In this document: positions 1 through 64,000 of the stretch, one piece after another | How the letters are laid out: every line of letters starts with the position of its first letter | Numbering within the stretch: the first letter of the stretch is position 1 | Assembly: GCA_025617745.1 (NCBI GenBank) | Contig: CM046853.1 | Location: 33,798,625 to 33,862,624, forward strand | Direction of reading: 5' to 3' | Source of the DNA: Heliocidaris erythrogramma | Lineage: Eukaryota; Echinodermata; Echinoidea; Camarodonta; Echinometridae | Length of the DNA stretch: 64,000 nucleotides | Notes under the pieces: model-generated | What the model saw: only the letters and a program-made list of their open reading frames with translations | Told to the model about the DNA's origin: nothing | Databases searched by the model: none | Made by a program: the position numbers and the translations under genes

Positions 1-2540
1 ACTTAGGTTTCCTAATAAATTGGGAAAAGTCAGAGTCGATTCCTAGACGCTGACCAGTTTTTCTGGGGGCAGTGTTAGATATTCAGAATCAATTGGCTCG
101 GCCCAGTCGAGACAGAATACTCACTATTGTCTCAGCGGCTCGCAGGCTGATGCTGGCCTGAACGGTCAGGGCCAGGCAGTGGCTTCAGTTCAAGAGTGTC
201 GGCTCCTTATGAGACCTTTTCAAAGGCATCTCCTCAGGTTTTACAAACCGTGCAGGGATTCTCTCTTGGTCTGGATTCCAGTACCAGTAGAAATCAAATC
301 CCTTCTCTCCCGTTGGACGAATGCAGAGTTTCTCGCGAGAGGCAAACCCTTCCGTACCCCCCTTCGGTCGATCTCAGTCTCGACAGATGCCTCTCGGCTA
401 GGTTGGGGCGGACATTGCAAAGGCAGTACGGTTTCGGGGGATTGGTCTCATCTTGGGACTCTACCCCATATCAATGTCCTGGAATTCATGGCAGTTTTCT
501 TAACTCTGCTTCACTTCAGAAGACGACATTTCAGTCGTTCAGTTCTGATTCTTACGGACAATGTCACAGTTGCGGCTTATATCAATCGGCAGGGAGGCAC
601 TCGTTCTGCCACCCTGGATGCCTCAGCAGCGCAACTGTGGAAGTGGTGTCGTCACATGGCGATCATGCCTGTTGCCTCTTTCATCCCCGGTCAGAAAAAC
701 CTCATTGCGGTCTTCCTATCCCGGGGCAGGTGTCTTCCATCAGAATGGAAGCTCCATCCAGAGGTCTTTTCCCTTATTTACAATTGCTGGGGTCCGCTAG
801 AGGTGGACTTATTTGCGCTCTCAACCACCAGATTCCGAGGTACTGCTCCCGTGTTCGCGACCGGGAGGCTTGGGCCCTGGATGCATTTGCCTTTCCTCCC
901 TTCCAGCTGATTCTGCGAGTCTTGCAGAAGATCAGGGAAGATGGGGCTCGTGTGCTTGTAATAGCTCCCTTTTGGCCCGGGAGGAATTGGTTCCCAGAGT
1001 TAGTGAGCCTTCTGGTGGCTCAACCGTTTCTTCTTCCGTTGAGACCGGATCTGGTGTCGCAACCCCTTTCGGGGATTCTTCACCACAGTCCAGCGTCCCT
1101 TCATTTGACTGCCTGGCCCCTATCGGGGAATCTGCGAGACAGTCAGGTCTTTCTGAAAGGGCCACAGATTTTGTAATGTCCAGTCGTAGGGTTTCTACTA
1201 GGGAAATTTACAATTCCGTCTTTCAGCCTTTTCTCAATGGTGTAAGGCACGGGATCAAACCCCGTCTAAGGCTCCTGTTGGTTCGATTGCGGATTTTTCT
1301 AATCTCGCTGTTTAACAAAGGAAGGTCTATCTCTACTATCCGAGGCTACCGGTCTGCGATCGGTGCCATTCATTCGAGGTTTCCGGATGGCTCGGGGATT
1401 TCTAATTCCCCGCTGTTGAGTGGATTAATTCGGTCTTTCTTTCTGAAACGTCCCCCTCGTACTCAATTAGTCCCGTCTTAGAGTTTGCCTCGGGTTCTAG
1501 AAGCCCTGGCTAAGCCTCCTTTCGAACCGTTATGTGAAGCTTAGCTTCACCATCTTACGTTGAAGACGCTCTTTTTGGTAGCCATTGCCTCTGGTCAGAG
1601 GCGCAGTACCCTTCATGCCCTCTGTCTTACTCCCGGTCATGTTCGTTGGGAGAGAAAAGGTGTCAGATTGATTCCTAAAGCTTCTTTCATTGCCGAGAAC
1701 CAGACGGCTTCTTCTGGCCCTGTTGAAGTTTTTCTTTGTCCACTATCTGACTTCTCGTCAGTGCGCGAGGACAAGGTTTTGTGTCCTGTTAGAGCTCTTA
1801 AATGGTATATTGATAGGACTAAGACACGTCGCAAAGATGATCAGTTGTTTCTGATCACTCGAGAGCCCTTTTCTCCTGCTTCTCTTGATTCCATTTCGAG
1901 ATGGATTGTTGAAGCTATTCGGGCCGCTGGCCCAGAGGCTCTCCTATCAGATAGTAAGCCCCATGCTCATGACACTCGTAGTGTTAGCACTTCTTGGGCC
2001 CTTTTTCAAGGCGTGACGCTTAATGATATTTTGAGGGCTATTGGCGTTCGCCCAATTCCTTCATTTCTTGCTACCTTAGGGATGTCCCTGCAGGTGAGGA
2101 ATTATTTGCGTCAGCCACCTTGAAGGCGGCGGTGTCTTCTCTGTAATCCTGTTCCCTTCTTCACTTAAAACATGCCACCCGGTTTGAATGGGTGCTAGTC
2201 TATCATAATAGGTAGGTATATATGATTTATTGAAGTAAATTTGTAAAATCATTTACTAGATAAATCTTTATACTTATGACCCTCCCTCCTTCCCCTCGCC
2301 TTGCAAGCAACATGTTTTATTACTTGGGGTTGCTCGCAATAGAGGAAGATGGCCGTTGCGTATTACTGCGGGTGAGTGGCGAAGGGGATAACAATGGGAT
2401 TACGGGGGTGCGCACAATATTGTGACTCATTTGTGTTAAAATTCTCGAACGGTTAGCGTAGTCAAGCGACTAGCATAATAGGTAGGTATATAGATTTATC
2501 TAGTAAATAAGAAAATCAGTGCTGATTTTACAAATTTGTG
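1..2540 (+). mobile_element. DIRS-like tyrosine-recombinase retrotransposon, 3' part (fossil)
   Basis: A 5'-incomplete DIRS-family element whose beginning lies outside the window. In order it shows the end of a reverse transcriptase (LGFLIN-like motif at the very start), an RNase H region (about 350-720, with STDAS and LTDN motifs), a following spacer region, and a DIRS-type tyrosine recombinase (about 1150-2120). After the coding part come terminal-type inverted repeats: a segment around 2200-2262 is repeated, partly inverted, around 2470-2535 (shared words ATAATAGGTAGGTATATA and TTTATCTAGTAAAT). That is the end structure expected of DIRS elements. The copy looks broken and old. It lies downstream of the last visible exon of the SULT gene ending at 3693, so it sits either in a long intron or beyond a truncated gene. 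Confidence 0.85.
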
Positions 2541-2870
2541 AGAAAAGGAGCATACAACACCCCATTTTTCATGATAATACAGATAACAAAAAAGAAGAAG
2601 TCCATTTCCAACACATCAAAGCTATTACATTTTGAAATGTTCACGAACATAGTTGAATTGTTCATCAATCTGAGAAATGATCAACGTTTAGTATTGAAAA
2701 AAGTGAGAAAATTATGTTGATTTTCTATGCTTACGGTGGTACGAATAACAGTACTGTAAATACATGTATCATCTTAAAGGGCAATCCATCCAACCTTGGT
2801 AATACGTTGATTTTGTGTGAAAACAGAAAAATAAGAAAAACAGGATGGTGAAAGTTTGAAAGAAATCGGA

Positions 2871-3285
2871 CAACGACTAAGAAAGTTATGGATGTTTGAA
2901 AAATGAGATCACTACTTCTATGCGAATTTCAAATTGGCAAATTGGTGAGTCGATTGTGACATTTTTGTGGACAACTCTCCCATTTGTCGTATACAAAAAA
3001 ATATCATTAATCTGTGGTTTTCTTCGAGGCGCTTTTACCATCAGGGCAGTACTCAAAATATGTTGGGGATAGCACATTGTTATAGGTCCTCATGAAAGAA
3101 AAGGATCCGACTGAGTAATACATTTTTGAAAAAAGGTGACATTTTAGTCATTTTGTGTGTTGGAGCGAATGGGGGAGTTGTCCACAGCTACATCATAGTG
3201 ACATTACATATTCGGCCAATCTGAAATTCCGATATGTATAGTGATTACAACTTTCAAAAATTCATAACTTTCTTACGAGAAGAGA
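2871..3285. repeat. Degenerate inverted-repeat (MITE-like) element
   Basis: A left arm at about 2871-2990 and a right arm at about 3168-3285 are imperfect reverse complements. Both carry AAGAAAGTTATG next to TTTGAAA, a TGACAT box and GTGGACAACTC.CCCATT towards the loop. The arms diverge enough to suggest an old copy. No coding region is seen between 2540 and 3540; this element and unrecognised AT-rich sequence fill it. Confidence 0.6.
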
Positions 3286-3543
3286 AAATTCAAGGAATTA
3301 TTGCGTACCATTATTGTCACAACCAATTGTTTCCCCGTTACATTTCGGACTGATTATTCAACGTGTAATTGGAAAAATTAAATCGTAGCTGGGAACCAGG
3401 ATCTACGCTTCCAGCAAGAGTATTTGAAAACTCTCCTTAATCAAAAGTTCCAGAAAAGCCCGACTTATTGATAGGGATGGGGACTGACCATTACAGTTGC
3501 ATCAATATGCACCATGGACGTATATAATCTGAATGTTTCTATC

Positions 3544-3677
3544 CAGTCACACCTCCAAACCGACTCCTAACCGACTCCAAACCAACCGACTCTTTGCCAC
3601 TCGAAGCAATGTAATTTTTTGTTCGGTTTGTTTTCGGTCTGATGACAATATATAAGTCGGTCTTGTCGGTGTGACTG
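3544..3677. repeat. Small TIR element, CAGTCACACC family (copy 1)
   Basis: A 134-bp element bounded by a perfect 10-bp inverted repeat, CAGTCACACC at the left and GGTGTGACTG at the right. CCGACTC words repeat just inside. Related copies lie at 21001-21268 and 49588-49685. It starts about 16 nt inside the intron after exon 3 of SULT copy 1. Confidence 0.75.
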
Positions 3678-3692
3678 TGGTATTAGACTTAC

Positions 3693-6600
3693 CACCAGTC
3701 ATCACATCCTGGAGGATTTGGGGGAACCCCCCAGGTAATGGGAGAGTTTTCTCGGTGAACCTGGCCAAAGACGTCGCCATATCCTTAGGATTGCGTGCAA
3801 CATACAACACCTTTCAACAACAATAATAACAAAAGTACAGATGAGATGCCCATTACTACATGCTGTAATAATTAACATCAGTGGCAGATTGAGGGGGCAC
3901 AGGGGGTACATGCCCAAAGGCCACATTTTATCTAGCATGTCTTAAGTGCACAGAGACTGGGTTGCATTTATGCCTTCGCTTTTTTCAAAAATCAAGAAAA
4001 GAGCCCTTCCCGTAGTAGAATTAGTGCCCCTCCTGAGATAAAATTGCCAACATTTTTTTCAATCTGATGTGCTCTTGGTTTATATCCGTTAATAAGAAAA
4101 CTTGATGCCCCTTTATTTAGTTACTTGGCCATACATCTTTTTTCTTTTTTGTTTGTTGTTTTATGTTCCATTATGGCGGCCGATAAACCAAATGCGGATC
4201 TTCTAGAGTAGGCCTACTTACGATGAATTTTCCCCCTAAAAAGTCCATAATCCACACTTAAAAGGTTATTAATACAGTGGAACCTCGTTATAACAAACTC
4301 CTTGGGAGTTCGGACCACAGAAATTACCTTGTTATATCGGAAACTTGTTATATCAGGGTGAAAAAAAATAATATAATACTAAGGAGTGAGACCAGCAAAA
4401 TTACCTTCTTATAATGAAAGTTTGTTGTAACAGTGTTCTTTATATGAGAACCTCCAAAGAGTAACAAGTAGGCCTAAGGCATAGACGATGAATCCATTAA
4501 TAAAGAAAAAAACAATGCTCTTATAAAGTATGATTTGATTGTAATGGTATTCTGTACCACGTTCTTGTAGGTGCCTCTTCCCCCTGCCAAATAACGCCCT
4601 TTTGGACGATGCCCTTCCAATTTTGAAGAAAAAAAATTATTACGCCGCCCCTGTATATATATACGTCTGGAGATGATAATCCTTTTTGGGGTTTCTAGGT
4701 TAAATTTTTAACACGCTAAACTTCTACCCGAGCTTTGTTCAATATAGAAATTATTCCCTAATTTCTCAATTTTTTCAGTCGAATCAGGCTGATAAAATTA
4801 GGATTTAAAAAAATCTTGCATGAACGCACCTTAAATCACACCACCAAAGTTTACCGGTATCGGGGGGGGGGGGGGGAGGGGCACTCCGAAGGCTCGTTTT
4901 TTCCGAAAATTATGTAGGTTCACTTTCGGAGATATGAACCTTCGGAATTATTATGAGCTCTAATCATAGGCTTTAATTCATTTACGGATTCATAAATCCT
5001 ATGTCACTTTCGGAACTACGAACCATCGGAAAAACGACATGTAAACGTTAAATCACTGCTTACTTTTGCCTTCTTCTCAATGTCTGGTGGCAGACACTGG
5101 AAGGGCAGATGGGTGACGATGAGCCGCGGGGATGGTGCCTTCTTAATCACGTCAATGAAAGGTGGTTGTTGACGCAGGTGTTCAGGAAGTTGACTTTGAG
5201 ATTGTCCTTGAGGTTGACCTTGAAGTTGACCATCTGGTGAAGGAGATGGGGCAAGAGGTCGGTCTACCAGCAGCATTGCCACGGTACTCATAGACGTGAG
5301 TCGGTTGATCTTGAGGGGATCACCGTCACCGATGATGAGGGAAACAATCTCCATGGCAAAATGGGTGCCTTGCAAATTAGAAACATGGGCCGGGATTTAT
5401 ACAAGCGTACTGTAATCTTAGCACATGGTCCGGTAACACAGAGTTGATTGATTGATTGTATTATGATTAATTTTTGCGATTAATAGCATTGATCACTATG
5501 TCAAATTAATAGCAAAAAATCAATCGTTACGATCAATCGCTAAGCTTTGTGAGGCGGGGCCCAGGTGGAAATGGGGAGATTTGTTCCACTCGTTTATAAT
5601 GCACTGCACACAGAGAAATTTTTACAAAAATTATGTAAAAAGTTATGTTAATAGGAACTCCATAACTTTTTTGTAAAATTTACATAACAAAATGTTTTAC
5701 AAAAATTAAGTAAAAAATTACGTTAAATAGGAACTCCATAACTTTTTTGTAAAATTTACTTAACAAAATGTTTTACCAAAATTATGTAAATTGTTTTGTT
5801 AAATAGGAACTTGTGTAAATTTTAGCTAACAAAATATTCGACGATAATTATGTAAAATGTCATGTTAAATATAGATACTTAAAATTCATGTGTAAATTTT
5901 ACCTAACAAACAATTCCACACATGTATTAATTATGTGGTTGGGCAAATTCAGTTGCCCAATTGTTTCCTTTTTCCTCCAACCTAGGTTACAAAAAATTAA
6001 ACCTGCTTGTTACGTCTTTTTGGGTTTTAACTTATCATTCCTAATTCCTAACATATCCTACTTTAAGCTATCCTATCCTATATCTTAACCTATCCTATCC
6101 TAGTCCTATCCTATCTAGTTGATACAATCTAGTGCAAACTTTTATATACCCCTTATAATTTTTTTATGCATTTGGTGACAGTTAGTGAAATCGGGCCACC
6201 CCAAACCATACGCTACTAAAAATCATGAATATTCATATAAGTGTTTTCCCCAATATTGGGGGAAAAGTACGAAAATGCATATTTTACAAAACCATTTGCA
6301 AAACATTTTACTTAATGACGACAAATTACATTGTGCATGTTAAATAAACTTAACGAAATGGGCAATATTGCAAAATCTTTATGAAGAAATATCTTACAGC
6401 GTTATTTTGCAAGATTTGTTCAGTCAGTTTTACATAACTGTGTATCAAAATCATGTTAATGTCAACTGACATTCGTAAAATGTATTTTATACACAATAGT
6501 TTACAAAACATTTCACTTAATGATGACTTATAACATCTGCATGATAATATTCCCTTTAAAAATACTTGTACTTAACACATTTTACATAATAGGAATTTCT

Positions 6601-7529
6601 TTTGCAAAATGAATTTTACTTAAATAGTGCTAAGTAAATGTTACATAAAATTTCACATTTTGCATGACACATAATATGCGAAATGTAATTCATTACAAAT
6701 ATTTAGTAAAATACTACATAAAAACATTCATTTCAGACAATTTTACATATATTAAGTAAAAATTTTACAAAAGGAAGTTTACATAATGAAATATTAAGTA
6801 AATATTTCTCTGTGTGTGGCATCAACAAGTGTCAACCCCCTCGTCCAATACAAATTACAGTATTAATGTGTAACCACATAAACAAATAAAAATACTGTCA
6901 ACATGAAACCAATTTCTCATTTTCATTTCATGACTGGATTCATTTCGTTTATTCATTTCTTTCAGAATTATATTAATTTTGTCATTTCAAAAAATAAAAG
7001 AGCTTTACACTCGGTGCTTCATAAATAAGTGGACTAGCTTACTAAGGTAACATTTAGTCCACCTTTACGAATTCGAGACATGGAATTTTAATAACTCCCA
7101 GTTTGTTTTGCATTATTGAAATTCGCTGTAATTATAAAGACGATTGTTAACTATAACTACACTGAATCATCTGAAACAAAATACTTAAGATTATAAAACA
7201 GTAATCTCATCAATACTTTTCTGTTAGCGAAGGTTTGTTGGAAGCTATGATTTTAATTTAAGTATCATTTTAAGTCATGAACTATGATTATTTGCATTGG
7301 GATGCAATAATGGCGGATCAAGGCTTCTCTTAAACAAAATATTGGAATATTTACCTGACTTCGGATACGTGTTGATCCAAACATCGTCGGGTCGGACATC
7401 GAAGGTCTTCAGTTCGTCGAGGCTTTCTCTGAGGACAAGGTTTGGGAACCTAATGCCTTCGTACTCGTAGCTGCCCATGAAATCAAATGTCTCCTTTGGT
7501 GCATCCCGCTCTGTCTTCACGTCAGCCAT
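3693..7529 (-). CDS. Cytosolic sulfotransferase copy 1 (partial: exons 1-3 visible)
   Basis: PAPS-dependent sulfotransferase of the SULT family, which transfers sulfate from PAPS to hydroxyl or amine groups of small molecules in the cytosol. Visible exons on the minus strand are 7529-7355 (ATG, 58 codons plus one base), 5368-5064 and 3810-3693, all with GT/AG borders and the same phases (1, 0, 1) as the two complete paralogues. Exon 1 ends in the 5'-phosphosulfate loop TYPKSG. Exon 2 starts GTHFAMEIVS and carries THLPFQCLPP, whose His is in the catalytic position. Exon 3 has VLYVARNPKDMATS, the 3'-phosphate-binding Arg/Ser segment. A Gln-rich stretch (repeats of GQ, SQ and QP) in exon 2 is longer than in the other copies. 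Exons 4-6 are absent from the remaining 3.7 kb, so the gene either has a very long third intron or is truncated. The open exons suggest a recently live gene. Confidence 0.88.
4275..4450. repeat. Possible pogo/Tigger-like non-autonomous element
   Basis: Starts with CAGTGGAACCTCGTTATAAC, a terminus typical of pogo/Tigger-type elements. It continues with repeated GTTATATC and GTTATAAC words and a 'ttcggaccacagaaatt' segment usual in such MITEs. The right terminus is degenerate, so the right border is approximate. It lies in intron 2 of SULT copy 1. The rest of 3830-4860 holds nothing I recognise. Confidence 0.55.
4870..5047. repeat. TTCCGAA-family TIR element (small copy 1)
   Basis: A short element with inverted ends of the kind CCGAAGG.TCGTTTTTTCCGAA (left) and TTCGGAA..ACGAACC.TCGGAAAAACGACATG (right). 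It is the same family as the 4.2-kb insertion at 12984-17202, ending in the same CGACATGTAA motif. A poly-G tract precedes it. Its right end lies 15 nt from the 5' splice site of SULT copy 1 exon 2 (donor GT at 5063-5062). Confidence 0.7.
5607..6816. repeat. TIR element filled with TTTACATAA/TTATGTAAA repeats
   Basis: Bounded by CACACAGAGAAAT.TTTAC at the left and its reverse complement at the right (GTAAATATTTCTCTGTGTG). The left 300 bp holds about four copies of a roughly 75-80 bp tandem unit containing AATAGGAACTCCATAACTTT. The remaining interior is a decayed field of TTTACATAA, TTATGTAAA and GTAAAAT words on both strands. It has no coding capacity. It sits in intron 1 of SULT copy 1. Confidence 0.7.
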
Positions 7530-7687
7530 CTAAGATGGGAAGAGAAGGTTATATAATTATGTTCTGTTTGTTTGTTTTTAAGAACAGTGTAAAAAATATT
7601 GATATCAATATCAAAATATACATGGAAAATTATAGATATGATGTAAACATGGCGGATAGCCCAGTATGAAATGGACTATCCGACATA

Positions 7688-7844
7688 GCAGGGAGGATCC
7701 AGGATTATGTAAAAGAGGGGGCCGAGAGTCGGAAAAGTACACAATTAAGGAGGTATTTTTTCATATTGTGTAACTTAAGGTATGCCAGTTGAGTTTCAAA
7801 GGGGGGGGGGGGGGGGCGATTAGGCCCCCTGGATCCGCCCCTGC
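7688..7844. repeat. GGATCCAGG MITE (copy 1)
   Basis: Inverted ends GCAGGGAGGATCCAGGA and CCTGGATCCGCCCCTGC flank a G-rich centre with a poly-G tract at 7800-7816. It lies upstream of SULT copy 1. A second copy is at 8598-8779. Confidence 0.7.
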
Positions 7845-8597
7845 ATAGTAATTCATATAACGAATGATAAAGATATAATGAGATAAGGAATGGGGCGGGT
7901 ATAGACAAATACTGAATTAAGATAAGGAAGAAGAGTAGTTATGGCGGAAAATGAAGTTATGTAATTGTCAACGACTGTGCATGTGAGATTGGAAAATACA
8001 AAGTAAAACGAATTCTGAGGAAAGCTGTCATGAATTATCTTGCTGCATGGATTAAGAGCGTATTGAGTTCCCTTCTAAATTTATGAATATATAGGCCTGC
8101 TACAAAATAGTCTTATACGTAGACTGAAATCACAACTTACGAGACCGAAATACTAAATATAATTATACGATTTCTTAATTTTTAGTTTGAAGAGATCGGA
8201 GATACCTAAATGATGAGCCCTGTGTGTTTCAAAGAGATATATATCACATAAAAAGTTTACCCAACTTTAAAAAGGAAAATCACACACAAAAAACCCCAGG
8301 TGTACTTACTGTGAATGTATACGTGCTCCGTGTTAGTTAGATGAAGTGATCTGTTTTTTTGTGTGCACATTCGTACACTGCAAGTATACACAAACACAGT
8401 GCCACTTGTAAAATAGACTTTGAATGACTCAACTAAATCTATTTTCAGTTCTGTTCGTACTACGAACTATAGTATCTAAACATAAGAGATTAAATGGTAA
8501 GTTCAAATATCGGTTTGTATACTACCTGTTTCTCTTAATATTTAAATATCATCATTATAGCTAACATCAATCTATGTGGTTTTTAGTCGCGGTCATG

Positions 8598-8779
8598 AGA
8601 GTGGATCCAGGATTTGTAAAAATAGGGGGCGCCACATGGGGGGGGGGGGGGGAAATAAGAAAAGGGGGGGGGGGGGTCACCCAGAAAAAATCTTTATCGT
8701 TCCTGATATGGGAGTTAGCCTAAAGATAGAGGGGCCGTAACCCCTCTTTCGCCCCCCCCCCCTTGGATTCGCTCCTGAG
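8598..8779. repeat. GGATCCAGG MITE (copy 2)
   Basis: Same family as 7688-7844. It begins GAGTGGATCCAGGATTTGTA and ends CTTGGATTCGCTCCTGAGT, with three poly-G/C tracts inside. Between 7845 and 8597 no gene or repeat is recognised. Confidence 0.65.
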
Positions 8780-8936
8780 TGAGTTGACTGAAGATACGGA
8801 CAATGATCCCACTCCAAACATTCCTCCAAGTTCTCAATCCTTCAGGCCTTATCCTTTCCTCTGACCATCCTCTGCCATTCCCTATTCTCACCCTCGCTTA
8901 CATTTTTTATTTGGTACCGGTCTTGTTTTTTTTTTA

Positions 8937-9135
8937 AGGTGCATACTTCAGAAAGTTCCTTGATCCAAAGGTTCATTGATTCGAAGATTAAGTTTTCCGA
9001 TGGTTCGTAATTCCGAAGGTTCCTAATTCCGAAATAGAAATAGGTTTCACGATTCCGAAATATGATATAGAACCCTACATCATTTTCGGAAGAACGAACC
9101 TTCGGAATTATGAACATTGGGGAAAACGATTGCCT
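8937..9135. repeat. TTCCGAA-family TIR element (small copy 2)
   Basis: Several TTCCGAAGGTTC and GATTCCGAAATA words on the left and CGGAAGAACGAACCTTCGGAATTATGAAC on the right form imperfect inverted arms. It is a degenerate relative of the 12984-17202 element. A CT-rich low-complexity stretch follows (about 9230-9320). Confidence 0.55.
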
Positions 9136-9399
9136 CTCCCCTCTAAATTAGTTTGATTTGTAAATTACTATTCCTTGACCTCTTTCTTTCTTTTGTTATT
9201 TTAATTAAATGATTTTCTTTCCCCGTCACTTCCCGTTCTATTACTCTCCCTCCCATTCTCTTTTTCCTCTGTCTTTCTTTCTCTCTCTCTCTCCCTTTCT
9301 CTCATTTCTCCTCACGGCACTCAGTCTCTTTGTATTTCAATCTCTTCTCTTATTCTTCTACAGCATCCAATAGTCCATTAGGCATGTAAAGGGATTCTT

Positions 9400-9935
9400 T
9401 CTACCTCAACTCAATTTTAAATCGTTTGCAACGGCTACAAAATTAGGCTGCTATAAATTGGTGCTTCAGATTTCAAGTCGAGGGACAACCCATCTTAGCC
9501 ACTTTTGAACTTATTGCGTTGGCTTCCTTTGAAACAATGGATTTTTTTGTATATTTACTCTTGTTTGTATATAAAATCCTTAATAATCAAGCTCCCAAAT
9601 ATTTGGATACCTGTTTGAATTTATATACATCTACCGTATGACTGAGGGCATCCAGTGATCCCCTCCGTCTCACATATTCAGTTACTCCCTTGGCTGATAG
9701 GACATTTACCGTATCTGCTTCAAAATACTAGAATGATTTACCACTTACAATCAGACAGTCTTCATCAGCCAATGCCTTCAAAATGGCCTTAAAAACACAT
9801 CTCTTTAGCAGTTTGCAGTTGTAACGTTGTTTTTCTTACTACAAGTATTTTTAATTGTTTGAATTTATTGTAGCACTTTGGGCCTCATGGGAAAAGTGGG
9901 GTATAAGTAATAATGATAATAAATAATGATAAAAA
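9400..9935 (+). mobile_element. L2/CR1-type LINE, 3' end fragment
   Basis: Translation in one frame gives the C-terminal tail of a LINE ORF2: YKILNNQAPKYLDTCL, then LTYSVTPLADRTFTVSA, then NAFKMALKTHLFSSLQL. This is the usual end of L2/CR1 polymerases. A 3' UTR follows with GTAGCACTTTGGGCCTCATGGGAAAAG and a TAATGATAATAAATAATGA tail, typical of L2-like elements. At least two stop codons interrupt it, and the reverse-transcriptase core is missing, so it is a 5'-truncated dead copy. 9936-10340 holds AT-rich sequence without recognisable content. Confidence 0.8.
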
Positions 9936-10773
9936 GGAAGCAAAAATTTAAACAGAATATAAGCTTAGTGATGTCTCTACAATTAAAGTTACTTAAAGAA
10001 AATTATTCTCTTTCAAAAAGACAATATTCAGTTGTCTAATAAAAAAAAATCAATGTTTTCTATCAATCATGATTATAAATTTTTAAGTAAAAAAGAAAAT
10101 TCAGCATTCAAAATTATGTTATGGTAACAATTTCAACAAAATTTGCATTGTGTATTGTACATTCAGTTGCATAACTATGATATTCAAATACATATATGTT
10201 ATTAGAAAATGAACCTTGCAGAGAAACAGTAAACGATACATAAGACGTATCACAGAGTAACACAGCTGAGGTATAGGTAACTCACAAAAGCAAATCAACA
10301 GTCGCCGGCTATAGAGGCAATGTCGTATCTAGGGGTCATGTAGCCTTTTGACAAGGCCCTCGTGACTTGGCTATTTTTCTCGGCAAGTCAGCTAGTAGTG
10401 GCTGCATAACAAGACTAGCCGCCCACCCCGGTGAATGCGCGAGCGAGCGACGTGAGTCCGAGGGCCTTTTGGAACCTGGCCTGTATTGCTTATGTTATCC
10501 TTTGTTCCTAGCGAGGATCTGCTACCTTATAGGTAGTAGCCAATCAGCAAACGTATCTTCGCATGACGTCAGCATACATTTGGTATGCAAATTCGCCTTC
10601 ATCTCGAGCTACCGCGGCCCGTGCAAGCTACTAGTACATCAATCATGGAAAGCAAGCCCCGCAGATACCGTTGTGATTGGTCGATAATCCTCGGTAGGCG
10701 TGTTAGCATACGAATGTCAACTCGTGAATAATTCATATCGGACGATGGAAACCCAGGTTCCAAAAGGCCTAAA

Positions 10774-11022
10774 CACTATGAACATGACGAACAAAGAAGC
10801 GGACAATTTATGCTGCTCCTCATTGTACCCTTCACAATTGCACTGGTTAACAAAAGAACATCCATTCATTGCTATCCTGTAAAAATATGTAGAACAGGTG
10901 TCACATAATAGCAGTGAAGGGATGTCCTTTTGTTTACTAGAGCTATTGTGGAGGGTACAATGAGGAGCTGCATAAATTGTCCGCTCTCTTTGTCAACGTA
11001 AAGTACAAAAAAGTTCATAGTG
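10774..11022. mobile_element. CACTA (EnSpm-type) MITE, copy A
   Basis: A 249-bp element with ends CACTATGAACATGACGAACA and GTTCATAGTG. It is flanked by the 3-bp target duplication AAA (10771-10773, 11023-11025). The related element at 22178-22787 shows the unoccupied site with a single AAA. CACTA termini plus a 3-bp duplication identify the CACTA group. GCGGACAATTTATGC and its complement lie inside both ends. Confidence 0.9.
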
Positions 11023-11051
11023 AAAGTCGCTCGATCGCGCGTTCACCCGGG

Positions 11052-11402
11052 CGCGTGTTATTTTTTGGTAACCAAGCCTAGGCAGATTTCGCATTTTTTC
11101 ATACTAATACGGTTTATTCCGTCAAGACTAATCGGCATGAATATTCATGAAAACGAATTTTAGCTATATAATAAAACGAGCAAGGGCATCGAGCAGCTGT
11201 TCTGTGTGGCGCAATCGGATAATCCAGTCCTCTCTTGGTGAAGGAACCATGAGTTCGAACCTCGGCAGAAGATTATATTACGAAATTTTCTTTTGCTTAT
11301 TAGGGTTAGGGTTTAGAAAATACAAGTCCGATACTTGTAGTCTGTTTCAAAGTCTTCAAAAAGGGGTTTCTGCCTAGGCTTGGTTACAAAAAAAAAAGAC
11401 GC
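11052..11402. mobile_element. TIR element with 8-bp target duplication carrying a tRNA-Arg-like segment
   Basis: A 351-bp insertion flanked by CACCCGGG on both sides (11044-11051, 11403-11410). The other TAGCC copy has a single CACCCGGG-type site. The inverted ends are GCGT, then T-rich, then GTAACCAAGCCTAGGCAGA. Inside, at about 11203-11272, is a tRNA-like stretch with an A-box-like GTGGCGCAATCGGATAA and a B-box-like GAGTTCGAACCTC, resembling tRNA-Arg. The element therefore looks like a TIR transposon that contains a pol III promoter-like unit. Confidence 0.75.
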
Positions 11403-12099
11403 CACCCGGGCCGTGTTGATTCTTTTCGTCGCCAGCTAGTCTCATCTCAGGCACAGCATGACGAGGAAAATAGCCAAGTCACGAGGCCTTGTCAAAAGGC
11501 TAGGGGTTATGGCGCCTGTGGTAAAAGTGTCCCCCCTTGCCCAATCCTAATTACGTGAAAATGATTTTCGATGCATTTAACCCCGGATTTGTAGCCTAAA
11601 ATATCTATACAAAAGACTCCCAAATGTACTAAGCTGTAGATTATTTTTGGTTTCCTTTTCACCCTTACAAACAAGCAGATTAGCGAAAACCCTGAAGAAA
11701 TGTATGCGAGGAATTGAGTGAGGAAATTAAAAGTTTCATATGTTGAATCTTTGAAATTTGCGCACTTAAAGGGAAGCTTGAGTTCCGGAAAGGTAAAAAT
11801 AATTTGTGAGCTTTCTCATTCTTTTTATGTTAGTTTGGAAGATTACCATAGTAGATAAGTCCCGTGAAAAGGATTGCTCTTCAAATGCTCTCACATTCAA
11901 AATATGACAAGAAACAGCTGAAATGTTCGGGCCAAACATTTGTGTGTAGTCCCATATACACATTTCTGTGAGCAGACTCTCATCAGGACTGAGTCATTTT
12001 CTTATCATTTTGGTGATTCCGAAACCTTACAGCATACACCAATTCTTATTTGCTAATAATCAACCTTTGCCAATAGCTTTGAGACAGTTTCATTCACAA

Positions 12100-12317
12100 T
12101 TTTATTGATAATAAAAGGGTCAAATAAATGAGTAAATTAGAAAAAATAACTTAAGGAGAGAAAGTGGAATGCATCAGCATTGTATAATTATTCATGTCAC
12201 AAGACTTGGAAAAATTGTGACGTGAATAATTATACAACGCTGATGCATTCCACTTTCTCTCCTTAAGTTATTTTTTCTAATTTACTCATTTATTTGACCC
12301 TTTTATTATCAATAAAA
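12100..12317. repeat. Near-perfect 103-bp hairpin
   Basis: Arms 12100-12202 and 12215-12317 are reverse complements over 103 bp with only two visible differences (both transitions) around a 12-nt loop. No coding region is present. It directly precedes the LINE that begins near 12318. Upstream, 11503-12099 holds no recognisable gene. Confidence 0.9.
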
Positions 12318-13656
12318 GATAGTAATTTAACAAACTTTTAGGCCTTATTATTTTACGTGTTTCTTATTGAGTTCCTGGATATTTCGTATTGTCTTGTACG
12401 TCTCATTAGTCATCGTAATGTTGAATGATTATTCTAAAGCAGACTCGAGTTTAAATGTCAAGGTAACTAATATACTTTCTGCAAATGTCAACTTTACTCA
12501 CCCTTTGCCATTCGTTGAAATTGATGACTCGGAATTTCAGTCATTATTTTGTTCTAAAGACGAATTTGTTGATGCAAATGCAAGTAGTAATGCTGGGCAC
12601 GATGAATATCATGTTGGGAATGATCAGGACGAACATGCCTTCTCCACCAATGCAAGATACTACTTGACCTCTGAATTCAATGAAATAATTGAACATTCTA
12701 TAACAGGGAACTTTAGCATGATTCACTTCAATGTAAGAAGTTTATTTCAAAATTTCGATCACATCCACAGTTTTCTTTCGAATATCAGATTTTGTTTTTC
12801 GGTGATTGGCATATCGGAAACGTGGATTAATTCAACCTCTAATGTTCCCTTCTCAATTGAAGGCTATAAATTCCTGCATGCTGATCGACCTAGTGGCCGC
12901 GGCGGTGGAGTCGGTCTATTTGTTCGAGAGGACTTGAAGTACAAATTATGTGATTTCTCACAGCAGTGTGAAGGTGTTGACTCGGGGGCATCTCGTTTTT
13001 CCGAAGGTTCGTATTTCCGAAACACTAATTTCCCATGCCTGGGGGTTCATAATTCCGAAAATGAAAAAGGGTTCGTAATTCCGAACATTTGTTGCATTAT
13101 TCCAAAGGTTCGTTATTCCGAAGGTTCATAATTCCGAAAATGAAATAGGGTTCATATTTCCGAAGGTTCGTATTTCCGAAAATGAAAAAGGGTTCATAAT
13201 TCCGAAGGTTCGTATTTCCGAAAATGAAAAAGGGTTCGTATTTCCGAAAATGAAAAAGGGTTCGTTTGTCCGAAAATAAAATAAGGTTCGTATTTCCGAA
13301 AATGAAAAAGGGTTCGTATTTCCGAAAATGAAATAGGGTTCGTATTTCCGAAAATGAAATAAGGTTCGTATTTCCGTTCGTATTTCCGAAAATGAACAAT
13401 CGAATAAGTGTGTGTGTGTGTGTGTGTGTGTGTGCGTTTGTTTAGCATTATGTCCGAGGACATTTTCGGACAGAGAACAAAAAAAAAATCATGACAACAA
13501 TGGTCCTCGGAAGCCGGACAATAGTCCTCGAACGTCGAACAATGAATTTATGCCTTATTCCGTCGACTGTCCGAGGACGAGTAACAATAGAGGAACAATA
13601 GTTGTCCTCGGAAGTAAAGCCATGTAAACGTGTGTGTGTGTGTGTGCGTGTGTGGA

Positions 13657-13731
13657 GGTGTCGTAGTCGAACGGTTTACAGCGCTTGACTGGAAACGCGA
13701 AGGTTGGGGGTTTGATCCCTGTTACGGCACC
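13657..13731 (+). ncRNA. tRNA-Ser-like pseudogene or SINE head
   Basis: A 75-nt tRNA-like stretch. The acceptor ends GGTGTCG and CGGCACC pair with one wobble. The anticodon-loop-like CTGGAAA would give anticodon GGA (serine). The B-box-like sequence is GGGTTTGATCCCTG. The anticodon stem pairs poorly and there is no long variable arm as expected for tRNA-Ser, so a working tRNA gene is unlikely. It sits beside a (TG)n tract inside the 4.2-kb element. Confidence 0.55.
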
Positions 13732-15103
13732 TATGGCCTTTTTGTTGTAAAAAATATGATAGCAACTTTCCTTTTTTTTAATTTACGAGCGCGCGAAGCT
13801 AGCGACCAAAAATAATTGTGCCTTTCCGTTGTGAAAAATCATAAAAATAACATATTTCGGCATATAACGACTGGAATATGAGGATATTCGTGCACCTCAC
13901 TCCCTGAATATGAGGTGTGAGTTGCCGGAATATCGGCACTTTCAAAATCCGGGGGAGGGGGGTTGGCTGCAACAGCCCCCCTTCTCGTACGCCTATGCCT
14001 AGGCCTATGTTAAGTACACAGTTGCGATTGATTTTAACTTGCGATTGTTTCAAATAAATCGCTTCAACTCCTTATAAAGCGGGGCACTGGTTGATAAAAG
14101 CCATTAATTTAGGTCAGAATGTTTTCTTCTCCATGCGTAATTCCTTATTTGTATTTTTACGATGAGGATTGTTTTACTCTCAATGTCTTTTAGTGTTTTG
14201 TAATTCGTTATGCTTGTAAAAGTTATTTCAAACTTCAGGTCAGCGGTTTTAACTGTTAAAAACGCAGACTGTGCAGTAAAATGAAGCAATTCATTAGAAT
14301 CTGTACAAATTTATTATGCTGTAAGCAGCTGTATAAAATGAAAGATTTTCATCCATGTTTAGAAATGATGGTATTTTGGCAAAGTTAAAGAACATGTTCA
14401 ATGATTTTAATCTATTTATGCGGCATAGATAGTTAGGATTATTCCCTGTATGATAATTATTTTAGCCCGACTGAAAGAAAACTTAACATTTTGATCCACT
14501 ATTCTTCAAATTTGGTTGTATGTTGCTTTTAATCAATATCATTATATTCAATTAGCGATTGCACCTGACCTATATACTTACACATAATATGCCAGTATAA
14601 AGAGTTATTTTTATTCTTCAGATGTGGTGTGCTACATAGCAGTGGCTTTAACATTTTTGTTGTTGCTCACTTGTTATCTTTCTTTTCTTGAATTTGGTTT
14701 TCTTAAGAAGTAGCTGCTGCACGGCTTTTGTAAAGTTCTGTTGGAATTGTAAAGTGTTTGAAAACTATCTGCGTCATAGATCATTTCAGATATGCGGCAA
14801 ACAAAATGCTGTATAGTTGTGTAAGCAAGGTCTTTACTTACAGCATACTATGCTGCATTTCATTCATTTACCTCTACAATTTAAGATTTTAATCTGTTTT
14901 AAGAAATGTTAATACTTTTGCAAGGTTATAAAACATGCTCAATGATTTCAGTCTGCCCAGCTGCATAAATTGTTTAAGATATTTTGCATTATAGAATGGT
15001 TTTACTTTTGTTTCCTTTTATGATAATCATATCAGCCTGATGATAAGACTCCTTCTTTAACTTGTTACGATCCATCTTTTTTCGGCTTTGGTTGTTTATG
15101 GTA

Positions 15104-15320
15104 TCTATTCATTTATTTATTATTATTACTAGTATTATTTGTATTATTATTATTGTTATTATTATAATTATCATTATTATCATTATTAGTAGTAGTAGTA
15201 TTATGTTTTATCATTTTTATTATTATTATTACTAATATTATCAGTATTATAATTTTTATTATTGATAATATTATTGTTGTTGTTGTTATTGTTATTATTA
15301 TTATTACAATTGTTATTATG
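15104..15320. repeat. (TTA)n-rich microsatellite
   Basis: An interrupted run of TTA, TTG and TAT triplets. A similar AAT/AAC run at about 16600-16740 reads as poly-Asn in one frame. Both lie in the 4.2-kb insertion. Confidence 0.85.
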
Positions 15321-15619
15321 AAGTGGACTACCCAGAATTACGATGACGATGTCATTTTGGATGGAGTTATGCGACCAGACTTAGATATTGCACCGGTTAC
15401 TCTACTATTGCTTCTTTTATTCCCCTTGTCATGATCGTATAATTGGCCTATAGCCTATACGTATCAATAATATGCTTGTTATAATATGTTGTGCTACTTG
15501 CCAGGCTATTTATTAAACATAGCAGTGACTCCTGTATGAACTCTCTGTAATATTATTTTGTTGTTTTTATTGCTGTTGTTGTTTTGGGGACCGGAGGGGA
15601 GGGCTTGTAGAGTCATCTA

Positions 15620-15771
15620 CAGAGCCATATTACAGACTTCGGCCAACTCGGTTTATTTGGGCACAACATAGCGTATATTCCTTTGTTTAGTGCTTGCCTA
15701 ACAAAGCAACAAGCGCCATATTGCTACCTACATGGAGCCGAGTTGGCCAAACTCTGTAATAGATGGCTCTG
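15620..15771. repeat. Small TIR element, GGCCAACTCGG ends
   Basis: A left arm CAGAGCCATATTACAGA..TTCGGCCAACTCGG and a right arm CCGAGTTGGCC..ACTCTGTAATAGATGGCTCTG are inverted over about 34 bp around a roughly 80-bp centre. It is nested in the 4.2-kb element. Confidence 0.75.
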
Positions 15772-16099
15772 AGGGCTAGGGATGCAGGACGCCCCCACCT
15801 TATTTTTAGTATACACTTTTCATAGTATACTTTTTTAATCACAATTTATGTTGAATGTTGACGAAGTAATTACAAAAAGATAATAAAGCGTCAATGTTTG
15901 GCTCGCTGGAATCCAGCAGCGTGGTGCCCGAACATCCTTTTATTTTGCGAAGCGAGATGGTCGGCTATCCTTATCTGTGGGCGGGAAGGTACTCAAAATG
16001 TTATCGTTGTTTGGATTATTTGGTAGCAAAATCATTATTCTATAGACAATATCTCATTTTTTTTTACTTGCTCACTAGCGCGTAAGATTTAGAAACGGA

Positions 16100-16340
16100 A
16101 TAGTTTAGGACAGGGAACGCCCTTCATTAGGGCGAGTGAAGTGCCCAAATATTCCATATTCGGCAGCAGGGTTAAGTAATATTATTCATGGTTCATTATT
16201 ACATGTTCTATATTTGTCTTTTGATGGCGAAATTGCATTTCCATTACAATAAAAAAAGGGTTTTATGTTTTTTTCTAACTCGCTTCGCTCGCTTGCAAAT
16301 TGTAGAAACGGGGAGTATGATATTCTGCCAAGAGGCATCA
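16100..16340. repeat. Dispersed 'gctcgcttgcaaa..aggcatcagcccc' repeat (copy)
   Basis: Contains CGCTTCGCTCGCTTGCAAATT followed by a sequence ending in AGAGGCATCAGCTCCCCC, with ATATTCGG-type words upstream. The same arrangement recurs near 26430-26510, 26665-26720, 33750-33840 (inverted, partial) and 62340-62410. It is therefore a dispersed repeat family. Its superfamily is not determined. Confidence 0.5.
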
Positions 16341-19300
16341 GCTCCCCCTTTCAAAAACATTACGTGGCCATTTTCTGCTTGTAAAGATCTACTTGGAACT
16401 TTGGTGTGTCTCATTTTCCAAAGCGGTATATATATTATATAAATAACTTCAAGCCAATTTCGTTGTAGCAAATTTAATCCGGAATCCGATCATTCACTTT
16501 CTTCAATACATCAGTATGTATTTTAATCACCGAAGTTATATCATTTTATGAGAAATGAAACATGTATTCCTGAGGCGCTCGCTCACAAATATTGGTTATT
16601 ATAATAGGAACAATGATAATAATGATAATAATATTAATAATAATAACAATAATGATGATAATAATAATAATAATTATAATAATAATAATAATCACAATAA
16701 TAATAATGATAATATTGATAGGAATTACGATAATATAATTGCTATTTCTCTGGATTTTATTATAATAGTTATCATCATTGTAATGATTATTGACTACGAA
16801 ATGAATATCTTTACACTTGGCCGTCTTTCCCCTCCTCGCTATCCGAAATACGGATTGACGCCGTATTCTCTGAATTTACAACCTTTTTCATTTTCGGAAA
16901 TACGAACCCTTTTTCATTTTCGGAAATACGAACCCTATTTCATTTTCAGAAATACGAACCCTTTTTCATTTTCGGAAATACGAACCCTTTTTCATTTTCG
17001 GAAATACGAACCCTATTTCATTTTCGGAAATACAAACCCTTTTTCATTTTCGGAAATACGAACCTCATTTCATTTTCGGAAATACGAACCTTCGGAGTTA
17101 TGAACCCTATTTCATTTTCGGAAAAAAGAACCTTCGGAATTATGAACCTTCGGAAAAACGAACCTTCGGAAATACGAACCTTCGGAAAAACGACATGTAA
17201 CCGTTGATTCTTTATGCATTGAAATCGAGTGCAAATCAGAAAGAAATGTTGTAGTTGGGATTATATATCGTCAACCAAAATCAAGTATTTCTTCATTTAC
17301 TTCATATTTTGATACATTAATGAATGATAATTACATAATCAAGAAACGTATTTTCTTCATGGGCGACTTCAATATTGATTTGTCGAAAATATCTGAAAGC
17401 ACACAAATTCTTCATTTTGTCAACCAAGTAATCTCATCCGGGTTTTTTCCCATTATAGACAGACCAACACGTGTCAATAATAGGTCATCTACTATAATCG
17501 ATATCATATTTACGAATGATTTTAGTCGTTCCCCTCTGTCTGGTGCCTTTTTAACAGATATTTCTGACCATTTTTCAGATTTTTAAATAAATGATAAACA
17601 AAAAAGCACATACATACCGGAAAATATCTCCTGATGGTCTTAATTCTCTATGTGGTGATCTTTCAATCGTGGACTGGTCAGAGGTGTGTCTCCAGAGCCA
17701 CCCGGAGAGGGCGTACGACATATTTTATGATACATTCGTAACCTGTATAATAAACATTTACCTATCAGGACAAAACATATCGGTAAACGTCAACGGAATA
17801 GAAAACCATGGATTAACCTTGATATTTTGAAGCTTATAAGAAAGAAAAATAAATATTATAAGGTGTATTTAAACTCCCCAACTAAAGCTCATCATGATAG
17901 ATATAAAAAGATACGTAATGAAGTTACTTCAACTCTCCGACGAGAGAAGAAAAAAATATTATTTTATCAAGTTTGAATCTATGAAAACAAATTCAAACAA
18001 AACATGGAAACTTATAAACAATATTTTAGGAAAACCGAAAAATAATCTTGATAAAGAAACCACTTTTTAAATAATGGCTGTTATATTAGTGATAATTTTG
18101 AAATTGCAGAAAACTTTAACCAATATTTTGTCAACATTGGATCAAGTACATGTAATGATTTAAATAAAGACAATTGTAATTCGTTTCATTCTTATATGAA
18201 TGAACCACTCTCACATACTTTGTTCTTTAAACCAGTTACAAAGAAAGAAATATTAGACATTGGTAAATCATTTAAAGCTAGTAAAAGTAGTGGATTTGAT
18301 AACATTCATCCATCTGTTGTGAAATATGTCTTGCCCTTTATTATAGATCCACTTTAATATATTTTCAACACATCTCTCACAACTGGATTCGTACCCTCTA
18401 AACTAAAAATAGCCAAAGTTGTTCCCGTTTTTAAAAAGGACAATCCGAATCAATTTACCAACTACCGCCCAATATCGATTTTACCATGTTTCTCCAAAAT
18501 ATTGGAGAAATTAGTTTTTAATAGACTCTACTGTTTTTTACGACACCACAATTTATTATATGACAGTCAATATGGCTTCCGTCAAAATTACTCTACAGAA
18601 ATGGCAGTTATTGAAATTCTTGATAGAATAATTAGTGAACTCAGTGCCGGCAAAGAAGTTATAGGAGTCTTCGTGGATCTCTCCAAAGCTTTTGATTCGC
18701 TTTCTCATGATATATTACTCAACAAGTTGCAATATTACGGTATAAGAGGGGTGTCTTTTAATTGGTTCAAATCATATTTATTACACAGAGAACAATTTAC
18801 TGTCTACAACAATGCCCATTCGTCTTTCTTGAAATTAAATTCAGGTGTGCCTCAAGGCTCAATTCTTGGGCCCTTATTATTTTTAATCTATATTAATGAT
18901 ATTGTTAACTCTTGCCGTGAACCTCACTTTATTCTATATGCCGATGATACGTCACTACTTACCTCTCATGATGATATTAATATTTTACTTGAAATTTTAA
19001 ATAGAAATCTTGCCAAAATTTCTGCCTGGTTTAAGTGCAATAGACTTTCTTTGAATACGAGTAAAACTCAGTGTGTCCATTTTTATAAAAAGAAAGGTGT
19101 GCAATATAATCAGACTGACTTATCTCTTAAGGTTGACGTAACCCAATTGAAAAGTAATTTTTAACAATAACTTATATTGGAATGATCACATTACTTCAGT
19201 CTCTGTCAAAATATCACGTTTTATTGGAATTCTAAACCGTTTGAAATATGAATTACCTAGTTATATATTATTCACTCTTTACAATTCTTATATTTTGTCC

Positions 19301-20849
19301 CATTTATCATACTGTAATTCAATATGGGGTAACACATATTCTTCCCATTTACAAAAATTAATTATTTTACAAAAGAAAACAAAACGTATATGTATGAAAA
19401 CGGACTATAATGCACCAACATCCTTGTTATTTAAATCATTACGAACACTGAAACTTCCAGATATTACTAGGATTCAAATTGCTTCAATAATGCAACGCTA
19501 CCACACAAATAATCTATCGCCATATTTAATGAACATGTTCTCAATTAACTCTAATATTCACAATTATTTTACCAGATCACGTAATCAATTTCACAGGTGG
19601 GCCTTCTCAAATGATAGATTTAAATATTCCATACGACATACAGGCCCCACTTTATGGAATAGTTTGGAATTTAGCAGAATTAATACACAGTTTAATAATA
19701 CTTTTAAAAGACAATACAAAAAGAAATTACTTAGCAATTATTAATTTATGTTAGGATGACTATATGTATGTTGTGTGTTTATATATTTTGTCCTGTTTTA
19801 CTTTCTCGGTTTATTGTATTTTAGTTTTTGTTTAAATTATTATTACTTGGTACTTAATTACCGCATCCATGGTAGCAATATTATTTTAATCATCAATCCA
19901 CGTTGGGTATGTGCGTTCATACAAGCCTTTTCTTGGCTTTTTAGTGCATGCCCCTTTTCCATTCATTTATGTTCAACCATGTAACAACTCTACTTTTTCT
20001 ATTACTTTTGATTGCTTTGTTCATGTTTTATTGACATGTTTTAATTCTCCTTTTTATTTGTCTGTATATGACTTTGTTCATTTTTATGAATTGGAAATAA
20101 ATACTGAATTGAATTGAAAAATTCAATCTCTTGACCGGAACTCAACTTTATCTTTAATAATAAAAAAAAGTATTTTTTTTTTAGGCTTTTTTTTTCTTTC
20201 TTCTTTTTTAAGGGGGGGGGGGGGGCAGAATTTAACAAGATCTTGATAAAACTTATATATGCTGGGGAGCAAAGAAACGACATTTAGAGTTTAAGCTAAT
20301 TTTCAGCCTTTAAGAACATACTGTTTAGTATATCCTATATCGAGGCGCGAAATTACGAGATCCTTATATCTATATGCGACGGAGCAAACCGACCAAGCTT
20401 TAGAAAAAAAAAATCGCATTTTAAACCCTTAAAAACACAATTTCATAATTTACATTATGTTGGGGGCACATTATAATTTATAAGGGCCACAATTTTTCTT
20501 CCTTTTCGTCACTATTTCTTCCTCTCTTTTGCCTTTTGGCGCCCCCTTCACGCCCCTTCCCATTAGATACGCCACTGTACAGAAGATATCGATCTGTAGG
20601 TGCAACCATCTTTATCTATTTGATAACATTAAGTCGTTTTTTTTTTCTCACAGATACAAAGTGCATAGTCCAATAAAAAAACTTCTCTAATCTTAATTTT
20701 GCAAAATGTTGGTCCTCATCATGCTAAGAGATATTGTTTTGTAATTTAAATGATATTTTCTTTTCTTCCTCAATTTTCAAGTATTTAAAATGATATAGAA
20801 AATCCGACAAATATGTATTTCGTTGTTTTCTATAAAATGAAGAGAACAG

Positions 20850-25975
<5,126 letters not shown>

Positions 25976-26014
25976 CTAATAAATAATAATAGAGATTCAT
26001 GATTTAGTCTTATT

Positions 26015-26145
26015 TACCCAGGGTAGCCACATCAGTATCAATACTGTCCTTCCTGCGGGCCTTCAATTATTACTACCCCAGTATTTTCGGGTACCCATTT
26101 AATACACCTGGGTCGAGAGGGACAAGGTGGGCGAGACACCTTGTC
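26015..26145. repeat. Dispersed repeat, TTTACCCAGGGTA family (copy 1)
   Basis: Begins TTTACCCAGGGTAGCC, then CAGTATCAATACTGTCC, then a GGCCTTCAATTATTACTACCCC block. The same order of words occurs, inverted, at 55843-55990. It is probably a LINE or SINE tail family, located just upstream of the start of SULT copy 2. Confidence 0.55.
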
Positions 26146-26159
26146 AGGGGCATCGCTAG

Positions 26160-26905
26160 AGGGAAGGGGGAGGGGGGAGTTGTAACACCCTACCCCACTC
26201 AAAATTGCCGTCGGCAATTGCACCACCTCTGTCGGCAAAAAGCGGAGGGGGAAATAGAGGAAAGAGGATAGGGAAAAGATAAAGAACAAGAACAAAAAAG
26301 AAAAAAAAAAAGAAAAGGGAAAGGAAAGGAAAACAAAAACAGACTTAAAAGAAAGAAATGAAAAGGGAAGGGAAAAAAATATGCAAGAACAGGGAAAGGA
26401 AAAGGGAAGGGGGGGCATATGCTCACTCCGTTTGCTCGCTTGCAAAAACACTGGAAAGTTGATATTTGGGCAAAAGGCGTCCCCCTTCGGCAATAGGCTG
26501 CACCCCCCCCCCCCGAGGATTTTCAAAGTTCCGATATTCGGGCAACCACCACTTCATATTCGGGCAGCGAAGTGAGGTGCCAGAATATCCACATATCCAG
26601 ATAAATATTATGCACGTTCTGTATGTAACTTCTGTACGTTTTCGCTACGAAAAGTTTTAATAAATTGCTCGCTCGCAAGAATTGAAAAGTTAATATTCGG
26701 GCAAAAGGTGTCAGCCCCCTCCTTGCGAAATGGGCATTTATGATCAAGATCTCTACGTCTGTGATTTCTTTTGTTATTTGTGGGGGGGGGGGGGGGATTA
26801 GGGTGCAGCATTTTTGTCGGAATATTAGGGTGTCATGCCCTAAAAATTTGTCCGCAAATTTGGCTGTCACCCCCCATTCCAAATGTTCTAACTACGCCCC
26901 TGCAC
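26160..26905. repeat. G/C- and A-rich repeat cluster
   Basis: Contains two copies of the GCTCGCTTGCAA..TTCGGGCAAAAGG.GTC repeat (about 26430-26510 and 26665-26720), poly-C/G tracts at 26505-26515 and 26784-26797, and a purine-rich AAAGGGAAAGG stretch (26230-26410). It ends with ACTACGCCCCTGCAC, a common MITE end. No gene is supported. 26906-27660 is unrecognised AT-rich sequence. Confidence 0.5.
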
Positions 26906-27675
26906 TTTGTCCAAGGATATAAGCATCGAGCAAAGATCTAACCAATGACTACGCGTATGAGGGTTCATTAAGAACCTTTACCAATTGATCACAGTGCTCT
27001 CATTAGTTTGAGGGAGAGTGAACAAAGAAGGTGGAGCAGTTTAAGAGTAATGAGAGAGATAGCTGCCGTGGCAATTGTAACATATGGACAATAATTCAGG
27101 AGCGGATCTATATATATATATATACATATTTTTTTTTCAATCCTGGAAAAATATCTGACAGTTAGAAAAAAAGGAAGAAAGATGAAAGAAAGAATAATAT
27201 AGTACATTTAAAGTATTTACATTAGACTAGATTTCAAGCCTGCACACAAGCGTGCACCATCTCCATTCCCCAGGAAGTCATAATATGTACCGTTCATATG
27301 CACTCATACAGGGCAATTATGGCAAATCTCCTGCATCAAACAATAATTGCATCAACAATGAAATACCATATTAAAGCATTAATGACGAAGAAAACGTGAG
27401 ACGATGATATACATTATGAAATGTACATAGCGAAACTTACAATGTCGGTCAAGTTTAGGCATAATTATAATAATTATCTTTTTGATTCAAGAGACATTCA
27501 TCATGTTCATAATTATGACAAAAGCATAATTTTTAAAACAATTTCTCTCTGCAAGATATAATCCAAAACTTTCTCTCATCCACAAACATAATTAGATAGA
27601 AAAAACATTTGTGAAGATTTTAAAGTTAACTTTTATAATCTTTATCAATTTGATCCCCTAGTTTAAAGTAATAAG

Positions 27676-27681
<6 letters not shown>

Positions 27682-27724
<43 letters not shown>
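27682..27724. repeat. (TA)n microsatellite
   Basis: A pure TA run, with a second shorter run at about 27813-27832. Both lie just left of the inverted-repeat element at 27873-28365; a third short TA run follows that element (about 28376-28390). Confidence 0.9.
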
Positions 27725-27726
<2 letters not shown>

Positions 27727-27872
27727 AATTATGTATAAAAATGCGCCCTCCCGGCTATTACCATAATGGCTTTATGGCAACACAAGGACTTGGGACCCTT
27801 GTTGTGCGGTTTATATATATATATATATATATGTTAAGGTTTCACGTATCGGCTCAAACAAATTGAAAGAAA

Positions 27873-28365
27873 ACTGCTAAAAGCGTTTGTAATGCATTGT
27901 GGCCAATTTTATTTTTACACTCGAATTTTCGGCGCTCCCTGGCGTCTTCTTCAGGAGAACAATAAATGATAAGGTATCATACAAATAATTGAAATAATTA
28001 TAGTTCTAGCGCGCGCATCCTCTGTCAGATATAGGTTGCTTAGAAACCGTCTCTCTGAGAGATCTGACTGAGGATGCGCGCGCTTTACAAAAAAATGATG
28101 GATATAATTATGTACATGAGAAAAGAGTAATGTGCGCGCTTCATTATTACGTAATCTACGTAATTTACGTAATAATACACAAAATCCCAAGTGGTATTAG
28201 CGGCAAAGATTCAAAATAATAGTATTGAAACAAAGAAGGAGAATTGATACCAAATCATTAATAAAGAACATGTTATTGTTCTCCTGAAGAAGACGCCAGT
28301 GAGCGCCGAAAATTCGAGTGTAAAAATAAAATTGGCCACAATGCATTACAGACGCTTTTAGCAGT
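27873..28365. mobile_element. Inverted-repeat element bounded by (TA)n, with hammerhead-like core in each arm
   Basis: Arms 27873-27965 and 28273-28365 are reverse complements over about 93 bp with few differences. Each arm contains CTGAAGAAGACGCCAG followed by GCGCCGAAAATTCGAG (read from the minus strand of the left arm). The centre is unrelated sequence with GCGCGC words. Flanking TA runs suggest a preferred target. A Penelope-like origin is possible but unproven. Confidence 0.65.
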
Positions 28366-29269
28366 TTGTAATGTAATATATATATATATATTACTTCTGT
28401 CGCTATAAAGCAATATGATATCAATGTGAATCGTCCACAGATAGACTTACCGTGATCAACTTGAAGCGGTAATCAGTTGAAGTAGAACTGCTGTATCACA
28501 CCGATTGTTTGAGGTTTAGGATGGTACATGGCACTCAACAAGAAGACTTTGGACTTGACTTAATAAAAGTGTATTTATTAGAAGCAAACAATATTCTACA
28601 CAATTTTTGTCTCCGTATCTTTTACTGCTGTCGGCCTTAAAGTTTGGTGACTTTTGAAAGGACTAGTGCGTAAGAAATCACTGATAAAAAGTTTAAGTGT
28701 ATGTAACTGAAGGCCGCACGCCTGCAATTAGATCCAGTCATTTTCGGTAATGCTCCCTCGACAAGTATGATGATGTCATTGTTGAAAAAAAATGAAATCA
28801 ATGATACACATGAGCCTTAAGAGGGATAATTACTTGTTCAGATTAGACCCATGAGAGAGCAGGACTTGGCCCAGTTTATTTTTACGGGGACTTTTTTAGC
28901 AGCACGAGAAAACTCATAACCACTGTGGCTTTGACAAGGTTTGTGGTTAAACTAAGTTTTAAAAAAACGCTAAAAAACACCCCTTCATATTTTCAGGAAC
29001 TCAAGGAAATTGTATGAACTAGTTAAGACACAAGTTTGAATGGTGCCAATGCTAGCACTTATTTTTCATGTTTTTTTTTTTCATTTCTCATTATTCTTTT
29101 AAACACTTGAGCCTATGGGCAAATAATTATCATTTTACCAAATTGTAACGTGCCATTTTTAAAAACACATCCGACAGCAGATGCTGTTCTACACGTACAT
29201 TAATTAAAAGTATTCTTTTACATGTTGATAACCTCATTTGCACTTTGAAAACAAATCTTTTTCTTTCCT

Positions 29270-29515
29270 CCCCTCCACTTCCTCATCATACCTCCCCCCC
29301 CCCCATCTCTCTCTCCCTATCTCCATTCTCTCTCTCTCTCTCATTCTTATTTCAGTTGTATATAACCCAGCATAATACAACCTCTCACTTTGCTTTCCTT
29401 CCTCTCATTCTATTCCTTTTTGTTACTTTGTAGTGTTTATATCTTTCTCTCTCATTCTTCCCCCATCTCCCTTTGCTTTCCTTCCTCTCTCTCTCTCTCT
29501 CTCTCTCTCTATTTC
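29270..29515. repeat. CT-rich low-complexity tract
   Basis: Runs of TCTCTC and CCCC with CTTTCCTTCC. Open frames here are products of base composition. 28430-29240 holds no recognisable gene or repeat. Confidence 0.8.
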
Positions 29516-29529
29516 TAGCTATTAAATTG

Positions 29530-30885
29530 TAGTGTTCATATCCCTCAAGAGGGCATGACTTTTTACTCAAACGCATGATGAGTTTCTCAACATCTTTATG
29601 AGTAAGAGGTAAGAATTCTGTCAACAAATTAGAAACAGAAACATGGGAGGACGAATATACTTTCTCTATTCCAGATGTTACTGTATCAGTGCAACTATCA
29701 AGACTAGACTGAATATCACAATGTATCCTAAGTATTTTGTCTTGAAAAAAATTGCCTAAGTTATTGGCAAAATCACATTTGTCTATAGTAGGGGGATCAT
29801 TGGATCTTGCTTTGGCATATTCAACAAAGATTTCGTAACATTAAACAGTCGTTTTTGATCACGACTATTTTCATTAATCATCTCAGAATAATATGTACGG
29901 TGAGCCTTGTTCATAACAAATAGTGTTACATTGCGAGCAGTTTTATAAGTCTGATATTGTTCAGATTTTGATTTAGCCATCTTTTCTCTGCTTTTCTTCT
30001 CTTCTTTTTCTCTGCTCTTACTTGATCTGTAAACCATGGCACTTGCACTCGGACAGGTACCTTCTTGGTCTGTATTGCTGCATGTTTATCTATGATTGAC
30101 CTCAGAGTAACATCATATAACGAAACCAATTCATTAAGAGATGGATCTGAGGATTCTGAGCACAATATGCTTTCAGATATGTCTTTCCTCAATGATTCCA
30201 AGTCAACAGAACATATTCTACGGAATGACATTTGCTTAATATTTAAAGGTGGTTTGCTAGAATTATAGACAAACAATTCACAGGAAAATGATCAGATATC
30301 AATGAATCAGTACGCCATGGTTGGCCAATGATAACATTATCAGATTGACGTGAAATAATCAAATCCAGTGTATGACCATGTATGTGAGTACAGAATTGAA
30401 CATGTTGGGCACAACACAGTGACTCAAGAAGATCATTGAAAGACCTAGATTCAGGATTATCACCATTGTCTACATGAATATTAAAGTCTACAGTGACCAA
30501 TAGAGGAATACTAGATAATAGGTGTACCTGTAAAAACTCACTAAACTCATTTAAGAAAGCATTAATTGATACACGATGTGAGTCAGAATATGGCGGTCTG
30601 TAGACGTTAATCAGCTTAAGTTGAAAACCTTTAACCAATATATGATATTCAGCAAATTCAAATGACATCTTTTCACCAGCTACCACTTGACGTGCATCTA
30701 TTGCTTCTTTAAAAAGGAGACCAGTTCCACCACCCCGACGATTAACATGTGGTTGATGGATAAAATTATAACCTGGAGGTGTGATTTCGTGAATGACTGC
30801 AGAATCATTGTCACATAGCCAAGTTTCTGTACTGTACTGCTTGGTTAAACAAAAAAACATGTCATGAAACACATACATAATGATC
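29530..30885 (-). mobile_element. L2/CR1-type LINE endonuclease fragment
   Basis: The minus strand encodes an endonuclease domain: TETWLCDND, NRRGGGTGLLF, LINVYRPP, VTVDFNIHVDNGDN, HIHGHTLDLIIS and LISDHFPV (about 30840-30260). A linker follows: VPWFTDQVRAEKK, RKAEKRWL and RTYYSEMINENSRDQKRLF (about 30150-29850). The upstream part and the whole reverse transcriptase are missing, and at least two frame changes are present. It lies between SULT copies 2 and 3 and is a dead fragment. Confidence 0.85.
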
Positions 30886-31160
30886 TGAATAAAGTCTCTT
30901 CACTCTAGATGTTAAACACACATCATTTTATTGCATCAAGGCAATCATAGGTCAGAGTAATTAATTTAAAAAACAAAACAAAATAATTCCTTTTTCAAAA
31001 TCTCAATAATTAAACCCTTACGATAATATTATTATGATAATATAGAATAATATCGATGTGGTATGAACTAGTATAATCACCTTTTATAATCTCCGACACA
31101 CTGTTGATGTTTTTTTTATTAATTTAGTTAATCAACCATATAAAATTATATTGTTACTAG

Positions 31161-33154
31161 TTATTCAAATTGGAATTCCAAATCACAACTGGCAAATTTT
31201 TCTCGGTACCATTTGTCAAATGTCTCGTTCTGTGCTACGGTAAACCGTTCTTTCCATGAACCAATCACACCTGCAAAATGGAAAATGGAAAATGAAAATG
31301 TTTTTAAGAAATAAAAATACTTCCTAAAATAGATTAAGTGAAAATATGCGTTATGTTGAATGTATTTCAATTATAGTCTACGATATGATGTAGGGTTTGA
31401 TTTATACCCTATAATAAGCAATATAACGGTTTGATATAGAATATGAAAATAAATTACCAATGCTGACTAGCACAATCTGCGAACTGTTTTGTTTCTCTTT
31501 AATGATGGCGATGATTTACAAAGAGAAATAATTGGGCACATTTTCTTTTCTAAAGGTGATTATGGACACACACGGTAAGGGGAAAAAATAAATATATATG
31601 GGGGATCGTATTGTGAACTGTTTGTTTTCCCCTTAAGGCCAAATTAAATTATCCCCCATTAATAAATCATACACACCTTTCTGCATGTAAGACATCTGGC
31701 CAGCTGCTTTGGTAAGGAATTTGCCATTGTCGGAAGCTTTCTCAATCTTGTCATACGTCTTCTTCATCCCCTCGAATCCCGCTCCTGACACCACCTTCTC
31801 CAGAATCTCGGGCGAGAGAGGGCGTCCTAAATGGTTTGCCACTCGCTGGGCAACCACGGGAAGGTTCTATTGGGATGATGTGTGTGTGGGGGGGGGGGGA
31901 GAGAAAAGAGAAAAAAGTATCGAATGAGTATTCTCATTTCAGATATTCTTCCTCCGAATAACAAATTTATTAAAATGATTTATTTTAGAATAAATTGGGA
32001 GCTAAAATAAAAACAAAAAGGGATATGATCAATGAAAGGAAACTTTTAAGACTTAAAAAAAAACACACCCCAAGACTCCCAAACACATGTTATCGCCGTA
32101 TCATATTTGATTGTAGACGAAAGTGAATATGACGAGTTGCGAAAATGATCTACATGAGCGCCATCTAAACTGCAAGCAACAGCAACAGCTTCTACTGGGC
32201 GTTGTGGCGTGCGCCTGTAATCCAGCTAACAGTGGAAGTTATCACTATGAACACGATGACAAAGAGAGCGGACAAAATATACAGTTCCTCATTGTACCTT
32301 CCACAATTGTTCTGGCAGACAAAAGAACATCCCTTCATTGCTATTATGTAAAATAAGTAGAACAGGTGAACATGCATGTGACACCCGTTCTACATACTTT
32401 TACATAATAGCAATCAAGGGATGTTCTTTTGTCTACCAGAGCAATTGTGGAAGGTACAATGAGGAGCTGTATATTTTGTCCGCTTCTTTGTTCGCCATGT
32501 TCATAGTGTATAAACTGATTCAGCGGACCCAGGTTCGAGACTGAGTCACGTCTTTCGGATGGTGACGTTAAAGGTCGGTCCCAGACGTAAATAATCATAT
32601 CTGATTGATACACGTCTGTAAAAACCCAATTACACACACACACACATTCTACGAATCTAAAAGTTTAGCAGAAGATTTCTTCGTCCACTCCTGTAGACCT
32701 CCCCAGTTTCTTTCTGTCTGCCGCTTTAGCATCACTAGTAATCATACATCACTCACATAAAATATCATATGCATTATATATGAAGTGAATTGTTTCATAA
32801 TGAATGCCATCTCATTTCCTCTTGCTCTATATCTACATGCATATAATTTTCTTATTTTCTGTTAATCTGTATTCTTTGTCTTTGTCTCTCGCTGTCTCTC
32901 TCTGTCTCTCTCCCTTTCTTTCATATTGGCCTTGTTATTCATTCCTTCAAAATGAATGCATCAATATGATTTTCATTTTCTACCCAGCCGTTGGAAAGAG
33001 ATTAAAAACTAACCATTTTCATTTCCTCAAATTTCAAGAACAGAACGTTGTCCTCATTTCGCTTGTTCCAGTATCCCATCACGTGATCATACCAGGGTCC
33101 GAATGAGCTATCTGAAATACAGAATGAGAGAGGGGAGAGAGAAAGGGAGAGAGT

Positions 33155-33185
<31 letters not shown>

Positions 33186-33934
33186 GAGGAGGAGAACGGG
33201 AAATGGAAGAATAAAGAAAAAGAGCAACACAGAGAACGAAAAGAAGAAAGATGAAAACATGGAGGGACAAACAAATTATGGTAGAACTATACAATTATTT
33301 AAGAGTACAAAGTAGACATTTTGGAGTTTATCGTCTTGAGGAAAAATGCCGTCAGTAATTATCAATCGCTACCCTTTTAGAAACTAAATGTTAAATCCTT
33401 GTTTGTCACCATGCTACATAATTATGCATAATTATAAGTGGAAAAGAAGGAGCTCTAATCATGCTAACGAGATTTATATTTATAAATACTCTTTCTAAAA
33501 TATTGGGTATTTTTTCTCCATTTTCGACTGTAGCTTACCTCCCGTCATCGTGTCTATGACCATTTGGTTGAAGCCTCCGGGATAGGCGACAGTCTTCTCT
33601 GTAAATCGCATTGTCGATGCTATAACGTCCTTAGGATTGCGGGCCACGTAGATTACCTAGTTGTTGCCAACAAAGCAGTTTAAACAAAAAAATCAATTAA
33701 GAGAGGTGTTGGTATTTATTTCAGCTTCTAGTTCTAATGTCATACGTGTTCGGGCACAAATGTTGCAAGGGGAATGATGCCTTCCCGGATTTCAAGTTTT
33801 ATGAGCGAGCGAAGAAAGCGAGCAAAAATTTGACCCCTTAGTATATCCACACTGTTCACTTTCTATCTACCTACCTACCTACCTATCTATCTGTCTATCT
33901 ATCCATCTATCTATCTATCAGTATATATATATAT

Positions 33935-33985
<51 letters not shown>

Positions 33986-34186
33986 AATAAGTACACCTGC
34001 AGACGTAGCTGTTGGTACCACGCTTTTAATAAGCTTTCGGGCACTTCGCCCTTCTTCGGATTATGAGTGCAGCTGCGTGTGGTTCCAACAGCTACGTCTG
34101 CAGGTGAACTTATTTTGTTGCCTCTATATAATTAGCACCCGAGTACACTACCCCACCATGTTAAAGAGTGTGAGCCAATTGTTGCT

Positions 34187-34229
<43 letters not shown>

Positions 34230-36605
34230 CTATCTATCTATCTATATTTATCTATTTATCTATTTTATCTACCTATCAATCTATCAATCTATCTTTCTAT
34301 CTATCTATCTTTTTATTTATATATCTATCTATTTATCTGTCTATCTATCTCTCTCTGTCTATATGTCTATATATCTTCACTATCTATCTCAACAGGTCGG
34401 TGGAGGAGCACGATCTAGAAATACCTTGAGATACCCATCACATCACTTTCTATGACAATGGTTAACGCTTACTCTAGCTTTCTTTTCAATATCTGGTGGA
34501 AGAAGCTGGAAGGGCATATGACATCCTATCATTCTCGGAGAAGGAGCATTCTTAATCACATCCATGAACGGCCTGGGGACGAGTGGGGGCGGGGCATCAC
34601 CGCTCTGTTGCTGGGCGTCAACCGTCAGTGGGCGGTCCATAGTTAACATGGAAACGGCTGATAGGTGGGTAGTTCGGTCGATCTTCATTGGGTCACCGTC
34701 TGCGAGGATGAGTGACGTCATTTCGACAATGAAGTGGGTACCTGCAAGTGAAAAGAACCCTCAAAATTAATGAATGTATATTATGTATATTATTTTCACT
34801 GGCCAACATTTTTTTTTAAATTAGATAATTAAAAATTAAAATGGGAAATATAGATGAATAATAAGTCGATGGGCTAATGTCCGCTTTACCAAGTCCCTCG
34901 GAGAGGACTAAAGGCTATAGGTCCCCCTGGTTGCATACTTAATGCATAATTATATCTGTTTTCTTAGCAGTCAGGTAAAATAAACAATCAACTGATTATT
35001 AAAAGAAAAACCCCTAAGCAAATAAACAGGAATCGAGTTGCCTTTTTTAAATCTCACTTCACTAAAAAAACAATACTCGAAATACATCTCGGTAGCCGCT
35101 GAGGTCTGATTCTAACCCAGGCGATCTCCAACTCGTCTGGGATATGAACATCTAGGGGTTTCGCATTAAGATGGTGCCTGGCGTATATCGCGACACCCCC
35201 ACCTTTTCTCTCAGATCTTGGACGCGAAAAAAGATCAAATCCAGGCATACTATTAAGTTCAGGTGGCTGGTCAGCATGAAACCATGTTTCGGTGATCGCG
35301 GCAATGTCAATGTTGTTGTTTACAATCAAGTTAAGTTCGTCAACCCTATTGTTGAGAGATCGCGGGTTACATAACAAGAATGACGGTAATTGGATGACTG
35401 GTTGCTTCTTTGTTTTGCTAACGAGATTCACTTGCCTTGTCCGCTGTACTACGTTAAAATGGCGAACATGTCGATCCCTGATAATGGTTGTAATACGACG
35501 TTTGATACGAGTTCCTCCTCTACGTCCTCTTTTCTTTCCTTTCCCTGTCACACTTTTCCATTTTTTTGCGTTACATAAAATTCCATATTCTTGGAGAGTA
35601 TTTAAAGTAGATTCTTTTAGTAAACGAAGAAGCTTGACTGGGGAGGAATTTTTAATTTGTAAACAAATTTGTAACACTGGGAGTAATATGCCGAAAGATT
35701 TGTTTACAAATAGATTCTTTTGGTTTAAAATTAGATGTGTTTCGTATAGATGCCAAATAAGAGGCATTGTACACAATTCTATGACGTACTTGCTGCATTT
35801 CTGTATAACAGGCGTAATTGGCATACACTATGAACACGGTGACAAAGAGAGCGGACAATTTATGCAGCTTCTAATTGTACCCTCCACAATAGCTCTAGTA
35901 GACAAAAGGACATCCCTTCACTGCTATTATGTGACACCTGTTCTACATATTTTTACAGGATAGCAATGAATGGATGTTCTTTTGTTAACCAGTTCAATTG
36001 TGAAGGGTACAATGAGGAGCAGCATAAATTGTCCGCTTCTTTGTTCGTCATGTTCATAGTGATAGGACCTGCTCGTTGCCCGTACGGCAAAGATACGATA
36101 TGGAGTCCTGTTAGCACAATGTAGTAGGAAATGTACACATATATGAGGAAGAAAACGACTCTCATTTTGATGATATTCATGACGAAAAGACGGTTAAAAA
36201 GTACTCACAACTGCACCCCAACTCTGACGAAAGTATAATCACAATCCTGTCCACTAAAAACTTAATAAATGATGATAAAAACCTGCATTTTGAATACTAA
36301 GAACAGAAGATAAAAAAATTGTAGTGTCGCAGCTATGAAGACATTTGACCAAACTGATTTGAAGAGGATTATTGAGAAGATAATTAGGAGATCAAATATG
36401 TATACTAGGATAGATAAAAACATATACAATCACCTGATTTGGGATAGGTGCATACCCAGATATCGTCTGGTCTCACTTCGAACGTTTTGAGCGCATCCAG
36501 GCTAGATTTTAGGACTACTCCTGGCATTCTCAGACCTTCGTACTCAAAGAATTCGAAAACTCCTGGCATTTCAGGATTCTTGCTTTTTCCACCTGGTTCT
36601 GCCAT
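31161..36605 (-). CDS. Cytosolic sulfotransferase copy 3 (complete, six coding exons, 318 aa)
   Basis: PAPS-dependent SULT family enzyme. Coding exons on the minus strand are 36605-36434, 34741-34473, 33656-33539, 33111-33014, 31866-31677 and 31270-31161. All borders are GT/AG with the same phases as copy 2, giving one open frame from MAEPGGKSK to EFQFE-stop. It has TYPKSG before GTHFIVEM, a catalytic-type His in GCHMPFQLLPP, the PAPS segment YVARNPKDVIAS, WYDHVMGYWNKRNEDNVLFLKFEEM, and the C-terminal [19 protein letters not shown]. The exon 2 insert (VDAQQQSGDAPPPLVP) is shorter than in the others. It is more divergent from copies 1 and 2 at the N-terminus. An AATAAA lies on the minus strand about 40 nt after the stop. 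Introns hold LINE, CACTA and SINE insertions. The substrate is unknown. Confidence 0.95.
32193..32646 (+). mobile_element. SINE with 7SL-RNA-like head, split by a CACTA MITE
   Basis: The segment 32196-32242 reads GGGCGTTGTGGCGTGCGCC, then TGTAATCCAGCTA. This is close to the 5' Alu domain of 7SL RNA, including its pol III box region. After the CACTA insertion (32243-32508) the sequence continues with GGACCCAGGTTCGAGACTG, which corresponds to the next part of the 7SL/Alu head. A SINE body follows (CACGTCTTTCGGATGGTGA, GTTAAAGGTCGGTCCCAGAC), with an ACACAC tail near 32632. Without the insertion it is about 185 bp. It lies in intron 4 of SULT copy 3. The 7SL relation is judged by eye. Confidence 0.6.
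32243..32508. mobile_element. CACTA (EnSpm-type) MITE, copy B
   Basis: A 266-bp element with ends CACTATGAACACGATGACA and GTTCATAGTG, flanked by the 3-bp duplication TAT (32240-32242, 32509-32511). Its centre has a local palindrome around GAACAGGTG..CACCCGTTC. It is inserted in the SINE at 32193-32646. Confidence 0.9.
33110..33190. repeat. (GA)n-rich tract
   Basis: A GA-rich run immediately upstream (on the gene strand, a CT-rich tract before the acceptor) of SULT copy 3 exon 4. It may serve as an extended polypyrimidine tract. Confidence 0.7.
33860..33978. repeat. (TATC)n and (GA)n microsatellites
   Basis: Tetranucleotide ATCT runs, then a short TA run, then about 40 bp of GA, in intron 2 of SULT copy 3. 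A matching (TA)n plus (TATC)n region is at 34190-34390. Confidence 0.85.
33987..34115. repeat. Hairpin with hammerhead-like core between microsatellites
   Basis: Arms 33987-34024 and about 34077-34115 are inverted (CACCTGCAGACGTAGCTGTTGG and complement). Between them lies GCTTTTAATAAGC followed by TTTCGGGCACTTCGCCCTTC. On the minus strand this reads CCGAAGAA-GGGC-GAAGT-GCCC-GAAA, the layout of a hammerhead core with stem II. The two core-like words at 27873-28365 and 44430-44456 are similar. Confidence 0.65.
35054..35790 (-). mobile_element. LINE endonuclease N-terminal fragment
   Basis: The minus strand encodes KGKKRGRRGGTRIKRR, LPSFLLCNPRSLNNRVDEL, DIAAITETWF and RSERKGGGVAIYARHHL, the start of an apurinic-type endonuclease of a CR1/L2/Rex-type LINE. 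It breaks off near 35054; the catalytic C-terminal half and the reverse transcriptase are absent. It lies in intron 1 of SULT copy 3, beside CACTA copy C. Confidence 0.8.
35826..36061. mobile_element. CACTA (EnSpm-type) MITE, copy C
   Basis: A 236-bp element, CACTATGAACACGGTGACA to GTTCATAGTG, flanked by the 3-bp duplication ATA (35823-35825, 36062-36064). It lies in intron 1 of SULT copy 3. Subterminal GCGGACAATTTATGC is shared with copy A. Confidence 0.9.
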
Positions 36606-37356
36606 TCTGGGAATGAGATAGAAGAAAGTAAGTGCGATTCATTATTATAGTAATGGAATAAAATAATATCGTGTATTATCTTTGTAGAAATAAATAGGTT
36701 TTCAGACATTGTTATTGATATCGTATGTACTAGAAATCCAGGTAGTCAACCTATATTGAGTTTTATACACTCTAGCAGAAAGAACATTTTACATGCATTC
36801 ATATAACATACATAGAATTTAGAAAAATCCAGTACCATCATGAGCCTTTGGCTCTACACCACATTTTGGCACTTATTTAGCCTACAAGTGAGCTTAGAAA
36901 ATAGGAAGTAAGAAAACATAATGATAATGAATAAATAAGTAAATAAAATAAATACTCTTAAACAAATTATCAGTGGGGGCACAAGTCTAAAAATATTTAT
37001 AGAATGGGTTTCAGAATCCCTGCAATCTCATTGGTCAAGAGCTGTGCCTTGAATTTTACTGGCCTGCACGTTCCATATCAATAATTATTACGATTACTGA
37101 CGATAGCCAGTGTAAACATGCTATCGATATTTATTTTAGCGAGTGCGAGAGTCTGAGCTGAGAGCCGCGATATACGACTTTTTAATGACGGAGAATTGCA
37201 AGATTTGAGACAAAATTCAGATGTTAATGATAGTTGACTTCGGATTCTGATGGTAAGCCCAATAAAATCCGATTATAGGTCTACCTGTTTAAAAACAAGC
37301 AAACTGAAAAGGCGATTAAATGAAAATTAGTGCAGTGTGAAACTGAAACTTCACTT

Positions 37357-37404
37357 TCTTCAGTACCGTACGCTGCACTGCACTGCAGTGCATACGGTAC
37401 GGTG
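37357..37404. repeat. Short palindrome
   Basis: CAGTACCGTACGCTGCACTG and its near-complement face each other around GCACTGCAGTGC. Otherwise 36606-37780, upstream of SULT copy 3, shows no gene or repeat that I recognise; the promoter of copy 3 would be expected in its right-hand neighbourhood. Confidence 0.6.
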
Positions 37405-37780
37405 ATTCACTACAGTCTACAGCGCAGCATACACTGGCCTGGTCTGGGCTGGCCTGGATTATTGGCTGACCAGACTTAAAATTTGTTGATGCAAGACTAG
37501 AAGTTCTCTTTGCATTAATTCTTTAAATTACTTGCTTTAATGTAAATAGACTAGATTATATCTAACTTGGGCTTGTTGTTGACATGAGTGACAGATTCTA
37601 AAATGGAAAAGTTGACAGTCATGACAGTAGTTAGCTTAGCCTAGGCTTAGGGTCAAGACTCTAACACTGAAATAAAATGAAATTCTGAAATTTAACCTAA
37701 TTGGCCAGATTTTCAGTTCTCTATGGAAGTCATTAAATTTCTAAAATCTATTTTTGATGCATGGAAATTATTTACCAGTG

Positions 37781-37888
37781 CCATGCGTCCGGTAAATTTG
37801 AGCCATGCGTCCGGTAAATTTAGCCATGCGTCCGGTAAATTTCAGCCATGCGTCCGGTAAATTTTTTTACCGGACGCATGGCTCACTT
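37781..37888. repeat. Four 21-22-bp direct repeats plus one inverted copy
   Basis: CCATGCGTCCGGTAAATTT starts at 37781, 37803, 37824 and 37846. The inverted copy TTACCGGACGCATGG follows at about 37868-37882. Every unit contains CATGCGTCCGG. Confidence 0.95.
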
Positions 37889-37952
37889 TCACTGGATGCA
37901 TGATTGGGAAAAAGTTTGATTTTCACTTTTTTTTTTTACCCATTCTATAAAA

Positions 37953-38117
37953 CAGATGATGCACAGGTATTTTTCGTGGGTCGGTAGGAATTGTGTACCC
38001 TCGGTACCTCTGAATTTTGTCCGAAACCCACTCGGCTGCGCCTCGTGGGTTCAGACAATTCAGAGGTACCTTGTGTACACAATTCCTACCGACCCACTCC
38101 AACCTGTGCATCATTTG
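37953..38117. repeat. Long imperfect palindrome
   Basis: Arms of about 75-80 bp run from GATGATGCACAGG to its complement CCTGTGCATCATTTG. Inside them are GGGTCGGTAGGAATTGTGTA and GGTACCTCTGAATT in both arms. Because it is palindromic, both strands have an open frame giving almost the same peptide (MMHR, WVGRNCV, YTIPTDP). I do not take it as coding. Confidence 0.85.
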
Positions 38118-38299
38118 TATACTGACGAACAAAAAATTGCAAAACAACCATCAACAAAATTTTAAAAAATAAGTGGTAAAGAAATCATCACCCCCGGAGA
38201 CATTATTATGTCACTATTTGGCTGAGGAGAGGGCACATACCCCCCCCCCCCCCCCCCCCCCCCCCCCACCCGAAGTCACTACTGCATGATTTCATTAGG

Positions 38300-38922
38300 G
38301 TATAATTCGTTACTGTTTTCACGAAGTGACGGGAGTAAGGAAAATCGCATATTTTTTCAAATTTGAGTTTTTTGCATTTTTGGACACCATTCACTAACAT
38401 CTTGAACCTCACAAAGTTTCAGATCATAATAATGTCTAATTATGTAACTATGGCGATAACGTCAACAAGAAAATACCTAGTAAAAGGATTTTCTGTTTTC
38501 ACGAAGTGACGGCTTACAGCCGTCCCTTTTGTTTTAAGTGCGCGGCTGAGACCCGTCACTTCGTGAAAAAAAAAAAAAAAATTTGTGTTTACGCGCAATG
38601 ACGCTTAGGGCTAAATGCGCGGCTGAGAGCAGTCGCTTCGTGAAAACAAATCATAAGCGCGTCCTTGAATTTTGTGTTTTCACGAAATGACGGTAGGTTT
38701 ACAGCTCATTTCCCCCAAAAATATTTTTAAAAAAGGGAAATAATTAAACATAGAACTAAACATTGAAATGTGGTCTACCCCAGGATATAAAATTTATTCA
38801 ACCTTCATACACTAAAGAGGATGAGATTATGCTTTAAAACTTTGAAAGCGATTTATTCAAAACTAACTTTCTTTTAGTTGCACGCTGAGTCGTCACTTCG
38901 TGAAAACAGTAACGAATTATAC
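38300..38922. mobile_element. TIR element with clustered TTTTCACGAAGTGACG sites
   Basis: A perfect 32-bp terminal inverted repeat at 38300-38331 and 38891-38922, beginning GTATAATTCGTTACTG and continuing TTTTCACGAAGTGACG. The inner half of the TIR recurs inside in both orientations near 38497, 38552, 38632 and 38676. Spaced inverted sites of this kind look like transposase-binding sites. There is no coding region. A poly-C tract of more than 30 bp (38236-38268) lies just outside the left end. Confidence 0.85.
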
Positions 38923-39919
38923 TATTAATACATGGTTGGGAGTGCGTTGGTGCGATCTGGCAACACAAAGGTTTTTATCGTGGTGTACTATACGCACGAG
39001 GCGCGATCGCACTAATGCACGAACTCACAACCATGTATTGATAGTCTTATAAAATGGGTCGGCAATATGATTATGAAGTCTATAAAAATGGTTGCGAACC
39101 CCATAGAAAGAGTCGCACAGTCATGGAGGCTACCATTTGCTTTCCTGGATGACATCACAGAAGCGCAGCCAACAAAAGTCATGCGCGTTTCAGTGCACGC
39201 ATGTAATCCCTGCGCTAAAATGACAATTAAACTACGCGATATCATTGCGTTTTAAGTTTGCACGCACCAGAGGTACGCGTACGCGCAGCTCAGCAGTGGT
39301 TTAGAGGCTTTTTGCCGTGTGTTATCACTTTTTTTTTGCACGGTCACATGGTGTTATTTGACCAATCGGGATGGCTACATTCTTGAACTCGTTTTATAAA
39401 TAATATTAATATATGGTTGGTGCGATCTGGCAACACAAAGGTTTTTATCGTGGTGTACTTTACTCACGAGGCGCAAGCCGAGTGTGTTTGACACCACGAT
39501 AAAAACCTGCGTGTTGCCAGATCGCGCTAACGCACGAACTCACAATTCACAACCATGTATTAATAGTTTTATAAAACGGGTCGGTAATTATGATTATGAA
39601 GTCTATAAAAATGGTTATGAAACCCAGAGAAAGCCAAGAGTCGCACAGTCATGGAGGCTGCCATTTGCTTCCCTGGATGACATCACAGAAGCCAACAAAA
39701 GTCATGCGCGTTTCAGTGCGCGCATGTAATCCCTGCGCTAAAAAGACAATTAAACTACGCGATTTCATTGCGTTTTAAGTTTGCACGCACCAGAGGTACG
39801 CGTACACGCAGCTCATCCGTGCTTTAGAGCCTTTTTGCCGTATGTTATCACTTTTTTTTTTTTTTTTTTTTTGTTACTTGACTAATCAGGATGGCTACAT
39901 TCTTGAACCCGTTTTATAA
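38921..39919. repeat. Tandem pair of [hairpin + TTATAAAACGGGT element]
   Basis: Two units with a period of about 520 bp. Each has a hairpin bounded by ATTAATACATGGTTG and its complement (38921-39045, about 39404-39567). Each hairpin is followed by a roughly 350-bp element with ends TTATAAAACGGGT and ACCCGTTTTATAA (39047-39399, 39569-39919). The two copies are closely similar, including the GTCGCACAGTCATGGAGGCT block. A truncated third right end is at 41540-41587. Confidence 0.85.
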
Positions 39920-40214
39920 TACTTTTTATATGACACCTAATTAGATCCTTGCCATTTGATTGGTTGTTTGATGTTGATCATTTGTCCCATTTAACGATTG
40001 CGTCATCAATCGTGCAAATTTGATCCATTCACCGTGCAATTTTGGATCCATACGAAATTGTCCATCGCACTCGCGACCACCAACACGTCTACATACGCAA
40101 AAACGACTTGCCTTTGCAGCGCGCATGCGACTATCAAGTACATTGTCGGACCGCCGAGGCCGCGCGCTCAGCATCTAACCTCTGACATGGTTGGCCGGTA
40201 AACAAAAAAACAAA

Positions 40215-41394
40215 ATGGCCATGCCGCAGTTTGTTGTCATGACAGACGAGGATTTGAAGGAACTAATTGATGGTACTGATTCTTCTAACACAAAAAAAAA
40301 AAAATCAAATACGCCGTAAGCCGTCTGGATGCATTTGCGGTATTCGTTGGGACGTCTCTATCTGAAGTAGAAGCGCTGTCGGATGAAGAGCTCGACAAAT
40401 TTCTGTCCCGATTTTTCGCTGGACTGAGGAAATCAGACGGTACTCTGTACACGAAGAAGTCAATGCTCGGCATCAGGTACGGACTACATCGTCATTTTAA
40501 GACCGTAAGAGATGGTGATATTACCAAATCTGACAGGTTTCATCGTAGTCACGAGACCTACAAAGCAATGATATGTAAATTGAGGCAGGCAGGCGATAAG
40601 TAAGGAAGACCACAACACCACAGGGCTTGCAGAACAAAGTCTTCTTAGCATTATGATATATTTTGCCAACAGAGGACGTGAAAATCTACGTGACATGAAA
40701 TTACTTTGTACTGCAAACAGATGAGCAGAATCTTCGACACTCCGTGACATGCTTCCCAAATCCAGAAGAAAAAACGAGGATGAAGAATGTAGTGGCTATA
40801 CATGTACGAGATCCCAGGTTCTTCCAGCTGCCCTGTCTCAACATTTCTGGCTGACAAGCAGCATTACATCCTGCAGTGGACTGTTTATGGCAGCGTCCTA
40901 AACCTACAGCTCCCGCAGAGGGTCCATGGTACTGCAACTCTCCATTAGGTGTGAACAATCTTGGTAACAAAATGAAAGAAAGGCAGCGGGTTGCGCAAAG
41001 AATTACACAAACCACAGTCTTGGGACCACCGTCCTGGATCGTGCCGGTTTCGCTAACCGTGATATCATGTCTGTTACTGGTCACAGATCGGAAACTTCAC
41101 TAAAACACTATGCTTCTACAAGCGATGACAGGAAGAAGCAAATGAGTAGCAAGATCGCTTGCAAAATGATGCAAGAAAATGTGCCAACACCGTCTAGTGC
41201 ATGCGTCTAACGACAGCGCTAGTACCAACACTAAGAGTAGGCCTACATCTCAGCCTGCTAAGCCTGTACAAGATGTCGCATTAGGGGATCAGGATGACAC
41301 ACTGGATTCACTCTTGACATTGTCTCAAGAACAACTAATTCTACAAGAATCCAACTCCAGCAAATCCAGCATTTCAATTTTTATGGACCCGTAA
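40215..41394 (+). pseudogene. Crypton-type tyrosine recombinase (DUF3504-like), disrupted
   Basis: Starts ATGGCCATGCCG and runs to a stop about 20 bp before the unit's right end, about 390 codons long. Readable parts are IKYAVSRLDAFAVFVG, LDKFLSRFFAGLRKSDG, TKKSMLGIRYGLHRHF, IYFANRGRENLRDM (the RGRE segment typical of Cryptons), YTNHS...TTVLDRAGFANRDIMSVTGHRSETSLKHYA (H, H and the nucleophile Tyr), and an acidic Ser/Gln-rich tail. Changes of frame and in-frame stops are present, one at an A-run near 40295, so it is not expected to be active. The Arg usually following the first His is not visible. It could instead be an exapted relative, but the breaks argue against that. Confidence 0.75.
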
Positions 41395-41676
41395 CTTTCT
41401 ACAATGTCAGCATTTTTAGGTGTCATATAAAACAAATAATGAATGTTTTTTTCATTCGTGCAATGGACAGAATATTTCATTCGGTGAAAGATGAAATAAT
41501 TATGTCCATTGCACTCATAAACATTCATTATTTGTATATTTTTGCATGGTCTCGTGGTGTTATTTGACCAATCAACCCATTTTATAATAGACAATAAATT
41601 GCCTGGCAATAATTTATCATCTTACTCTTTTACTGTACTTAAATATTTCGGTTACCCCATAGAGATACAAGCCTAA

Positions 41677-42038
41677 TATAGTATGTATCTCTATGGGTTA
41701 CCCCACGTACGCCTATTTTAGAGAATATGGTTACGTAACCATTATCTTTATACATGTACTTCGCCCTGTGATCATGGTGATCATTAACCAATACAAATCT
41801 TTACAACACACGTCTATCGCGTGTACCATGGATATACATGTCTCCTAAACATAATATAGTATGTACATATAGTATGTATCTCTATGGGTTACCCCACGTA
41901 CGCCTATTTTAGAGAATATGATTACGTAACCATTATCTTTATACTTCGCCCTGTGATCATGGTGATCATTAACCAATACAAATCTCTACAACACACGTCT
42001 ATCGCGTGTACCATGGATATACATGTCTCCTAAACACA
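41677..42038. repeat. Direct duplication, about 190-bp period, with hairpin
   Basis: GTATGTATCTCTATGGGTTA through CATGTCTCCTAAAC occurs at about 41677-41855 and again at about 41868-42038, nearly identical. A small inverted copy GGTTACCCCATAGAGATAC precedes it (41650). It forms the spacer of the Crypton composite. Confidence 0.85.
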
Positions 42039-42499
42039 CGTCGAGTCCTACATAGTATACAAATAATGAATGTTTATGAGTGCAATGTATCATTTCATCT
42101 TTCACCGAATGAAATATTCTGTCCATTGCACGAATGACAAAAAACATTCATTATTTGTTTTATATGACACCTAAAAAGAGCTATCCTTCTCATTTGACAT
42201 TTTATGAATTAAGAAACAAGAGTGAAGGGACTTACATTTTGTTGCTGAGCGCGCGGCCGCGGCGGTACGTCAATGTACTTGATAGTCGCATGCGCGTTGC
42301 AAAGGCAAGTCATTTTTGCGTATGTAGACGTGTTGGTGGTCGCGAGTGCAATGGACAATTTCGTATGGATCCAAAATTGCACGGTGAATGGATCAAATTT
42401 GTACGATTGATGACGTGATTGTTAAATGGGACAAAATGATCAACATCAAACAACCAATCAAATGGCAAGGATCTAATTAGGTGTCATATAATATACTCT

Positions 42500-44290
42500 T
42501 TCTTACTGCTTTCTTATTCTTGGAAAATATTATGTTACGCAAATTCCTACACTCCATGACAAACTTTTGCATATCACTTTGAGCAACATTCGGTGTAGAA
42601 GTATTAACCAGACACAAAATCATTTCAAAAGCTTCATTTGTTGTTATTTGTTTGTTTTATATGTTTGCAAGGCGATAGCTACAATTTTATGAATAAAATC
42701 ACAAAAAGAATGAATTTGTTTCATCTTATCAGTATTTGTTAATTTGCATGTTCTATAGGGTATATGTGTTTTGATGCTCGTGGTTTTATAATACTTACAA
42801 ATATGAAGCATACTTTAAGTGCCACCGTTTGATGAAATTCTACGCTTTATTGGAAAGTACTTCTCATTATTGTGGAATGTTTTTTTTTAAATTCTACTGT
42901 GAATATTATAGTCTTACTAAAATCAAAACTTGCGTGATTTTTTTAATATCTCGTATGATCATTTCACATATATTTTGAGGAAGACTTATACGATTATTGT
43001 GAAAGAATCATAAGTAAAAATTAAGTACTTGGAGGTCCTACTCATTTAAAAAATAGGTTATTACCTTTATTAAATTTGTAACTAATACTACTTTCGAAAG
43101 AAAACAACAATTAAAAGTAAGTTGAAACTTTAGGGACTGTACACTGTGCGTATAGTCTATAACCGGAAATATCTAAATGAATTGACATTTTTATATTTGG
43201 TCGCAGGTTGTGCTTGTTTTGTCTTTGATTGTTAGCACGCAAAAATAGTTTCATGCAAACAAAACCATTCTAAAGTATTTGGAAGATTAACACATTCCCC
43301 CAATCTTTAAAAATAGCAAACTAATGACCAAATTGAAAAAGTACACATTTTTATTGGGACCTTTCTGAGAAGGAGGTGGACACACTAACTCACTTCCAAA
43401 ACTGACATAAGACGAATGGACGTTGAATAGTTCATCCCCACTCCCCCCTCCCCACAATAAATGTAAATAAAAACAAATCAATAAAGTACACATGGGACAA
43501 CGGGTGAACTTAGGAGAAAATGAATCTGACCTGTTTAGAATGATGTTTGATGCGTTCGATGTGATAAGAAGTCAGAACATAATACTATTGTAGATACTGG
43601 AACGAGGTTTTTTCAGATGTTGTTACACGAAGGCCTAAAGACATATCAGGCATAATCTGCTTATCACTATTAGTCTATATGCATAGACATACATACAGTT
43701 TAATTCTTATAATACAAGATGATTTCAACTGGCATTATGTTGCCATTAGATCATCAACTTTGGGCGAAAGAAGGTTTTAATGATATGAATACTATAGCTG
43801 TAAATGTTAATCAACATTAATTCCCTTTTCACCCAGAAAAAGGGTTGTGCAATTTTACCTTTAAACTTTCCGTAGAAGACAAAAAGAGAGTAGCTTTTCC
43901 TTGAAATACACTAATATGTGCTGTGTAGTTTGTTAGTAAATCTCCAAATATATGTAGAATCCCTCAACTTATCAAACAGTAAGTTTACACATCACGGCTG
44001 CATGCACGCTGTTCAAATATTTTCAAAGTTCAGGGTTCGTTTTTTTTTACCAATCATTTTATTTTTCTTATGAAAATTGAGAATTAAGAACCGGAACATA
44101 ACAGATATGTAAATTGGAACACAGATATAACAGAACATCATTAAATAGACTTACACCGATAAGGCGATAATTGTATTATTGTAATTGTAAAGGAAAACAT
44201 AAGTGAAGGAGTTTATTGAACCATGGCTTGTATTTCATAGACCCCTTTTTGGAAAAAAAGTAAAAATAGCAACACCTTCTTCTCCACAAC
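42500..44290. other. No gene recognised
   Basis: AT-rich sequence without coding exons, long inverted repeats or familiar element ends that I can identify. Confidence 0.5.
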
Positions 44291-44296
44291 CACGTA

Positions 44297-44460
44297 TATA
44301 TATATATATATATATATTTATATAGGTGTGGATGTGTGTACCGTTCGGTTGAACCATGTTAAATTTAGATATGTGAACTGATAATGATGGAACGGAATGA
44401 AGCAGGTCACTCGGTTAATTTACAAGCTTTCGGCTCCTGACCTTCGTCAAGTTTATTTGC
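44297..44460. repeat. (TA)n plus fragment with hammerhead-like word
   Basis: A TA run at 44297-44320 is followed by unique sequence and then AAGCTTTCGGCTCCTGACCTTCGTCAAG at 44434-44461. On the minus strand this reads TTGACGAA-GGTC..GCC-GAAAGC. The layout resembles the fragments at 27873-28365 and 33987-34115. It has no coding capacity. Confidence 0.5.
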
Positions 44461-44949
44461 TAAATCAAACAGAATGAAACAAATAATAATAATAAGCAAC
44501 TTAACAAAACTAAAGACAACAGAACATAATGATCATAAAGTTGGCAACATAAATCAAAAGGAGTAAGTGATATTGAAAACATGTTACTCGCCAAAGCAAA
44601 ACTGAAGACAACAGAACAGAATTATCATAAAGCTGGTAACATAAGTAAGTGAAGAGATGTTACTCGGCAGGAGTAAGTGAAATAACGAAAATGGAACTCA
44701 ACAGAAACAAAAGTGAGCGAAGTAAACAATTACATGACTTTTAAGGTCGAAGCAAATATATACGTTGTCTCGTGTGTAATGTGTCGGTGTTCTGTGCAAT
44801 AATAGTTACATGTAATACGGACGTCATGTAGAGGGCGTTTACTAGACAAGTAAGTAAATGGGTGCGTCCGACCGGAACAAGGTAAAAGAAGGTGGGGGGG
44901 GGGGGGGGGGGCTTAGTAACCAATTATTGGTTACAGTGTACAATAGACA

Positions 44950-47900
44950 TAGAAAAAACAAACTAGGTTGGTCGCGGAGGGGACTGCTAAAAAGCTGGGC
45001 TTGTAGTTGCAGCCCCCTATAACTTATAATTGCAAAAATAGTGTATCGTTGAAAAGGGAACTTATTTGTGCATAAAGTACATAAAAGTAAATATGGATTT
45101 AGAAAGTATAGTTCTAGTTAATGGCAGATGAAATTCGTCAGATTGTGGTGTGGGGTTTTGATGTATAGTTTTGTTTTTATTGAATATTATATTGATATTA
45201 TATTAGATTGAGGGTAGAGCATTATTATTCAACTGGTACATAAACTGACCGAGGTTATAGCGATATAAATCAGTTATATTCAAGATTTTATTTTCTATAA
45301 ACAAGACATCAGTATGGGATCTCCATGAAGTGTTACAAATAACACACATGGCTTTCTTTTGTAGAAGTAATATTCTATGAAGATAAGAATTGTGTGTATT
45401 TCCCCAAACAATAATGCCATAATTTAATAGGGTAAAATTAATGTCGAGTACAGCATTAGCAGGGAAGAAGTTGGCTGAAAAAAATTAACCTTATTTAAAG
45501 TTCCTATATTACGGGAAATTGTTCGACAAATTGTATCAATGTGTACTTTCCATGAGAGTCTATCGTCTATTGTCAAACCTAAACATTTAATTGAAGAAAC
45601 GACTTCAATATCAGTACTATCTAGTTTAATATTATGTGGTAAGGTATCTATAGAATTGCTAAAGAGCATACATTTTGTTTTTTGTCAATTTATACTGACA
45701 ACTGTTGGCTCTTATCCATTGTAACAAATTGTCTAATTCAATATTTAGGTATTAATCAAAATATCAGGATTTGGATGTGAGAGGAGCACATTCGAGTCAT
45801 CTGCAAATAAGTTAAAAGAGAGGATATTAGATGAGTTGTGGATATCATTGATATAGATTATAAATAAAAGGGGGCCAGTAATCTACCCTGCGGAACACCA
45901 CAGTTTACATCCTGCATAGAAGAACATTGGTCAGTTATACATACAAATTGCTTTCGGTTTGTTAGATAGTTTCTGAACCACTCCAAGGCCTTGCCACGAA
46001 TTCCGTAATTGTTCAATTTGTAGAGAAGTATTTTATGATCTATGGTATCAAAGGCCTTGGAGAGGTCCAGGAAAACACCCACAGTATGATTTAATTTGTC
46101 AATAGCTTTTGTAATTTTTTCGACAATGGTAAGTACAGCATGGGATTGCTATGCTTTTGGCGAAAACTGAAAAACAGAAATTATGTTGTTTTTATTAAGG
46201 AAATTTAGATGTCTTATGTATATTATTCTTTCCAGAATTTTTGAAAGAGCGGGTAGAAGAGAAATTGGTCTAAAATTACAAATATTATACTTTTCTCCTT
46301 TTTTATAAACCGGAATAACTTGGGAAATCTTCATACAATCAGGAACAACACCGCTAGTCAAAGACAAATTGAATATATGAACAACGGATCAACTATGTGG
46401 TTTATGACGTTTTTCAATAAAATGTTATCAATACCATCGTGTCCAGTACTATTTTTATTTTTCAAATTGTGAACTATATCTATTAACTCATTTCTATGTA
46501 CAGGGACAAAAAATAGCGAATTGGGATTTGGCTGGTGTAGGAAGTCTGAAATTTTGTTTTGCCTTGGAGGAATATTTTTTGCAAGATTATGTCTTATTTG
46601 AGAGAAATATAGATTGAATACATTAGCTATTTGTACTGAATCCCGGATTTCTACATTGTTATATTTAATATTTGTTATACGTGATTTATCGTTATTCTTA
46701 TTAATGACACTATTTATGATTTTCCACGTTTTACTAATATCATGTTTAAAGAGAATCAACTGATTTTGAAAATATTTTCGTTTTTCAATTCGTAATAATT
46801 ATTTTGGTGAGAATATTTTTGTAAGTAGTATATTTAAGGTGAGACTTTTCAGAACGCTGAATTTTGTTGGCGTAATATAAGTTGTTTTTTCGATTTATTG
46901 ATCTTAAAATTGATTTAGTTTATCCAAGAAAGTCTTGGACTCTTTTCATAATTAGAGGATTTTTTTCACTATCTAAATGGGACATGAAACTCGTCATAAA
47001 AGTATTATAAGCTGTATTTGTATTATGCGAACTATAAACAACAGCCCAATCAGCACCTTCAAGACTTTCTTTCAATTGCGCTATTTTATTAGGTGTTACT
47101 CTTCTAAATCTTTCCGACGGGGTATCTTTTTTATTAAAACTACAAGGACTTCGTGAAAAAATAAAAAATTGGGTAGTGATCTGATAAAATAGATAAAATC
47201 AGATAAAATAATTCCTGATTCATGTAAAGGAATAACATTACAAAAGATATTATCTATGAGGGTTGCTCTTTGGTTGGTAACCCGAGTTGGTTTAGTAATT
47301 AAAGGTAAGAAGGATACAGAAAACATGATATCCAAAAATTCTTGTGAAGTATTAGTGGAAGAATTAGATATGTCAAAGTCTCCTACAATATAGCAGTCTT
47401 TGTTTGTAAATAGAGGATTATGCAATAAATCTTGCAGATATTCTAAGAAGTCAGGAATATTTGAATTAGGAGGTCTGTAACATACCGTAATCAAAATGTT
47501 CTTGGAATTTGGTACTCTAATTTCAGTGACAATTGATTCAGCAATTTCAGTCATAGAGTTGAGATCACTATGAATAAAATAGTCAAAATGTTGATTAATA
47601 TAGAGAGCTACCCTACCTCCCCTTCTGTTAATTTTATTATTCTCTACGAAGGCATAACCGGGGAGTGAGTATGAACTAGCAGATTCAAAGCAATTACAGA
47701 AAATGTTGTGTGAGAGGGTGTATCCATTAGAAAGCGCAAGTTATCAAAGTTACAATTCAAACTTCTAATATTCAAGTGCATTATGGAAAATGTAACAGAT
47801 GTTTTTTCAAGAGATTTAAACTGATTCATAGTAAAGTAGCTTGAGCTTACATAGTGGTTATCCTTATCTTCATTTAAGTCAGTAGCTAGAGTATTAATTC

Positions 47901-48245
47901 TTTGAGATGCAAGATTATCAAAATGAGAAGAATTACAATTATTATTTGGGGTACTAATATTAGGTCTAAACAAGTCGTAAAGTTCATCATCGCTCAGTAT
48001 ATGGAAGGGATAAAGGATCAAATTAAACACGGAATGGAGTAGATCGTTTCTTGTACGGACAATGATCGTATGCGTGTGGGCAAGGCAGAGAACTGTGAAG
48101 AGACAGAAGTCGAAAGTGAGTAGAATTTAGAGCAGTTACAATACAAGGAAGAGGCTACACATAGAGAAACATTGATACATAGATACAACTGGTAAACAAT
48201 TGGGCACACACACAATTTCGTGTGCATAAATGAACTACAAAGCAT
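44950..48245 (-). mobile_element. CR1/L2-type LINE, second near-complete copy
   Basis: The minus strand encodes an N-terminal region (DDELYDLFRPN), an endonuclease (FSIMHLNIRSLNCNFDNL, VCYRPPNSNIPDFL, CYIVGDFDIS, FLPLITKPTRV), a linker (TWKIINSVINKN, STGHDGIDNILLK), the reverse transcriptase (ISQVIPVYKKGEK, FRPISLLPALSKILERI, GVFLDLSKAFDTIDHKILL, NYGIRGKALEWF, VNCGVPQG, VSSIKCLGLTIDDRLSW), and a C-terminal part (IIVWGNTHNSYLHRILLLQKKA, TDLYRYNLGQFMYQL). Several frame changes and stops split it, and the polymerase YADD box is not in a clean frame. Layout and order match the LINE at 12318-20118. It is a dead copy. Confidence 0.9.
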
Positions 48246-49580
48246 ACTTCAGTGAAGCATGCATGGACATGGATGAGCTCCCATGCATATAATGAAACAC
48301 GTTAGGAGGTCCACCCTGACAAGAGATAGGCTCCCAAAGAGCAACCAATCCCAAATCAGGGTGGGCCTCCCAAATGCAGGCGAAAATACGGAACGTGAAA
48401 ACCCAAAACATCACATGCTACAGATGTACGCTATTAAACTTGTAAAGGCAAAAATGTCTTTGTAATGCTGTAAGAAATAGACTGAAGATCTGTTTAAACG
48501 GAATTGCATCACCTGGGTAGCATTTAGGTAAAAGGAATTGCTACATTACCTCTATATGCAAAAGAAAAAGGATTCAGTCATTTAACATATTTCATGGCTC
48601 CTACATCGTAGAAAGTGTTAGAATAATTCATATCACCACAGAGTATATAATCAGATAATAATGTCAAGTAAGCGAAGGCCATCAAAATCAATTGAACATA
48701 AGAAGAATGCATGGATACAATTCACAAAACGAAAAAGAATGCAAAGAATGAGAAGAAAGGGCATGAGGAATTTAGGTGATACCAAACATTTAACCTGGTA
48801 TTCAATGAAATTAATTAAGTTCGCCAACAATCGAGCCTACAAAATTTTAGCATAGTAAGAAACCAAATCCAAATCCCTAGGACTGAACTACCGCCCAGTA
48901 ATCTATTTACAGATACTTCCATTTGTTAAATGTATAGCATTTAAGAAAAAAATTGACCTTAAAGCTTTGCAATACCGAGGAACATTTTACTAGTCGTTTT
49001 CTAGTTTTGTGAGATAAAGAATCTATTTATATTGCAACATTTAATTTAGAAGAGCAATGTTGAATACATAAAAAACACTAACACTCATAATAATCAAATA
49101 CCAGTGGTGGTATTAAAATAATAACTATCACTGTATGCATGAATGCATGTGTTTTTCAAGAGAGAGTCAGACATCATGCATACTTGTATTTTTATATAGA
49201 ATGTAATACTGGCAGTGATACACACCTATATTGTCAAAATCAATCAAGGATTATGAAGAATCAGAGAACTTCAAGCAATCAATCAAGTATGCTCAACTTC
49301 ATTTACAAAGTAATATTGGAATTTCACATTCATGTATGATTATGATAGACCATTACAGACTGGTACTTATATATTTTAAGTGGTTTTATGATGAACATAA
49401 TTCAGTATTCAGCAATTTAGTTACCGAAACCCACAAATACCAAATATCCTTTATACAGGCAAATATAAACATTTCTTGGATTTATGACGTAGAAGATATA
49501 ACGTTATCAAAGAACTACTCGACTGTTACTAGTTTCAGGTTGAAATAACGTCACCAGGTTTGCACTTTTTATCAAAAGCT
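48246..49580. other. No gene recognised
   Basis: Contains short Lys/Arg-rich open frames (for example 48661-48855) without family likeness, splice context or conserved motifs. I see no repeat of note. Confidence 0.45.
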
Positions 49581-49587
49581 TTTGCCT

Positions 49588-49685
49588 CAGTCATACCGCT
49601 AAACCGACTCTAAACGGACCGGTTCTTGGCCATGTGGGGTAATGTAATTTTTGTTCCGTCTGTTGTCGGTCATGTTGGTGTGACT
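49588..49685. repeat. Small TIR element, CAGTCACACC family (copy 3)
   Basis: Begins CAGTCATACCGCTAAACCGACTC and ends GTTGGTGTGACTG, an internally shortened relative of 3544-3677. Confidence 0.65.
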
Positions 49686-50879
49686 GGGGTATTACAGAGC
49701 ACACTCAATAATGTGACAATTAAGTAAGGCCCCGTAGCAAATTTTCCAATTATCACATCAACACACCCCGGTAGAGTGTTAGTAATTGTCATGATAAAAT
49801 ATTCTGGCTATAAAATATGATTAACGTTTGCACATCTAAATAATAATACTGTGCGTCAGAGTCATATTTTATCTGATGCAGAATCTGCCAGCTATTTCCA
49901 TGCGAAATAAAGTACGTTATGTTAATGCGCAGTAAAATAGTGTGTATAGTTTGTGAAAAAATGTTTACATATTGATTATGATAAAACATTATGGCCTAGC
50001 ATCGTTACATGAGGATACAGAATTATACATTGCTGTACAATACGGCACTAACAATCAAAGGTGTAAAGACAATTTTAAATTATGGTAATGATGGAAAATG
50101 AATTCTCACAGAATCAAATGAAATCTACACTGAATGTTCAACGCTGCATACAAACATTTGCCGAACGGTTTGGGCAGAAAAGGTATTCGAGTAATTAGCA
50201 AAGAGAGATAAGAAAATCAAGCTAGAAGTTCGGATCCAAGAGCAGTATAAGCCGCGATCTTTTAAGGTGGTGTTATTTTTTTTCCTTTCAATCTTTTCCG
50301 ATATGCTTTGGTGTTTTTTTTTTTTTTTTTTTTTTTTGTTGTTGCTGATCTAAAACAAACCATGTACTGCATAAGGAACAATTCAGAATTCAAATAAATT
50401 CAAATAAATGCCATTCCAATATGATAGCAGAACTCGAGATGATGGGGGGTGGGGGGGGGGGGGGTAGAGGCGTAACACCTCGGTATCTATAGAACCATCT
50501 ACCCCTTCCCCATGTTTGATTGTCAGCTTTCCATATATACCTCGGAGGTCAAACCATATCATTAGCATCCCGGGGAGGGCTCGTTTTTACCGCCTCCACT
50601 AGAATAAGAAAACACGTTTCTGGAATTTGAGGCATCCGTTAACAACGTACTCCGGCTTAAAGGAACAATGTACCTATACGCCTGCTTTTCTTTTTTTTCC
50701 AATGTTTTAAAACATTTACATGATGTTGGTGTGTCATAATATACTAGTGTAATCTTTGAAGTAATTGATTAAGTTATGGCTCGAGAAGCTACACCAGATA
50801 ACAGATGACAGTTACATTGATGCAACGGATCAAGCGTCGACGGATGGGGTGGGGAAGGGAAAACCAAATCCTTTTATTT

Positions 50880-51075
50880 TTGTTTTAATTCTTGTATCCG
50901 TTGTATCCGTTTCATTGTATATGTTAGGTCAATAATCCGTTTGCGTAAATTATTTTTGTACTCTTCTCAGTAGCCTTATAGGTATTGTCAGTTTAATTTA
51001 TACAAAGTTATTACACTATATCATCGAATCGATATGATTGTATCATGACTGTATGCTTATTTTGAAAAAATAAAT
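50880..51075 (+). repeat. Probable LINE 3' UTR tail
   Basis: A T-rich untranslated-like sequence ends in AATAAATCAAATTGAAAATC, like CR1/L2 3' tails (compare AATAAATACTGAATTGAATTG at 20098). No coding part is attached. A poly-G tract lies at 50445-50463; otherwise 49690-50880 is unrecognised. Confidence 0.45.
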
Positions 51076-51169
51076 CAAATTGAAAATCAAATGTGCTGTG
51101 TTTGTTTGTTTTCTGTCTTGTATTGTCCTTTGTTTGTTTGTTTCTTTTCTATTTTGTTTGCCACAATTT

Positions 51170-51230
51170 TTTTCTCGGGATAGTGCGCCCTCCCCCTCTA
51201 CCAGAAAATACTGGGTCCGCCACTGATCAG
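51170..51230. repeat. End of a 'gtccgccactg' dispersed repeat
   Basis: GCGCCCTCCCCCTCTACC followed by GGGTCCGCCACTGA resembles the ends of common marine-invertebrate MITEs. Similar ends, TACGCCACTG, are at 20569-20578 and about 59495-59504. Only one end is visible here. Confidence 0.4.
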
Positions 51231-52349
51231 TTGAAGTTGGTTATATTTGTGTTTTTATGGTTTTATGCTTCCCTCATGAAATAGATGTTATCACATTCAT
51301 TTTACAGAAATTATACAATCATAAGTTATTTGTGAACCAGATTCCAGAAATTTAGGCAATCATAAGTTATATGTGAACCAGATTCCCGAAAAATCTTTAA
51401 TTCATACTACTTCCTCTTTAATTCATGCTACTTTCTGACATGAACACCTATACGGAATTAAGGATAAGAACATAATTACAAAACCAAAACAGGAAAAGTC
51501 AAGAAGAATGTGGGGGAAATTGATGTTGAAATACAGATTAAATGGTGTAATACGAACACACTTGTTCAGATTTTTTTGAAAATCATGAGGAAATAAAGAT
51601 ATGCTTACTAATGCGGGTTTTTTTTTTACACAGTTTTCATTTTCAGTGACATTACTTTCATTTTGTAGAAAGTAAAATACCGGCACGCGTTTAATTCAGA
51701 TGCTCAGTATGTGGTTGATATTTTAGTACAGCTGAGATTTAAAAAAAAACCTAATTTCGTTTTGCAAAATAAAAGTTACAGTTTCGGAAATTAGCCTTCT
51801 GCTAAAATAGGCGTTGCCATGATCATGGAAAAAATGGGTTATAATCACTTTAGATGATAAGTCACTTAATGATTTTAATAACATGATTATCGTCACATGC
51901 CTGAATTTAAAAATAAATTTATATCACGGTGGATAGCACAGTTAGTCATTGCAACAAATGATAAAATATAATCATATCTGATGTCCTTTGATTGTCAGGT
52001 TTCATTTTTCAAAAGCCTGTATTCTGCATGAATTTTTTTGAATTGAAAATGTACTGAATATAACAGAGATTATTTGCATAATGAATAATTATCGTATCAA
52101 AAATCCTTACTGTTCACGTAATATTAGGTGTATATTAATATCATAGGCTTATAAATAATGTGCATAAAATATATGAGTGATATTACATGTGTTTAACCAT
52201 TGCTCAATGTTCCTTCGCCAGCACATTCTTGGTTTCATTATTCAATCATACAACTACATATGTTTTGAGGTTCCCAGAAATTATGCATGGTGTATATTAA
52301 AAGCAATTCCTTGCAATGTATAATGGCATGGCAGTAATGTACACACAGC

Positions 52350-52890
52350 AGGGCGCATCGCATTATGCACGCACGCGCCGCGGCGCTGTACGGAGAATTG
52401 GCGTTCATTCCGCACGGCTTGCCAATTCTACGAGTTCGTGTAAAATTTATCACTGTATTTGCACGCAGACGACACTGCGATACGAACGGGAGCGCACGGA
52501 GTGAACGGGGATAAACCATTGGGGAATTAATAATCTACTCCATACATTTCGAAGGAAACGTTCTCAACTCGGCAGTTGGCAGTAATTTTTCGTAGGTAGC
52601 CAAGAAACTAGAGAAACGATAAGGCGAGCTCAGATTTTGAATATTTTCACGGAGTAAAGAACCTGTGTAAACCGCTTTCACTTAAAAGTGAAACACATAA
52701 GAGCAAGACGAACCCTCTCATCTTCTACTGGGATTTAGTGGCGCCCTGTCAATCGAAACAGAGAGGAATGATTGGACATCGGCTTAATTTTATTACATAA
52801 TTTTACCCAAGGGGATTTCGCGTACAGTGTGACCGGCGATAGCTACCATCTATAAGCTCATTCATTCTGCACAGCTTTCAATCAAGTGAG
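52350..52890. promoter_or_regulatory. CpG-richer patch, possible promoter/5' region
   Basis: Around 52360-52510 the sequence has far more CG dinucleotides than its surroundings (for example CACGCACGCGCCGCGGCGC). A donor-like AATCAAGTGAGTATT follows at about 52881-52895. No coding exon follows that I can recognise, so this is only a candidate first-exon or promoter region. 51300-52340 holds nothing recognisable. Confidence 0.25.
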
Positions 52891-52999
52891 TATTATGGAT
52901 GTTAATTACTTTACTCTAAAGGGCTGACAGCATACGATTAAGCAAGGTCGAGTGTGTTGGCGGATCGTGCCGTTACCAAATGCGCTTTGTTTACATGAA

Positions 53000-55450
53000 C
53001 TGAAAGGTATACTGCTCGCATGGCGATGCCCGTATGAGCTCTTGGGTCGAGGCATCTCTTGACGATTTTCTGTTGTCATTTCCATATCGCGCAGACAGAT
53101 GACATTACAGACTGACAGGCGAGTTAAGAAAGCATAGTAATGTCAATACACCGTGTAGACTATCGCATGCCGCTATTGGAGGCCGAGGTGATGATTACAA
53201 TGGAAATATTGCATGCACCATATATATATGTGGGCATTATTATGTCGGCCTTCATGCAGCTATCCTACAAGATGTTTTTATAATAGGCCCAGTATAGATG
53301 CGTTTGCATTTGCACCACTAGTAATCTGCGGCTTTATTATTTTGACGTCACCCACCCCAAACAAAAGGGAGAAAAGGTTAGGCCCACGTGTGAAATTAAA
53401 TTGTATAGGCAATAGTTACAAATAATAATTAACGTAATTGTATCATATTCTAAATAATTGTGATGGAAAAAGATTTGCAACAATATTATGAAACAAATTG
53501 TTTTATCAGATATTGATTTTCATTAAATGATTTTATTGACCGTATAGCTCCCACGAACCAAGTATAAGCTACTTTCTATAACATCAATGAAGGGTCTCTC
53601 GAGATACTAAAGTGTTTTTTTTTCCAAACTGTATTATGATTGACGTCAAGTCAAACAACAATTTCATTCAACTATCGTATGCTAGCCTCTTAATTAACAC
53701 CCTTCTTATTCCATTCATTTACACAAGATCATTACTCGAAAGTTAGTTGAAAACCAGTTATGGAGCTCAAAGTGGGGTGCTCTGACAAAATATCTTTTTG
53801 TTACAAACTGGAAACTAATGATCCATGCCCTGAATCGTTTCCTTTATGCGATATTGTGTACGCCTTGGGCTATATCAGTCAATCTTTTCTTTTTCCCTCA
53901 AAACGCCTCATTTTTCATAAATCTTACAGAATCGTAAAAATTGTACGGTATGCAGTTAAACATGGGTTTATTGACAATAGCATGCGCGATTTTGAAAGCA
54001 AATTGAACCTGTTATGATTCAGCCTTTTGCCCAGATTAATGTCAGATTATGACTGAATAGATTCACGGTTGTCTGCATTCATAGCATTGTGAGGATGTTG
54101 CGTATAAAGAAAATTATAAACATTAGCGAAGCTAAATGGGGGGGGGGGGGGGTGGCAACCCTCGTATAATGGAAAAAGAGATATCTATATAAAAGTATAT
54201 TATGTCAGCATGCATAATATGCTTCCCTTGTTATAGGCAAATTCTCGTGGTCCTTGCGCCCTCCCCTCCCCTCCCACACACACACATACATACATGAAAA
54301 AGCTGCCTACTCTAATATTTTTAATATATTCCTTCAATAGTATGACTCAAGCAATTGAATGTGTAAACTCTGTGCTTTTTCCGACATCCAAATCATGGTT
54401 TGAAAATCGAATTGGAACAACAATGAAAATTGGCCTCGAATAGAAATTGAAATCGATCGTATTCCCTTGTGTCCAAGAATTCCTACCCTAAATTCAGGGT
54501 TTTTCTCCACATTGTCCACATCTAAACGTGCACCTAGCACCTGTCAAAAATACAATTCGTCTACTATTACACACATGAGTTATACTTTTATGATGGATTA
54601 TCTTGACTACTTTCGACCCCGTTGATCAACATGAAATTCCTCTGTAATTGTAACTCTCTCCTCTGAGATACAATAGCATCAGTTAGCCTTAGATTGATTG
54701 CAACATATTCCATTTCATGCCAGTCAAAGCGAAGCTTAAAAACGGGGGTCTTATTACTAAACGAAAAATCACCTTGACGACGGAATGGTCGTGCAAACAC
54801 TCAACTGCTCAATGAAACGAGGCATGGCGAGTCAAAATGAATTATTAAACTGGAGTCTGAATTGCACTTAAAGTCTGCTGGGACTGACAAACATTAATAA
54901 TCCCTATGCCATTTTGGATTATGGTTTCGACGAGTATTTCCTCGGTCTGCATTGGTCTGTTGTGTATCCTCGGCTCTGGTGTCGGATTCAAGGAAGGAGA
55001 TTGCTGGAAATTTTACGAATTCAAGGCTCTGCCATGTAGTTACATGATTGTGGTCCTTTAGGATAATGAAATAAGCGAATGTGCGATAAAGAAATTATGT
55101 AGTGTTGGTAGTATTTATATGATAATGTTCAAATATTTTGTTTGAGCCTTGTACTTGACTGATCGACTGGTATTTAATGAACGTTTTAAGCAGACTAGTT
55201 TAGAACACATCCCGACCTAATATGACGTGAAGCCAATGCATCCAAGCCTGTAATTTCAAATATCCTTTCAACGTGCGGCCAAGCACTATAAGGCTACATG
55301 TTGTCACTTAACGAATAATTTGGAGCAATAATCAACTTCCTGTACGTTCGATGTTCGTCTAGGAGCTCGTCCGTCCGGTTGTGAAATCTGTATACGTGTC
55401 TTTGCTCACAAAAAAAGACTTATGGTAAAAATTGTCGTATAATGTCATTA
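53000..55450. other. No gene recognised
   Basis: Mixed unique sequence with short open frames lacking family motifs, a poly-G tract at 54138-54153 and a CA/CT-rich stretch near 54260. No repeat borders can be seen. Confidence 0.45.
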
Positions 55451-55460
55451 AACATAAGAC

Positions 55461-55527
55461 TACCATGGTTCATGGACCTAGAAGGACTTTGTGTATGTCC
55501 AGAGTCCGTTTAGGTCCATGGTATAGA
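55461..55527. repeat. Small hairpin
   Basis: ACCATGGTTCATGGACCTA and TAGGTCCATGGTAT face each other around a roughly 30-nt loop. Confidence 0.6.
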
Positions 55528-55842
55528 CTTGACCTTCAAGTTCATAAATTCGTGAGATGATCATGCACACAGAATATGATTAGCCAAATGATTCATGCAT
55601 ATAGTATAGTTTGGTATACTTGTACCATTGCAGTCGTTCATTTATTTGATTGATCGTCGCCAGGTATCTGTTCACTTTTTATAAGAGCCATTTAGAATTA
55701 CACCATTGTGGCTGGAAAGGGTACATTTGTATAAGGGCAAGTCAATCTATTTTGTCACATACGTTACCAATCATATCTAAAATAAATTAATAACATATAC
55801 TAGAGTTTAAATCAGCCCAATTATAAAATGAAATGAAATGAA

Positions 55843-55990
55843 ATGGCACATTTGATGTCAATTTATTTTCATATTAAATGGTCGGTCGGCTAAAGCCGGG
55901 GTAATAATAATTATGATTGCAGGCCCCTCAGGGAGAACAGTATATAATACTGATGGGGTACCCTGGGTAAACGATACATTATCATATTAT
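55843..55990 (-). repeat. Dispersed repeat, TTTACCCAGGGTA family (copy 2)
   Basis: Read on the minus strand it has TTTACCCAGGGTACCCC, CAGTATTATATACTG, GGGGCCTGCAATCATAATTA, ACCCCGGCTTTAGCCG, then a tail AAATAAATTG and repeats of CATTT. It is the same family as 26015-26145. The repeated pentamer tail suggests a LINE or SINE 3' end. Confidence 0.6.
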
Positions 55991-56267
55991 TATTATACCG
56001 TATGGATACCAAATTAGCAAATACCTTGGACTTGAGCATATATCAATTTTATCGGAGATGCTTGAAGGACCCCCATGCACACTGTTTTTTACTCTTCATA
56101 AAGGTGTCAATCCTGTCCCATTTTGAAAGCACTGAATAACTCAACGCGATCATATAGATTTTCCTCTTTCTGACATGCTGAGAATGATGTATTATTATAT
56201 TGTAGGATATCTTATTATTGTAACGCCGCATATAAAGACCACGTTAATGTTCTTGGAGATTATTCCT

Positions 56268-56388
56268 GGGGAGCGTTTCATGAAAGGAAGTTGTCGATAT
56301 TTTATCCGACAACTGTTATAAGCTACTGAAATCCTTGCATCTGATTGGCTGATAAGATATCTGACAAGTTCTTTGATGAAACGTCCCC
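56268..56388. repeat. Small TIR element, GGGGAGCGTTTCAT ends
   Basis: A left end GGGGAGCGTTTCATGAAAGG followed by AAGTTGTC and a right end GACAAGTTCTTTGATGAAACG followed by TCCCC are inverted over about 28 bp; length 121 bp. It is a MITE-like unit. Confidence 0.75.
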
Positions 56389-56499
56389 TGGAGCCATTAT
56401 TTCAATCACATGAGCATTATACAGCGGAAGACAGGATACATTAGGGTATTATAAGATGGCTTTGTCGTTAATTTATAGCTACTGTGTACTTTATGACGT

Positions 56500-56750
56500 G
56501 TGATAAAGACATTGTTTGGGTTTTAATACATGAACAATAATATTGTTTTACATGCATTGAAATACATTTGTTTTGTTTCTTGTTCTTATATTGTTCTTAA
56601 GTATACGTAGTAATACTATCACATCTCATGTGTATGAAAACTGCCATTTTGTAATCATTCTATGTTGTACAATATTGTAAATATGTTATATTTCTCATAC
56701 TCCGGAAGGGGTCGAAAGAAATAAAGTTCAAAGTTCAAAGTTCAAAGTTC
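56500..56750 (+). repeat. LINE 3' tail with AAAGTTC heptamer repeats
   Basis: A 3'-UTR-like sequence ends in CTCCGGAAGGGGTCGAAAG, then AATAAAGTTC, then further AAGTTCA heptamers. Short tandem tails of this kind are usual for CR1/L2-group LINEs. No coding part remains. Confidence 0.6.
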
Positions 56751-57084
56751 ACATGTATTGATGTTTTTGGATCTTTATCAAAGTAAAGCACATAAGGAAG
56801 AGGTTGTAAGGCATATTGCCAAGCTCTAATATGGATCAACATCCTTGCAATGATGAATTACTTTCATTTTTCCCTCATTTTTCTCAGTCCTCTTTCTTAT
56901 CCAAGCATGCATGACATGCCTTTTAGTGTGTCAGACGACCTGTATGTGATATATGCTTGTTTATTTCGGCGTCTTGTTTATCGGTCTTTTCTTATATCTA
57001 ATTCAAATTTCTCAAGTGGTCCAAATATAATCTCTATGGACTCATGCACATTGTGTAACGGAGTGACGGAGGAAGAGGATCGGG

Positions 57085-57195
57085 TAGAGAAAGAGAGAGA
57101 TTGAGATTAGAGAGAGAGAGAGAGAGAGAGAGAGCAAGGAAGAGAGGAGAGAGGGGAGAGGAGAGAGAGAGAGAGAAAGAGAAAGAATAGTGTGA
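57085..57195. repeat. (GA)n-rich microsatellite
   Basis: Long GA and GGA runs; another shorter GA run is at 58427-58448. Open frames across them are compositional. Confidence 0.9.
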
Positions 57196-57906
57196 GAGCG
57201 AAAGAGAATAGAGAGGAGGGGCGGGATTGGGGTGTATATAACCAAGGAGTTATCACAGAACTAACTCCTTGATATAACTGTATATATGGCGAGATAAACA
57301 TCAAAGCTTTTTCGTTTATAAATTATGATAGATCGTACGAATCCTCGCAGCAAATTTCAATATCATGACTATACGATGCAGTATAGTAACAACTCATTTT
57401 TTCTTTTTTCTTCTTTTTTATAGTTAACAAAATCATGCTATATGCTAGTCATTTTGTTGATTTGAATTATTGCGATCAAGCAGGAACATAATTACTATAA
57501 TTATAGATGCTATTTTAAGGTGTGCTTCGTGAGGTAAAATCGAAAGAGCAACATTCCTTTTTAAACACTTAATAACATCATGTATTCCTTCTGAGAGAAT
57601 GGGAACACTGGATAGTACTATGAACTCTAAAAAAAGAATTCCAAATCTCTCAACGTTTTGACTGCATTCTCTAAATCGACAACAGAGTATTACATGGGGT
57701 CAAAGTGTAATCTTCGTTCATGCATGGAGTTTCCAACCAAGCATTCATCCTGAACTACATCAGCTGTGTCAAAATATCATGGCTCATAATTATTATCTGT
57801 AAGCTGTTACTACATGCCATATTGGTGAGGACTATAATAGAGTAATAGTACATGTAATCGTTATGAATGTTGCTTGTGTACATCCTAATAGGTAAATTAT
57901 GATATC

Positions 57907-58090
57907 AGTGACGTAGCTAACAGTGAGGAGAGGGCGTATATTCCCCTTCCCAACCCCAACCCCCCATGCAAGGCGGAACAAAAATGAGAAAAGAAAGATT
58001 AAGAAAAGGAGATTGCCGTATTCGCATTTCATGTACATTGTAAGACGATGACCACCCCCCCCCCCCCCCCCCCGTGATGTCACTGCCCCT
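57907..58090. repeat. MITE-like unit with 'cagtgacgtagc' end and poly-C tract
   Basis: Starts CAGTGACGTAGCTAACAGTG and ends GTGATGTCACTGCCCC, with a poly-C run at 58056-58074. The inverted ends are short and imperfect. Confidence 0.45.
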
Positions 58091-58449
58091 TTATGCCTGG
58101 ACCAACGCTACGTCTCTGATATATTTATTTAGTTATCTATTTATTTCTGATTGATATTATATATTTCTATCATGTTTATTTATCTTCAAAATCATCTTCC
58201 ATTAGACACGCCTAGGCTTCAGTGTAATATATCTGTGAATCTTAATTCCTATGAAGACTTTCATGAAAGTATATTTCCTTCCTTGTCAGTTTCAAAATTA
58301 AAGACTTTCTTCTGACTCTTGGTAGTAATGTCCCATTTTCTGTTTTTAATGTAATTTTTTTTTCTGAGCAGCGTGCACAAAGAAAGCCATTGCCAATTAG
58401 GAAGAGAAAGAAAGAGAAAATGATAGACAGAGAGAGAGAGAGAGAGAGA

Positions 58450-61290
58450 CGAGGGAAATACCCATAATACATGTTCTGTCTTCCCATTTCGGGTACGGGT
58501 CCGTGCACATACATTTCAAAAAATGAAAACGATATCAGAAGAACTATATTCGATATGCGAATTACAGTCTTGACATTCCGCTTTTCTGGTTTGACTATTG
58601 TGCATTCTGATCTCTTTATTTCTGGTCATGACAAGCAGGAAATGTAATCAATAATTCGACAGTTAAATCAATTGAATGTGAATGTGAACATGAAACAGAT
58701 CTATTACGTTTGGATTTTTTATTTAGTATTTTTAGTTTTGTTTTTCACCATTACAGATCTGTTTATTCCCTTCCCCATGCCCTTTAATTGGATTATAATT
58801 TGTTTGCAAGAAAATCACAGGTCATAATGGTGGCCTCTTGCTTTAAATTTTGACCTTTGCAAATCAGTGACCTTAAAATTAAATAAATTATAAGTAATAA
58901 CTGGAATAAATTCAAAACATACACTCGCAAGAGAGGGACTCCTCTTCCTATTTCTACTGCAAATACATCAATTCCACTGCATGAAGTGAAAGCGGACAGG
59001 GCAAAGATCGGAAATACCTTCCCCCGTGTTCCCATCTCATGCCTCTCTTGGGTACAGACTGTTGATGTAATCTTGTGGGTGGTGTGAAAGAATACTACTG
59101 TCATGATCGTTGATACGCCTTATTACTTTGAAAAACGAGCCATGAAGAAATTAATATTGAAACCACATTTTCGGATATTTCCCCAATCGAGATTTTATTT
59201 CAAAGATTTCGATCAGAGAGGTATAAGCGTGAAGGTTTTTACTTCCTGTGAACATTATTTTTTTTCCTTCTAGGGGTATACAGTGACCATGGTGACGTAG
59301 CATGTACGCATTCATTGAGAGGGCACCGGTTTTATTAGATGGATAAAATGTTAATTAACAGGGCCACCGATAAGGGGAAGTTGTCAGAGGTTCCCCTTTC
59401 TTTCTATCTCTTTCTTTCTATCTCTTTCTTTTCACTTTTCTATCCGCTTGAAAAAAATATTTTCGATGGGTGAGGGAAGCGTGCCCCTATATAGCTACGC
59501 CACTGTCGGTGTACGTAATTTGGTATAAATGCGAATTCTCCCGCCGCCATGTGGGCGTGATTTGGAGAGTGTTTCCATTGCCACCGCAAGCTTAACCCTC
59601 TTTATCGTAATGAGGCAGGGGAAAATGTATACAGCCTGCATGAAATCCATCAGAGAATTATCGTCATTAAGCATAGGTCTAACAGTTTGATATCTGTGTA
59701 AAAGAGGCCGCTTGGTCTTGAAAAAAATTGGGTCAACGAGATATGAAAATCATCTTCAAGGTTAGCAAGTCTGGTAAATCCATCTCATGATTAAATCTGC
59801 TGTCAGATCTGACACAAGTTCATCCCCGTTTATTAAACTCGTTCTTTTCCACCATCCGCGCTGGATGATAATCATAACAGAAACAAAAATGGCATCTAAA
59901 AACACTTTGAAAAGGTGAACTTTCTGGATGACATCACAAGGTTATAATTACATCAGAGGAATAATTTTTTTCACATTCCTTGAATGTTTCTCATAAAAGT
60001 CTTTCAGATACTAGTGATAAGACAAAAGACGGTAATGAGCCTGATCAGTTAGTCACGGACGGACATTTGACAAATTTTGAAAGTTTGATGGTCTGTAGAA
60101 AATAAGTATTTAATTGAAGAGAGCTATTTTATGTTTCATTATGAAGGGCATCACTGAAGGAGATGCAGTTTGATAACATTTGGTTGCCATGGTTGCTTAC
60201 TAAAATCATAATCCTTAAAATATTCAATGTCACGGACGTACAAAATGCCTATACTCTTAACCGATGTCTATATGTATAGTTATGTATTATAGAAGGTATG
60301 ATTATCACTTTAAAAAGCCTGTTCTTTATTCAACCGTGCAGTGTATAGATAAGACGATAATAATATGATTCATAATTTTATTTCCGACAAACATTCTATA
60401 CGCAGAAATGTAACTGATTCACTTGAAACAGTGTAAGTTATTGAGAGAGAACTACGACTCTATTTCAAAGAAGTGCACAGGTATTATAAGAAAATTGCGC
60501 ATTTGATCAATATAATGACTTCTGAAAACGAAGAATGAAGAAATTGTAAATGGCAAGTAAAAGGCGAAAAAGTAATTTGTAAAGAAGTTTAACAAAAATA
60601 AAAGTCTGGAAGCAAGTGTATCTAGTGTTCAAAGCATAGATCGTGAGCACTGATCTTTATCATCAGATCACATTTTGGAAACATGAAGATGATGAGCACT
60701 TGAGATGTAAATCCCAACATCCACGTTTCCCTGGCCTCTGCCCCTCCTCCTGATCCTCCCTCATCCTAAATGTAAATCTGTTCATCCTTGAACAAGCACA
60801 GAGTAAATCTCTGTTCGACTCCTTCAAGATATCGTATCACTTGGATGTTTCATTCCAAAAGGCGCTAAATCCAAGACTATTTTTGTCAAAATTTATGAAA
60901 ATTTTGTATTGATGATCTATACTGGTCAAGAAGGTACTATATAGGTACATAACAGTGCATACACAAATCTGAATGCAGAGGTTAAGGGTCCGCAGTTTAA
61001 ATTTAAAAATTCGAATTCATCCCGCATTGGATTTAGTCCCTTTTTTTGGTAAACGTAAATTTGCGGCAAAAAAAATAAATACCTTTCGAATAACATCTTC
61101 AAATGCGATATTGTGTATTTGATTCCCTGTGCGGAATACGCATATTTATTTTATCTATGAAAGTCAAGTTCGGTCAAAATGGATTTAGCACCTTTTGGAA
61201 TTCAAGTTCTTCATATCTTGACAGCCTCTTCTCCATCTTCCACTCTTTCCATATTTTTGAGAAATGGTGGTCGGGTCAAAAGTTGACTCT
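58450..61290. other. No gene recognised
   Basis: Mostly unique AT-rich sequence. A 'gctacgccactgtcgg' repeat end lies near 59490 next to a CTTTCTATCTCTTT tract (59395-59440). I found no exon or long inverted repeat. Confidence 0.45.
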
Positions 61291-61298
61291 ACGGTTAT

Positions 61299-61733
61299 TC
61301 CTTGAAGCCATTCTGGGAATTTTAAATGTCTGCTTTTGTTTTCCTTTTGCAAGCAGGCGCTGGAACTTGACTCAAGAGCATATTGCTCCATGATGTGGTA
61401 GATAAATAAGTTTTCACTTTGCTGATTTGATTTTTTTCTCTCTCTCTGCATCATTTTCAGTTCACTGTTTCTTGACTCACGAAAAAACGGCCAGCATTTA
61501 TTCTTTTAAAGATACAATAATAATCCAAACTCAAAATCAAATCTACACCAATTCCTTGGAGTCATTCTGATAATTTTAAACGACTGCTTTGGTTTTCTTT
61601 CGAGCGACCGCTGGAACTTACCTACAGAGCATAATTTGTGAGAAGTGGAAAAGTGGAAAAGTTTTCTCTTTATTGACTGGATTTTTTCTGTATCCCTTCA
61701 GCAGTTTCAGTTCACTGTTTTTTGGCCAACTCA
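61299..61733. repeat. Old direct duplication, about 252-bp spacing
   Basis: 61299-61480 and 61551-61733 share, in order, TTCCTTG.AG.CATTCTG, AATTTTAAA, CTGCTTT.GTTTTC, CGCTGGAACTT, GAGCATA, AAGTTTTC, TTGA.TTTTTTCT and TTTCAGTTCACTGTTT. They are roughly 70% alike by eye. No reading frame is kept across both. Confidence 0.75.
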
Positions 61734-62339
61734 TTTGTTTGTTTTTAAGATACTGCAGTATAATTCATAATCAAAATGAAATTGAATATCGAGTCCCTGA
61801 AGGCAGATTATATTTCATGACACGAGTCTGCATAGAATATTTCATACACTTTTCTTATCAGAATTTTCTGATAACAGTCACCATAACAATGATGACTTCA
61901 TAACTCTTCGTTTCATATTTTAGTTCAAAGGGCGAGGTTGTAATGGAGCATAAAATATGATTACCCGATTACAGTTTTAGATTTATTGGCACTCTGGACA
62001 TACGAGATGTGGAGAGAGAATGAGTATTTACATTCCCTCACATGTGATGTTGGTTTTTGGATTACAATGCTCCGAGCCTACTAGTACTTCTCTTTTTACA
62101 CCAGTTTCACATTCGGCCTGTGTCATCAGAGTTGAGTTCAGGTTAAAGTGACATTACTTTTAAGTTTGTATTAAGAAATCGAATAAAAAATATTTGTTTT
62201 AATAGAAATAGCATTAAACCTTAAGTGAAATAATCAAGAGTGTGGCAATAAGAGAGAAGAAGAGAGAGAGATGAGAGGGGAGATAGAGAAGGGGGGGGGG
62301 GGGAGCGATTTACTTTGATAGAATATCTGTTTTGCTCCT

Positions 62340-62420
62340 CCCTTCGCTCCCTCGCAAAATTTAGAAACAGGAGAGCTGACTTTCGCACAAGAGGCGTCAG
62401 CCCCTGGCTAAATTGTGCCC
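62340..62420. repeat. Dispersed 'gctcgcttgcaaa..aggcgtcagcccc' repeat (copy)
   Basis: Contains CTTCGCTCCCTCGCAAAATT and CGCACAAGAGGCGTCAGCCCC, preceded by a poly-G tract (62290-62302). Same family as 16100-16340 and 26430-26720. The remainder to 64000 shows no recognisable gene. Confidence 0.5.
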
Positions 62421-64000
62421 CTTCGCCTCTGCTCACATTGTAGGATATAGGAGATGCACCATTGTTTTTTCAGTAATTTTCTTTTTGCGAGGATTGTGCT
62501 TTCCGGAGAGTCTCTCACCAGGTTTCACCAAGTCGATAATAACGTATAAACCTCCATGCCATGACCCGTCATTTTTAGCAAGATGTGATCCTCTGCGAAA
62601 ATTCATCAAGTAAGACTAATCGTTATTGCTCTAGCCAGTTGTTCACCTCGGTTTTTACTTGTCGCTAAACAAGGCAGGCATAATTATGTGATAATCATTG
62701 TTGATTATGTTAGAGTAAATGGATATTGTGCCTTCAGTTCGTAACATCATTGTATCGGAATGTCTTAATGTCAGTGACATTGTATTATGATTTACGACTC
62801 CAAGAACTTTCCCTTGTTCGTATCCATATGTCCCTCTCAATTTCGTTACAATGATCACATCGTCTGGTGTTCTTTTTGCTTCAATCAAAATAAAAGATAG
62901 CCTTACCATTCGGTCCGATTCGGTAATGCAATTCTTCTCACCCGATACGATATGATGTCAGTGAAGGTTGTGGCTGTTATGCCAAGGTGCCGGCGGGGTT
63001 ACAATTCTAATTGCCATAAATCTGAAATCAATGGCATATGACATACTTTTCTCCCTCTGTCTTTTGTTTTCTCTCTCCACCCTTACATCACCCATATATT
63101 CTCTTTCGGTAAATCAAACATGATATCATAATGGCCCCGCCCTGGTCGGCAGTCTATAGCTATCATAAATCAAGAGTTCAATGCTGTAATCTTCACAAAA
63201 CGAGATCTCGTTATCGTGCAAGGTTTTGATAGCACAGCAGTTTGGAGTCTCTTTTTCTTTAGAGAATCATACTCGTGATCATATTCAATTAATATATTTT
63301 GCAGCTTTAAGCATGCAGGGTGAGTTGCACTCTTTAATATTTTCATAATTATATTCATTTATAATTGAAATTCTTTTACTAAATCTAAATAATTACCTCG
63401 AATCCAACATTGTGCTCCTATTCATCTTTACACACTTTTTTTTCAAAGCATATCTGCAGTGATTATTAGCGCTTGACAGTATTGAATCCATTGACGATAC
63501 GCTTTCAGCCCTCTCGTCACACCTACACAGTGAAATCAATCATATCTGGTTATAGTTCCTTGTTAATCTTGATGTCAAAAGAAAATAAACTGATAAGTAA
63601 ATACTCTCAATATCACTTTATCTCTCTCTTTGTTTCATCCTCCATCCCTCCCTCCCTCTTACTTCTCTGCTATATATATAGCTCCATATATTGTCAGTTA
63701 CACCATCTTTTGTTGATCCGGCACTACATCAAACATATCTCACTTCTCGGTTCTCTACCTTTATTGTGAATAAATGGCAGATTTGAATTTGTCATACCGT
63801 CTAGTAAAAAACGTATGGCTGCTATAAAAGTGTTCAACATTGGCGTATCGTGGGTTCAGATGTTGAGGGGGCATTGACATCATGGAAGCAACATATAGGG
63901 GCACAGTTGGGTGAAATGCGAATGGAAAAGGGGGTGTTGAAGAGGGTAAATTCGTCTTATTTTAACGTTATCTTACTCCCCTCTCCCCTCTTTCTCTTTT

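Follow-up and report, generated by a model that had tools for sequence, protein, structure and literature searches.

A probable Crypton-type tyrosine recombinase transposon with an asymmetric pair of ends, one extended by a palindrome, and its many gene-less derivatives: an apparently new variant in Heliocidaris erythrogramma

A stretch of 64,000 nucleotides from Heliocidaris erythrogramma (hereafter the window; C1:33798625-33862624) carries two units, A and B, which we consider to be probably copies of a Crypton-type DNA transposon family that is moved by its own tyrosine recombinase (YR). The family has asymmetric ends, built of a short repeat on one side and of an inverted copy of this repeat plus a long palindrome on the other, and it has given rise to abundant gene-less derivatives. 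It looks like a new variant of Crypton. How the ends of animal Cryptons are defined was an open matter, and the hundreds of copies described here give a clear end structure that is directly testable. These ends may show how a poorly understood class of transposons finds its own borders. The assembly searched comprises 1.064 Gb in 26 contigs; C1 to C3 denote contigs, and L001, L010 and the like denote fetched genomic loci.

Two units of the window share an asymmetric end structure

Scanning the window for the 14-bp word TATATGACACCTAA returned four exact sites, at 39927 (+), 41416 (-), 42161 (+) and 42477 (-), and no further site was found when up to two mismatches were allowed (chance expectation 0.75). 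Directly 5' of each of the four words, on the same strand, stands an additional T, giving TTATATGACACCT. Alignments with ends checked letter by letter place unit A at 39926..41538 on the plus strand. It is a decayed, recombinase-bearing copy that is without part of its 3' untranslated stretch and without the tip of its palindrome. Unit A begins with the 5'-terminal repeat TTATATGACACCTAA (39926..39940, plus strand, an exact word match). The inverted copy of this repeat (41416..41430, minus strand, again an exact match) lies directly 5' of the palindrome (41432..41538, plus strand), whose deleted tip and final TTTGTATA were recognized by self-alignment and by comparison with intact copies. Unit B, delimited by alignments to 42056..42491 on the minus strand, is a gene-less derivative: an internally deleted recombinase element whose palindrome tip is gone as well.

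The 5' arm of A (39926-40173) and the corresponding arm of B (42491-42243) are identical at 95.6% of 249 positions, the 3' arms (41413-41538 in A, 42177-42056 in B) at 93.7% of 127. The hairpins are detectable as self-palindromes of 77% in A (41432-41535) and 67% in B (42051-42166). The exact word scan, the alignments and the self-palindromes thus confirm the four 14-bp words, the arms of about 250 bp and the hairpins that the initial annotation of this DNA had reported. Its reading of them needs correction. The hairpin is present but does not merely flank the units: identity between A and B runs through the repeat copy and the palindrome and ends at the far side, at 41538 in A and at 42056 in B, and the palindrome is therefore part of the unit. 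Likewise, the words are shared by both units but are not the plain terminal inverted repeats (TIRs) implied by 14-bp inverted ends. The repeat is terminal on one side alone, the 5' side, and its 3' copy stands directly inward of the palindrome, which lies on the outer side of that copy.

The recombinase gene of A is broken, and an intact relative exists at another locus

Between 40215 and 41207 on the plus strand, A carries a tyrosine recombinase gene whose pieces lie in several frames, as seen in ORF translations and by tblastn with the intact protein of locus L010, of which the pieces cover residues 1-442. The motifs HxxR and GHR..HY are legible, with the HxxR arginine reading G, and TNHSL.. 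and VTGHRSETSLKHY can be read in the translated frames. The Crypton-like recombinase ascribed to the unit is accordingly there in its motifs and pieces, but the gene, being split among several frames, is a pseudogene. Pfam searches with the broken pieces yielded a QRICH1 match below threshold and two other sub-threshold, chance-like matches, and nothing more. The C-terminal piece found no match in the PDB. A search of viral contigs for relatives gave 30 stretches, none of them confirmed, and a second such search gave none.

Among the genomic matches listed, the best after the window itself is L010, which contains a complete element of ~2.08 kb (L010:1115-3195) with an open YR frame of 443 aa and with ends as in A and B. 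Intact elements of this type consist of the 5' repeat TTATATGACACCTAA, one YR gene, the inverted repeat copy and a palindrome of ~170 nt ending in TTTGTATA. The inner 64 bp of B are 98.4% identical to the 3' part of L010 and are missing from present-day A. Since these 64 bp occur in L010 and B and are absent in A, B is an internal deletion of a YR element and was not derived from A as it stands.

A and B are separate insertions

The initial annotation had described A and B as forming a foldback of 2.56 kb and had considered a Crypton caught in an inverted duplication. The arms of this foldback are real. The two units are oppositely oriented and 517 bp apart with arms that are 95% identical, and of the 228 gap-free columns that compare their 5' ends with L010, 8 have a letter common to A and B but not to L010 (A alone departs at 5 columns and B alone at 3), all of which speaks for a duplication. 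However, among 20 other 5'-end copies in the fetched loci, six resemble A more closely than B does, and five resemble B more closely than A does. L001 and L071, for example, differ from A at 5/221 and 7/248 positions, B at 10/248. With closer kin of each unit at other loci, the 8 sites common to A and B are best taken as the mark of a subfamily and the units as separate insertions. Furthermore, the homology between A and B stops at the element borders on both sides, with the 517 bp in between being other DNA, and each unit holds what its partner lacks: B the 64 bp of the intact element that are gone from A, A the gene that is missing in B. Given the closer relatives elsewhere and the 64 bp retained by B, we rejected the inverted duplication, to which we give next to no credence. 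The comparison of copies argues firmly that A and B are two independent, opposite insertions of one family and that the foldback they form is a coincidence.

Seven recombinase families share one architecture

We compared seven families, designated A, F62, F46, F44, F43, F39 and F58. All of them were found through their YR, and the presence of a YR in every family is therefore partly a product of choice. F44 (L039-L046), F39 (L047-L054) and F43 (L055-L058) were picked for the many open copies listed. Within these three families the copies are 95.8-100% alike, and their alignments end sharply with a self-palindrome at each 3' border. The family borders coincide with these ends in 7/8 fetched F44 loci (in L040, the 5' match starts inside), in 8/8 F39 loci and in 4/4 F43 loci. 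Representative copies begin with TTATA.., a few others differing in the first bases (e.g. TTGTA in L044), and carry ATTGG ~33-36 bp in from the 5' tip. By-eye reading further revealed an inverted copy of the first 10-16 bp ahead of a palindrome that ends in TGTATA.

The same layout was seen in single loci of F62 and F46, and six families (A, F62, F46, F44, F43 and F39) have both ends within one locus. F58 was assembled from pieces: its 5' end lies in L016, and its 3' end is probably represented by the element abutting L010, together with a tip-and-end match ~2 kb downstream of an F58 gene. An asymmetric inverted repeat and a 3' palindrome are common to all seven families examined, F58 being the one pieced together. 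Recombinase copies with borders other than those of A and B do occur, as the letters of the ends are family-specific, but all seven families examined follow one architecture. This shared build also speaks against the suggestion that the gene had been inserted into an unrelated MITE to which the 14-bp word belongs.

The elements measure 2.0-2.2 kb, and in most intact copies the YR, with 417-464 aa, is the longest frame; the exceptions are L044 and L056, where the longest frames of the fetched stretch are other, RT-like genes. Between families the YRs share 36-63% of their amino acids. In the alignment of seven intact proteins, R173/R175/R179, K206, H293-x-x-R296, H319 and Y328 (L010 numbering) are invariant throughout; we take these to include the catalytic positions, with any of the first three arginines as the candidate. 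Between families, dN ranges from 0.31 to 0.74, and dS is beyond the range of the method. With dS far above dN, selection has maintained the YR during the divergence of the families. DUF3504 (PF12012) was detected above the Pfam cut-off in 6/7 proteins and Phage_integrase (PF00589) in 5/7. DUF3504 is described as Crypton-derived in the 2011 survey (PMC3212892), and the link to Cryptons made here is this domain match.

Copies with and without the recombinase are abundant in the genome

The exact 14-mer occurs 557 times genome-wide (302+255), compared with 12 occurrences (7+5) of the pattern read backwards. The N-terminal YR piece returned 343 candidates in the genome, with at least 150 scored matches. 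Copies bounded by TATATGACACCTAA are therefore found elsewhere both with and without the recombinase, which supports the proposal, made in the initial annotation, of a recombinase-based element type with non-autonomous derivatives that share its ends. Our gene-less sample consisted of 20 of ~29 plus/minus word pairs, chosen by eye among 100 matches listed, all on C1 and C2. In 17/20 pairs a palindrome with the terminal letters TTTGTATA comes after the 3' word. The three exceptions are L059, with a full palindrome and the altered end TGTACA, and the near-identical neighbours L061 and L062, which are shortened.

Searching for the palindrome gave similar abundance: an arm-to-arm pattern had 231+273 matches in the genome and a tip-plus-end pattern 318+350, with no match for either control. 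Among the matches listed for the tip-plus-end pattern there is at least one other repeat (C1:8122790, C1:8349553); this pattern also places palindromes, by pattern alone, near YR matches of 35% identity (C2:24241244, C2:12355080). On C1-C3, where 99 palindromes and 26 YR matches are listed, 7/99 palindromes have a YR match at a distance of at most 3 kb, whereas random placement gave a mean of 0.08 and at most 2 in 2000 draws. Judged by position, five of these seven palindromes are the YR's own 3' end and two are neighbours (E3 beside A, and C2:68508768). The remaining 92/99 have no listed YR within 3 kb, which is expected of non-autonomous copies and is no proof of them.

Further gene-less elements of this build lie next to A. 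E3 (36997..38121, plus strand) was recognized by its alignment with F46 and by a prediction from its palindrome (37952-38118). The 5' word predicted from this palindrome, TTATAGAATGGGT, has, besides the 3' copy, a single exact match in the window, at 36997. E3 shares 98% identity with an intact F46 copy over its 3' 355 bp, and 80-89% over its first 74-81 bp; these alignments identify E3, with its F46 ends, as a derivative of that family. R2 (39406..39919, minus strand, 3' end approximate) has the same build, with TTATAAAACGGGT at the 5' end and ACCCGTTTTATAA plus a palindrome at the 3' end. Head-to-tail behind it lies a second copy, R1 (38917..39399, minus strand, 3' end approximate), which adjoins an unrelated TIR repeat. 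Alignment placed the 5' end of a third copy, R3 (41539..41587, minus strand), after the palindrome of A. A is inserted inside the T run of R3, and the joined flanks have 8 T as compared with 9 in R1. No YR partner family was found for R.

Integration is exact at one site, and target duplications are not apparent

An F43 copy in L057 allowed an insertion to be compared with its empty site. The joined flanks match two paralogous loci, L045 with 98.3% identity over 241 positions and L030 with 96.7% over 240, both of which present the empty site AATGTTAGT|CTGTTGCC. Integration was exact in this one insertion, with no bases duplicated or lost save one ambiguous T. L055 agrees with exact insertion at lower identity (~81%); the divergence of L074 and L065 is too great for a verdict.

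The flanks of 42 sites were tabulated (18 A, 7 F44, 6 F46, 4 F39, 4 F43 and 3 F62). L040 and L049-L052, where the exact form of the end word gave no match, as well as L011, L012, L015 and the F58 loci are excluded from this table, L078 and L010 were dropped for standing on the 3' end of another element, and L029, whose 5' start is set ~10 nt too far out, was kept in the counts. Three or more matching bases across both sides were observed at 7/42 sites. As shuffled flanks gave a mean of 4.9 and a highest value of 10, there is no sign of a target duplication. The sites do share letters: A at position -8 in 33/42 sites (expected 13.1), T at +2 in 37/42 (expected 13.3), A or C at +1 in 39/42 and A or G at +3 in 39/42, so that MTR follows the 3' end; T at -2 is also part of the signal. 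In our own reading, these target letters resemble the joined ends of the element, TTATTTGTATA|TTATA. The dropped loci L078 and L010, 2/44 of the sites tabulated, show an end-on arrangement that recurs in a second F44 copy in L039 and in R2-R1.

These sites bear on whether a YR gene has simply landed in an ordinary TIR/DDE transposon or a MITE. Such an origin would fit the short inverted repeats and the many copies with words just ~250-330 bp apart. Against it, the ends are asymmetric and the same build recurs in the seven YR families examined. The exact empty site and the lack of target duplication over 42 sites led us to reject a plain TIR/DDE element, an explanation that we regard as very improbable.

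A model of YR-mediated movement and the rolling-circle alternative

In the model that we favour, the element's own YR would bind both ends and join them into a circle, with a junction in which ..TTTGTATA is joined to TTATATGACACC. When the 3' end is joined to the 5' end, the sequence reads CATTATTTGTATA|TTATATGACACCTAA, which is close to the mirror of the internal TTAGGTGTCATATAAAACAAATAATG. The joined 3' arm and 5' repeat would thereby rebuild the mirror of the internal junction between repeat and palindrome, creating one large, near-palindromic recombination site in a circle or in head-to-tail copies. The circle would then be inserted, with no host bases duplicated or lost, at AT-rich sites that share letters with the element junction. 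Gene-less copies, which retain both ends, would be moved in trans.

The main rival holds that Helitron2/Helentron rolling-circle elements captured a YR gene once, in which case the YR would be cargo and RepHel would move all of these elements. The available descriptions of Helitron2 (PMC3627910) and of HINEs (PMC4067079) report a very similar end layout, with asymmetric inverted repeats of 8-15 bp, a hairpin after the 3' copy and no target duplication. Helitron2, Helentrons and HINEs (PMC3627910, PMC4067079, PMC5148889) are further alike, as far as these accounts go, in placing the repeat at the 5' tip, in starting with T and in inserting in tandem, and the tandem copies seen here fit that layout too. 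Fanzor1 genes captured by Helitron2 are a described precedent for such cargo. Rolling-circle machinery is available in the genome, as judged from 103 Helitron_like_N matches, many with open frames >1000 aa, and R1 and R2 carry the layout with no known YR partner.

On the other hand, the elements of 2.0-2.2 kb consist mostly of the YR and are too small for a Rep-Helicase, which the Helitron2 group is described as encoding. Their palindromes of 173-197 nt compare with short hairpins there, of 5-10 bp in HINEs, and their 3' repeat lies ~170-200 nt from the 3' end, not 20-60 bp from it as in the published elements. Helitron2 is described with a 5' hairpin that uses the 5' repeat; none is evident here, as the first 40 nt of the seven families fold with 0 to -4.3 kcal/mol and form no stable hairpin that takes in the complete repeat. 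The target letters may differ as well. The Helitron2 rule is insertion between TTTT and T/C or inside TT; A does lie in a T run, but the preference across the 42 sites is for A at -8, for T at -2 and, from +1 to +3, for MTR, and not simply for TTTT^T. The catalytic positions are retained by 7/7 aligned proteins and dS is far above dN, with the proviso that the YR was the means of finding the families. The interior of B is the YR element's own 3' part, and L010 together with F44, F39 and F43 presents the layout as that of the YR element itself, which argues against a capture of the Helentron type. None of the 99 palindromes listed on C1-C3 lies within 20 kb of one of 27 Helitron_like_N matches, a weak argument since only 0.47 were expected by chance. 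Because Helitrons are present in the genome and the families were found through their YR, a rolling-circle origin stays the main rival, unlikely as we judge it to be.

Comparison with known Cryptons and related elements

The elements resemble Cryptons, with the animal CryptonA group as the nearest candidate, in being DNA transposons with a YR gene whose product is DUF3504-related. For Cryptons, non-autonomous derivatives are known and a path through a circle has been proposed, according to the relevant sections of PMC3212892, and the elements described here are without target duplication. By the same account both TIRs and long direct repeats are missing from Cryptons, and this 2011 survey reports no terminal repeats in animal Cryptons (PMC3212892). 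Short direct repeats are the most that is expected of a Crypton. In contrast, the seven families studied here possess asymmetric inverted repeats as well as a long palindrome on the 3' side. Our search of the open literature turned up no description of a 3' palindrome in a Crypton. As the terminal repeats depart from the published description of Cryptons, the variant looks new.

YR genes within elements that have inverted repeats are found in other settings. Tec elements have inverted repeats, and MarCry-1_FO has TIRs of 16 bp. As characterized in part of PMC3212892, both MarCry-1_FO and Tec differ from our elements in carrying an additional DDE transposase, and MarCry makes TA target duplications. 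Eulor5/6 and the non-autonomous Cryptons of salmon were recognized in vertebrates by their termini (PMC5753468). The layout reported here may help annotators to pick out non-autonomous Cryptons from palindromic repeats that lack a classification. A further question is whether the rolling-circle and the tyrosine recombinase classes both arrived at an asymmetric repeat-plus-hairpin layout.

The 3' palindrome as a candidate single-stranded substrate

Comparing the stems of four family pairs, three of which share members, we found that they differ mostly by matched changes: 5, 11, 10 and 6 matched changes compare with 1, 2, 4 and 5 broken ones (32 vs 12). As repair can also keep palindromes alike, this is no proof of selection. 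The lower strand is predicted to close its hairpin with a loop C-GNA-G (N being G, A or C) in 7/7 families, and with C-GCAA-G in R2. A TC/TC mismatch of the upper strand, corresponding to GA/GA in the lower, occurs at a depth of 26-31 nt in the stem in 6/7 families, counting F46, where it falls within a three-base mismatch, and F43, where it needs a shifted gap. TC/TC recurs close to the tip in five families (A, F62, F58, F46 and F43) as well as in R2; the tip of F44 has other letters and F39 is offset. In DNA, both GNA loops and tandem GA pairs have unusual stability. By fold energy, the lower strand is better in 7/9 sequences, by 0.5-3.4 kcal/mol, and worse in A and F58. With this comparison being mixed, a strand preference rests on the mismatch pattern.

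The palindromes thus invite comparison with the attC sites of integrons, where, in the account given in PMC3053210, the substrate of a YR is an imperfect palindrome; bases left unpaired in this palindrome set its two strands apart. The palindromes here are unequal between strands as well. The integron system differs in being bacterial and in having its integrase encoded outside the cassette, in cis with attI. We raise, as a tentative possibility that we hold to be somewhat doubtful, that the elements use a eukaryotic counterpart of the attC reaction, in which the YR would recognize the 3' palindrome as a folded single strand. If this were true, the lower strand as the better folder would provide the element with a built-in choice of strand. 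A question raised by the palindromes is whether folded single strands can serve a eukaryotic recombinase as substrate. Within the window, the copies A and B are without the palindrome tip, and the lower strand of the E3 palindrome folds with -68.3 kcal/mol (z = -17).

Sequence motifs and repeats associated with the YR families

In all seven tyrosine recombinase (YR) Crypton-type families examined, ATTGG (CCAAT on the other strand) is located approximately 33-36 bp inside the 5' end, as exemplified by two loci from the host genome (L010:1115-1174 and L055:2753-2812). ATTGG might perhaps serve these families as a promoter element. Units A and B, two separate insertions of one YR family, are separated by DNA that contains about two head-to-tail copies of a 185-bp unit (41676-42036). 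Next to the 3' end of R1, a gene-less element of the same build, lies a repeat whose inverted ends match perfectly over 32 bp (GTATAATTCGTTACTG.., 38300-38922); this repeat is perhaps a TA-targeting MITE that inserted into R1.

Other repeats and open frames

The search pattern for the tip and end of the YR 3' palindromes also matches another repeat (GGCTGCGCCCCTCATGAAAATAG..) at C1:8122790 and C1:8349553 of the host genome. The window itself carries three copies of a large palindromic repeat family (10770-10999, 32239-32513 and 35826-36061; ~75-98% alike), for which comparison by eye revealed no kinship to the YR ends. One of these copies immediately adjoins a repeat of some 430-480 bp. A further palindrome (94%) is found at 12100-12317.

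Helitron_like_N produced 103 matches in the host genome, many of them within open frames of 3000-4000 aa. The genome thus represents a good setting for comparing rolling-circle with YR elements. The open frames at 47-2123 (plus strand) resemble those of DIRS-type retrotransposons and may represent one that encodes a tyrosine recombinase of its own. Three related open stretches on the minus strand (5016-5396, 24214-24633 and 34443-34760) are candidates for repeated exons from sulfotransferase genes.
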